A DNA stretch of 38,967 nucleotides from Lachnospiraceae bacterium (lineage in GTDB: Bacteria > Bacillota > Clostridia > Lachnospirales > Lachnospiraceae), in the NCBI GenBank assembly GCA_017553695.1, contig JAFZKG010000085.1, positions 1-38,967 of the forward strand. The letters run 5' to 3'. The translations under genes were made by a program, and so were the position numbers. Below the pieces are notes generated by a model. That model was given only the letters and a program-made list of their open reading frames with translations. It had not been told where the DNA came from and ran no database searches. Positions 1 through 38,967 of this stretch are shown here, piece by piece. Numbering within the stretch: position 1 is the stretch's first letter; every line of letters begins with the position of its first letter.

Positions 1-266
1 ACCACCATCTTGTAGCCCCGGTCCAGGCCGAGGATCGCGCTGATCTCGTGGTAGAGTCCTTCCACGCTGTAGCCGTATCCCTGCTGGCCGAAGCCGCCGA
101 AATGGTTCAGGTCCTGTCTGATCTGTGATGCAGTTGCTTTCATGATCTGGCTCAATTCCTCGGATGAGATCCGCTCTGTACCTGCTTCGATCAGTTCGCG
201 CAGATAACGGTAATACCGCGGAAGCCGTGATATGACAGCTTTTGAGATCTGATTTGAATCTTTCAT
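1..266 (-). CDS. rex: Redox-sensing transcriptional repressor Rex (N-terminal part, cut by the window edge)
   Basis: Rex senses the NADH/NAD+ ratio and represses fermentation and redox genes. Only the first 88 residues are visible. They start MKDSNQISKAVISRLPRYYR and carry the typical winged-helix domain, including the recognition-helix region with QIRQDLNHFGGFGQQGYGY, which is close to the family consensus. The NAD-binding Rossmann domain lies beyond base 1. The start codon at 264-266 has no Shine-Dalgarno sequence. It lies only 8 bases after the -10 box of a near-perfect promoter, so the mRNA is probably leaderless (inference). Two tandem Rex-type operators lie just upstream, which suggests autoregulation. 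Identity is very likely; the leaderless state is not proven. Confidence 0.93.
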   Translation of the reverse strand, partial: MKDSNQISKAVISRLPRYYRYLRELIEAGTERISSEELSQIMKATASQIRQDLNHFGGFGQQGYGYSVEGLYHEISAILGLDRGYKMV

Positions 267-274
267 ACGGGAAA

Positions 275-303
275 ATTATAAGTGCCTGATTTTGGCGTGT
301 CAA
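275..303 (-). promoter_or_regulatory. Consensus sigma-A promoter of rex
   Basis: On the minus strand the -35 box TTGACA (298-303) and the -10 box TATAAT (275-280) are both perfect matches, separated by exactly 17 bases. The expected transcription start is near base 268, two bases or fewer before the rex ATG. Confidence 0.85.
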
Positions 304-310
304 TGAAGAA

Positions 311-348
311 TTGTAGAATTCTTAACAATATTGTAGGATTCTTAACGA
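311..348. promoter_or_regulatory. Two tandem Rex-type operators upstream of rex
   Basis: Bases 311-328 (TTGTAGAATTCTTAACAA) and 331-348 (TTGTAGGATTCTTAACGA) are near-identical 18-mers spaced exactly 20 bases apart, about two helical turns. Each matches the known Rex operator pattern TTGT(N7)TTAACAA, the first better than the second. They lie just upstream of the rex -35 box. Autoregulation is inferred from site type and position. Confidence 0.72.
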
Positions 349-364
349 TATATTTAAAGCTCTG

Positions 365-1300
365 TTATGGAGCGGTAACAAAGTTCTGAATTGCAAGAGC
401 TGTAAAACGGATCTGCTCTTCAGAGCTGATCGCCGCAGGGCTGTCCTTCCGGATCAATTTCGTATCTGTAAAACCGGTATGGTTGCCTCCTTCTATCTCC
501 AGATATACGGTATCCTTCGGATCATTTGCTTTCGCGTTTTGAAACTCTTTCCGGTCCATGATGGAATCGTTGGAAGCAGTTACGGAAAGGAGACGCAGAG
601 TTTTATTGGAAAGATCTGTATTGGAATAACCACCCAGATATACGAGTCCTTTGATCTTAGTGGAATGGGAAGACGCATATTTCGCTGCTACCGGACATGC
701 CTTGCCATGTGCAACGATGTACCAGGTTTTTACAGACGGATATGTGCGGCTCACATATTCCGCACCTTCCAGGTTCAGGATTGGGATGTTACCGAATGTT
801 GTCGGCAAAAATACACTGTAACCCATATTGGCCAGCGCTGCCATAAGCGGCAGATAACTTTCCCGCTGGATGCGCTCATCCCCATAGAATATGAATCCGG
901 TCTTCCAGTTTTCGCCTGGCTGCTCCATGTCCTGGATGGCGATCACATTATCACTGAATTCAATCTCAACTTCAGTCAAAGTTTGATATTCCTCGCGGCT
1001 GTGCAGAGGCTCATAGTCGTTATCAATATAGATTTTGAAGCATGTGGCAGCTAAAAGGATCACGACAACCACCAGGATCAGGATCGTTTTGCCGTGCCCT
1101 TTCCGTTTTACTCTCTTTTTCGGTTGACTTACTGGATCGGTCTGCGGAGTTTCCGAAATCTCCGGCGGCACAATCTGCTCAGACCGGATCTCCTCCGGTT
1201 TTTCTTCCTGTTGGGTCACCGCTTCCAGTGGAACGGTTTCCTGCGGCTCATTCTGTTTCAACGCAGACCGGTCGATCGCATGCTTCTTTGGTTCTCTCAT
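365..1300 (-). CDS. Membrane-anchored alpha/beta-hydrolase-like protein lacking the nucleophile serine
   Basis: This 311-residue protein has a charged, Glu/Pro-rich cytoplasmic N-terminus (about 1-68), one membrane helix (71-88) and an outward-facing domain of about 200 residues resembling the alpha/beta-hydrolase_5 family. A family-like acid position (Asp245, in ASNDS) and a terminal histidine (His274, in GGNH) are present. At the nucleophile elbow, however, the usual G-H-S-x-G reads A-H-G-K-A, with glycine at 199. It may be a non-catalytic binding protein (inference). The ATG has no clear Shine-Dalgarno. An extended -10-like element (TATGC then TACAAT) sits directly before it. It lies between rex and the corrinoid operon, all on the same strand. 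Confidence 0.7.
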   Translation of the reverse strand: MREPKKHAIDRSALKQNEPQETVPLEAVTQQEEKPEEIRSEQIVPPEISETPQTDPVSQPKKRVKRKGHGKTILILVVVVILLAATCFKIYIDNDYEPLHSREEYQTLTEVEIEFSDNVIAIQDMEQPGENWKTGFIFYGDERIQRESYLPLMAALANMGYSVFLPTTFGNIPILNLEGAEYVSRTYPSVKTWYIVAHGKACPVAAKYASSHSTKIKGLVYLGGYSNTDLSNKTLRLLSVTASNDSIMDRKEFQNAKANDPKDTVYLEIEGGNHTGFTDTKLIRKDSPAAISSEEQIRFTALAIQNFVTAP

Positions 1301-1363
1301 ATGAAGTATTGTAGCATAATTTATTGGAAATAAGGGATATATTTGCAGAAAACATCTGTATAG

Positions 1364-1401
1364 CGAATGACAGACCCCAAAGGGTCTGCCATTCGTTTTT
1401 T
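1364..1401 (+). terminator. Strong hairpin followed by a T-run, oriented on the plus strand
   Basis: A 13-base-pair stem (arms 1364-1377 and 1382-1395, one C/A mismatch, 4-base loop) is followed by six T residues at 1396-1401. It has the form of a rho-independent terminator for plus-strand transcription, but both neighbouring genes lie on the minus strand. Read on the minus strand it has no U-run. Confidence 0.6.
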
Positions 1402-1508
1402 AGGATAGGATAATATATGTATGTTACCGGTTGGGAACCGGTTTTCCCGAGTTGATAGTCCGCAACTGGAACTGCGGTGATTTTATAATATTTATGAATC
1501 AGAATCAA
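1402..1508 (-). promoter_or_regulatory. Intergenic promoter with dyad elements between the DUF4430 lipoprotein and hydrolase-like genes
   Basis: A minus-strand promoter candidate is TTGATT (1503-1508), 17 bases, TAAAAT (1480-1485), with a start near 1473. A dyad CCGCA-N8-TGCGG (1460-1477) overlaps this start like an operator. Downstream, ACCGGTT-N3-AACCGGT (1426-1442) can form a 7-bp hairpin, with an alternative overlapping pairing GGGAA/TTCCC. This would give the 365-1300 gene a roughly 170-base structured leader. I recognise no known riboswitch class. The rest of 1301-1591 is AT-rich with no gene. Confidence 0.4.
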
Positions 1509-1591
1509 TATATCTTTAGATTTTTACAAAAAGTGTCAATAATTGTAATATTTTGTAAAATCTTTAAAATCCGATTCCGGACTATAAATAC

Positions 1592-2257
1592 TCAATCTCC
1601 TACATAATACCAGTATACATTATCGCCGCTGCTTAAGAAATAATCTCCACAGGACATCATCGGGACTGATCCATTTACGGAATACATCCATCCTGATGTG
1701 GCTCCATAAGCTTTTTCACGAAGACCATTTATCGCGGAAACATAATAACTACTGCCTTCAATACCAACTCCGCAATTACACAATGCATCATATACGGAAG
1801 GCTGATAAGCGAATCCAAGTGTGCAGGAGGACATGACACCATATCCGCCATATCCGCATCCATCAACGGTGATCGTGACCACATACTGCGGAGCCTGTGT
1901 CGGTGTCTCGGTTGGAGCTTCCGTTGGTGGCTCTGTCGGTGCCTGTGTTGGTGGTTCCGTCGGAGCCTGTGTCGGTGGCTCCGTTACTGGCTGAGCCGGA
2001 ACCTGAACCTGTGCCTCCGTTACTGCCTGAGTTGGAACTTGAGTTGGAACTTCCGTCGTAGTCTGCTCTTCGGTCGTCTTTTCCTCCGTTGTTTGTTCCT
2101 GCTTCGTCTCTGACGGCGCGGATGTCGGTGCTTCCGTATTTCCGGAAAGAACCTGAACTTCCTGTTTTGAACCAATGGTCTTGCTACAGGCAGCTAACAC
2201 AAGTATCAGACCAATCGCAACTGCTATTGAAATTATTCGCTTGATTGTTTTTTTCAT
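1592..2257 (-). CDS. DUF4430 lipoprotein (transcobalamin beta-domain-like), probable corrinoid-binding partner
   Basis: A predicted lipoprotein of about 221 residues. It has a short signal sequence with the lipobox LAAC (Cys24), a Thr/Ser/Glu/Gln stretch, and a long low-complexity linker of repeated PTQAPTEPP units (about residues 60-115). A C-terminal DUF4430 domain (about 120-221) has the family signature VYDAL...SGWMYSVNG...CGDY. DUF4430 is related to the small C-terminal beta-domain that caps cobalamin in animal intrinsic factor and transcobalamin. I chose the second of two adjacent ATGs (2255-2257; the alternative is 2258-2260) because AAAGAAG lies just upstream. The gene starts 16 bases after the stop of the alpha-barrel gene, so both should be under the cobalamin riboswitch. 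Function in corrinoid capture is inferred. Confidence 0.8.
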   Translation of the reverse strand: MKKTIKRIISIAVAIGLILVLAACSKTIGSKQEVQVLSGNTEAPTSAPSETKQEQTTEEKTTEEQTTTEVPTQVPTQAVTEAQVQVPAQPVTEPPTQAPTEPPTQAPTEPPTEAPTETPTQAPQYVVTITVDGCGYGGYGVMSSCTLGFAYQPSVYDALCNCGVGIEGSSYYVSAINGLREKAYGATSGWMYSVNGSVPMMSCGDYFLSSGDNVYWYYVGD

Positions 2258-2273
2258 CATCTTCTTTGAACAA

Positions 2274-4472
2274 TCAGTTTTTATGACGAGCCAGTGTGAC
2301 TGCACCAGCTGCTGCCATGATCGATAATGTCGCAAGAATGATCCAGAGTGTCATATGGAAATTATCGCCTGTTAATGGCACATTATTTTCTCCTGCAATA
2401 CCATAATCGCTTAAATGTTTAGGTTCGAATGTCCATTCTTCTCCATCAAGAGCTGCATCTAATGTTTCGGCAATCTTTCCATCTTTGACATATACAGTTT
2501 TATAACTATCAAACTGTTTGAGATCATTTCCAACTTTCAAACGGACTTTCATATTATCTTTGATCTCAACTGGATTTCCAGATACATCCATCACATTGAT
2601 ACTATATAACTTGATGACATTGTTCGGATCATTTGCAAGTTCTTCCGGCACTTCGATTTCTTCCCATGTCAATGTATAATTTCTATCAATACCATTTTCA
2701 AATTCAACAATGAGTACGCCATCTTTTGATGCTTGAATCGGTTTTGTCGAAAGATCTATATCTGACATATCAAACAAAGATGTATCTCCATTTACTAATC
2801 TTTGAAAAGCTACAGCAGCAAGATTACCCTGCTGTGTTGCGAGAAGATTTGTTGTACCATTTGCCACTTCACAGAAACCATCCGTAGTTTTGCAAGAATT
2901 CAGATAGGTAATAGGGGACGAACCATCTGACTGAACAAATCTCAAATCGGAGTCTGGATTAATTCCATATTCTGTAAATGCTATGATTATTTGCGCAGTT
3001 GTACAGGTACTTTCAATTCCATCTTCACTACCATCTGGATTGAAACCTCCCGAAGTCATCTGCCCATTTGCCAAAGCAGTAATCGCTTTACTGATTATTT
3101 CATCTGAATCTGAATAATAAGGCTGAAGTGCCTGAAGAATCATAGCTGTACTGTCCAGGGAGACATAAGTCTCGCCACCCCATTCATAAGATACGACTCC
3201 TTCTTCTCCCAGTTCACTATATAAGTATTCTGCTAATGCTTCTTTAACTAGCTGAGCCTGTTCCGATTCATAATCCGGATGCGCATCTAAAGCTAATAAT
3301 GAATAAACTGCAATTGACGAATAAGTACCTTTTGCATAATCAACATCAAAAAGTGGCTCAAGAAGGTTATATCCTGCAACATTTGTTGCATCATACCCAG
3401 CTGCCGTCAATGCAAGTATTACTTTCGCATTTTCATTTGGTTGGTAATCGTTTAATTTTGCAGAACCTTTTTCAGTTACTGTCTTAATGACGCTTTCAAA
3501 ATATGCTTTTGCATTTTCCTCAGTGAGATCTCCTCCTCTGGCCTTTGCCAATACTTCCCACTCATATCCATATTCATATGAAATATCGCTATTATCGACA
3601 GCACTCGGAGCAGGAGTTTCATCTGAAGTGAAAGTAATTGCGTATAAAAGATCCCCGCCTGAATAATCCGGAGCTATGTAAGGTTTTTGTACCTGAATGT
3701 AATCGAAGGCTCCATCTTTTACTCCATTATAATCAGCATCATCTACTTTTATAAGTTTCTCTGTGATCCCGGTAAAAAGATCTTCATCTTTATAATTGCC
3801 TGAAATATATTCACCCGAACTATTATAATTATATAGAAGACCTGCATCGCTTAACTGTATCAAGACTTCATCCGTTCCTCTAGGAATGTTAACTATATAG
3901 ACCGGAACAACAACTCCGCCATATCCCGTATATCCTTTGTCCGTATACGAAATGTCCGTGAGCTTTTCTCCCTCAATAGATGCTGTAAAAGAGAAAGTCG
4001 GAACAATTTTAATCACATATAACGTATCAGAAATCCAATTATCCTCTTCGACAACATATGGGGTCTGTACATGTATGTACTCTGGAAAGTTTCCAGATTC
4101 ATCGACTTTGACTTTTGCCGCTTTTTCACCTGCCATAAAGTCCAGATAATTACCATCCTCTTCAGTCGAGCAACCACATACATAATACCCATTTGAGTCG
4201 TAGCCATATGCTAATCTTTCTTCTTCAAAAGTAATATTGATTTCTGTTGTTCCCATTGGAACAGCTACAGTATAAAGATCAGCTGTGAAAGAAGTTCCAT
4301 ATCCATCATCGAAATCATACGCGTCTTTGGCTAATGCAACAACTTCTCCCGAATCAAGGGTAAATGGAGTCTCCCCCTCTGCGAATGTGAGCACGCTCAT
4401 AAACGGCAGCATGGAAAGGACCAATACGACTGCCATGAAAATGCTGATCACTCTTCTCTTCAACGCTTTCAT
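2274..4472 (-). CDS. Sortase-anchored surface protein with intrinsic-factor-like alpha-helical barrel
   Basis: This 732-residue protein has a signal peptide (1-31), two tandem related beta-rich repeats (about 35-155 and 160-285) and an alpha/alpha-barrel region of prenyltransferase/cobalamin-binding type (about 295-570, with helical repeats such as YSSIAVYSLLALDA and STAMILQALQPYY). A beta domain follows, then a sorting signal PLTGD (699-703), a membrane helix and the basic tail RHKN. The start at 4470-4472 is set by AAGGAGG at good spacing; an upstream in-frame ATG fits worse. It is the first gene after a cobalamin riboswitch and is followed by a DUF4430 lipoprotein. I infer capture of B12 or other corrinoids at the cell wall. 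Enzymatic cyclase activity is unlikely for an exported, wall-anchored protein. Confidence 0.78.
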   Translation of the reverse strand: MKALKRRVISIFMAVVLVLSMLPFMSVLTFAEGETPFTLDSGEVVALAKDAYDFDDGYGTSFTADLYTVAVPMGTTEINITFEEERLAYGYDSNGYYVCGCSTEEDGNYLDFMAGEKAAKVKVDESGNFPEYIHVQTPYVVEEDNWISDTLYVIKIVPTFSFTASIEGEKLTDISYTDKGYTGYGGVVVPVYIVNIPRGTDEVLIQLSDAGLLYNYNSSGEYISGNYKDEDLFTGITEKLIKVDDADYNGVKDGAFDYIQVQKPYIAPDYSGGDLLYAITFTSDETPAPSAVDNSDISYEYGYEWEVLAKARGGDLTEENAKAYFESVIKTVTEKGSAKLNDYQPNENAKVILALTAAGYDATNVAGYNLLEPLFDVDYAKGTYSSIAVYSLLALDAHPDYESEQAQLVKEALAEYLYSELGEEGVVSYEWGGETYVSLDSTAMILQALQPYYSDSDEIISKAITALANGQMTSGGFNPDGSEDGIESTCTTAQIIIAFTEYGINPDSDLRFVQSDGSSPITYLNSCKTTDGFCEVANGTTNLLATQQGNLAAVAFQRLVNGDTSLFDMSDIDLSTKPIQASKDGVLIVEFENGIDRNYTLTWEEIEVPEELANDPNNVIKLYSINVMDVSGNPVEIKDNMKVRLKVGNDLKQFDSYKTVYVKDGKIAETLDAALDGEEWTFEPKHLSDYGIAGENNVPLTGDNFHMTLWIILATLSIMAAAGAVTLARHKN

Positions 4473-4533
4473 AAAACTCATCCTCCTTACTAATTGCAAA
4501 AACACGCCTTAACATCATGTATGAATCTTCAGT

Positions 4534-4561
4534 AAAAAAGGCACTTCGCTTCCGAAGTGCC
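4534..4561 (-). terminator. Rho-independent terminator in the cobalamin riboswitch expression platform
   Basis: A perfect 9-bp stem with a 4-base loop (4540-4561) is followed on the minus strand by six U residues (4534-4539). It sits between the aptamer and the Shine-Dalgarno of the surface-protein gene, as expected for transcriptional OFF control by cobalamin. Confidence 0.85.
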
Positions 4562-4659
4562 AGGAGTTTTTGCTGTCTGAACATAGACAAATATGTATGA
4601 CAAATAAAACGCCATACTCAAAAAGCAGCCTAGCCTCACCTCAGAAGACTAAAACAAAT

Positions 4660-4830
4660 ATCACCAGCTAGACAGGTCTACCGACTGAATCGTTCTAACC
4701 TACTCGAGATGCCTTCCCGGATTTCTCCAGTGACACAGCCTTTCAGACTCAATCTCTTTCGTTGATAACACGGTTGCTGAGACACAGTTCCTGATTCGCA
4801 CAGGGTTCCGATATGTCATCGCTGTATCTA
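4660..4830 (-). promoter_or_regulatory. Cobalamin (B12) riboswitch aptamer
   Basis: Read on the minus strand, the conserved blocks of the cobalamin riboswitch appear in order. These are GGAACCCTGTGCGAATCAGG near 4809-4790, a CAGCAACCGTGT-like block, GTCACTGG, CGGGAAGGC and finally the B12 box AGTCGGTAGACCTGTC at 4671-4686 (consensus AGYCAGGAGACCTGCC). CAGC (4821-4824) can pair with GCTG (4665-4668) to close the outer stem. The terminator at 4534-4561 follows. Bound cobalamin would stop transcription of the downstream surface-protein/lipoprotein operon. I cannot assign the ligand subtype (adenosyl- versus hydroxo/methyl-cobalamin). Confidence 0.88.
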
Positions 4831-4843
4831 TTTTGTTAGTTAA

Positions 4844-4872
4844 ATTTTAGTACTTTACTATGTAAAAAACAA
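4844..4872 (-). promoter_or_regulatory. Promoter of the cobalamin-riboswitch operon
   Basis: On the minus strand, TTGTTT (4867-4872) and TAAAAT (4844-4849) are separated by 17 bases. The predicted start near 4837 is just before the aptamer. The -35 box is weak. Confidence 0.5.
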
Positions 4873-4928
4873 TCTTAAAATTTTTAACAGTTTTGTAATA
4901 TTTTATGACAGATTATGAAACTGTTGCT

Positions 4929-5501
4929 TTAATATTTTCGTAATATTTGCATTAAATGTGCGATTGGCAGTCCTACGACTGTAAAATAGTCCCCTTCGAT
5001 CCTGCGTACCAGAAATGCCCCTAATCCCTGAACGCCGTAGGAACCTGCTTTGTCCAGCGGATCTCCGGTTGCAATATATGCCCGAATCTCTTCTTCTGTA
5101 ACAGGATAAAACTCCACCTTCGTTGCCTCGCAGAAGGTCTCCGTGCGGTCAGTTGCGGTATCGATCACAGTCACACCGGTATAAACCACATGTGAATTCC
5201 CTGACAGTTCTGTCAGCATCCGAAAAGCATCTTCCTTATCTTTCGGTTTTCCGAGGATCTGATCCCGAAAATATACGACCGTATCCGCACCGATCACGAG
5301 ATGCGGTTCTGTTTCTTCTTTTTGTAGTTTCTCTGCCACATATTCAGCCTTTCGTGCGGATAGTTTCCGGACCATATCTTCCGGTCCGTCATACGAGACT
5401 TCTTCGTCACAGTCACTGACAATCACATCAAAAGGCAGGCCAGCCAGGGTCATGATCTCCCTGCGGCGCGGAGATGCGGATGCCAGAATGATTCTTTTCA
5501 T
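4929..5501 (-). CDS. maf: Maf family nucleoside-triphosphate pyrophosphatase
   Basis: Maf proteins hydrolyse non-canonical nucleotides (dTTP/UTP or m7GTP types) to monophosphates and affect septum formation. The 190-residue sequence starts with the family hallmark ILASASPRRREI. It also has IGADTVV (catalytic Asp region), LGKPKD, and the C-terminal GDPLDKAGSYGVQGLGA, so it is full length. The start at 5501 has AGAAGGG eight bases upstream. The gene lies upstream of the cobalamin-riboswitch promoter and is divergent from the esterase operon. I see no link to corrinoid uptake. Confidence 0.95.
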   Translation of the reverse strand: MKRIILASASPRRREIMTLAGLPFDVIVSDCDEEVSYDGPEDMVRKLSARKAEYVAEKLQKEETEPHLVIGADTVVYFRDQILGKPKDKEDAFRMLTELSGNSHVVYTGVTVIDTATDRTETFCEATKVEFYPVTEEEIRAYIATGDPLDKAGSYGVQGLGAFLVRRIEGDYFTVVGLPIAHLMQILRKY

Positions 5502-5595
5502 TGTTCTGCCCTTCTATTTGTTAATAATTTTGTTTATCGTAACATTTTTTTCAACCTTTCGCATCAGAAACGATATAGTTTTTTTACAGGGAAAA

Positions 5596-5604
5596 TGATA
5601 TGAT
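5596..5604 (+). promoter_or_regulatory. Extended -10 promoter candidate for the esterase operon
   Basis: TGA followed by TATGAT (5599-5604) fits an extended -10 element. The base run at the -35 position (TAGTTT) is poor. A start near 5611 would give a leader of about 27 bases. Confidence 0.4.
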
Positions 5605-5637
5605 GAGCCGGGAAATTCAAAAGCATCAGAGAAAAAA

Positions 5638-6651
5638 ATGGAATTAAGCGAACGCCAAAAGAAAAAACTTATGGAAGCCATGAAAGCCGAAATGATCAAA
5701 CAGGCTCATGGGATCCTCATAGCAGATAAAATGATCAAGGTCTCCGGCAAGAGGATCAAACTCCCTCTGGAAGGCCGGGAACTGGATGCGGTCTATTATC
5801 CTGCCTTCAAAGAAGACGGCAGCGTTGAGAGCGAGCTGTGCCCTTTGATCGTAGGTTTCCATGGCGGCGGTTTTCTGTTTGGCGGCTGCGCGGTGAACGA
5901 TGCCATGTGGGTGGCTGTGACAAAAAGCCTTCATTGCAACGTGGTTTCTGTCGGATACCGCCAGAGTCCGGAATATGACTGGCACGTATGTTTAAAAGAT
6001 TCGGCAGATGCGGCTCTCTATCTGCAGAAACACGCGGAGGAGTTTTTTTCCCTGCCTGGTTTCATCTATCTGATGGGGCAAAGCGCCGGTGCGAACCTTG
6101 CCGCAGCAGTCTGTCTGAAGTATAATCTGGACCGTCTGCATTTATCTCCGGGCGAAGGATTTGATGACATCACTCTGGATTCGGAAGAAGCACCACATAT
6201 TCTGAATTGCATTATGCTTTATCCGCAACTGGATGGCGCAACGCCTCCGGATGAGAAAGGATCTGGTACCCTTGCCGGTCCTGTGTGTACGATTTTCAAT
6301 GAGCTGCATTGCAATGACGGAAATGAGAAGAACCCTTTGGTCTCCCCGACATATGCGACTTCGGAAATGCTTCCGGGACTTCCGAATACAATCATTGTTT
6401 ATTCGGAAAACGATAATTTGCGAACAGAAGCGATGAATTATGCTAAAATGCTCAGAGAAGCGGACGTTCCGGTTTCAGAAATGCTGGCAGAAGGAATGCC
6501 GCACGGATATTTCGAATCCGGATTCAAAATCCCGACTTCATTTGAAATGGAGTTCCTCGGGGAAAACGCACAGGAGCTCGTGGACAGCGGTGCCCTGCAT
6601 GAGTGGTCCGTAAAAACGTTGGAATTTATTAAGGAGAATCTTTCAATATGA
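5638..6651 (+). CDS. Alpha/beta hydrolase of the hormone-sensitive-lipase (fold-3) esterase family
   Basis: A 337-residue cytoplasmic esterase/lipase. It shows the HSL oxyanion-hole motif HGGGF, the nucleophile elbow GQSAG, a late acid in YSENDN and the catalytic histidine in GMPHGYF, so the triad looks complete. There is no signal peptide. Upstream ATGs are in other frames, so the ATG at 5638 is the best start, although the ribosome site (CAGAGAAAAA) is poor. The stop overlaps the start of the ABC-F gene by four bases (ATGA), which implies translational coupling. The natural ester substrate is unknown. Confidence 0.88.
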   Translation: MELSERQKKKLMEAMKAEMIKQAHGILIADKMIKVSGKRIKLPLEGRELDAVYYPAFKEDGSVESELCPLIVGFHGGGFLFGGCAVNDAMWVAVTKSLHCNVVSVGYRQSPEYDWHVCLKDSADAALYLQKHAEEFFSLPGFIYLMGQSAGANLAAAVCLKYNLDRLHLSPGEGFDDITLDSEEAPHILNCIMLYPQLDGATPPDEKGSGTLAGPVCTIFNELHCNDGNEKNPLVSPTYATSEMLPGLPNTIIVYSENDNLRTEAMNYAKMLREADVPVSEMLAEGMPHGYFESGFKIPTSFEMEFLGENAQELVDSGALHEWSVKTLEFIKENLSI

Positions 6652-8288
6652 TCAGCGCAAACAATGTTACACTCCGTATCGGCAAAAAAGCCTTATTCGA
6701 AGACGTGAATATCAAATTTGTGGAAGGTCAGTGCTATGGACTGATCGGCGCGAACGGTGCTGGAAAATCCACATTCCTGAAGATCCTGACCGGACAGTTG
6801 GAGCCGTCTAAGGGCGATGTTTCCATCACGCCCGGCCAGCGTCTGTCGTTTTTGGAACAGGATCAGGGAAAATACGACGATCAGCCTGTTTTGGATACGG
6901 TCATCCAGGGCAATGCTCGTTTGTATGAGATCATGAAGGAAAAAGAAGCCCTCTATGCAAAAGAAGACTTCTCGGAAGAAGACGGGATCAAGGCAAGTGA
7001 ACTTGAGATCGAGTTTGCGGATATGGATGGATGGGAAGCGGAAAGCGACGCCGCTACCCTCTTGAATGGCCTTGGCGTTGATACCGAACTGCATTATGAA
7101 TTAATGAAGGATCTTCCGTCCCCGGTCAAGGTCAAGGTGCTTCTGGCGCGGGCGCTTTTTGGCAATCCTGACATCTTACTTCTGGATGAGCCGACCAACC
7201 ATCTGGATCTGGATGCGATCGCATGGCTCGAGGAATTTTTGATCAACTTTGAGAATACCGTGATCGTGGTGTCCCACGACCGTTATTTTTTGAATAAAGT
7301 CTGCACACAGATCGCAGATATCGACTACGCGAAGATTCAGCTCTATGCCGGAAATTATGATTTCTGGGTTGAGTCATCTGCCCTGATCATCAAGCAGATG
7401 AAAGAGGCTAATAAAAAGAAGGAAGAAAAGATCAAGGAACTGCAGGAATTCATCCAGAAATTCTCGGCGAATGCTTCTAAGGCAAAACAGGCGACTTCCC
7501 GGAAGCGTGCTCTGGAAAAGATCGAACTGGAAGAGATCCGTCCGAGCAGCCGGAAATACCCGTTCATCGATTTCCGTCCTGACCGGACGATCGGCAACGA
7601 GGTACTGCAGGTGGAAAACCTCAGTAAAACGATCGATGGTGTGAAGATTCTGGATAACATCAGTTTTACCTTGGGACATGATGACAAGGTTGCGTTTGTC
7701 GGATCGAATGAAGTAGCCAAAAATGTTCTGTTTTCGATACTGATGGATGAAATGGAGCCGGATTCCGGCACGTTCAAATGGGGTGTCACGACAAGCCGTG
7801 CCTATTTTCCTCGTGATTACAGCAAAGAATTTGATTCAGATCTGACGATTGCGGAATGGCTGACCGGTTTTTCTGAGATCAAGGACGCCACTTATGTGCG
7901 CGGATTCCTCGGCCGTATGTTGTTCACCGGTGAAGATGGCGTGAAGCAGCTGCGTGTACTTTCCGGAGGTGAGCGGGTGCGTTGCATGCTGTCCAAGATG
8001 ATGATCTCGGGTTCGAACGTCCTGATCCTGAATGAGCCGACCGACCATCTGGACATGGAATCTATTACGGCATTAAACAACGGCCTGATCAAGTTTCCTG
8101 GTGTCATCCTATTCTCTTGCCGTGACCACCAGTTTGTGCAGACGACCGCAAACCGGATCATGGAGATCGTAGATGGGAAACTGGTCGATAAGATCACGAC
8201 TTATGACGAATACCTGGCAGCCGATGTTGCAGCACGGAAGCGTTCTGTTTATGTGGCACAGGCTGATGAGGATACAGAGGAAGAATAA
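6648..8288 (+). CDS. ABC-F family ATPase (YkpA/YbiT-like, ribosome-associated)
   Basis: A soluble protein of 546 residues with two ABC domains and no membrane segment, as in the ABC-F family, which acts on the ribosome. Domain 1 has a canonical Walker A (GANGAGKST), a degenerate signature (LPSPVKVK) and Walker B LLLDEPTNHLD. A Lys/Glu-rich inter-domain linker (about 245-310) matches the P-site tRNA-interacting motif position. Domain 2 has a degenerate Walker A (GSNEVAKN), a good signature LSGGERVR and Walker B LILNEPTDHLD, where the usual LLLDEPTN has Asn and Asp substitutions. Some asymmetry is normal in the YkpA/YbiT branch. The gene overlaps the upstream esterase gene by four bases. A housekeeping translation role is more likely than antibiotic resistance. 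Confidence 0.9.
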   Translation: MISANNVTLRIGKKALFEDVNIKFVEGQCYGLIGANGAGKSTFLKILTGQLEPSKGDVSITPGQRLSFLEQDQGKYDDQPVLDTVIQGNARLYEIMKEKEALYAKEDFSEEDGIKASELEIEFADMDGWEAESDAATLLNGLGVDTELHYELMKDLPSPVKVKVLLARALFGNPDILLLDEPTNHLDLDAIAWLEEFLINFENTVIVVSHDRYFLNKVCTQIADIDYAKIQLYAGNYDFWVESSALIIKQMKEANKKKEEKIKELQEFIQKFSANASKAKQATSRKRALEKIELEEIRPSSRKYPFIDFRPDRTIGNEVLQVENLSKTIDGVKILDNISFTLGHDDKVAFVGSNEVAKNVLFSILMDEMEPDSGTFKWGVTTSRAYFPRDYSKEFDSDLTIAEWLTGFSEIKDATYVRGFLGRMLFTGEDGVKQLRVLSGGERVRCMLSKMMISGSNVLILNEPTDHLDMESITALNNGLIKFPGVILFSCRDHQFVQTTANRIMEIVDGKLVDKITTYDEYLAADVAARKRSVYVAQADEDTEEE

Positions 8289-8321
8289 ACGATTCGATTG
8301 CTTTTGCGGAAAGGAGTTATG

Positions 8322-9209
8322 ATGGGAGATTTACCGGAAAGAGCAACGCTTTATAAACCTAAGGAGGGAAAAGAGATCAAAGGATGCATCCAGATCGTAC
8401 ATGGAATGGCGGAACATCAGAAACGCTATGCTCCGCTTGCACATTTTCTGGCTGACAATGGTTATGTTGTTGTGACAAGCGACCTGCGCGGTCACGGAGA
8501 TAATATCAAGAGCGAGAAGGAACTGGGGTTCTTCGGTGAAAATGCACTGAATGGCCTGATGGATGATGTCAAAGAACTCTTTGATTATCTGAAAGAAGAA
8601 TACCCGGATCAGAAAATGATCCTGCTGGGGCACAGCATGGGTACCCTGATCTCAACCACTTATTTCAAAAAACATGATAAAGAACTGGATGCGATGATCC
8701 TGTCCGGTATGCCGGGTAATAACAATGCGAAGACGGTCGCGAAGTCGCTGATCAAGTTCATCGCAGCATTCAAGGGCTGGTATCACCGCAGTGCCTTCAT
8801 CAACAATCTCTGCAATGGGGCTTTCGCAAAACCATTTGCATCGGAAGGTTCCGCATTTGCATGGCTGTCTGTAGATAAGGATAATGTGGCTGCTTACGAA
8901 GCGGATCCGAAGTGCGGCTATGTATTCACTTTAAACGGCTTCTATACATTGATGGAACTCATGATCAATGCATATGATGCACCATGGGATAAAGCAAACC
9001 CGGATATTCCAGTGCGCCTGATCTCCGGTGCGGATGATCCGTGCCGTGTGAATGATGAAACGTTCAAACAATCTGTGGAGATGTTTAAGAAAGCCGGATA
9101 TACCAATGTGACTTATAAGCTCTATCCGGGACAACGGCATGAGATCTTTAATGATACAGAACACGAGACCGTTTTCGCAGAACTGCTCGATTTTCTGAAA
9201 ACAGTATAG
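8322..9209 (+). CDS. Alpha/beta hydrolase, monoacylglycerol lipase / lysophospholipase-like
   Basis: A serine aminopeptidase S33-type (Hydrolase_4) protein of about 295 residues. It carries the HGMAEH oxyanion-side motif, SDLRGHGDN, the nucleophile elbow GHSMG, an acid in SGADDPC and the catalytic histidine in GQRHEIF, all typical of lysophospholipase/MGL enzymes. No signal peptide is seen. Two adjacent ATGs (8319 and 8322) follow AAAGGAG at 8310-8316. The second gives normal spacing and was chosen. It is the last gene of the three-gene plus-strand operon and ends at a bidirectional terminator. Confidence 0.88.
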   Translation: MGDLPERATLYKPKEGKEIKGCIQIVHGMAEHQKRYAPLAHFLADNGYVVVTSDLRGHGDNIKSEKELGFFGENALNGLMDDVKELFDYLKEEYPDQKMILLGHSMGTLISTTYFKKHDKELDAMILSGMPGNNNAKTVAKSLIKFIAAFKGWYHRSAFINNLCNGAFAKPFASEGSAFAWLSVDKDNVAAYEADPKCGYVFTLNGFYTLMELMINAYDAPWDKANPDIPVRLISGADDPCRVNDETFKQSVEMFKKAGYTNVTYKLYPGQRHEIFNDTEHETVFAELLDFLKTV

Positions 9210-9227
9210 TGTTACGATTATCATCTC

Positions 9228-9267
9228 AAAAAAAACAGGGCACATCCGATGGATGTGCCCATTTTTT
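9228..9267. terminator. Bidirectional rho-independent terminator
   Basis: A perfect 10-bp GC-rich stem (9238-9247 with 9251-9260) and a 3-base loop are flanked by an A-run (9228-9235) and a T-run (9262-9267). It serves the convergent lipase and small lipoprotein genes. Confidence 0.9.
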
Positions 9268-9288
9268 ACATTGTTTTACAACAAGGTC

Positions 9289-9807
9289 TCAATCAAACAC
9301 AGCCGCGTACTGGATCGAAGATACCTGATCGTTTTCCATGATGATCGTGAGTGAAGTCTCGCCGGAGTTTAATACATAGGCGTTGACTCCGTTATAACTA
9401 TCTGCGCCATAGATGCTTTCCACTTTATCTTTGGAATCGCCGATGGAGATGCCTTCTGCGGTGGCAACTGTGTCATCACAGAGAACGACCATGTTGATCC
9501 GGTCGATATCACCATCCGGATAGGTGTAGAGATAGAAACTGCCATAGTAATAGGTTTTGTCCAGGCCATCAAATGCGCAGCTGGCTGCTTCGGTGTAGCT
9601 TTTTGCGTCACCAAGCGTTGCAAGGACCGGGGCTGCTTCTGCTTTCATGACCATCTTTGTGTCTTTATATACAAAGGTATGACCGCTGGTCTCTGCAGAT
9701 GGCTGTGTGCTTCCTTCTTTCGAGTCTTTTCCGCCGCCACAGGCGCAAAAAAGCAGACATATCGCTGCCATCAGACATACCATTACACAGATCATTCTCT
9801 TCTTCAT
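9289..9807 (-). CDS. Small lipoprotein with a beta-lactamase-inhibitor-like / SmpA-like repeat
   Basis: A predicted lipoprotein of 172 residues. The start at 9805-9807 follows GGAGG with 7-base spacing. The signal segment ends in LLFCAC, an imperfect lipobox, followed by a Gly/Ser-rich linker. The mature part contains GISIGDSKDKVESIYG, the G-x-x-x-G-D-s-k-x-x-V pattern of BLIP/SmpA-type beta folds, and a related segment earlier (VLATLGDAKSY). I do not recognise a specific family and its function is unknown. It has its own promoter and terminator. Confidence 0.75.
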   Translation of the reverse strand: MKKRMICVMVCLMAAICLLFCACGGGKDSKEGSTQPSAETSGHTFVYKDTKMVMKAEAAPVLATLGDAKSYTEAASCAFDGLDKTYYYGSFYLYTYPDGDIDRINMVVLCDDTVATAEGISIGDSKDKVESIYGADSYNGVNAYVLNSGETSLTIIMENDQVSSIQYAAVFD

Positions 9808-9851
9808 TTCTGTTCCTCCATGTTGCTTTTTTGAAGTCATCACATTGGCAG

Positions 9852-9880
9852 AGTTTACTCTACCGGCGCCGTAATTACAA
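9852..9880 (-). promoter_or_regulatory. Promoter of the small lipoprotein gene
   Basis: On the minus strand, TTGTAA (9875-9880) and TAAACT (9852-9857) are spaced 17 bases. It lies just past the stop of the SGNH gene and gives a leader of about 40 bases. Confidence 0.55.
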
Positions 9881-9902
9881 GTATTATCTTTTATACATGC
9901 TT

Positions 9903-10973
9903 TTACTCTTCCTGCTTTTCTGCTTCAAGCTTCGCTTTTCTTTGCTGATAGGTCTCTGTCTTGGATTCCCAGAGAGCGGTAAGTGCCACATCTTGCCGTT
10001 TATCCTCTACGCCGCATTCTACCGATAAAATTTGTCCAAAGTATGAAGCCATTTTTTCTGCCCCATATACATTCAGATGCAACCCCTGGTCATAGGTATC
10101 GGTATTCCAGTCGATGCCGATCTCATCAAGATGCTCAAGGAAATTGAAATAAAGAAGATTATGCTCTTCTGCGTATGATTCCACCTGTTCTTCGTATTCG
10201 TCATACCAGACAGGAGACAGGGATGGAGCTTTCACCAGCACGAACTGACAATCATGTTCTTCACAGAGGATACGCATTTTATCCAGATATTCATAACAGG
10301 TATCACCGAACTCATAATTAACGAGCGGGATCCGCGGATACTCATCTTTCACCGGATTCACTCCGACCTGCATCAGATAGCCATTATCGGTCACCTGGTC
10401 CCGATGGAAAAGATACTGAAAGTCCTCTTTGCTGATGTCATTCCAGCGGTCATGATAACGCAGGATCGGAAAGATATAATTCCAGATACCGCCTTTCTCC
10501 CGCTCTTCATCTGTCATAGAGGCGTTGATGCTTTGGATCTTCAGCTTTGACCATCGCATGTCGTCTAATGTCATCCGGTTATAAGCTTCCTGTTTACTCG
10601 AGTCGCCAATGCTCTTTGGCGTGTCATAAAGCATGCCCAGAACGTTAAACACAACAACGTCCGGTGTTTCGTACTTGAAGGTTTCCTCCAGCAGATAGTA
10701 ACTCTGCCAGATCATCTGCTGTGCGCTGCCGCGGATCACGGAGGTGATGCCGTATTCCTCCCACATGGTCACAGGCGAGAAATTCTCATATACTTCGCAG
10801 TCGCCAATGAAGACTACTTCATTACCGCCTGCGTTCTTGTAATACTCCCGGATCATGGCGCCTTCTTTTGTTTCCGACATATGCTTCGGTATCAGAAGCG
10901 CCTGCAGGAAGAAGAACAACGCTGCAGTGATCAGTACCGTTATGATAATGATTGGAAATACTCTCTTTTTCAT
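9903..10973 (-). CDS. DltD/SGNH-like membrane-anchored acyltransferase-associated protein with a Cys at the nucleophile position
   Basis: A 356-residue protein with an N-terminal signal anchor (about 5-28) and an extracytoplasmic SGNH-like domain. Block I reads FIGDCEVY, with Cys59 where the nucleophile Ser of GDS normally sits. The terminal D-x-x-H block is intact (YDQGLHLN), as are the WEEYG and LYFNFLEH regions. It overlaps the MBOAT gene by one base (TGATG), so the two are coupled. By analogy with DltB-DltD or AlgI-AlgJ pairs it probably completes acyl transfer to an exported surface polymer (inference). The substrate is unknown. Confidence 0.75.
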   Translation of the reverse strand: MKKRVFPIIIITVLITAALFFFLQALLIPKHMSETKEGAMIREYYKNAGGNEVVFIGDCEVYENFSPVTMWEEYGITSVIRGSAQQMIWQSYYLLEETFKYETPDVVVFNVLGMLYDTPKSIGDSSKQEAYNRMTLDDMRWSKLKIQSINASMTDEEREKGGIWNYIFPILRYHDRWNDISKEDFQYLFHRDQVTDNGYLMQVGVNPVKDEYPRIPLVNYEFGDTCYEYLDKMRILCEEHDCQFVLVKAPSLSPVWYDEYEEQVESYAEEHNLLYFNFLEHLDEIGIDWNTDTYDQGLHLNVYGAEKMASYFGQILSVECGVEDKRQDVALTALWESKTETYQQRKAKLEAEKQEE

Positions 10974-12538
10974 CAGAACTGGTTATAAATAAACGCGCTG
11001 GCATTGTAGCCGATGCCGTAACTACCGAAAAGAATGACCGCAAATAACAATACGATCAGGATCACATAACGAAGGATGCGCGGAATCTTCTGCATCTGTT
11101 TCCGTACGCTTCCTTTACGCTGCAGGACACTGACAAGGAACATCAGGACTACTCCCACAAGAAGGATCACATAATCAGCCGTGTTAAGGCCTAGTTTTGT
11201 CATAGTCCCGTCCCATAACACATGGTAATTAAAGGTATATGTCAGGCTGAACACTTTACGGAAGTATTCACCCACATTTTCAAACAGGTCTGTAACCTGA
11301 ATCAAATTGATCAGAATGAACAGGCGGATGATCTGCCAGACGTCATACCCGCGCTTGTTGCTGAAGGCAAATCGGCCATGAAACTTCTGATACAGCGGCG
11401 TTAGTTCCTCGGAAATGACGATAACGAAGCAGTTCAGAAGACCCCACACGATAAAATGCAGATTGAACCCATGCCAGATGCCGGTCGCAAGCCATGTCAG
11501 GAGTGATCCGATATAGATCGGCAGACGCATGCCGAACCGGCCAAGTTTCTTTTTTGCTTTCATGGAAAGATTGAGCATTGGTTTTGAAACGGTGATCGGA
11601 TAGAAAATGTACCGTTTCATCCACTCCATTAATGTGACGTGCCATCTGCGCCAGAATTCAGCTACATTTTTGGAAAAATAAGGCCGCAGGAAGTTTTCCG
11701 GAAGACGGATCCCCAATGTTTCCGCCACTCCGATAGCAATATCGATACCGCCTGAAAAGTCTGCATATATCTGGATGGCAAAGAATACTACCAGAATAAA
11801 AAATGCGAATCCCGTGTATTCGCTGCCTTTTAATTCCTGCACTGCGACAGCGATCCGGTCTGCGATCACCATTTTCTTAAAGAAACCCCATAGCATCCTC
11901 TGCAGGCCGAAAGCGACCTGTCTGCGGTCAAAGGAATGCTCTGTAAACAGCGTTTCTTTCAGATCTTCAAACTGACTGATCGGCCCCTGTACTAACTGTG
12001 GAAAAAAGGATGTGAACAGTGCAAGTTTGAACGGATTGGTGAGCGCTTCGGCTTTTTGGCGATATACATCAATCAGGTATCCCATGGACTGGAACATATA
12101 GAAAGACAAGCCCATTGGAAGTCCAAGCGTCAGGAAGGAGAGCGTTCCATTTCCCTGCATGGATGAACGGATCGGCTCCACCAGCATCGCCTTGCAGAAG
12201 AACAAAAGCGCAAAATTCAGAACCAATACAACGATCAATATGGCGCGGTTGGATGATTTTACTTTCGCTTTATAGGCTTTTTTCTCTGCTTTGGAATAAT
12301 CGGCATGCTGCTGCAGATATTCTGCGGCACTATGATTCTTCCTAAACATCAGAAGGATGCCCAGATAGGTTGTGATCGTGGTAAACAAAAGAAATGCCAG
12401 ATAGCGAGGTCCGGCAAAGAAATAAAAAACATAACTGCCCACAAGCAGAATGATCCATTGGATCTTATGGGGCAGTATGTAGTACAGGGCAATCAAGATG
12501 CCTGTGAATATTAAAAAGTTGACGGATGTAAACGCCAT
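10973..12538 (-). CDS. MBOAT family O-acyltransferase (DltB-like)
   Basis: A multi-pass membrane acyltransferase of 521 residues. It begins with the MBOAT-typical segment NFLIFTGILIALYYILP, has the re-entrant region with FFPQLVQGPI, the motif WRRWHVTLMEWMKRY, and the catalytic-site motif TGIWHGFNLHFIVWG with the conserved histidine. It starts 6 bases after the carrier-protein stop and overlaps the SGNH gene, so the transfer machinery is encoded as one unit. It likely moves an acyl or aminoacyl group from the carrier protein across the membrane, as DltB does. The acyl group cannot be told from sequence. Confidence 0.9.
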   Translation of the reverse strand: MAFTSVNFLIFTGILIALYYILPHKIQWIILLVGSYVFYFFAGPRYLAFLLFTTITTYLGILLMFRKNHSAAEYLQQHADYSKAEKKAYKAKVKSSNRAILIVVLVLNFALLFFCKAMLVEPIRSSMQGNGTLSFLTLGLPMGLSFYMFQSMGYLIDVYRQKAEALTNPFKLALFTSFFPQLVQGPISQFEDLKETLFTEHSFDRRQVAFGLQRMLWGFFKKMVIADRIAVAVQELKGSEYTGFAFFILVVFFAIQIYADFSGGIDIAIGVAETLGIRLPENFLRPYFSKNVAEFWRRWHVTLMEWMKRYIFYPITVSKPMLNLSMKAKKKLGRFGMRLPIYIGSLLTWLATGIWHGFNLHFIVWGLLNCFVIVISEELTPLYQKFHGRFAFSNKRGYDVWQIIRLFILINLIQVTDLFENVGEYFRKVFSLTYTFNYHVLWDGTMTKLGLNTADYVILLVGVVLMFLVSVLQRKGSVRKQMQKIPRILRYVILIVLLFAVILFGSYGIGYNASAFIYNQF

Positions 12539-12544
12539 AACGGA

Positions 12545-12772
12545 TTATTCTTCGTCAAGCCTTTCGATCAATGCCCAAAGGGCTGCAACGCTATTGAAAT
12601 TCTCCGGGATCAGTTCTCCGACAGGGATCGCAACATCAAAATGCTCGTTAATCTCAGCCACTAGCGTAACAATGTCAAAGGAATCCAGTATCTTGCCGTC
12701 CACAAGGTCCTCGCACTCGGCAAAATCAATTTCCGGATGAAGTTCTTCCAATATTTCAATCAGTTCCTGCAT
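12545..12772 (-). CDS. Acyl/D-alanyl carrier protein (DltC-like)
   Basis: A small acidic carrier protein of 75 residues. The phosphopantetheine attachment serine is Ser31 in GKILDSFDIVTL, and the C-terminal helix region IPENFNSVAALWALIERL matches DltC-type carriers. The start at 12770-12772 is fixed by AGGAG six bases upstream; a longer reading frame upstream overlaps the transglutaminase gene and is not used. It sits directly before the MBOAT gene. No DltA-like adenylating ligase is in the cluster, so loading must come from an enzyme elsewhere. Confidence 0.87.
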   Translation of the reverse strand: MQELIEILEELHPEIDFAECEDLVDGKILDSFDIVTLVAEINEHFDVAIPVGELIPENFNSVAALWALIERLDEE

Positions 12773-12791
12773 ATTTGTCTCCTGATGTGTT

Positions 12792-14105
12792 TTAATATGC
12801 ATCTCCATAAATTGTCGGAATGTCTGACGGAACCGGCATGCTTTCGTAAGGCGTCGCCGGAAGAAGCGTATGATCATAGGTGTGTGTGCCCTTATGTTCA
12901 TCAGATATCTTCTTCAGGGTCTCGTCACTGATCATGCACATGACAGGCTTCACAGTTCCCCACTCATGCCAATGGGTGGCATCGAAATGATAATATGTCT
13001 TTCCGCCGTCAAGGCTGACCATGTTCCAGAAATGCTTGTTCGCAGTTGCTTTATCACTTTCTACAGACAGGTTCGGGAATCCCAGCCGGTCCAAAAGCAG
13101 GCGGGATGCGGAATAACTGCCAAAGCAGTCACCCTTCTGGTCACGGAGAATCTTATATCCCTCATATTTATAATCGAAGGAATAATCTGTTTTGGAATAC
13201 GGGATTGCCCTGACATACTCATAGACTGCCCAAACTTTGTGCAGATCATCCATATCATCCGTAATGATCTGGTCAAGGATCGCATCCAGCAGCTCGTTGA
13301 TGGTCTCATCCGAAACCGACTCACTTGCAGGGGCAGTTACGACCACCTGCGCATCAAATGTCTGGCTGTTTCCACAGAAATCTGTGACCGTATAATGGAC
13401 TGGATATGTTCCTTCCTCATCCAGATTGACTTCGCTGTTATCGATCTCGATCGTTGGGAACGGATCATGGTCATCGTTTACGGAAATATGTTTTTTATAA
13501 GTGATCGATTCTCCCCGTACGGTACGGATCAACGGATCACCAACCACGGTTGGCGCAGTCGTATCAAATACATGGGAGAGTCTCGCGGACTTCACAGTCC
13601 GATGGCCCACTTCATCCACTGCCACGATCGTTACGATCTGATCACCATTGATAGAATAATCGATCTCTTGCTGGAAACTGAGTTTCACACGGGATACATC
13701 ATCACATTCCGTAACGAAATCATGAACGGTAACTGTTTCATCATTATAAATATCCAGATCGGTCACACGGATGATCGGAGCTTCTTTATCCCGTATCGAC
13801 ATAAAGAAATTGTCGCGGGAGATATGGATCATATACAAAAAAACAACCGAGATCGCAATCAGAACGATCATGACAACGGAAAGCATGTATGGCCAGGCCA
13901 TTCTGCCTCCTCCGGTCCTTCCTTTCCTGCGTTTCCCTGTCGGACGTCGGCGTGAATGGACAGCTTGATCCTCTTCTTCCGAAAAAAGCGCAGCGATGCT
14001 GTTCTGCAGTTTTGCAGTGTTAGCATCCGACCTACCTGAGGTTTCTTTCTGCGCCTTTGCGGTTCCCCAATATTTCGTTAGTGTTCCCTGTCTTTTTCTG
14101 TCCAT
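12792..14105 (-). CDS. Membrane-anchored protein with Ig-like repeats and a transglutaminase-like domain
   Basis: A 437-residue protein with a basic cytoplasmic N-terminus (1-68), one membrane helix (71-94), two Ig-like beta domains (about 108-180 and 182-258) and a transglutaminase-like core with a complete triad. The triad is Cys327 in GDCFGSYS, His358 in KHFWNMV and Asp375 in YHFDATH. It faces outward and could cleave or cross-link cell-wall peptides or proteins. The ATG has no clear Shine-Dalgarno, but a good promoter lies 35-63 bases upstream. It is the first gene of the carrier/MBOAT/SGNH cluster, 19 bases before the carrier gene. Confidence 0.83.
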   Translation of the reverse strand: MDRKRQGTLTKYWGTAKAQKETSGRSDANTAKLQNSIAALFSEEEDQAVHSRRRPTGKRRKGRTGGGRMAWPYMLSVVMIVLIAISVVFLYMIHISRDNFFMSIRDKEAPIIRVTDLDIYNDETVTVHDFVTECDDVSRVKLSFQQEIDYSINGDQIVTIVAVDEVGHRTVKSARLSHVFDTTAPTVVGDPLIRTVRGESITYKKHISVNDDHDPFPTIEIDNSEVNLDEEGTYPVHYTVTDFCGNSQTFDAQVVVTAPASESVSDETINELLDAILDQIITDDMDDLHKVWAVYEYVRAIPYSKTDYSFDYKYEGYKILRDQKGDCFGSYSASRLLLDRLGFPNLSVESDKATANKHFWNMVSLDGGKTYYHFDATHWHEWGTVKPVMCMISDETLKKISDEHKGTHTYDHTLLPATPYESMPVPSDIPTIYGDAY

Positions 14106-14139
14106 ATATCTGCAATGATCTCATTTTTCGTGAAAATAT

Positions 14140-14168
14140 ATTTTACCTGTAACGGTACAGGCTGTCAA
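14140..14168 (-). promoter_or_regulatory. Promoter of the transglutaminase/carrier/MBOAT/SGNH operon
   Basis: On the minus strand, TTGACA (14163-14168) and TAAAAT (14140-14145) are spaced 17 bases. It starts right beyond the recJ stop and gives a leader of about 28 bases. Confidence 0.75.
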
Positions 14169-14177
14169 TGAATGAGA

Positions 14178-15902
14178 TCAAATAATATCTACGATCTTTG
14201 CCTGCAGTGATTTTCTGCCATGGAATTCATTCAGATCCGGAAAATAGAAAACTGTGACCGGCGTATCTTTTTCCATAATATGATTCAGTTCATCTGACTT
14301 ACGCGCGATCTTTTCTCTTGGACCGAATTGAACTGCTTCGATCTGATATCCTTCCTCATCTTCCAGAAGGAGTTTCAGGACGTTTTGATTTTTTCCAAGA
14401 AGGAGTATGCTTCTCATCCGCACATTCCTGCGTGCAAACAGCGGCCGTTCATTTTTAAGACCGAATGGTCCCAGTAATTTCAGTTCTTCGACAAACGACT
14501 CCGTAATGTATTTGAACGGGAGTTCCATGTCTACCCAGACTTTTTCTGTCAGTTCTTCATCCGAAAGAAAGCAATCCTCATTCAGCTTTTTGCTCAGAGT
14601 ATCCGGAAACACCCCCTCTTTTAAAGAAAAGCCGACTGCTTTTTTATGACCACCATATTTCTGGAACAGTTCTGCGTGCTTTTTCAGCTCTCCGATCAGA
14701 TCATAAGCTTCCACGGAACGTCCGGAACCTTTCAGCCCAACATCGGAATTCGTGATGACCAATGACGGTCTGGAATAAATATCCTTCAGCCTTCCGGCAA
14801 TGATACCTGCCACACTCTCGTGTGCGGAGGGAAGATAGACGACCAGTACCTTCGGTACACCGCCTTCTTCTGCAATATACTGACAGATGATGTTTTCTGC
14901 TTCATCTGTCTGACTGACCGTCAGTTCTTTTCGCTCATCATTCAGGTCTGACAGCGCTTTTGCTTTTTCATGTGCCCTTACACTGTCGGTTTCCTCCAAC
15001 AGATCATAGGCGATCTTTGCATTACTCAGTCTTCCGGCAGAATTCAGGCATGGTCCGATAATAAAACCAATATAGTATTCATTGATATCTTCCGGGCTGG
15101 CGCACCGCTCTTCCAGGATCGCACGCAGTCCCTTGTTTTCTGTTTTTCGCAGACGTTTGATCCCCTCCTTTGCCAGGATGCGGTTTTCACCGGTCAGCGG
15201 GACCAGGTCTGCAACCGTTGCCATTCCGGCATACTGAAGAAGATCATCCAGCATTGCACGGGCTTGAAGTGATTCATCGCCGTACAATAAGGCTTCTGCA
15301 ACTTTATAAGCCACACCGCCCCCACAAAGTTCTTTGAACGGATATGGACAGTCTTCCTGTTTTGGATCGATCACAATATCTGCCTCTACAAGCGGATATG
15401 GCACTTCATGGTGGTCGGTAACGATCACATCGATTCCTGATGTTTTTGCTTCATGGACGGCGTCATGTGCTGATACGCCATTATCGCAGGTTATGATCAG
15501 CCCGATCCGGTCAGCGGATGCTTCGCGGATCATCTGACAGTTCATCCCATATCCTTCCAGGATACGGTCAGGAAGACGGACGTCGACCAGTCCGCCTAAA
15601 TAGGCAATCGTATGTTTTAAAATGTAACTGGAACAAATGCCATCGACGTCATAGTCTCCGATCACGCGTATCTTTTTCCCGTCCTTGATCGCGTCCTTGA
15701 TCATGGATACGGCTTCTTTGACACCTTTTAACTGAAACGGATCATGACAATCTGTAAGATCTCCATTCAGGTATTGCCGGATTTCCTCATCAGAACAAAT
15801 GTCACGGTTCCTGAGGATCCGTGCCGTCATTGGAGAGATATGATATTTTGCTGCAATTTCCGCAAAATCTGCTTTTTTGCAGTAAAGATAATATTTTCCC
15901 AT
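14178..15902 (-). CDS. recJ: Single-stranded-DNA-specific exonuclease RecJ
   Basis: RecJ degrades single-stranded DNA 5' to 3' in recombination and mismatch/base-excision repair. The DHH-phosphoesterase motifs are clear: VIGDYDVDGICSSY (motif I), ITCDNGVSAH, VTDHHEVPYP (motif III) and the DHHA1 region with GRLSNAK and KGSGRS. A C-terminal OB-like part follows. Length is about 574 residues, normal for Firmicutes. I chose the second ATG (15900-15902) because TAGGA lies six bases upstream; the first would overlap the antiporter gene. It is the last gene of the secDF-antiporter-recJ run. Confidence 0.95.
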   Translation of the reverse strand: MGKYYLYCKKADFAEIAAKYHISPMTARILRNRDICSDEEIRQYLNGDLTDCHDPFQLKGVKEAVSMIKDAIKDGKKIRVIGDYDVDGICSSYILKHTIAYLGGLVDVRLPDRILEGYGMNCQMIREASADRIGLIITCDNGVSAHDAVHEAKTSGIDVIVTDHHEVPYPLVEADIVIDPKQEDCPYPFKELCGGGVAYKVAEALLYGDESLQARAMLDDLLQYAGMATVADLVPLTGENRILAKEGIKRLRKTENKGLRAILEERCASPEDINEYYIGFIIGPCLNSAGRLSNAKIAYDLLEETDSVRAHEKAKALSDLNDERKELTVSQTDEAENIICQYIAEEGGVPKVLVVYLPSAHESVAGIIAGRLKDIYSRPSLVITNSDVGLKGSGRSVEAYDLIGELKKHAELFQKYGGHKKAVGFSLKEGVFPDTLSKKLNEDCFLSDEELTEKVWVDMELPFKYITESFVEELKLLGPFGLKNERPLFARRNVRMRSILLLGKNQNVLKLLLEDEEGYQIEAVQFGPREKIARKSDELNHIMEKDTPVTVFYFPDLNEFHGRKSLQAKIVDII

Positions 15903-15915
15903 ATGATTTCCTATC

Positions 15916-16875
15916 CTAGCCGGCAAACTGGAATGTCACGTAAGCTGCGTAAACCACCAGCAGGATAATACCTTGTATGCGGTTCAGTTTTCCCCGGATC
16001 AGTGCCGGGACGGTCACAAAGACCATACCCAGGAACATAAGCGGAAGGTCAATCACAAATGATGCATTGTGTCCAAGGAAAAGTTTTTCCACCGGTATGG
16101 AAAAAGGCCGGATCGTAATGGACAGACCGCAGACCAGGACTAAATTAAATAAGTTTGCTCCGACAATATTCCCGAGAGACAGGGCTCCGTGCCCTTTCGC
16201 CAGTGAAACGATCGCTGTAACAAGTTCCGGGAGCGATGTCCCCAGTGCCACAAAAGTCAGCGCGATCACGGAATCCGGAACGCCGATCATTTCCGCGAGT
16301 TTTGTGCCGTTATTTACCAATAGTCTGGCACCGACTGCGATCAAGGCTGCGCCGAGGATCAGGAACAGGATCTCCCGCCATAACGGCCATTCCTTGCGGT
16401 CCGAAGTCATTGTCTGATCCGGGTTCTGGAAGCCCTGGCGCACCGTAACGATCATAAAGAGTACAAAAAGCAGGAGCAGGACGATCCCCGTCCATCTGGC
16501 AAAATAGCCAAAGACATATGCAACCACCATATAAAAGATGGCTGCGATCATGAAAAACAGCGTAGGCGTAAAAAGAGACTTTTTATCCACCGGAGCCGGA
16601 CAGATCGCAAGTGCGATCGCAAGGATCAGTGCAGTATTACAGATCACGGAACCGATCGCATTTCCATAGGACATATCGCCTAATCCCTGCGCCGCACTGG
16701 TTGCAGAAACCATGACCTCAGGGAGCGTCGTTCCGATCGAAACCACTGTCGCACCGACAATGATTTCAGGAATCTTGAAACGATACGCAAGCCCTGAAGC
16801 GCCGTCTACAAACCAGTCGCCTCCGAAGATCAGACAGGCGAGCCCTAATAAGAATAGTACGATTGCAAGGATCAT
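15916..16875 (-). CDS. Calcium/sodium (CaCA family) antiporter, YrbG-like
   Basis: A cation/Ca2+ exchanger of 319 residues with about ten membrane helices. The two inverted alpha-repeats are visible. The first contains VSIGTTLPEVMVSATS and GNAIGSVICN; the second contains VALGTSLPELVTAIVS and GNIVGANLFNL, with the ion-binding Glu of each repeat. The ATG lies three bases after the secDF stop with no Shine-Dalgarno of its own, so translation is probably coupled to secDF. The transported ion cannot be settled from sequence. Confidence 0.92.
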   Translation of the reverse strand: MILAIVLFLLGLACLIFGGDWFVDGASGLAYRFKIPEIIVGATVVSIGTTLPEVMVSATSAAQGLGDMSYGNAIGSVICNTALILAIALAICPAPVDKKSLFTPTLFFMIAAIFYMVVAYVFGYFARWTGIVLLLLFVLFMIVTVRQGFQNPDQTMTSDRKEWPLWREILFLILGAALIAVGARLLVNNGTKLAEMIGVPDSVIALTFVALGTSLPELVTAIVSLAKGHGALSLGNIVGANLFNLVLVCGLSITIRPFSIPVEKLFLGHNASFVIDLPLMFLGMVFVTVPALIRGKLNRIQGIILLVVYAAYVTFQFAG

Positions 16876-16878
16876 CGC

Positions 16879-19230
16879 TTACTGTTTACGTTTTTTCTTT
16901 TTCTTCCTGTTCGGATTTGCCGTGATCTTTTTGACCTCGGTCTCTGAATCTTCCACATTTTCTGTGACTTCTTCTGCCGCACCCTCAGCAACAGCTGTCA
17001 CTTCTTTGATACCGGTATACTTTGCCGCACGTGCAGCTGCCTGTGCATCATAACGCTCATTTTTCTTCGTCATGATGTAGTACAATGCGCCCGAGATAAA
17101 GATGGACGAGAATGCTCCGGCAACAATGCCGACTGCCAGCGGCATTGCAAATGCACGCATGGATTCCACTCCCAGGATGTAAAGGAACAGCACCATGACA
17201 AACGTGGTCGCCGAAGTAAAGATACTTCTGGAAAGTGTCTGTTGGATGCTGGAGTTGACCACTTGTTTAAGATCGTAATTAATCTCCTGATTCTTCATGT
17301 TCTCCCTGATCCGGTCGAAAATGACAATCGTTGCATTGATCGAATAACCGACAATGGTCAGGATACAGGCAATGAAGGAGTTTCCGACTGAAAGACGGAA
17401 TATCGCGAAGAATGTCATAACGATGAATACATCGTGAATCAGGGCGATCACAGATGAGATTGCAAATTTAAATTTACGGAACCGGATCCAGATGTACAGC
17501 AGCATGCAGACAGCCGCGATCAGCAGGGAAATATAGGCATCTCTAAGAAGCTCCTTACTGACGGATGAGCTGATATAGGTTGTCTCAAAACTTTCCGAAT
17601 CAGCGCCATATTTTTCAACCAGCATATCCTGCATCTCCTGACGGAGCGATGCCTCTATATCCTGTGTCTTGATCACATACTGCGTGGTGCCTGTGACTTT
17701 CTGACCCTCAATATCGGAATTCCCGATGATATCCGCAATATCTGCTTTGATCGTATTGTTAAATTCATCGATCGGGTAATCTTTATCAAATTCGACCTGT
17801 GTGGAAACACCGCCGATGAATTCAATATTGAAGTTGAATGCGCGTTTTCCGCGCGCACTGTTTGCAATTACCGTAACTATGCCGACTACGATGATGACGC
17901 CAGCAATAATGAACCAGATGGCCTTCTTGCCGACAAAGTCGAAGGCTTTCTTCTTTGCACCGCCAACTTTTGCATAGAACTTTGCATCCTGAAGTCCCAT
18001 AGCATACAGACAGTAGACAAGCAGTCTGGAAACCAAAAGGGATGTGATGACACTCATGACGATACCGATTGCCAGTGTCATGCCGAAACCTTTCACAGAG
18101 CCGGAACCAAAGATGAGAAGCACGATCGCAACGATCAGTGTGGTGATATTACCATCCAGGATGGCGGATGTAGAGCGCTTAAATCCGAAGCGGATCGCTT
18201 CATGGGCACTTCTGCCCGCCTCAAGTTCTTCTTTAATGCGGGCGTTGATGATGACGTTTCCGTCAACAGCCATACCGATGGAAAGGATAATACCTGCAAT
18301 ACCGGAGATGGTCAGTGTCAGGTCAAATGCATTCAGCAGCAAAAGGATTGCTGCGGTATAAAACACCATGGAAATTGCTGCGGCAAGACCAGGGACACGG
18401 TAGAAAATGATCATGAAGATCATGATCAGAATGATGCCGATCGCACCGGCAATCAAAGATGTGGATACCGCATTATCGCCCAGCTTCGCGCTGACGACCT
18501 TGGAAGAGATCTCCTGTAATTCCAGGTTCAGGGAACCGATACGAATGGTCGATGCAAGTTTTTCGGCTGCTTCGTAGGATCCCATATGTTCGATCACGCA
18601 GTTTCCGCCAGTGATCACGCTCTGTACGGTTGGAGCGGATACGATCTCGCCATCATAGTAGATGTAAATTACATCGCCGACATGTTTCTCAGTGGCTTCC
18701 GCAAACTTTTCTGCCCCTTCATCACCGAGCTGCAACTGGACCACAAAGTCGGAACTGCCGGTCGTCTGATCAGACTGAGTGCCTGCCTGGGCATCTACCA
18801 CATCGGCACCTGTCACCCATACGGTCGGATTATCATAGTTCACCGTGCCGTCTTCATTTTTATCTTCAAAGGTAATGAATTGCAGAGAACCTGGTCTTCC
18901 CAGTTCTTCGATCACAGTCTGTGTATCATAAACACCCGGTATCTCAACAGTAATACGGTCTGCTCCTTCCTGATAGACCGTCGCATCTGCACTATACTCT
19001 GCAACACGCAGCTGCAGTTTATAGATGGTATCATCCATATCTGTCTGGGTGAATTCTTTATCCTGCACCTGGTATGTAATGCTGACACCGCCTCTCAGGT
19101 CAAGCCCAAGTGTAATATTCTTAGCCGCGCCAATGGATTTATTTCCAAAGCCAAATGCGGAAATAAAGCAGCAAAGCAGGATCACAACTATGGAGATTAC
19201 AAAAAACAATATTCCCTTTTTCTTATTCAT
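16879..19230 (-). CDS. secDF: SecDF fused protein-export membrane protein
   Basis: SecDF uses the proton gradient to help SecYEG/SecA complete protein export. This gene fuses SecD (about residues 1-410, with ITLGLDLRGG and the GSLNLELQEI/SIGMAVDGNVIINARI regions) and SecF (about 430-745, with FNFNIEFIGG and GYSINATIVIFDRIREN). Length is about 783 residues, with two sets of six membrane helices. The C-terminal tail ends in a very basic NRKKKKKRKQ. The second of two adjacent ATGs gives five bases to GAGAGAGG and was chosen (the first is at 19231-19233). It heads the run with the antiporter and recJ. Confidence 0.95.
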   Translation of the reverse strand: MNKKKGILFFVISIVVILLCCFISAFGFGNKSIGAAKNITLGLDLRGGVSITYQVQDKEFTQTDMDDTIYKLQLRVAEYSADATVYQEGADRITVEIPGVYDTQTVIEELGRPGSLQFITFEDKNEDGTVNYDNPTVWVTGADVVDAQAGTQSDQTTGSSDFVVQLQLGDEGAEKFAEATEKHVGDVIYIYYDGEIVSAPTVQSVITGGNCVIEHMGSYEAAEKLASTIRIGSLNLELQEISSKVVSAKLGDNAVSTSLIAGAIGIILIMIFMIIFYRVPGLAAAISMVFYTAAILLLLNAFDLTLTISGIAGIILSIGMAVDGNVIINARIKEELEAGRSAHEAIRFGFKRSTSAILDGNITTLIVAIVLLIFGSGSVKGFGMTLAIGIVMSVITSLLVSRLLVYCLYAMGLQDAKFYAKVGGAKKKAFDFVGKKAIWFIIAGVIIVVGIVTVIANSARGKRAFNFNIEFIGGVSTQVEFDKDYPIDEFNNTIKADIADIIGNSDIEGQKVTGTTQYVIKTQDIEASLRQEMQDMLVEKYGADSESFETTYISSSVSKELLRDAYISLLIAAVCMLLYIWIRFRKFKFAISSVIALIHDVFIVMTFFAIFRLSVGNSFIACILTIVGYSINATIVIFDRIRENMKNQEINYDLKQVVNSSIQQTLSRSIFTSATTFVMVLFLYILGVESMRAFAMPLAVGIVAGAFSSIFISGALYYIMTKKNERYDAQAAARAAKYTGIKEVTAVAEGAAEEVTENVEDSETEVKKITANPNRKKKKKRKQ

Positions 19231-19292
19231 CATTACCTCTCTCTGACGGTTCTCTTTATTTATTAATTAATCTTATGTATACACAACCGCCA

Positions 19293-19321
19293 ATTTTAGC
19301 ACAGCCCCTCTATAAAGTCTA
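19293..19321 (-). promoter_or_regulatory. Promoter of secDF
   Basis: On the minus strand, TAGACT (19316-19321) and TAAAAT (19293-19298) are spaced 17 bases, with a TGn extended -10 (TGTGC before TAAAAT). It lies between the pheT stop and secDF. Confidence 0.6.
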
Positions 19322-19330
19322 CAGCCTGTT

Positions 19331-21754
19331 TCAGGATCTGAGCTCTATATTCTTTTCTTTCAATTTCTCGATGATCTTGTCAATAACCGGATTGACGTCT
19401 TTATCTTCCAATGTACGGTCTTTTGCCCGGAAGACCAGGTTATATGCCAGGCTCTTCTTGTTTTCACCGATCCGCTCGCCCTCATACACATCAAACAGGC
19501 TGTAACTCTCGATCAGTTTGCCTCCGCATTTTGCAATGACATTCTCGATTTCACCTGCCGGAATGCTCTTGTCCATGACCATGGAAAGGTCTCGTGTGAC
19601 GGCCGGATATTTCGGAATTTCTTTGTATTTCTTATCGAAGTTTGCGTATTCATAAAGTGCCTGTGCGTCGACCTGAGCCACATAAGCCTTGCCGTTGATT
19701 CCATATGTCTTGGATACCTGCGGATGGACTTCGCCCAGATAGCCTATCTGCTCTCTGCCTCCCTTGATCATGACTTTTGCCTGACGTCCCGGATGCAGGA
19801 ACGCAATGCTTCCGTCCGCAACATAATCTCTTGACATCTTCAGACCAAGGCGAGTCAGGACTTCTTCCATCGTGCCTTTCAGATCGAAGAAATCGCCGTC
19901 TCCGTAGAAGCCAAAGCAAAGTGTCATCCGTTCATCCGGAAGTTCTGTCAGCGGAAGGGCCTTCGGAAGGTAGATATTGGAAAGCTCATATAAAGCAGCT
20001 GTTTTGTTCCTGCGGTTGTAGTTGATCGCAAGACTGGTCAGCATACCGTTTATCAGGGATGTCCGCATGATACTGTAGTCTTCTCCAAGCGGATTGGAGA
20101 TCGTGATGGCGTTCCGGTGCGGATCATCAGCTACCAGATGGAGTTTGTCAAAGACTTTTGGACTTTCGAACGAGAATGTCATAGCCTCGGAATATCCATA
20201 TGCTCGCATGGTCTCACGGATCTTATTCTGTACGACAAATCCGCGTGTAAGTCTTCCGCTCATTTCCTCGGAATCCGGGAGCGTGGACGGGATGTTGTCA
20301 TAGCCGTAGAATCTTGCAACTTCTTCTGCGATGTCTGCTCCGCGGAGCAGGTCCTGTCGGAAGGTCGGGATCGTAAGCATCCTGGTTGACGGATCATATT
20401 TGATCTCCAGCGGCGGGAAGAAGGATAACTGCGTTTCTTCGTCGATATCCGTTCCAAGATACGCATTGATACGCTCCGGATCGAAGAGGATCTGTTTTTC
20501 CTCTACCGGATCCGGATAAATGTCTATCGTGCCTCCGACAACATCTCCGGCATCCAGTTCTTCAATCAACTGGCAGGCGCGGATCAATGCCGGAAGCGCG
20601 TTGTTCGGATCCAGCCCTTTTTCATATTTACCGGATGCGTCTGTACGCATGCCGAGGCGCTTTGCGGACAGACGATTGTTCGTTCCATCGAAGCAGGCAC
20701 TTTCAAACACCAGTGTCTGAACATCATCTGTGATCTTGGAGTCTTCACCGCCCATGATGCCGGCAATACCGATCGGACGCTCCGCATCATTGATCATTAA
20801 GATATCTTTATCCAGTTTGCGTTCCTGTCCATCCAGTGTGACGAACAGATCGCCGTCGTTGGCTCTTTTTACGATGATCTTATGTCCATGGATCGTGTCA
20901 TAATCGAATGCATGCATCGGCTGGCCAAACTCTTCCATGACGTAGTTTGTAATATCAACGACGTTGTTGATCGGACGGATGCCGTTACTTGCAAGGCGTC
21001 TCTGCAGCCACATCGGAGACGGTGCAAGACGTATGTTCTTAACCATCATACAGGTATAGCGTGGGCAGAGATCCGGATCTTCCACTTCCACTTCCAGATA
21101 GTCGTGAATGTCTTCGATTGTTTTTTCAATCTTTGGTTCAATGCCGTGGAATGGCAGACGGAAGGTCGCTGCTGCTTCACGGGCAATGCCCAGTACGCTG
21201 TAGCAGTCCACGCGGTTGGATGTGATCTCAAATTCGTAATTGGCGTCATGAAGCCCAAGGTATTCGATCGCATCTGCTCCAATTTCCGCGTCATCCGGCA
21301 AAATATAAATGCCGTTTTCTGCTGCGTCCGGATACATTTCTCTGGTTGATCCCAGCTCTTCAATGGAGCACATCATGCCATAGGAATCGATGCCCCGCAG
21401 TTTACCGGCTTTGATCGTGATGCCGCCTTCGGTCATCTTGCCGTCATGTCCGCCGGCAACTTTGCCTCCATCCTTAACGACCGGAATTTTGGCGCCTTCG
21501 AACACGTTTGACGCGCCAGTCACGATCTGTACGTTTTCGTCGCCCAGATTGACCTGGCAGATAAGCAGTTTGTCTGCGTCCGGATGTTTTTCTATTTTAT
21601 CGATCTGCCCGATCACAATCTTGTCCAGATCTTTATCGAATTGCGTGAATCCCTCTACTTTTGTTCCGGAGAGCGTCATGGCATCCCGAAACTCCTGATA
21701 ACCGGCTGTAAGGTCCGGTACATATGCTTTGATCCATGATAATGATGCATTCAT
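19331..21754 (-). CDS. pheT: Phenylalanine-tRNA ligase beta subunit
   Basis: Beta subunit of the alpha2-beta2 enzyme that charges tRNA-Phe. At 807 residues it is the usual bacterial length. The N-terminal tRNA-binding OB fold is seen (about 40-150, IGQIDKIEKHPDADKLLICQV), followed by B3/B4 editing-region sequence with MVKNIRLAPSPMWLQ and GIRPINNVVDITNYVM. B5 comes next, then the C-terminal ferredoxin-fold anticodon domain (YPAVTRDLSMVMD). AAAGGAG sits nine bases before the ATG. It starts 17 bases after pheS. Confidence 0.97.
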   Translation of the reverse strand: MNASLSWIKAYVPDLTAGYQEFRDAMTLSGTKVEGFTQFDKDLDKIVIGQIDKIEKHPDADKLLICQVNLGDENVQIVTGASNVFEGAKIPVVKDGGKVAGGHDGKMTEGGITIKAGKLRGIDSYGMMCSIEELGSTREMYPDAAENGIYILPDDAEIGADAIEYLGLHDANYEFEITSNRVDCYSVLGIAREAAATFRLPFHGIEPKIEKTIEDIHDYLEVEVEDPDLCPRYTCMMVKNIRLAPSPMWLQRRLASNGIRPINNVVDITNYVMEEFGQPMHAFDYDTIHGHKIIVKRANDGDLFVTLDGQERKLDKDILMINDAERPIGIAGIMGGEDSKITDDVQTLVFESACFDGTNNRLSAKRLGMRTDASGKYEKGLDPNNALPALIRACQLIEELDAGDVVGGTIDIYPDPVEEKQILFDPERINAYLGTDIDEETQLSFFPPLEIKYDPSTRMLTIPTFRQDLLRGADIAEEVARFYGYDNIPSTLPDSEEMSGRLTRGFVVQNKIRETMRAYGYSEAMTFSFESPKVFDKLHLVADDPHRNAITISNPLGEDYSIMRTSLINGMLTSLAINYNRRNKTAALYELSNIYLPKALPLTELPDERMTLCFGFYGDGDFFDLKGTMEEVLTRLGLKMSRDYVADGSIAFLHPGRQAKVMIKGGREQIGYLGEVHPQVSKTYGINGKAYVAQVDAQALYEYANFDKKYKEIPKYPAVTRDLSMVMDKSIPAGEIENVIAKCGGKLIESYSLFDVYEGERIGENKKSLAYNLVFRAKDRTLEDKDVNPVIDKIIEKLKEKNIELRS

Positions 21755-21771
21755 TGTTTCTCTCTCCTTTC

Positions 21772-22791
21772 TCAGAACTGTTTCAGGAACCGGCTGTCGT
21801 TTTCATATAAAAGGCGCATGTCGTCGATCTCACACTTTAAGAGTGTCAGCCGCTCCAGGCCCATGCCAAACGCAAATCCGGAATACTCATTCGGATCGAT
21901 CCCGACCATTTCGAGCACGTGCGGATGCACCATGCCGCAACCCAGGATCTCGATCCATCCTTCGCCCTTGCAGAACCGGCATCCCTTGCCGCCGCATTTG
22001 AAGCAGGACACATCTACTTCCGCACTTGGTTCGGTAAATGGGAAGTGATGCGGGCGGAACTTGGTCCGGGTATCCGGGCCGAAGAACCGTTTTGCAAATT
22101 CATCCAGTGTTCCCTTCAGATCGGCAAATGTGATGCCTTTGTCCACGACCAGACCTTCGATCTGATGGAAGCATGGGGAATGCGTTGCATCCACTTCATC
22201 CGCACGGAACACTCTACCCGGTGCGATCATACGGATCGGCAACACGCCTTTTTCCATCTGATGTATCTGGACAGAGGACGTCTGGGTCCTGAGTAAGATA
22301 TCGTTGTTGATATAGAAGGTGTCCTGCTCATCCTTTGCCGGATGATTGGCAGGAATATTCAACGCTTCAAAGTTGTAGTAGTCATACTCCACTTCCGGAC
22401 CGGAAACCACTTCATAGCCCATACCGATGAAGATGTCTTCCACTTCACTAAGAATGAGGCTGCACGGATGCTCATGTCCCAGATCTTTTGCTTTTCCTGG
22501 CAGTGTAACGTCGATGACTTCGGTCTTTAAGCGCGCTTCCAAAATTGCGGATTCCAGCGAGGAGCGCATTTCTTCAAAGCAGTTTTCGATCTCGTTCCGG
22601 GTATCGTTTACCATCTGTCCGATCAAAGGACGTTCGGAAGCATCCACATCTTTCATGCCCTTCAGGACTTCCGTCATCTGCCCTTTCTTTCCCAGGTACG
22701 CGACCTTGAGTTCATTCAGACTTTCCATTGAGGAGACATTTTTTATTTTTTCAATGGCCTCTTGTCTGATCTTCGCGAGTTTTTCTTTCAT
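21772..22791 (-). CDS. pheS: Phenylalanine-tRNA ligase alpha subunit
   Basis: Catalytic alpha subunit of phenylalanyl-tRNA synthetase, 339 residues. It has an N-terminal coiled-coil arm (about 1-85) and then the class II catalytic core with FYINNDILLRTQTSSVQIHQ, the Cys-rich CFKCGGKGCRFCKGEG stretch typical of bacterial PheS, EILGCGMVHPHVL, and motif 3 GFAFGMGLERL. GAAGGG lies seven bases before the ATG. The upstream gap of only about 100 bases before the divergent YihY gene has no T-box leader, which is often found upstream of Firmicutes synthetase genes. Confidence 0.97.
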   Translation of the reverse strand: MKEKLAKIRQEAIEKIKNVSSMESLNELKVAYLGKKGQMTEVLKGMKDVDASERPLIGQMVNDTRNEIENCFEEMRSSLESAILEARLKTEVIDVTLPGKAKDLGHEHPCSLILSEVEDIFIGMGYEVVSGPEVEYDYYNFEALNIPANHPAKDEQDTFYINNDILLRTQTSSVQIHQMEKGVLPIRMIAPGRVFRADEVDATHSPCFHQIEGLVVDKGITFADLKGTLDEFAKRFFGPDTRTKFRPHHFPFTEPSAEVDVSCFKCGGKGCRFCKGEGWIEILGCGMVHPHVLEMVGIDPNEYSGFAFGMGLERLTLLKCEIDDMRLLYENDSRFLKQF

Positions 22792-22855
22792 ATCTTTTCC
22801 CTTCTATATCTAAAGTATCGCATAAACATACATAGTAATTTATAAGACAATTAAG

Positions 22856-22884
22856 TTGATTTTGCCACGAAAATTTACTATAAT
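22856..22884 (+). promoter_or_regulatory. Promoter of the YihY/BrkB gene, with the ATG at the expected transcription start
   Basis: TTGATT (22856-22861) and a perfect TATAAT (22879-22884) are spaced 17 bases. The predicted start falls on bases 22891-22892, and the ATG begins at 22892. Confidence 0.7.
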
Positions 22885-22891
22885 TTCAGCC

Positions 22892-23878
22892 ATGTTTACA
22901 AACGTTTATTTGTTCGTAAAGAGTTTTTTCAAGAAGATCGGCAAAGATCGGGTATATAATTATTCGGCGTCGTCGGCTTTCTTTATTATTTTATCAATTT
23001 TCCCGTTTTTGATCCTGACAGCAACACTGATCAAATATACACCTCTTACAGAGGAGTTTGTTCTTGCCCGTTTTGAGTTTCTGCTCCCGGATGCGATCTT
23101 TCCCCTGATCCGCCAGATCACGGAAGAAATCTTTAGCAGTACGTCCGGCACCACGCTGATCCTTGTATCCGCGCTCGGTGTTATCTGGTCCGCATCCAAG
23201 GGTGTCATGTCCATTATCCGGGGGATCAATGTCTGTTTTAATATCAATGATAAACGTAACTGGGTACGTCTTCGTCTTTTATCCTGCCTTTATACCGTCG
23301 TATTCATTGTCGCATTTGTCATCATTTTGATCCTATTGGTCTTTGGTTCGCTGCTGTATAATACTCTGTCCGGGTATCTTGTCACGATCAGCCGGTTCCT
23401 CAGCGTAGTCCTGTTCATCCTGCGGCGACGGGTGATCATTGCACTTGTTATTCTGACGTTTTTATTCATGCTGATCTACTCGCGTTTTCCTGCATCCAAG
23501 AATAAATACTTCCAGATGTTCCCTGGCGCAATTCTTGCTGCCGGTGCCTTCGTTGGTCTTTCAGAACTGCTCTCGGTATATGTGAAATACTCTCCAAGTT
23601 TTTCCTATACTTACGGTTCTCTGACAACTTTCATCCTGCTGATGCTGTATCTATATTTTGGCATGTATATCATATTCATCTGTGCGGAGATCAACTTCTA
23701 TTTCAAATCCTGGCTGCAGACGGAAGCTGCAAAAAGAAAACGGAGAAAGGCCATGAAATACGAGTCCTCTGTTGAACGGAAGCATGAAAAGTACGAGACC
23801 AAAAAACTCAGAAAAGAAGAGAAAGAAGAACTGAAACGGCTTCTGGGTGAAACCAAGGAATACCGCCATAGACAGTAA
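22892..23878 (+). CDS. YihY/BrkB family inner-membrane protein
   Basis: A membrane protein of 328 residues, with about six helices, of the YihY/UPF0761 family (once misnamed ribonuclease BN). Family features seen are NYSASSAFFIILSIFPFLIL near the start, VSALGVIWSASKGVMSIIRGIN, and the late YGSLTTFILLMLYLYFGMYI. The C-terminal 50 residues are very charged (Lys/Arg/Glu) and likely cytoplasmic. The ATG at 22892 is chosen because the family start matches it; it has no Shine-Dalgarno and lies seven bases after a TATAAT box, so a leaderless transcript is likely. A longer frame from 22856 would begin inside the promoter. Function is not known. Confidence 0.87.
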   Translation: MFTNVYLFVKSFFKKIGKDRVYNYSASSAFFIILSIFPFLILTATLIKYTPLTEEFVLARFEFLLPDAIFPLIRQITEEIFSSTSGTTLILVSALGVIWSASKGVMSIIRGINVCFNINDKRNWVRLRLLSCLYTVVFIVAFVIILILLVFGSLLYNTLSGYLVTISRFLSVVLFILRRRVIIALVILTFLFMLIYSRFPASKNKYFQMFPGAILAAGAFVGLSELLSVYVKYSPSFSYTYGSLTTFILLMLYLYFGMYIIFICAEINFYFKSWLQTEAAKRKRRKAMKYESSVERKHEKYETKKLRKEEKEELKRLLGETKEYRHRQ

Positions 23879-23910
23879 AAAGGACTGATCGTTGTCAGTC
23901 CTTTGTTTTT
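23877..23910. terminator. Bidirectional terminator shared by the YihY gene and the 6S-like RNA
   Basis: The AAAGGACTGA/TCAGTCCTTT stem is flanked by A5 (23877-23881, U-run on the minus strand) and T5 on the plus side (23906-23910). It ends the convergent YihY and 6S-like transcripts. Confidence 0.82.
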
Positions 23911-24080
23911 ATGTTCCCAAAAGCGCTGTTCTGAATTTTGATTCCTAGCATCAGCCAGGTGGGTTCTCCGCACTTTGACTTCTGAAGTCCACTCGATGGA
24001 GGCTGGTCATCTGCCAAAAAATATTGGAATCCCTTTTAATCGTTGTAGGTTCAAAATATCAGAACGACACGATTTTGGGC
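23877..24080 (-). ncRNA. ssrS: Probable 6S RNA (RNA polymerase-binding regulatory RNA)
   Basis: A 200-nt minus-strand RNA gene is bounded by its own promoter (24087-24115) and a terminator (stem 23879-23902, U-run on 23877-23881). Its 5' and 3' parts pair in a long interrupted rod. CCCAAAA pairs with TTTTGGG, GTTCTGA and ATTTTGA with TCAAAAT and TCAGAAC, GATTCC with GGAATC, AGCC and TCC with GGCT and GGA, and GACTTC with GAAGTC at the tip. Large internal bulges separate the helices. Length, closed ends and a central bubble match 6S RNA, which mimics an open promoter to sequester sigma-A polymerase. Identity rests on architecture, not on a sequence search. The terminator overlaps the YihY stop codon. 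Confidence 0.7.
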
Positions 24081-24086
24081 ATCTTT

Positions 24087-24115
24087 ATCATAACAAAAAA
24101 TGGTTCTATATTCAA
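24087..24115 (-). promoter_or_regulatory. Promoter of the 6S-like RNA
   Basis: On the minus strand, TTGAAT (24110-24115) and TATGAT (24087-24092) are spaced 17 bases, placing the start near 24080 at the base of the predicted outer stem. Confidence 0.7.
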
Positions 24116-24126
24116 TTCTTATTAAT

Positions 24127-24165
24127 AAAAATCCCCTGCAGGTAATGCCATGCAGGGGATTTTTC
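24127..24165. terminator. Bidirectional terminator after pckA
   Basis: Stem AAAATCCCCTGCA with TGCAGGGGATTTT, 10-base loop, U-runs on both strands. It ends the glmM-to-pckA operon on the minus strand. Confidence 0.88.
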
Positions 24166-24184
24166 TGTATTTTAGTTTATTGCT

Positions 24185-25840
24185 TTATGCCAGACAGTCG
24201 ATGACTTTCTGAATTGCCGCAAAGGCGTCTTCCGGAAGCTTATCGTATCCGTCCTTAAACGTGTTTCTGGATTTCACGAACTCCAGACGGTCGTTCATTC
24301 TGGCTTTCAGCGCTTTGACATATGTTTCATCGGTAAGATCAGGAACATAGCCTTCCCACTCCAGGATCTCAATGTCTTCGAACGGTCCCCACTGTTTGAA
24401 ATCGGCTTTCTGCTCTACGATCGTCTCGAGAATACCCAGCGTCACCTCTTTCTTGACGTCTTTCCCGAAGAATTCACCGGTGTTAAGGATGTAGCAATCC
24501 ACGTCTTTCTCCTCGACCAGTTTTTTGAATTTCACATAATCATTTGCCAGCGGATAGGTACGGAATGGGTTCGCATATGGCTCTACGACAAGCGCATCCG
24601 GATCTACACCCGGTGCAAGACGTTCTGCAGAACTTCTTTTGGTGGCCAGTGTTGCTCCCATGACAGCTGCGAGCGATGCTCCTTTTAATTTCACAACCGG
24701 AGGGATCGTCGGATCTTTCATGATCCAGAAGATTGCATTGACCGGCTCGTCAATCTTATCCACACGGTTCGGAGACCAGAGACGGGATTTGATCGCACGG
24801 CCATTTCCATTTCGGACATCTTCTGTCACCAGTACGACTTTGCCGTCCTCATCCAATGTTGCAGAACAGTTCTGCGCCGTGATGAGATATTTATTGTCTT
24901 CGCTGTCAACCGGATAATCTGCCGTCTTATCAAAATAGGTTGGCTCCAATGCGATGGAAGAACAGGTATCGGAGTTAATGACAAAGGCATCATCGTGCAA
25001 AACGGTCACGTCATATTTTCCGCCATGCTTTGCGTGCGTCAGAGTGGATTTTCCGGAGCCGGAAAGGCCGAAGACGGATGCCACATAGGTGTGGCCGTCT
25101 GCGAGTGTGTATTTTTTCTGACCGCCATGGCAGGATGCGTATCCGTTGCGGTTCGCAATTGCCCATGCGATCGTCAGGGTGCCCTTCTTGTGTTCGCCGA
25201 AATACCGCATTCCGAGCAGGGCTGCACAGTTGTGGTCTGTGTCAAAATAGGTCAGTCCGAGCGGATGCTCTGCATGCTCCCACTGTGGGTCTGAGAAGAT
25301 GTAGATATCGGATTCTCCCTCAATTACGCGGGAATTTGCATACATAGCTTTGTATTCATCGGATAGATATTGGAAATTGATGAGCCAGTTATAAAGAATG
25401 TTCTCTTCACCTTCCGGGATAAGCAGATGTGCTTTTACCATGAATTCCGGATCCAGGCCGATATAGGCGGTTGCATGATACATGGTGGAATAGCGCGTAT
25501 CGTAAACGGCATCCATCAACTTTTTATCCAGGTCGGTCGTATCAACGCCAGGTTCCCCGATGATCCTTCTTGCGGCAGCGCATCTGCCTGTTACGGAACC
25601 ATCATTGAAGAGAAGTACTTTGGCGTCTTCTGGCAGGCCAAAGGTCTCGCCTTTGTAGACCGGCATATCCGTGACCACAGTGCCTGGTGAATTTTTGGCC
25701 ATCTCATAGGCCTGTGTCAGGTTTTCTACTTCTACTACATTATTTCCATAAAAAGCAGCTTCGATGATGGAACGGGTCTTGGAGAATCCCTGCTTGCCCG
25801 GACCGATTTCACTTCTTGCATACATCTGCTTTGTAGCCAT
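24185..25840 (-). CDS. pckA: Phosphoenolpyruvate carboxykinase (ATP)
   Basis: Converts oxaloacetate plus ATP to PEP, CO2 and ADP, or runs in reverse to fix CO2 in fermentation. It has 551 residues. The ATP-type kinase loop VFGLSGSGKSTLTHAK, the metal-site stretch HDDAFVIN and the R-x-x-x-R-like NGRAIKSRLWSP region are visible, as is the substrate-side GMRYFGEHKKGTL. AGGAGG lies six bases before the ATG. It is the last gene of a five-gene operon starting with glmM and ends at a strong terminator. In anaerobes it often works in the PEP-to-oxaloacetate direction (family knowledge, not visible here). Confidence 0.95.
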   Translation of the reverse strand: MATKQMYARSEIGPGKQGFSKTRSIIEAAFYGNNVVEVENLTQAYEMAKNSPGTVVTDMPVYKGETFGLPEDAKVLLFNDGSVTGRCAAARRIIGEPGVDTTDLDKKLMDAVYDTRYSTMYHATAYIGLDPEFMVKAHLLIPEGEENILYNWLINFQYLSDEYKAMYANSRVIEGESDIYIFSDPQWEHAEHPLGLTYFDTDHNCAALLGMRYFGEHKKGTLTIAWAIANRNGYASCHGGQKKYTLADGHTYVASVFGLSGSGKSTLTHAKHGGKYDVTVLHDDAFVINSDTCSSIALEPTYFDKTADYPVDSEDNKYLITAQNCSATLDEDGKVVLVTEDVRNGNGRAIKSRLWSPNRVDKIDEPVNAIFWIMKDPTIPPVVKLKGASLAAVMGATLATKRSSAERLAPGVDPDALVVEPYANPFRTYPLANDYVKFKKLVEEKDVDCYILNTGEFFGKDVKKEVTLGILETIVEQKADFKQWGPFEDIEILEWEGYVPDLTDETYVKALKARMNDRLEFVKSRNTFKDGYDKLPEDAFAAIQKVIDCLA

Positions 25841-25854
25841 GATTTACCTCCTGT

Positions 25855-26460
25855 TTATATCCTATCCCCATTCTCGGTCTGCTCGTCGAGGGTCAGATAA
25901 TAACCCGGAAGGAAATAGTCCAGGAAAAAATCAACCTCCGGCATCTGCAGATCCTGTATTGTCTTCAACGTTGCTTCTTTTGCTTTTGCGAAGTCTTTGT
26001 TGCCGCTCTGTTCTTCCTCAATGCATTTGATCAAGGCAGACAGTTTATCTGCCGCTTTGACATATTTCATCAGGATGTCATCCTCGGATTCTTCTCCGTT
26101 CATGATCCCGTCATATGTCATCTGCATCTCTTCCGGAAGCTGGCTGATCATACGGGCCTTGGCGGACTGCTCCACCCGGTCGTAAGACCGTTTGATCTCC
26201 GGGTCAAAGTATTTGACCGGTGTCGGAAGATCGCCTGTAATGATTTCCGGAGCGTCATGAAAGGCCGCCAATAAGGCGACCCTTCCTTCATCCAAAGCAG
26301 CATAATAATATGTATTTGCGATCACAACCAGCGCGTGCGCAATAAAAACCACATCCAATGTATGATCAGAGAGGGATTCATTTCTCGCATTCCTCATGAG
26401 CCCCCACCGGTTCACATATTTCATTCTGGACAGGATCGCAAAAAAGTTACTGTTGTTCAT
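25855..26460 (-). CDS. yfbR: HD-domain 5'-deoxynucleotidase, YfbR-like
   Basis: A metal-dependent phosphohydrolase of 201 residues, like YfbR, which removes phosphate from deoxyribonucleoside 5'-monophosphates. The family layout is intact: FFAILSRMKYVNRWGLMRN, the first metal His in SLSDHTLDV, the HD pair in AAFHDAPEIITGDLPTPVKY, and the last Asp in VKAADKLSALIKCIEEE. Its ATG overlaps the nagB stop by four bases (ATGA), indicating translational coupling, and pckA follows 14 bases on. Confidence 0.88.
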   Translation of the reverse strand: MNNSNFFAILSRMKYVNRWGLMRNARNESLSDHTLDVVFIAHALVVIANTYYYAALDEGRVALLAAFHDAPEIITGDLPTPVKYFDPEIKRSYDRVEQSAKARMISQLPEEMQMTYDGIMNGEESEDDILMKYVKAADKLSALIKCIEEEQSGNKDFAKAKEATLKTIQDLQMPEVDFFLDYFLPGYYLTLDEQTENGDRI

Positions 26461-27188
26461 GCTTTATATCCTATTTTATCTGCAAGCTCCTGCGTTAAGA
26501 TCACGGTTGCGTCACGGTGCATCCTCATGAATGTTGCCGGACATTTCGGATCGATCTTATCTTCGATGAGGAGTTTCGTTGCGGCTTCTTCTTTACTTCC
26601 GGAAATGATCATGAGCAGTGCCTGTGCGCGCATGATGTTGCCCATGCCCATGGTGACCGCGTGTGTCGGGACCTCTTCCTTGCTTGCGAAGAAACGTTTA
26701 TTTGCTTCAATGGTGGAATCATCCAGGATCTCTTCGTGTGCGCCGTCATATAAGGTCTCGCCCGGCTCATTAAATCCGAGGTGACCGTCAGGACCGACGC
26801 CGAGCACCTGAATGCGGATGTCTGTCTTATCCAGGATCTCGTTGAATTCCTTCAGGTTTGCTTCCACATCCCCGACGCCTTTTGCGACATAGGTGTTGGC
26901 TTTATCAATATTGATATGGTCGAACAGATTATCGTTCATGAAGTAACGGTAACTCTGGTCATGTGTGCCTTCCAGTCCGACGTATTCGTCCAGATTGACA
27001 GAATGGATCCTTGAAAAATCAAGTCCTTCTTCTTTGCATCTTCTTGCCAGTTCCTGATACATGCCGACTGGCGAAGATCCGGTTGCCAGACCAAGCGTGC
27101 ACTCCGGCTCTTCCCGGACGATCTTCTCGATGATGTCTGCAGCTGCCTTGCTGGCGCTCTCATAATCCTGTGCGACGATAACTTTCAT
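26457..27188 (-). CDS. nagB: Glucosamine-6-phosphate deaminase
   Basis: Converts glucosamine-6-phosphate to fructose-6-phosphate and ammonia. The 243-residue sequence has the substrate loop ATGSSPVGMYQEL, the catalytic Asp in SVNLDEYVGL and the active-site block GVGPDGHLGFNEPG. GGAGG lies seven bases before the ATG. It sits in one operon with glmM and the beta-helix protein, so synthesis and breakdown genes for amino sugars are co-transcribed. No nagA or PTS gene is adjacent. Confidence 0.96.
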   Translation of the reverse strand: MKVIVAQDYESASKAAADIIEKIVREEPECTLGLATGSSPVGMYQELARRCKEEGLDFSRIHSVNLDEYVGLEGTHDQSYRYFMNDNLFDHINIDKANTYVAKGVGDVEANLKEFNEILDKTDIRIQVLGVGPDGHLGFNEPGETLYDGAHEEILDDSTIEANKRFFASKEEVPTHAVTMGMGNIMRAQALLMIISGSKEEAATKLLIEDKIDPKCPATFMRMHRDATVILTQELADKIGYKA

Positions 27189-27201
27189 GTTGTACCTCCT
27201 A

Positions 27202-27876
27202 TTATAGCGTCATTTTGGAAACTACGCTGGATCTTTCTTTGTAAATGGAATTTGGGGTAATACAGCCGCGTACGCAGGATGTCGGATAGATATTGGTATC
27301 ACGTCCGATGATCGTACCCGGGTTCAGAACTGAATTGCAGCCGACTTCCACACGATCTCCCAGCATTGCCCCTATTTTTTTGCGGCCGGTCTCGATCTTT
27401 GTACCTTCATTATTGATCACAACGTTTTGCTTGTCACTCTTCACATTTGATGTGATGGATCCCGCACCCATGTGAGCTTTATATCCCAGAATGGAATCGC
27501 CGACATAATTGTAATGCGGCACCTGCACATTATCAAAGATGATCACGTTTTTCATCTCGGTGGAGTTTCCGATCACACAGTCATTGCCGATCAGAATGGA
27601 TCCGCGGAAGAATGCACCAGGGCGCACTTCCGTGCCATGTCCGATGATGACCGGTCCATTGATGTAGTTGGTCTCGCGGATATAGAATTTGACGTCTTTT
27701 GCGATCCAGACGTCTTCAGCCGGATGATCGTATTCATCCTCCGGAAGGGTCTTCCCTAATTCCTTAATGAAATCGGAAATGCCTGCAAGGGCTTCCCACG
27801 GATAGGTGAATTGCTGCAGATATTCTGCGGCAAGGGTATGTTCCAGATCAAACAGATCTTTGATCTCAATATTCAT
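27202..27876 (-). CDS. Left-handed beta-helix acetyltransferase-like protein (GlmU C-terminal-domain type)
   Basis: A stand-alone hexapeptide-repeat protein of 224 residues that matches the C-terminal half of GlmU but has no pyrophosphorylase domain. After an N-terminal helical part (1-50), imperfect hexapeptides run from about 60 to 215. It keeps the block VPHYNYVGDSILGYKAHMGAGSITSN, where the His corresponds to the catalytic base of glucosamine-1-phosphate acetyltransferase. Directly after glmM, it may acetylate GlcN-1-P or a related sugar phosphate (inference). AAGGAG is well placed before the ATG. A bifunctional GlmU is expected elsewhere. Confidence 0.85.
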   Translation of the reverse strand: MNIEIKDLFDLEHTLAAEYLQQFTYPWEALAGISDFIKELGKTLPEDEYDHPAEDVWIAKDVKFYIRETNYINGPVIIGHGTEVRPGAFFRGSILIGNDCVIGNSTEMKNVIIFDNVQVPHYNYVGDSILGYKAHMGAGSITSNVKSDKQNVVINNEGTKIETGRKKIGAMLGDRVEVGCNSVLNPGTIIGRDTNIYPTSCVRGCITPNSIYKERSSVVSKMTL

Positions 27877-27888
27877 CGTCTGCTCTCC

Positions 27889-29256
27889 TTATTTTCTAAC
27901 TTCTTTCAGGTGTCCTGACTGTGCCATGGCGGCAATGATCAAGTCTACTTTTTCCTCTGCTTCCTTGTCAGTGCCGGCTTCGGACATGACACGAAGGACC
28001 GGTTCCGTTCCGCTCGCACGCAAAAGGACTCTGCCTGTATCGCCCAATGCTTCACCGCATTTCTCGACGGCTTCTTTCACGACCGGATCCTCCAAGGTTG
28101 CCTCTTTATCATCCACGACAACATTCTTCAGGACCTGCGGGTACATCTCGCAGTTCTGTGCCAGGATGGACAGTGGCAACTGGGTCTTGATCATGACGTT
28201 CATCAGCATGATGGCTGTCAGAATCCCGTCTCCGGTATGCGCATGCTGACGAAAAATGATGTGACCGGACTGCTCGCCGCCGATCGCATAATCGTTTTCT
28301 TTCATGTTCTCGTAGACGTAGCGGTCACCGACCTTGGTCTTTTCATAGCCGATCCCGACATTGTCCAGTGCCTTGAACAGGCCGAAGTTGGACATAACTG
28401 TCACAACGACTTTATTATTTGGAAGCTGATTGTGTTCTTTGAAGTATTTTGCGCAGATATAGATGATCTTATCTCCATTGACTACTTCGCCTCTTTCATC
28501 GACTGCCAGACACCTGTCTGCGTCTCCGTCGAATGCGAAGCCGACATCAAGCATGTTATCGACGACGAATTTCTGCAGTCCTTCGATATGGGTGGATCCG
28601 CAGTGATCGTTTACGTTGATTCCGTTCGGCTGATTGTTGATCACCTGGCTTTTGGCTCCGAGGGCGTCAAAAACGGCGCGGGCGATCATCCATGCGGAAC
28701 CGTTTGCGCAGTCCAGGCCGACTCTGCAGTTCTCAAAGGATTTCATTGCCAGGCTGGATAAGTAGCCGATGTAGCGGTTTCTGCCGAAGTAGAAATCCTC
28801 GGTTTTTCCGATACCGTCTTCTTTTGCATATGGAATGTAGTCTTCCGCACTGTCGATGTATTTTTCGATCTCGTCCTGAACTTCATCTTCCATTTTTTCG
28901 CCTTCTCCGTTCAGGAGTTTGATTCCGTTGTCATAGTACGGATTGTGGCTGGCAGATACCATGATTCCGCAGTCAAATCCTTCGTCGTAGGTGATGAAAC
29001 TAACACTCGGGGTGGTCGTGACGTGCAGCAGATACGCATCTGCTCCGCTGGCAGTAATACCTGCTGCAAGCGCATTTTCAAAGGTGTAGGAGGACCTTCG
29101 TGTGTCCTTTCCGATTACTATGCGGGCACGTTCGCCGTTTTTATGTTTCTGGCCGTAATACCAGCCCAGATACCGGCCGATCTTGAATGCATGCTCACTT
29201 CTCAGATCGTCTCCTGCCTTGCCTCTGAATCCGTCTGTTCCAAAATATTTTCCCAT
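27889..29256 (-). CDS. glmM: Phosphoglucosamine mutase
   Basis: Interconverts glucosamine-6-phosphate and glucosamine-1-phosphate for peptidoglycan precursors. It has 455 residues and opens MGKYFGTDGFRGKAG. The active-site serine loop reads MVSASHNPYYDNGIK, the metal loop FAFDGDADRCLAV, the sugar loop GGEQSGHI and the phosphate loop LLRASGTEPVLRV. It is the first gene of the operon, with AAGGAG about nine bases before the ATG and a good promoter upstream. Confidence 0.96.
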   Translation of the reverse strand: MGKYFGTDGFRGKAGDDLRSEHAFKIGRYLGWYYGQKHKNGERARIVIGKDTRRSSYTFENALAAGITASGADAYLLHVTTTPSVSFITYDEGFDCGIMVSASHNPYYDNGIKLLNGEGEKMEDEVQDEIEKYIDSAEDYIPYAKEDGIGKTEDFYFGRNRYIGYLSSLAMKSFENCRVGLDCANGSAWMIARAVFDALGAKSQVINNQPNGINVNDHCGSTHIEGLQKFVVDNMLDVGFAFDGDADRCLAVDERGEVVNGDKIIYICAKYFKEHNQLPNNKVVVTVMSNFGLFKALDNVGIGYEKTKVGDRYVYENMKENDYAIGGEQSGHIIFRQHAHTGDGILTAIMLMNVMIKTQLPLSILAQNCEMYPQVLKNVVVDDKEATLEDPVVKEAVEKCGEALGDTGRVLLRASGTEPVLRVMSEAGTDKEAEEKVDLIIAAMAQSGHLKEVRK

Positions 29257-29306
29257 TGATTTTTACTCCTTTTTGCCAATTGCTTCCGCAATTATTTAAC
29301 TGAAAT

Positions 29307-29336
29307 ATTTTACAACCCGCACGGCTTTCGTGTAAA
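29307..29336 (-). promoter_or_regulatory. Promoter of the glmM-to-pckA operon
   Basis: On the minus strand, TTTACA (29331-29336) and TAAAAT (29307-29312) are spaced 18 bases, with the start about 45 bases before the glmM ATG. Confidence 0.65.
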
Positions 29337-29410
29337 GAAAAAATCTTTTAATAATTGTTTAAATTTTTATTCAAAAAAACTATTTTTGTTCCTTTTCAGT
29401 TTTAAAAAAG

Positions 29411-29419
29411 TGTTATAAT
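29411..29419 (+). promoter_or_regulatory. Extended -10 promoter of the epimerase/EFR1 operon
   Basis: TGT directly before a perfect TATAAT (29414-29419) forms an extended -10. No good -35 is seen at 17 bases. The start would be about 28 bases before the ATG at 29454. Confidence 0.6.
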
Positions 29420-29453
29420 GTTTTTAAGTTTTGAAAAAAGGCGGGTGAATAAT

Positions 29454-30464
29454 ATGAAGATCATGATCGTAGGCGGCACCGGATTCCTCGGCTATTATGC
29501 AACGAAGGTTGCTTTGGAGCGGGGGTATGAAGTAGCCGCTTTTGCATTGGATGATGTCAACCTGGAGGGCTGGTGGCCTGAGGAAGTAAAAGTCGGACAC
29601 GGCGATGTGTTCGAAATGACGGAAGATGAACTGGTACCGATATTTGAAGGATATGACGCATTCATCTATTCGGTCGGTCCGGATGACCGTTATACTCCTC
29701 CTGCTCCATCTTATGACTATTTCCATGGCCATCTGGTAACGGATGCTTCCAAGGTGTTCCGTGCAGCCAGAAGGGCAGGCGTAAAACGCAGTGCGGTGAA
29801 TAATTCATACTTTGCTTATTTTGACCGTCTTTTACCGGAAAAAGGACTGGCAAAATATCATCCATATGTCCGCAGCCGTGTGGAACAGGCTGCAACTCTG
29901 ATTGAAGAATCCGGCGGCGGTGCTGCGAACGGGGGTATGGACGTCATGGTACTTGAACTTCCATACATTTTCGGGTCAATGCCGGAACGTATGCCAATCT
30001 GGAAAGATGTTTATATTGAACGTTATTTACATGCTCCTTTCATTTTCTTCCCTCGCGGCGGTACATCTATGATCGCTGTTAAGCATGTCGGGGAAGCGAT
30101 GATTGGCGCAATCGAACACGGAGAGCACGCCGGTCGTTATCCGGTCGCAACGGATAATAAGACTTTCAAATGGATGATCCAGGAGTTTGAAAAAGGTCTT
30201 GGCATGCATAAACCAATCGTTCAGCCAGGTCCTGGAATCTGTGCAATGGGTGCGCGTTCCATAGAAAAAGCTGAGGCGAAACAAGGAAAGCAGCCTGGGC
30301 TCGATCTCGGGAGAATGATGACAGATATCATGAGTGAAGAGATCTATATTCCGGAAGAAGAGATTCAGAAATCATCTGCGCTTTTGGGATATGGAAGAGA
30401 TGGTCTGGAGGAAGCCATTGCCGAAACAATGCATCGGTGCTATCCGAATGGATTTGGCAAATAA
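29454..30464 (+). CDS. NAD-dependent epimerase/dehydratase family protein (atypical SDR)
   Basis: A Rossmann-fold protein of 336 residues. The N-terminal nucleotide motif is MIVGGTGFLGYYA (G-x-x-G-x-x-G) and is followed by a dinucleotide-binding GHGDV stretch. A canonical SDR YxxxK is not evident; the nearest part is SYFAYFDRLLPEKGLAKYHPY, so it may be an atypical or NmrA-like member. The start at 29454 follows AAGGCGGGTGA; an upstream in-frame ATG (29418) overlaps the -10 box and is not used. It is co-transcribed with the EFR1 gene. Substrate unknown. Confidence 0.8.
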   Translation: MKIMIVGGTGFLGYYATKVALERGYEVAAFALDDVNLEGWWPEEVKVGHGDVFEMTEDELVPIFEGYDAFIYSVGPDDRYTPPAPSYDYFHGHLVTDASKVFRAARRAGVKRSAVNNSYFAYFDRLLPEKGLAKYHPYVRSRVEQAATLIEESGGGAANGGMDVMVLELPYIFGSMPERMPIWKDVYIERYLHAPFIFFPRGGTSMIAVKHVGEAMIGAIEHGEHAGRYPVATDNKTFKWMIQEFEKGLGMHKPIVQPGPGICAMGARSIEKAEAKQGKQPGLDLGRMMTDIMSEEIYIPEEEIQKSSALLGYGRDGLEEAIAETMHRCYPNGFGK

Positions 30465-30484
30465 TCGATAATCGGAAAGCGTTG

Positions 30485-31399
30485 ATGGACGAACAAAACA
30501 CTAAAAAAGCAATCGCTTATATTTTTTCCGGCACAGGGAATACCCTGACTGCCGGAAAAATGTTGCAGAGATCTTTGCCGGAATACGGCATTTCTCTGGA
30601 TATCTATCGGATTACGGTAGACCTGGAAGATCTGCCTGATCCGAATGATTATGATATTGCTTTTTTTGCATACCCGATCCACGCGTTTAATTCTCCGCAG
30701 TTCTTTCTACACTTTGTGAAGCATGTCCCTGCTCTTCATGCGGACAAATCCGGTATGCCGGCGTACATTTTCAAGACATCTGGTGAACCATTCCGTCCGA
30801 ATAATGCTTCCAGCTATTCGCTCTGCCGCATCCTTCGAAAAAAAGGATTTCTGCCGGCCAGCGACATGCATATGCTCATGCCGTACAATATTATGTTCCG
30901 GTATCCTGATGCCATGGCAAAGCAAATGTATATTCATACGAGGCATATGGCAGAGGTGCTGGCAGAAAAGGCCGGTGAGGATCTGATTGAAAAACCTTCG
31001 TTCAATCCGGTCACTGTTATCTGGGCATATCTGCTCCGGCTTCAATGGTTTGGAGCATGGGTAAATGGCCCTTTGATCAAGGCGAAAGCGGATCAATGTA
31101 CCGGCTGTGGAAAATGTGTCCGAAGCTGTCCAACACACAACATTTCTATGGTACAGAAGAATGTACATGGTGAAGTAAAAATACTTCCGAAGTTTGGTGG
31201 AAAATGCACGATGTGCATGTGCTGCACAATGGATTGTCCGACTGGCGCAGTGAATCCGGGGTTTCTGACTCCTTGGAAAGTGAATGGCGAATGGGATTTT
31301 GAGAAGCTGATGGCGGATGATTCCATCCCGGATAATTGGACGGATAATGAAAACGCGAAGTACTTTAAACTATTCCGGAAGTACTACCGGAACAATTAA
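30485..31399 (+). CDS. EFR1 family protein: flavodoxin domain fused to a two-[4Fe-4S] ferredoxin
   Basis: A cytoplasmic electron carrier of 304 residues. The N-terminal flavodoxin-like domain has the FMN loop IFSGTGNTLTA. The C-terminal ferredoxin domain has two clusters: CTGCGKCVRSCP and CTMCMCCTMDCP. The ATG at 30485 follows GGAAAG; a longer frame reaching back into the epimerase gene is not used. Its stop codon overlaps that of the convergent DHHW gene. A role with the epimerase-like partner is possible but unproven. Confidence 0.88.
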   Translation: MDEQNTKKAIAYIFSGTGNTLTAGKMLQRSLPEYGISLDIYRITVDLEDLPDPNDYDIAFFAYPIHAFNSPQFFLHFVKHVPALHADKSGMPAYIFKTSGEPFRPNNASSYSLCRILRKKGFLPASDMHMLMPYNIMFRYPDAMAKQMYIHTRHMAEVLAEKAGEDLIEKPSFNPVTVIWAYLLRLQWFGAWVNGPLIKAKADQCTGCGKCVRSCPTHNISMVQKNVHGEVKILPKFGGKCTMCMCCTMDCPTGAVNPGFLTPWKVNGEWDFEKLMADDSIPDNWTDNENAKYFKLFRKYYRNN

Positions 31400-32748
31400 T
31401 AGTCATCTCCAAGTTGACTGCTTGCCTGATACAGCATAAAGTCATTATCATATGAATGCAGATCTCCGATGACCACATAAACGTCGGAGATCTTATATTT
31501 TTCTATCATTTCTTTCACTGTGTAGCCCACAGTATCATAATCATAATAACGCGGATCGTAATAGTGCACCTGCCCGTAATTTTCGGTCACCATTGGCACA
31601 AAGGCCAGACCATAGGAATCGCATATGACCAGGCAGTTGCGTTCAATGTTGTTATCGCAAACTGCATATGTCCATGGGCCTGCCGGACCGCCCAAATAAA
31701 CGGTATAGCGGTCATTTGCCATCGCGTTGAAATCCAGAAAATCGATCACGTGATAGGAATCCACGCCATCGATGCGCCGCCACTCCAGATCGAATTTCGG
31801 GGTTAACAGATCCAGCCGGTCCGGATTGTCCAGCATATACTGAGTCGGATAATCCCGGTATAAAGTGCCGAGGAATGGCTCTTCGACCTGAATGTTATAA
31901 TCTTCCCATGCGGCAGGTGTCTGCCCGGCTCTGGTCACCATCTCTTTATAAACCAGATAGGTACCTGGTACGGACCAGTGCATGTCGCTTCGGAAGTAGA
32001 CATACTCTCCCCGTTCCATGGCTGCGCCAAGGATCTCGGCAGTGGAAACAGCCTGCACATTGTTTGCTGCTAGCGCATCGATCATCGGCTCAGGTTCAGA
32101 GATAAATCCCTGTTTCTTATCATAGGCATTGTAAGTGTTGCCAACGTAAGACTGCGGCACCATGGTATAGACGAGTTCCCCATCTTCCGGGAGGAAGGAC
32201 GCGATCCTGTTCAGTACGCTGATCATTGCCAGAACATTTGTCTTTCCGTATTCGTAATAGTAGATTGTGTCATCGTCGACATTCAATTTCACATATAGAG
32301 AATCTGCATAATCATCTGCGCTTGCAGGTGGTTTTTCACGTCTGGTATGCGTAGGCTCGGTTTCTTCCTCCAGTTTTTTTGCCATCTCATCCAGATCCAC
32401 CTCGCTGAGATCATCAGAAGAAAGGGCGGCATCTTTTTTATCCATAACAGCTAGCGTGTCTTTATAAGAAGCAGCGCTGACCATACCTTTCAGATTGCTG
32501 CAGAATTTGATCGCATTCTTCCTGCCAAGGGAATGATCGCTCAGGAAGTCTTCGGTTTCCGTGCTGATGTCCCCGTTCCAGATATTGTTCGGTGAGAAAT
32601 CAGGCGCGGCTGCAAGCATACGGTTTTCATCTGCATCGAAGGTGGATTCTTTATTTGTAAATGCGGCAAAATAGACGCCCAATGCGATCAGCATGGCGAT
32701 CCAGATTCCGGATAAGATGATGTAAAGTGCTTTGTTTTTCTTTTTCAT
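31396..32748 (-). CDS. DHHW/AlgJ-like extracytoplasmic acyltransferase-associated protein
   Basis: A 450-residue protein with an N-terminal membrane anchor (about 7-30) and a DHHW-type SGNH-like domain. The ENRMLAAAPDFS start motif, the catalytic D-x-H-W (FRSDMHWSVPG) and the nucleophile block CDSYGLAFVP are visible. A Lys/Asp-rich segment (about 104-150) is a likely flexible insertion. It starts three bases after the MBOAT stop, as in AlgI-AlgJ pairs that O-acetylate exported polysaccharide. Here O-acylation of a surface glycan is inferred. Confidence 0.83.
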   Translation of the reverse strand: MKKKNKALYIILSGIWIAMLIALGVYFAAFTNKESTFDADENRMLAAAPDFSPNNIWNGDISTETEDFLSDHSLGRKNAIKFCSNLKGMVSAASYKDTLAVMDKKDAALSSDDLSEVDLDEMAKKLEEETEPTHTRREKPPASADDYADSLYVKLNVDDDTIYYYEYGKTNVLAMISVLNRIASFLPEDGELVYTMVPQSYVGNTYNAYDKKQGFISEPEPMIDALAANNVQAVSTAEILGAAMERGEYVYFRSDMHWSVPGTYLVYKEMVTRAGQTPAAWEDYNIQVEEPFLGTLYRDYPTQYMLDNPDRLDLLTPKFDLEWRRIDGVDSYHVIDFLDFNAMANDRYTVYLGGPAGPWTYAVCDNNIERNCLVICDSYGLAFVPMVTENYGQVHYYDPRYYDYDTVGYTVKEMIEKYKISDVYVVIGDLHSYDNDFMLYQASSQLGDDY

Positions 32749-32751
32749 TGC

Positions 32752-34176
32752 CTAAAACCGGAAGTACAGGAATGGGTTAAAACTGGAGCCTGCCAGGAAA
32801 ACTATGCAGAGGACCAGCAAAACAGTTGCAACAATAAATTTTTCGACCGTAAAGAAGGTGCTGCCGGTATAGTTTGCTTCCTTCTTCGTGATTTTCCGGA
32901 ATACATCTTTCCACGGTACACAGGCGATGGCGGCTATGATCAGCAATACAAAATACTGCTTTAAACAATAAATCGCGGTGGCATCTGTGCCGGATGCGCT
33001 GCCGATACCAAACATCGCGCCAACCTGATGGGCGCCGTCTGCCAGGGATTCATGATAAAAGAATACCCAGCCGATGATCACGATCAGAATCGTATAGAGC
33101 CATCGGATGATCTTCGGCAGTTTTTCCAGGATTTTCCCCAGGAACAGCTTTTCAATGATCAGAAGCACGCCATAATACAGACCCCAGACGATGAAGTTCC
33201 AGGCTGCGCCATGCCAGAATCCGGTCAGCATCCAGACGACGAAGATGTTCAGTATCTGGCGGGCTTTCGAACAACGGTTCCCGCCCATAGGGATATAGAC
33301 ATAATCCCGGAAGAAGGTGCTCAGGGAAATATGCCATCTGCGCCAGAAATCGGTAATGCTGATGGCTGAATATGGATATTTGAAGTTCTCCAGGAAGGTG
33401 AATCCAAACATATGCCCCATCCCAATCGCCATATCGGAATAGCCGGAGAAATCAAAATAAATCTGGAATGTATAACTGATCGCTCCTATCCATGCTGCCA
33501 GCGTGCTGATGTTTCCGGTCAATGTCAGCGTGGAAAGGATCTCGCCACAAAGATTCGCGATCAGTACTTTCTTTGCCAGGCCGATGATAAAACGGAACAA
33601 TCCGCCAAAGAATGCTTCAATGTCGATCTCGCGTTCATCCAGATATGGCTCGATATAGGTATAGTTAACGATCGGGCCGGCGATCAGCTGCGGGAAGAAG
33701 CTGATATAGAGTGCCAGTTTCAGAAGATTCTTTTGTACCGGCACGCGGTTTTTATATACATCTACTGTATATGTGATAATCTGGAATGTGTAAAAAGAAA
33801 TACCGATTGGCAGGATCTGTGCCGGAATCGATGCTCCCTTGATCCCAAAGATACTGACAAAAGTATTGGCAAGGAAGGAAAAGTATTTGAACCAAAACAG
33901 GAAACCGAGACTGAGTCCGACTCCGAGGATCATGAATAGTAGTTTCTGACCTTTTTTGTTTTTCTGCTCTGCTCGATGCATTAGAAGGCCGGCGGCGTAG
34001 TTCACAAGGATCGACAGGATCATCATGAGTACGAAGCGCGGTTCTCCCCATGCGTAAAAGATCAGAGACATGACCAGCAGAACGCAGTTCCGCCAGGTCT
34101 TATTCCTGCTGATAAAATAAAGGATGATCGTGATTGGCAGGAAAAACGCTATGAAGGTGAACGACGAAAATACCAT
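32752..34176 (-). CDS. MBOAT family O-acyltransferase (AlgI-like)
   Basis: A multi-pass MBOAT enzyme of 474 residues. It begins MVFSSFTFIAFFLPITIILY, the standard family N-terminus, and has YAWGEPRF, SFFPQLIAGPI, the motif WRRWHISLSTFFRDYVYIP and the catalytic histidine in TGFWHGAAWNFIVWG. GGAAGGAAG sits before the ATG. It is paired with the DHHW gene. It differs clearly from the other MBOAT in this window and has no carrier protein beside it, so an acetyl-type donor from the cytoplasm is plausible. Confidence 0.92.
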   Translation of the reverse strand: MVFSSFTFIAFFLPITIILYFISRNKTWRNCVLLVMSLIFYAWGEPRFVLMMILSILVNYAAGLLMHRAEQKNKKGQKLLFMILGVGLSLGFLFWFKYFSFLANTFVSIFGIKGASIPAQILPIGISFYTFQIITYTVDVYKNRVPVQKNLLKLALYISFFPQLIAGPIVNYTYIEPYLDEREIDIEAFFGGLFRFIIGLAKKVLIANLCGEILSTLTLTGNISTLAAWIGAISYTFQIYFDFSGYSDMAIGMGHMFGFTFLENFKYPYSAISITDFWRRWHISLSTFFRDYVYIPMGGNRCSKARQILNIFVVWMLTGFWHGAAWNFIVWGLYYGVLLIIEKLFLGKILEKLPKIIRWLYTILIVIIGWVFFYHESLADGAHQVGAMFGIGSASGTDATAIYCLKQYFVLLIIAAIACVPWKDVFRKITKKEANYTGSTFFTVEKFIVATVLLVLCIVFLAGSSFNPFLYFRF

Positions 34177-34189
34177 CTTTGCTTCCTTC

Positions 34190-34690
34190 CTAGAACAGTG
34201 ATACGATCCACGGTATGCCGTACGTCACAAAACTCATGATGGCTGCCGCAAGAATGATGCCGATTCCGATTGCCGGTGCAGATTTCTTAATTGGCATGCG
34301 CAATAACGATGCCAGAAGTGCGCCTGTCCATCCGCCGGTGCCCGGGAGCGGTATTCCGACGAAGAGGACAAGTCCCCAAAACCCCCATTTATCGATCCGG
34401 TCTCTTTTTTTCAGTGTCTTCTGTTCAAGCCAGTTGACAAAGCGGCCGGTCGTCTTGAACTTTTTCATCCATTTGAATATTTTTTCGATCAGAAGCAGGA
34501 TAAACGGGATCGGAATGATATTGCCAATCATGCAGATGATCAGGGCTTTCCAGTATGGGACCTGCAAAAGAGCTGCTGCTATCAAACCTCCACGTAATTC
34601 CAGGATCGGGAATAACGAGATGATGAAGATCACCAGCTCATGATTCCAGGATGCAAATGTTACAGCTATCCAATCGATGATTTTTGTCAT
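34190..34690 (-). CDS. Small multidrug-export-type membrane protein (COG2426 family)
   Basis: A membrane protein of 166 residues with about four helices, matching the Sm_multidrug_ex (PF06695/COG2426) family in length and in LFPILELRGGLIAA, GNIIPIPFI and VGIPLPGTGGWTGALLAS. Despite the family name its transport role is not established. It lies 15 bases after thrC and 13 before the MBOAT gene on the same strand. The Shine-Dalgarno (AAGGA) is distant, so coupling is possible. Confidence 0.85.
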   Translation of the reverse strand: MTKIIDWIAVTFASWNHELVIFIISLFPILELRGGLIAAALLQVPYWKALIICMIGNIIPIPFILLLIEKIFKWMKKFKTTGRFVNWLEQKTLKKRDRIDKWGFWGLVLFVGIPLPGTGGWTGALLASLLRMPIKKSAPAIGIGIILAAAIMSFVTYGIPWIVSLF

Positions 34691-34705
34691 TATTTCTGTC
34701 TGTCC

Positions 34706-36196
34706 TTATCCTTCCAGCCCTAAATATTTTCTGACGACAGATTCCATCGCGCCTGTCTCGCAGACAGTGTCATGTAATATCTTTGCGTCCATGATCTCCT
34801 TGATCGCATTCGGGATCGGAGTTCCGGACAGAGTTTCCAATTGTCCGATCAGCACGAAATCGTCTGCTGTCTGCTCTCCTTTGATTGCGCTCATAACACT
34901 TCTTGCGAATTTGTATGGGCTGGCTGTCGACACAATGACAGTCGGAGTCTGATCACCTGTCTCTTTCAGATATTTCCGATAGACACAGTTTGCCACACCG
35001 GTATGTGTGTCTGTGACATAGCCATATTGTTCAAAGGTTTCTTTTATGCCTTGCGCATTCTCCTCTTCAGACGCATACTCACCATAAAAGTCCGCCAGGA
35101 GCTCTTTCTCGCTTTCCGTGATCGTATAGGAACCTTTCTCAGAAAGTTCCTTCATGAATGCCTTACAATCTACTTCCTTTTCTCCCGTGATCAGATAAAT
35201 CAATCGCTCAAGGTTGCTTGAGATCAGGATGTCCATGGATGGAGAACTGGTCAGAATGAAGTCTCTGTTTCGGTCATAGGTGCCCGTCCGGAAGAAATCA
35301 TACAGGACTTTATTATCATTCGAGGCGCAGATCATTTTGTTGACCGGAATACCCATTCGTTTTGCGTAGTATCCGGCAAGAATGTTTCCAAAGTTACCTG
35401 TTGGCACAACAAAGTTGATCGGATCTCCTGCTTTGATCGTCCGATCTTTGACCAGACGGGAATACGCCCATACATAATATGCAATCTGCGGAACGAGTCT
35501 TCCAATGTTGATGGAATTGGCGGAAGAAAAGCGCAGACCATTATCGTTAAGCGCTTGCTTCAGATTGCTGTCATTAAACATCATTTTGACACCAGTCTGT
35601 GCATCATCAAAGTTACCTTTCACTCCAACGACAAAGGTATTCTCTCCTTTTTGGGTCACCATCTGAAGTTCCTGGATCTTGCTTACGCCGCCTTTTGGAT
35701 AAAATACAATGATCCGGGTATGCGGCACGTCTGCAAAACCTGCCAGCGCTGCTTTCCCGGTATCCCCGGATGTTGCGGTAAGGATTACGATGTCATCCGT
35801 AATCTCGTTCTTTCTGGCTGCCGTGGTCAGAAGATGCGGTAAAATGGATAACGCCATATCTTTGAAGGCAATCGTGGAACCATGAAACAGTTCCATAAAG
35901 TGGACACCGCCCACTTTTTTTACTGGTGCAATCTCTTCACAATCAAATTTAGCGTCATAGGCATGATCAATGCATGCATGCAGTTCATCGTCCGTATAAT
36001 CAGTCAGCATCAACCGCATCACTTCATATGCGGTCTGCCTGTAATCCATATCAGCGAAGTGCTCCAAAGGTATTTCTAATTGCGGAATATGGTCCGGAAC
36101 AAATAATCCGCCATCGTCAGCCAGTCCTTTCAGAATTGCCTGCGAACTTGTGACTAGTGTTCCGTCTCCACGTGTGCTTTTGTAAAAAACTTCCAT
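34706..36196 (-). CDS. thrC: Threonine synthase
   Basis: Converts O-phosphohomoserine to threonine and phosphate with PLP. At 496 residues it is a long-type threonine synthase. The N-terminal YKSTRG...DGGLFVPD stretch, the PLP-lysine motif HGSTIAFKDMALS (Lys112), ATSGDTGKAAL and the phosphate-site VPTGNFGNILAGYYA are visible. AAAGGA lies nine bases before the ATG. It is followed by the small membrane protein and the MBOAT/DHHW pair, without an evident functional link. Confidence 0.96.
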   Translation of the reverse strand: MEVFYKSTRGDGTLVTSSQAILKGLADDGGLFVPDHIPQLEIPLEHFADMDYRQTAYEVMRLMLTDYTDDELHACIDHAYDAKFDCEEIAPVKKVGGVHFMELFHGSTIAFKDMALSILPHLLTTAARKNEITDDIVILTATSGDTGKAALAGFADVPHTRIIVFYPKGGVSKIQELQMVTQKGENTFVVGVKGNFDDAQTGVKMMFNDSNLKQALNDNGLRFSSANSINIGRLVPQIAYYVWAYSRLVKDRTIKAGDPINFVVPTGNFGNILAGYYAKRMGIPVNKMICASNDNKVLYDFFRTGTYDRNRDFILTSSPSMDILISSNLERLIYLITGEKEVDCKAFMKELSEKGSYTITESEKELLADFYGEYASEEENAQGIKETFEQYGYVTDTHTGVANCVYRKYLKETGDQTPTVIVSTASPYKFARSVMSAIKGEQTADDFVLIGQLETLSGTPIPNAIKEIMDAKILHDTVCETGAMESVVRKYLGLEG

Positions 36197-36260
36197 TGTG
36201 TTTATCCTTTTTAAACAAATTGATATTGAATTCGTTTGTCCTGTTTGCTATTCAACAATA

Positions 36261-36767
36261 TTAGTGATGCTCATGATGCTCCGGAACAGCACATTCGCTA
36301 TCGATTCCCAGCAGGATCTCTAATCCATGTTTCAGTGGACTCACGACTGCAGTCAGATTCTCCACTGCTGCTTTTGGACTTCCCGGCAAAGCGATCAGCA
36401 CACTGTTATCACAGATTCCTGCACATGCCCTTGATAACCACGCACGATCTGTGATCTGGCTGCTGGCAATTCTCATTGCTTCCCCAAAACCCGGAATCAT
36501 CCTCTGGCATACTGCTTCCAATGCTTCCGGGGTAACATCTCTTTTTGAAAAACCGGTTCCACCAGTGGATACGATCAGTGGTATGTTCTGCCTGATCAGT
36601 TCTGTGAACTTTGCGCTGATTTCTTCTTTTTCATCAGGAATAATCGTTGTATAAACAACATCATATCCGTTTTCTTGAAGGAATGCGCTTACTGCCGGTC
36701 CGGATTTATCTTCCCGTAATCCCTGACTTCCTTTATCACTGATAGTCAAAACAGCTGCCTTCAACAT
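36261..36767 (-). CDS. mogA: Molybdopterin adenylyltransferase, MogA/MoaB family
   Basis: Molybdenum-cofactor biosynthesis protein of 168 residues. The family motifs ISDKGSQGLREDKSGP, VSTGGTGFSKRDVTPEA and ALPGSPKAAVENL are clear. MogA-type members adenylate molybdopterin before metal insertion. The C-terminus ends in a histidine-rich PEHHEHH, which could bind metal. GAGGTG is well placed before the ATG. It follows the interrupted modA gene by three bases, so uptake and cofactor genes form one unit. Confidence 0.9.
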   Translation of the reverse strand: MLKAAVLTISDKGSQGLREDKSGPAVSAFLQENGYDVVYTTIIPDEKEEISAKFTELIRQNIPLIVSTGGTGFSKRDVTPEALEAVCQRMIPGFGEAMRIASSQITDRAWLSRACAGICDNSVLIALPGSPKAAVENLTAVVSPLKHGLEILLGIDSECAVPEHHEHH

Positions 36768-36770
36768 TTT

Positions 36771-37712
36771 TCACCTCATCCATTTAAATCCGAAATCTTC
36801 AAAAAATCTCTTCGCGTGATCGCCCTGCAGAAATTCAAGGAAAAGTTTGGACTCTTCTTTATGTCCCGATTCCGCGAGCCGGCAAACCTTGTACACAGAT
36901 GCACTGTCATCGGTTTGATCAAGTATTCCTGCGATCCGTAATGCACGCATTTCTTCCAGATCTGTCACATAACAGAATCCTGCCTGCGCATGATGAATCT
37001 GTACTGCATTTATAACCTCTTCTGAATTACCGCATTCCTTGATTACCCGAACCCGATCAAGGAGATCAAATGTATGATCATATTGATTCAGGAGCATCTT
37101 TGCAATTCTGCCCTCTTCTGTCTGTTGACTACAGACTGTGATTGCAGAAAGGCCGTCTTTGATCCAAAGATCTGGATACAATTCATCTCATTCTTCCTGC
37201 CATCCTTCTTCGCCGTAAAGTTCCCACAAAAGATCTGTATAACGGCGATATCCTTCTGGTTCCATTTCTTCTGCGTCTGTATCGTAGTGGATGAAGAATC
37301 GATCCACAGAAATATCCTCTTCATTTTTATCCGAAACGATTATTGCCATTCTGGAGCAGATCAACGGTATCGTTTCATTTTTGTAAATCTGCCCTCCTGT
37401 ATTCAACTGATCAATAATATCTGCAGAATTCGTGATCAGGATGTCACCTGATTCACCGGTTTCAATACGTTGAAGCAACGCATCTGCATCATCAAAAACA
37501 TACTGAACCTCATACTGCTTTCCATCTGTTACCAGGAATTTATCTCCAACCAGTGGCAGGTATGTTTCCAAAGAACGATCAGCAAACACCAGGATCTTTT
37601 TCTTTTCCGTGCCTGAGTGATTACATGCACAAAAAGAAAAAATGCAGGCAAAGCATAGCATCATAACTATAAAAATATGAATATATTTACTTTTAGGCAA
37701 TTTACATTTCAT
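36771..37712 (-). pseudogene. modA: Molybdate ABC transporter substrate-binding lipoprotein (ModA-like), interrupted by one in-frame UGA
   Basis: An extracellular ModA-like binding protein of about 313 codons. The first part (37712-37188, 174 residues) has a lipoprotein signal (FSFCAC), the first lobe (ILVFADRSLETYL) and the ligand-side GDILITNSADIIDQL. It ends at a UGA (37188-37190). The same frame continues at once (37187-36771), with second-lobe features: TEEGRIAKMLLN, HHAQAGFCYVTDL and the typical end FLEFLQGDHAKRFFEDFGF. A single TGG-to-TGA change would explain it. UGA is a normal stop in other genes here. The downstream part has no ATG or ribosome site of its own. No modB/modC is adjacent. 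Confidence 0.78.
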
Positions 37713-37739
37713 ATCTTTTATAAAAATAAATTTCTAGTG

Positions 37740-37769
37740 ATAATACCACGATTTCACATATTTTTTCAA
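37740..37769 (-). promoter_or_regulatory. Promoter of the modA-mogA unit
   Basis: On the minus strand, TTGAAA (37764-37769) and TATTAT (37740-37745) are spaced 18 bases. The expected start is about 21 bases before the modA ATG. Confidence 0.55.
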
Positions 37770-37805
37770 CAGCCGTATCATAGAAGTTTGTATTTTAAAA
37801 GGTGC

Positions 37806-37842
37806 AAAAAAAAGAAAAGCCTTTCGGGATAGAAAGGCTTTT
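37806..37842 (-). terminator. Rho-independent terminator of the isocitrate dehydrogenase gene
   Basis: An 11-bp stem (37815-37825 with 37832-37842) is followed on the minus strand by a long U-rich run (37806-37814). Confidence 0.87.
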
Positions 37843-37870
37843 CAATCATTTTTATGGACGGGAAAAAAAG

Positions 37871-38967
37871 TCAGTTGAAAATGACATCTGTAAATTTGCT
37901 TTTTGAATACATCTGGGCCAATAGCTGATCATATCGCTGTTTTGTTGTACCCTCATACGGTACCTGGATGTCCAAACTGCTGGCAAAATCATCAATCATA
38001 TCATCTGTCAAAAACCTCTCTGCCTGCTCCACAATCGTGATTTTTTCGCTGATATATTTTGTGTCAAAGAAATCATTGTAGTAGGAAAACGGTACCGGAT
38101 CCTGAATCAGTTTTTCCTGCGCTTTCATCAGATAATTCTTAATGGTCTGTCTGTTATTTCCTTTAAACCCCGGCTCAACAGCTGTGCCCATATTCTCTTT
38201 AATTGCTAAGATAAACTCTTCCGTATTCAGAACTGTCACATCAGTTAATGTCGTTATGTTTGCAAGGTCTTTTGTCATTTTTCCTGATTCTATCGTCTTT
38301 TTGGTGGCATCCATCAGTCTGTCGCCAAAATCAATCAAACCTTGATTTTGATCCAGTTGTCCTCTTTTTTTCAAGGCACCGGCCCATGCAAAAATCGTTG
38401 CGACCGAATTTGTAGAAGTCTCTTCACCATTCTGATATTTGTAAAAATGACGTTGTACGGTACCATGCGCTGCTTCATATTCAAAGCAACCATCCGGGGA
38501 AACCAGAACAGAGGTCATCATCGCCAGAGCTCCAAAAGCTGAAGCAACCATATCACTCATTACATCTCCATCATAATTTTTCAGTGCCCAGATGAATCCT
38601 CCTTCGCTGCGCATTACACGTGCTACAGCATCATCGATCAAAGTATAGAAATACTTGATACCAGCTTCTTCAAACTGCTCTTTGTATTCATTGTTATAAA
38701 TGACTTCGAATGTTTCCTTGAACATCTGGTCATATATTTTTGAAATTGTATCTTTTGTCGAGAACCACAGATCCTGTTTCGTATCTAAAGCATAATTGAA
38801 ACAGCTTCTGGCAAACTTTTCGATGGAATCTTCTGTATTATACTGACACTGTATAACTCCAGGACCGGAAAAAGTAAAAATGGTTTTACGATCAAAGTTT
38901 CTGTTAAGGTCTTCAAAAAGAAATTCAGCTTTACCGGCAGCCTGAATTTCATACTCCGTCGCACTAT
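37871..38967 (-). CDS. icd: NADP-type isocitrate dehydrogenase, eukaryotic-like class (5' end beyond the window)
   Basis: Oxidises isocitrate to 2-oxoglutarate and CO2. About 365 residues are visible and the open frame runs off the right edge, so the first internal ATG (38725) is not the start. Family blocks include FTFSGPGVIQCQYNTEDSI, LWFSTKDTI, the catalytic LIDDAVARV, the metal-binding KNYDGDVMSDMVA and the cofactor loop EAAHGTVQRH, followed by TNSVATIFAWAGAL. The spacing matches the homodimeric eukaryote-like subfamily rather than the E. coli-type enzyme. It likely supplies glutamate precursor in an anaerobe. Confidence 0.93.
   Translation of the reverse strand, partial: SATEYEIQAAGKAEFLFEDLNRNFDRKTIFTFSGPGVIQCQYNTEDSIEKFARSCFNYALDTKQDLWFSTKDTISKIYDQMFKETFEVIYNNEYKEQFEEAGIKYFYTLIDDAVARVMRSEGGFIWALKNYDGDVMSDMVASAFGALAMMTSVLVSPDGCFEYEAAHGTVQRHFYKYQNGEETSTNSVATIFAWAGALKKRGQLDQNQGLIDFGDRLMDATKKTIESGKMTKDLANITTLTDVTVLNTEEFILAIKENMGTAVEPGFKGNNRQTIKNYLMKAQEKLIQDPVPFSYYNDFFDTKYISEKITIVEQAERFLTDDMIDDFASSLDIQVPYEGTTKQRYDQLLAQMYSKSKFTDVIFN

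Follow-up and report, generated by a model that had tools for sequence, protein, structure and literature searches.

Two predicted surface proteins with a toroid and a DUF4430 domain behind a cobalamin riboswitch: a likely cobamide capture system in a Lachnospiraceae bacterium

What do two predicted surface proteins do whose genes follow a cobalamin riboswitch? The question is posed by a stretch of 38,967 nucleotides (the window) from the draft genome, 79% complete, of a Lachnospiraceae bacterium. The riboswitch aptamer (RF00174), already named in a preliminary description of this DNA, was recovered at 4654..4846 (-) when cmscan of the Infernal package was run with the Rfam model (38.8 bits, gathering score 31.5, E 1.6e-6). 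The alignment at 4846-4654 (-) is full-length, spanning all 189 model positions. No other match in the window reaches an Rfam gathering score, and the source genome has four RF00174 matches, this one included. Between the aptamer and the start codon of the first protein lies an intrinsic-terminator-like hairpin with a U tract at 4532..4561 (-), a candidate expression platform with a 9-pair stem at 4561-4540 followed by TTTTTT. A terminator pattern scan gave 6 hits with 4.8 expected by shuffling, which is near chance level, and folding of the leader against shuffles gave no clear excess stability (z -1.68). The terminator, which had likewise been noted before, is therefore believable because of its position and not because of statistics. 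By analogy with other members of its class, the riboswitch would respond to cobalamin and switch the expression of the pair.

The first gene of the pair encodes protein 1 (2274..4472 (-); open reading frame 4505-2274, start re-assigned by eye to the ATG at 4472). Its layout comprises a signal peptide, an N-terminal beta region, an alpha/alpha toroid, a C-terminal beta domain and a sortase-type anchor. The anchor region at 2277..2381 (-), recognized by eye in the sequence, consists of VPLTGD, which we take to be a sortase-type anchor motif, a membrane helix and a basic tail. Protein 1 is predicted from these features to be secreted and anchored to the cell wall by sortase. The toroid domain is located at 2754..3593 (-), at about residues 305-584 of the open reading frame, with a confident core of the model at 314-583. 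The alpha/alpha-barrel region suspected earlier in this protein is borne out by the fold model and by structure comparison, which confirmed the modelled domain as an alpha/alpha toroid. In the N-terminal half of protein 1 no domain was recognized and no relative was found among the fetched loci. DUF4430 was not detectable anywhere in the protein, the N-terminal beta region included. The window toroid is diverged from its family (31-42% identity). A scan of genome contigs using the window's own protein gave 31 pattern matches and no confirmed relatives, a PDB search with protein 1 as single query returned nothing, and in NCBIfam all matches of the two window proteins scored far below cut-off.

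The best sequence and fold matches of the toroid in the PDB are squalene-hopene and related cyclases, and its sequence is closer to squalene-hopene cyclases than to the animal B12 carriers. None of the latter appeared among the 48 PDB sequences that the toroid profile hit at E values up to 10, nor among the 50 matches listed by VIA-align for the toroid model. PF01122 (eukaryotic cobalamin-binding) did not match the window toroid; among members of the toroid family it matched 1 of 23 at E 0.0043 and, in a second set, 0 of 40 at E 0.01. The cyclase matches speak for a reading in which the toroid is a squalene-hopene cyclase/prenyltransferase-type enzyme, or else a plain adhesin, that is B12-regulated by happenstance. 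DxDD is the catalytic motif of class II cyclases. Inspection by eye showed no motif of this type within the toroid region of protein 1, and the predicted secretion and wall anchoring also speak against an enzyme of this kind; on these two grounds a squalene-hopene cyclase was rejected.

The second gene encodes a lipoprotein (protein 2; 1592..2260 (-), open reading frame 2335-1592). Its likelier start is at 2260 or 2257 (MKKTIKRI...LAAC, lipobox by eye), 13-16 nt beyond the end of protein 1. A long Pro/Thr linker stands ahead of the C-terminal DUF4430 domain (transcobalamin C-terminal-like beta-grasp, SLBB; 1592..1888 (-)), for which PF14478 gave 61.6 bits at a cut-off of 23.8 with the best stretch at residues 195-245, so that this part of the preliminary description stands, the lipobox being assigned by eye. 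In an alignment with 20 operon relatives the SGW, Y, N and GD positions are kept. A sequence search of the PDB with the DUF4430 profile gave chance matches only and no animal carrier, and the lipoprotein as single query also gave chance matches only. Protein 2 contains the only DUF4430 found in the source draft genome. Due to the lack of a detectable DUF4430 in the window's toroid protein, the lipoprotein is the sole candidate for the beta half here.

Does the pair keep company with cobalamin genes elsewhere? Loci of relatives were fetched by toroid similarity, with a profile derived from six toroids (a riboswitch is present in five of their loci and absent in L045), and 80 named loci, the best 80 of 531 confirmed, were surveyed; 79 bear Bacillota names and one (L176) is labelled Alistipes. 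With profiles built for this analysis, DUF4430 was found in 75, an ECF S-component in 62 and EcfT in 57 of these best 80 of 531. A usable toroid open reading frame is available in 78 loci, and 50 of these show the order toroid, DUF4430, S-component. A same-strand cobalamin riboswitch lies at most 9 kb upstream in 60 of the 80 loci (best 80 of 531), and in 56 of the 66 whose toroid open reading frame begins over 600 nt into the locus. Since 16 of the 23 seeds of the riboswitch search came from the 80 loci, and L121 duplicates the record of the seed locus L039 (identical contig and protein length), the fairest figure is 43 of 63, that is, the 44 of 64 loci giving no seed to the search model, less L121. 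The survey counts are not independent because of close strains and near-duplicate loci (L161 is the same record as L045, L101 and L102 are close strains, L098 is nearly L040). Exactly one RF00174 match was found in 36 of the 80 genomes; the riboswitch is upstream of the operon in 30 of these 36, and in 29 of the 30 it is the Rfam match itself by coordinates (hand count; not in L166). In three assemblies of Ruminococcus bromii the sole RF00174 match is at this operon, below the Rfam cut-off in two of the three. Among 98 genomes, the source included, the toroid was found in 22, and DUF4430 in all 22 of them compared with 19 of the 76 toroid-less genomes (Fisher p 5.5e-11, kinship ignored). Two genomes in which only the anchor or C-terminal region matched were dropped from this test; with them p is 8.8e-9.

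The S-component profile has its best PDB match in 6FNP chain A (CbrT) with E 5.8e-18, followed by RibU with 3.5e-6. Pfam CbiQ was found in L039 and L059 and ABC_tran in L039; other genes were named by eye (btuC/btuD and cbi/cob of L184, ECF of L064, cobT/U/S of L059, hemA/B/L of L038). In the source genome the CbrT-type ECF importer genes are on another contig and not in the window, in one cluster encoding EcfT-, EcfA-, S-, CobT-, CobU-, CobS- and CbiR-like proteins. CobT and EcfA match NCBIfam above cut-off, CobU, CobS and CbiR below. The S-component of this cluster has its best PDB match again in 6FNP chain A (E 5.8e-9; next 0.072), and its nearest NCBIfam models, folate (39.2 of 60) and riboflavin (38.4 of 99), are both below cut-off. 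No riboswitch was found on the scanned 20 kb of the 29-kb importer contig.

The corrinoid function and the delivery to an importer that had been put forward for the pair are both strengthened by the survey, in which the pair occurs together with cobalamin riboswitches and CbrT-like ECF genes in most of the 80 loci (best of 531), and by the source genome, where such ECF genes stand beside cobT/U/S-like genes. That a riboswitch lies next to unrelated surface genes by chance was rejected in view of the conserved operon. The linkage of the toroid with DUF4430 and ECF S-components also argues against a B12-regulated cyclase or adhesin, which we regard as very improbable. Due to the clustering with a B12-type importer in many relatives, a surface B12-gathering system is very probable. 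Judged from the gene content, surface cobamide capture feeding CbrT-like ECF import is the likely function of the pair, in whichever geometry the two proteins meet.

The pair could also be cobalamin-regulated and bind a ligand of a different kind, such as cobalt, a lower-ligand base or a heme-like tetrapyrrole. Cobalamin riboswitches are described to control cobalt uptake too (PMC3766115), a reviewer's remark printed with Burroughs et al. warns that the clade may bind ligands besides B12 (PMC1796856), and the source genome has CbiD of the corrin pathway. Against such a ligand, no solved S-component is closer to the linked one than CbrT, and the importer cluster of the source genome holds the cobT/U/S-like genes. 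CbiD was moreover seen in 1 of 26 hand-picked operon genomes, its absence in the other 25 being uncertain as many are drafts. Of these 26, 25 have one RF00174 match, at the operon, and L144 has eight. A genome without CbiD would hardly profit from cobalt for corrin synthesis, and cobalt uptake was rejected on this ground and on that of the CbrT-like S-component. Altogether, another ligand seems unlikely to us. A strong BtuC-type permease (E <1e-70) is encoded in 5 of the 26 genomes; FecCD matched at E 0.001 in 13, 7 of them above cut-off and two of those partial. In the source genome the gene of a Peripla_BP_2 lipoprotein precedes BtuC/BtuD-like genes (by eye), and cbi/cob-like genes stand next to them. 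Due to these genes and CbiD, the source bacterium probably synthesizes corrinoids itself, in which it differs from most of the 26 operon genomes examined.

How could surface capture of cobamides proceed? If adenosylcobalamin is scarce, the riboswitch would let transcription pass the terminator, as expected from its RNA class. Protein 1, at its predicted place in the wall, would hold the cobamide in the alpha/alpha toroid. The DUF4430 domain of protein 2 would meet the loaded toroid on its flexible linker and touch the corrinoid with the beta-grasp domain, and protein 2 would then hand the corrinoid on to the membrane-embedded CbrT-like ECF transporter. Corrinoids imported in incomplete or foreign form might be completed by the CobT/CobU/CobS-like enzymes, whose genes adjoin those of the transporter.

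We tentatively propose a two-chain transcobalamin, in which the wall toroid and the membrane DUF4430 lipoprotein would enclose a single corrinoid between them, each approaching from its own side of the cell-wall space, and load the CbrT-like S-component directly. This would be a widespread capture-and-relay stage of Gram-positive ECF import and the living bacterial form behind the animal B12 carriers; in this full form, we think, the proposal may well fail. A sub-version of the capture-and-import explanation, not exclusive of it, is a relay: the toroid protein captures the cobamide at the wall alone (or, in relatives, with a fused DUF4430), the membrane-tethered DUF4430 is a separate acceptor loading the S-component, and both hold the corrinoid jointly only during transfer. 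Among the 80 loci, DUF4430 is inside the toroid protein in 48 and in a separate open reading frame in 63. A separate DUF4430 directly downstream has a predicted N-terminal membrane anchor in all 52 cases tested (49 hydrophobic segments and 3 lipoboxes by regex and hydropathy). In L063, a syntenic relative, the toroid protein contains two DUF4430-like repeats, which match the DUF4430 profile weakly (E 0.019) and are linked to DUF4430 by iterated search, and the separate lipoprotein is present too. As most relatives thus have a fused and a separate, membrane-anchored DUF4430, the relay competes with the sandwich. In the window, however, the toroid protein is without a detectable DUF4430 and the lipoprotein is left as the only beta half, and we give the relay slightly less than an even chance. 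A wall anchor (sortase, SLH-like or dockerin) was found in 27 of 78 toroid proteins and none in 51 by a crude pattern test.

Bacterial proteins with toroid and SLBB domains encoded beside CbiO/CbiQ genes were predicted by Burroughs et al. in 2007 to scavenge B12 (PMC1796856). Their Gram-positive proteins share with the present ones the toroid, the SLBB domain (DUF4430-type) and Gram-positive anchors, and in their systems, too, the operon includes another extracellular SLBB protein and the neighbors are CbiO/CbiQ-like; toroid and SLBB are, however, described there, in the accessible text, as fused in one protein and are split here into a wall protein and a lipoprotein (PMC1796856). An operon of their type (secreted SLBB and toroid, CbiO/CbiQ-like genes) was found in our relatives, the counterparts in the source genome being on another contig. 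In contrast to the present system with its cobalamin riboswitch and CbrT-type S-component, the accessible text of that paper does not contain the word riboswitch (PMC1796856). Surface B12 scavenging by toroid and SLBB was therefore already predicted (PMC1796856); new here are the riboswitch link, the CbrT-type importer and the strict two-gene split. No experimental test of the predicted surface role was found in the open-access literature.

The animal carriers intrinsic factor, transcobalamin and haptocorrin have the same domain types, a toroid and a DUF4430-type beta domain, but are one chain, whereas the window encodes two surface-anchored proteins with a diverged toroid and putative corrinoid binding. 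In transcobalamin the two domains sandwich one B12 (PMC1796856), and DUF4430 is at the C-terminus of TCN proteins (PMC4350170). Thus, the suggested counterpart of intrinsic factor and transcobalamin holds for the domain types, but not for the toroid sequence with its affinity to cyclases and unmatched PF01122. CbrT, nearest to the linked operon's S-component among solved S-components, is the proven B12 S-component of the ECF-CbrT transporter (PMC5997447). The operon has a dedicated EcfT/EcfA set and extracellular capture proteins, neither of which is described for ECF-CbrT in the text available (PMC5997447). BtuG and BtuH of gut Bacteroides likewise capture B12 at the surface before an importer, but by other domains and in an outer-membrane TonB system instead of cell wall and ECF (PMC10404256, PMC8941943).

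How Gram-positive gut bacteria gather B12 from their surroundings is little known. ECF transporters are not known to need an extracellular binding protein, and a dedicated surface capture stage would therefore change the picture. A 2019 survey named the identification of B12 transport systems in numerous gut genomes as an open problem (PMC6593275). Cultured bacteria also carry the operon, among them R. bromii, a species unable to make B12 (PMC6231298). In 2007 it was proposed that animals had acquired their B12 carriers from Gram-positive bacteria (PMC1796856), and purified domains now allow this idea to be tested.

An alpha/beta hydrolase (365..1300 (-); PF12695, 114 bits) adjoins the pair in the window, and its counterparts adjoin the pair, by eye, in two congeners, L063 and L183.

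All features described here lie on the minus strand of the window. The cobalamin riboswitch proposed in the preliminary description is borne out by a full-length covariance-model match to Rfam RF00174 at 4846-4654 (38.8 bits, gathering score 31.5), the sole Rfam match within the window at gathering scores. As for the terminator claimed with it, a hairpin with a 9-pair stem and a U tract is present at 4561-4540; its assignment as a terminator rests on position, because the automatic scan, with 6 hits where 4.8 were expected, performed near chance, and the folding of the riboswitch leader is not unusually stable (z -1.68). The ORF of the toroid protein (protein 1) was called at 4505-2274, with a likelier start at ATG 4472, nine bases 3' of AGGAGG. 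Its product has a signal peptide and a VPLTGD sortase-type anchor, both recognised by eye; the N-terminal half is beta-rich, and an alpha/alpha toroid and a C-terminal beta domain are also present, in agreement with the sortase-anchored barrel protein described earlier. The lipoprotein (protein 2) starts at ATG 2260 or 2257, 13 to 16 bases past the stop of protein 1, and has a LAAC lipobox together with the expected Pro/Thr linker and DUF4430 domain (61.6 bits, cut-off 23.8). The surface anchors of both proteins are predictions. A Maf gene lies upstream of this set, and an alpha/beta hydrolase gene follows protein 2 on the same strand. The same order of hydrolase, DUF4430 lipoprotein, toroid protein, riboswitch and Maf was found in the congener locus L063 (hydrolase and Maf identified by eye). 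The hydrolase gene adjoins the pair in three congeners (window 365-1300, L063:4730-5506 and L183:3136-4323, the latter two recognised by eye).

Bacterial proteins combining toroid and transcobalamin-like SLBB domains with Gram-positive anchors were described by Burroughs et al. 2007 (PMC1796856), who predicted B12 scavenging for them and proposed low-GC Gram-positives as the source of the animal pair. Their operons contain a second extracellular SLBB protein and CbiO/CbiQ-like neighbours, and the system in the window is a riboswitch-controlled, strictly split variant of that predicted kind. The word "riboswitch" does not occur in that paper; the riboswitch link, the CbrT-type importer described below and the strict split into two proteins are what is new relative to the 2007 prediction. 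In the titles and starts of abstracts of open-access papers mentioning DUF4430 we found no bacterial B12 work, and among the open-access papers listed in further literature searches no experimental study of the system.

The association of both domains was examined in 98 genomes, including the genome of the window (a draft, 79% complete) and ranging from the same genus up to the same order. Protein 1 matched in 24 genomes, two of which were dropped since only the anchor or C-terminal region aligned. DUF4430 was present in all 22 remaining toroid genomes versus 19 of 76 without toroid (Fisher p 5.5e-11, or 8.8e-9 with the two partial matches kept; outside the genus 3.4e-8; all uncorrected for relatedness). 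In the congener genome G005, the riboswitch and toroid gene, ECF genes, cobT/U/S-like genes and the DUF4430 lipoprotein gene all lie inside about 12 kb.

The operon, by which we mean the toroid and DUF4430 genes, often with a cobalamin riboswitch and ECF importer genes, was then compared across 80 loci, the best 80 of 531 confirmed, fetched by toroid similarity. These belong to Lachnospiraceae, Ruminococcus bromii, Oscillospiraceae, Paenibacillus, Cohnella, Clostridium, Lutispora and others; one bears an Alistipes label. Purpose-built profiles detected DUF4430 in 75, an ECF S-component in 62 and EcfT in 57 of these best 80. In 61/62 loci the S-component and toroid genes lie on one strand (divergent in L106). 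Of the 78 loci whose toroid ORF was usable, 50 keep the order toroid, DUF4430, S-component. A same-strand cobalamin riboswitch, no more than 9 kb upstream of the toroid, is present in 60/80 loci, in 44 of the 64 that supplied no seed to the search model (43/63 after removing L121, which is the same record as seed locus L039) and in 56/66 loci with a toroid ORF beginning more than 600 nt from the locus edge. The first ORF past the riboswitch encodes toroid or DUF4430 in 54/60 loci. With the Rfam model itself, 74 of the 80 genomes gave an RF00174 match at E 0.001, and 63 of them exceeded the cut-off. Exactly one match was present in 36 genomes, 30 of which show a riboswitch upstream at the operon; by coordinates (hand count) it is the single match itself in 29 of the 36. 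Among the six others, L120, L125, L134 and L156 start at the edge of the locus or close to it, unlike L153 and L160. Many operon riboswitches upstream of toroid genes are short (about 120-140 nt, e.g. L100, L102, L111 and L119), with scores that barely reach or miss the Rfam cut-off; their size and scores suggest that they are a compact form within the cobalamin class. In L130:1243-4914 three cobalamin riboswitches are spaced about 1 kb apart, two preceding a short DUF4430 ORF and the third a longer one upstream of the toroid gene.

A profile of 19 S-components gave as top PDB match chain A of 6FNP (E 5.8e-18), followed by RibU (3.5e-6). 6FNP is ECF-CbrT, a demonstrated importer of cobalamin and cobinamide (PMC5997447). 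The S-component of the window's own genome, on contig C131, is 67% identical to the one beside riboswitch and toroid in G005; searched alone, it matched CbrT at 5.8e-9 (runner-up 0.072). NCBIfam placed it near folate and riboflavin S-components, under both cut-offs, and returned no CbrT model. Its neighbours are an EcfT-like protein (by similarity to that of congener locus L059, itself of the CbiQ family), a double EcfA ATPase and CobT, both over their NCBIfam cut-offs, and CobU-, CobS- and CbiR-like proteins, each under its cut-off. The RNA switch match, the domains, the conserved gene order and the relationship to CbrT are shown by these data; the pair is real and most likely a cobamide capture system serving an ECF importer.

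In such a system, protein 1 would hold a cobamide in its toroid, and the tethered DUF4430 domain would touch it and then hand it over to the S-component. This could happen in two competing ways. In a sandwich, both chains would grip one corrinoid together, in the manner of the two transcobalamin domains. This is favoured in the window because its toroid protein has no DUF4430-like repeats, by direct profile and iterated search, unlike the congener proteins of L063 (two) and L059 (four), whose repeats are weak by direct profile (E 0.019 and 9.7e-5) and were linked by iterated search. In a relay, the toroid protein would bind by itself or together with a DUF4430 fused to it, while the DUF4430 anchored in the membrane would serve as a second station. 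In relatives this stepwise transfer is favoured because fused (48/80) and separate (63/80) DUF4430 domains often coexist among the best 80 of 531 loci. In L064:8529-10307, a single protein contains the toroid, DUF4430 and, by eye, a membrane segment, and so corresponds in one chain to the split pair; the genes downstream look ECF-type by eye.

The anchors of toroid proteins vary: the window and L063 have a sortase-type anchor, L059 has SLH and R. bromii a dockerin. A crude pattern test found one of these types in 27/78 toroid proteins and none in 51, so that surface display is predicted for only part of them. The R. bromii protein (L101, L102, L129; e.g. L102:9101-11002) carries DUF4430 and the toroid as well as a sub-threshold Cadherin-like match, and has a dockerin at its C-terminus (Dockerin_1, 42 bits in L102; by eye in L101 and L129). 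Through this dockerin, B12 capture in R. bromii may be docked onto a cohesin scaffold, for example the amylosome.

The need for B12 was assessed in 26 hand-picked operon genomes, 25 with a single RF00174 match at the operon and one with eight; many are drafts, and absences are therefore uncertain. CbiD was found in 1/26, and a BtuC-type permease was strong in 5, over cut-off in 7 and present at E 0.001 in 13. In most of these genomes the analysis turned up no better candidate for B12 uptake than the operon. R. bromii is described to possess metH and to lack B12 synthesis (PMC6231298). Unlike most of the 26, the genome of the window has CbiD as well as cbi/cob-like genes, and also a btuF-like lipoprotein with btuC/btuD-like genes after it; therefore, the pair would serve salvage there.

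Further cobalamin riboswitches were found on other contigs of this genome. On C91 (L037:5210-6343), a second one stands before a large surface protein rich in Glu/Pro, which is truncated where the contig ends. A protein resembling it stands at the start of C15 (L184:2-5238), ahead of btuFCD-like and cbi/cob-like genes, and matches NEAT below the threshold (26.1 bits, threshold 32.8). NEAT domains bind heme; the NEAT-like domain on C15 might bind a corrinoid. On C121 (L038:3826-5415), a cobalamin riboswitch precedes a lipoprotein form of cobaltochelatase CbiK (under its NCBIfam cut-off) and hemA/B/L-like genes (by eye). On C89 (L036:2-1179), another precedes an extracellular solute-binding lipoprotein, by eye of the peptide/nickel type, which might bind cobalt or a precursor of corrinoids.
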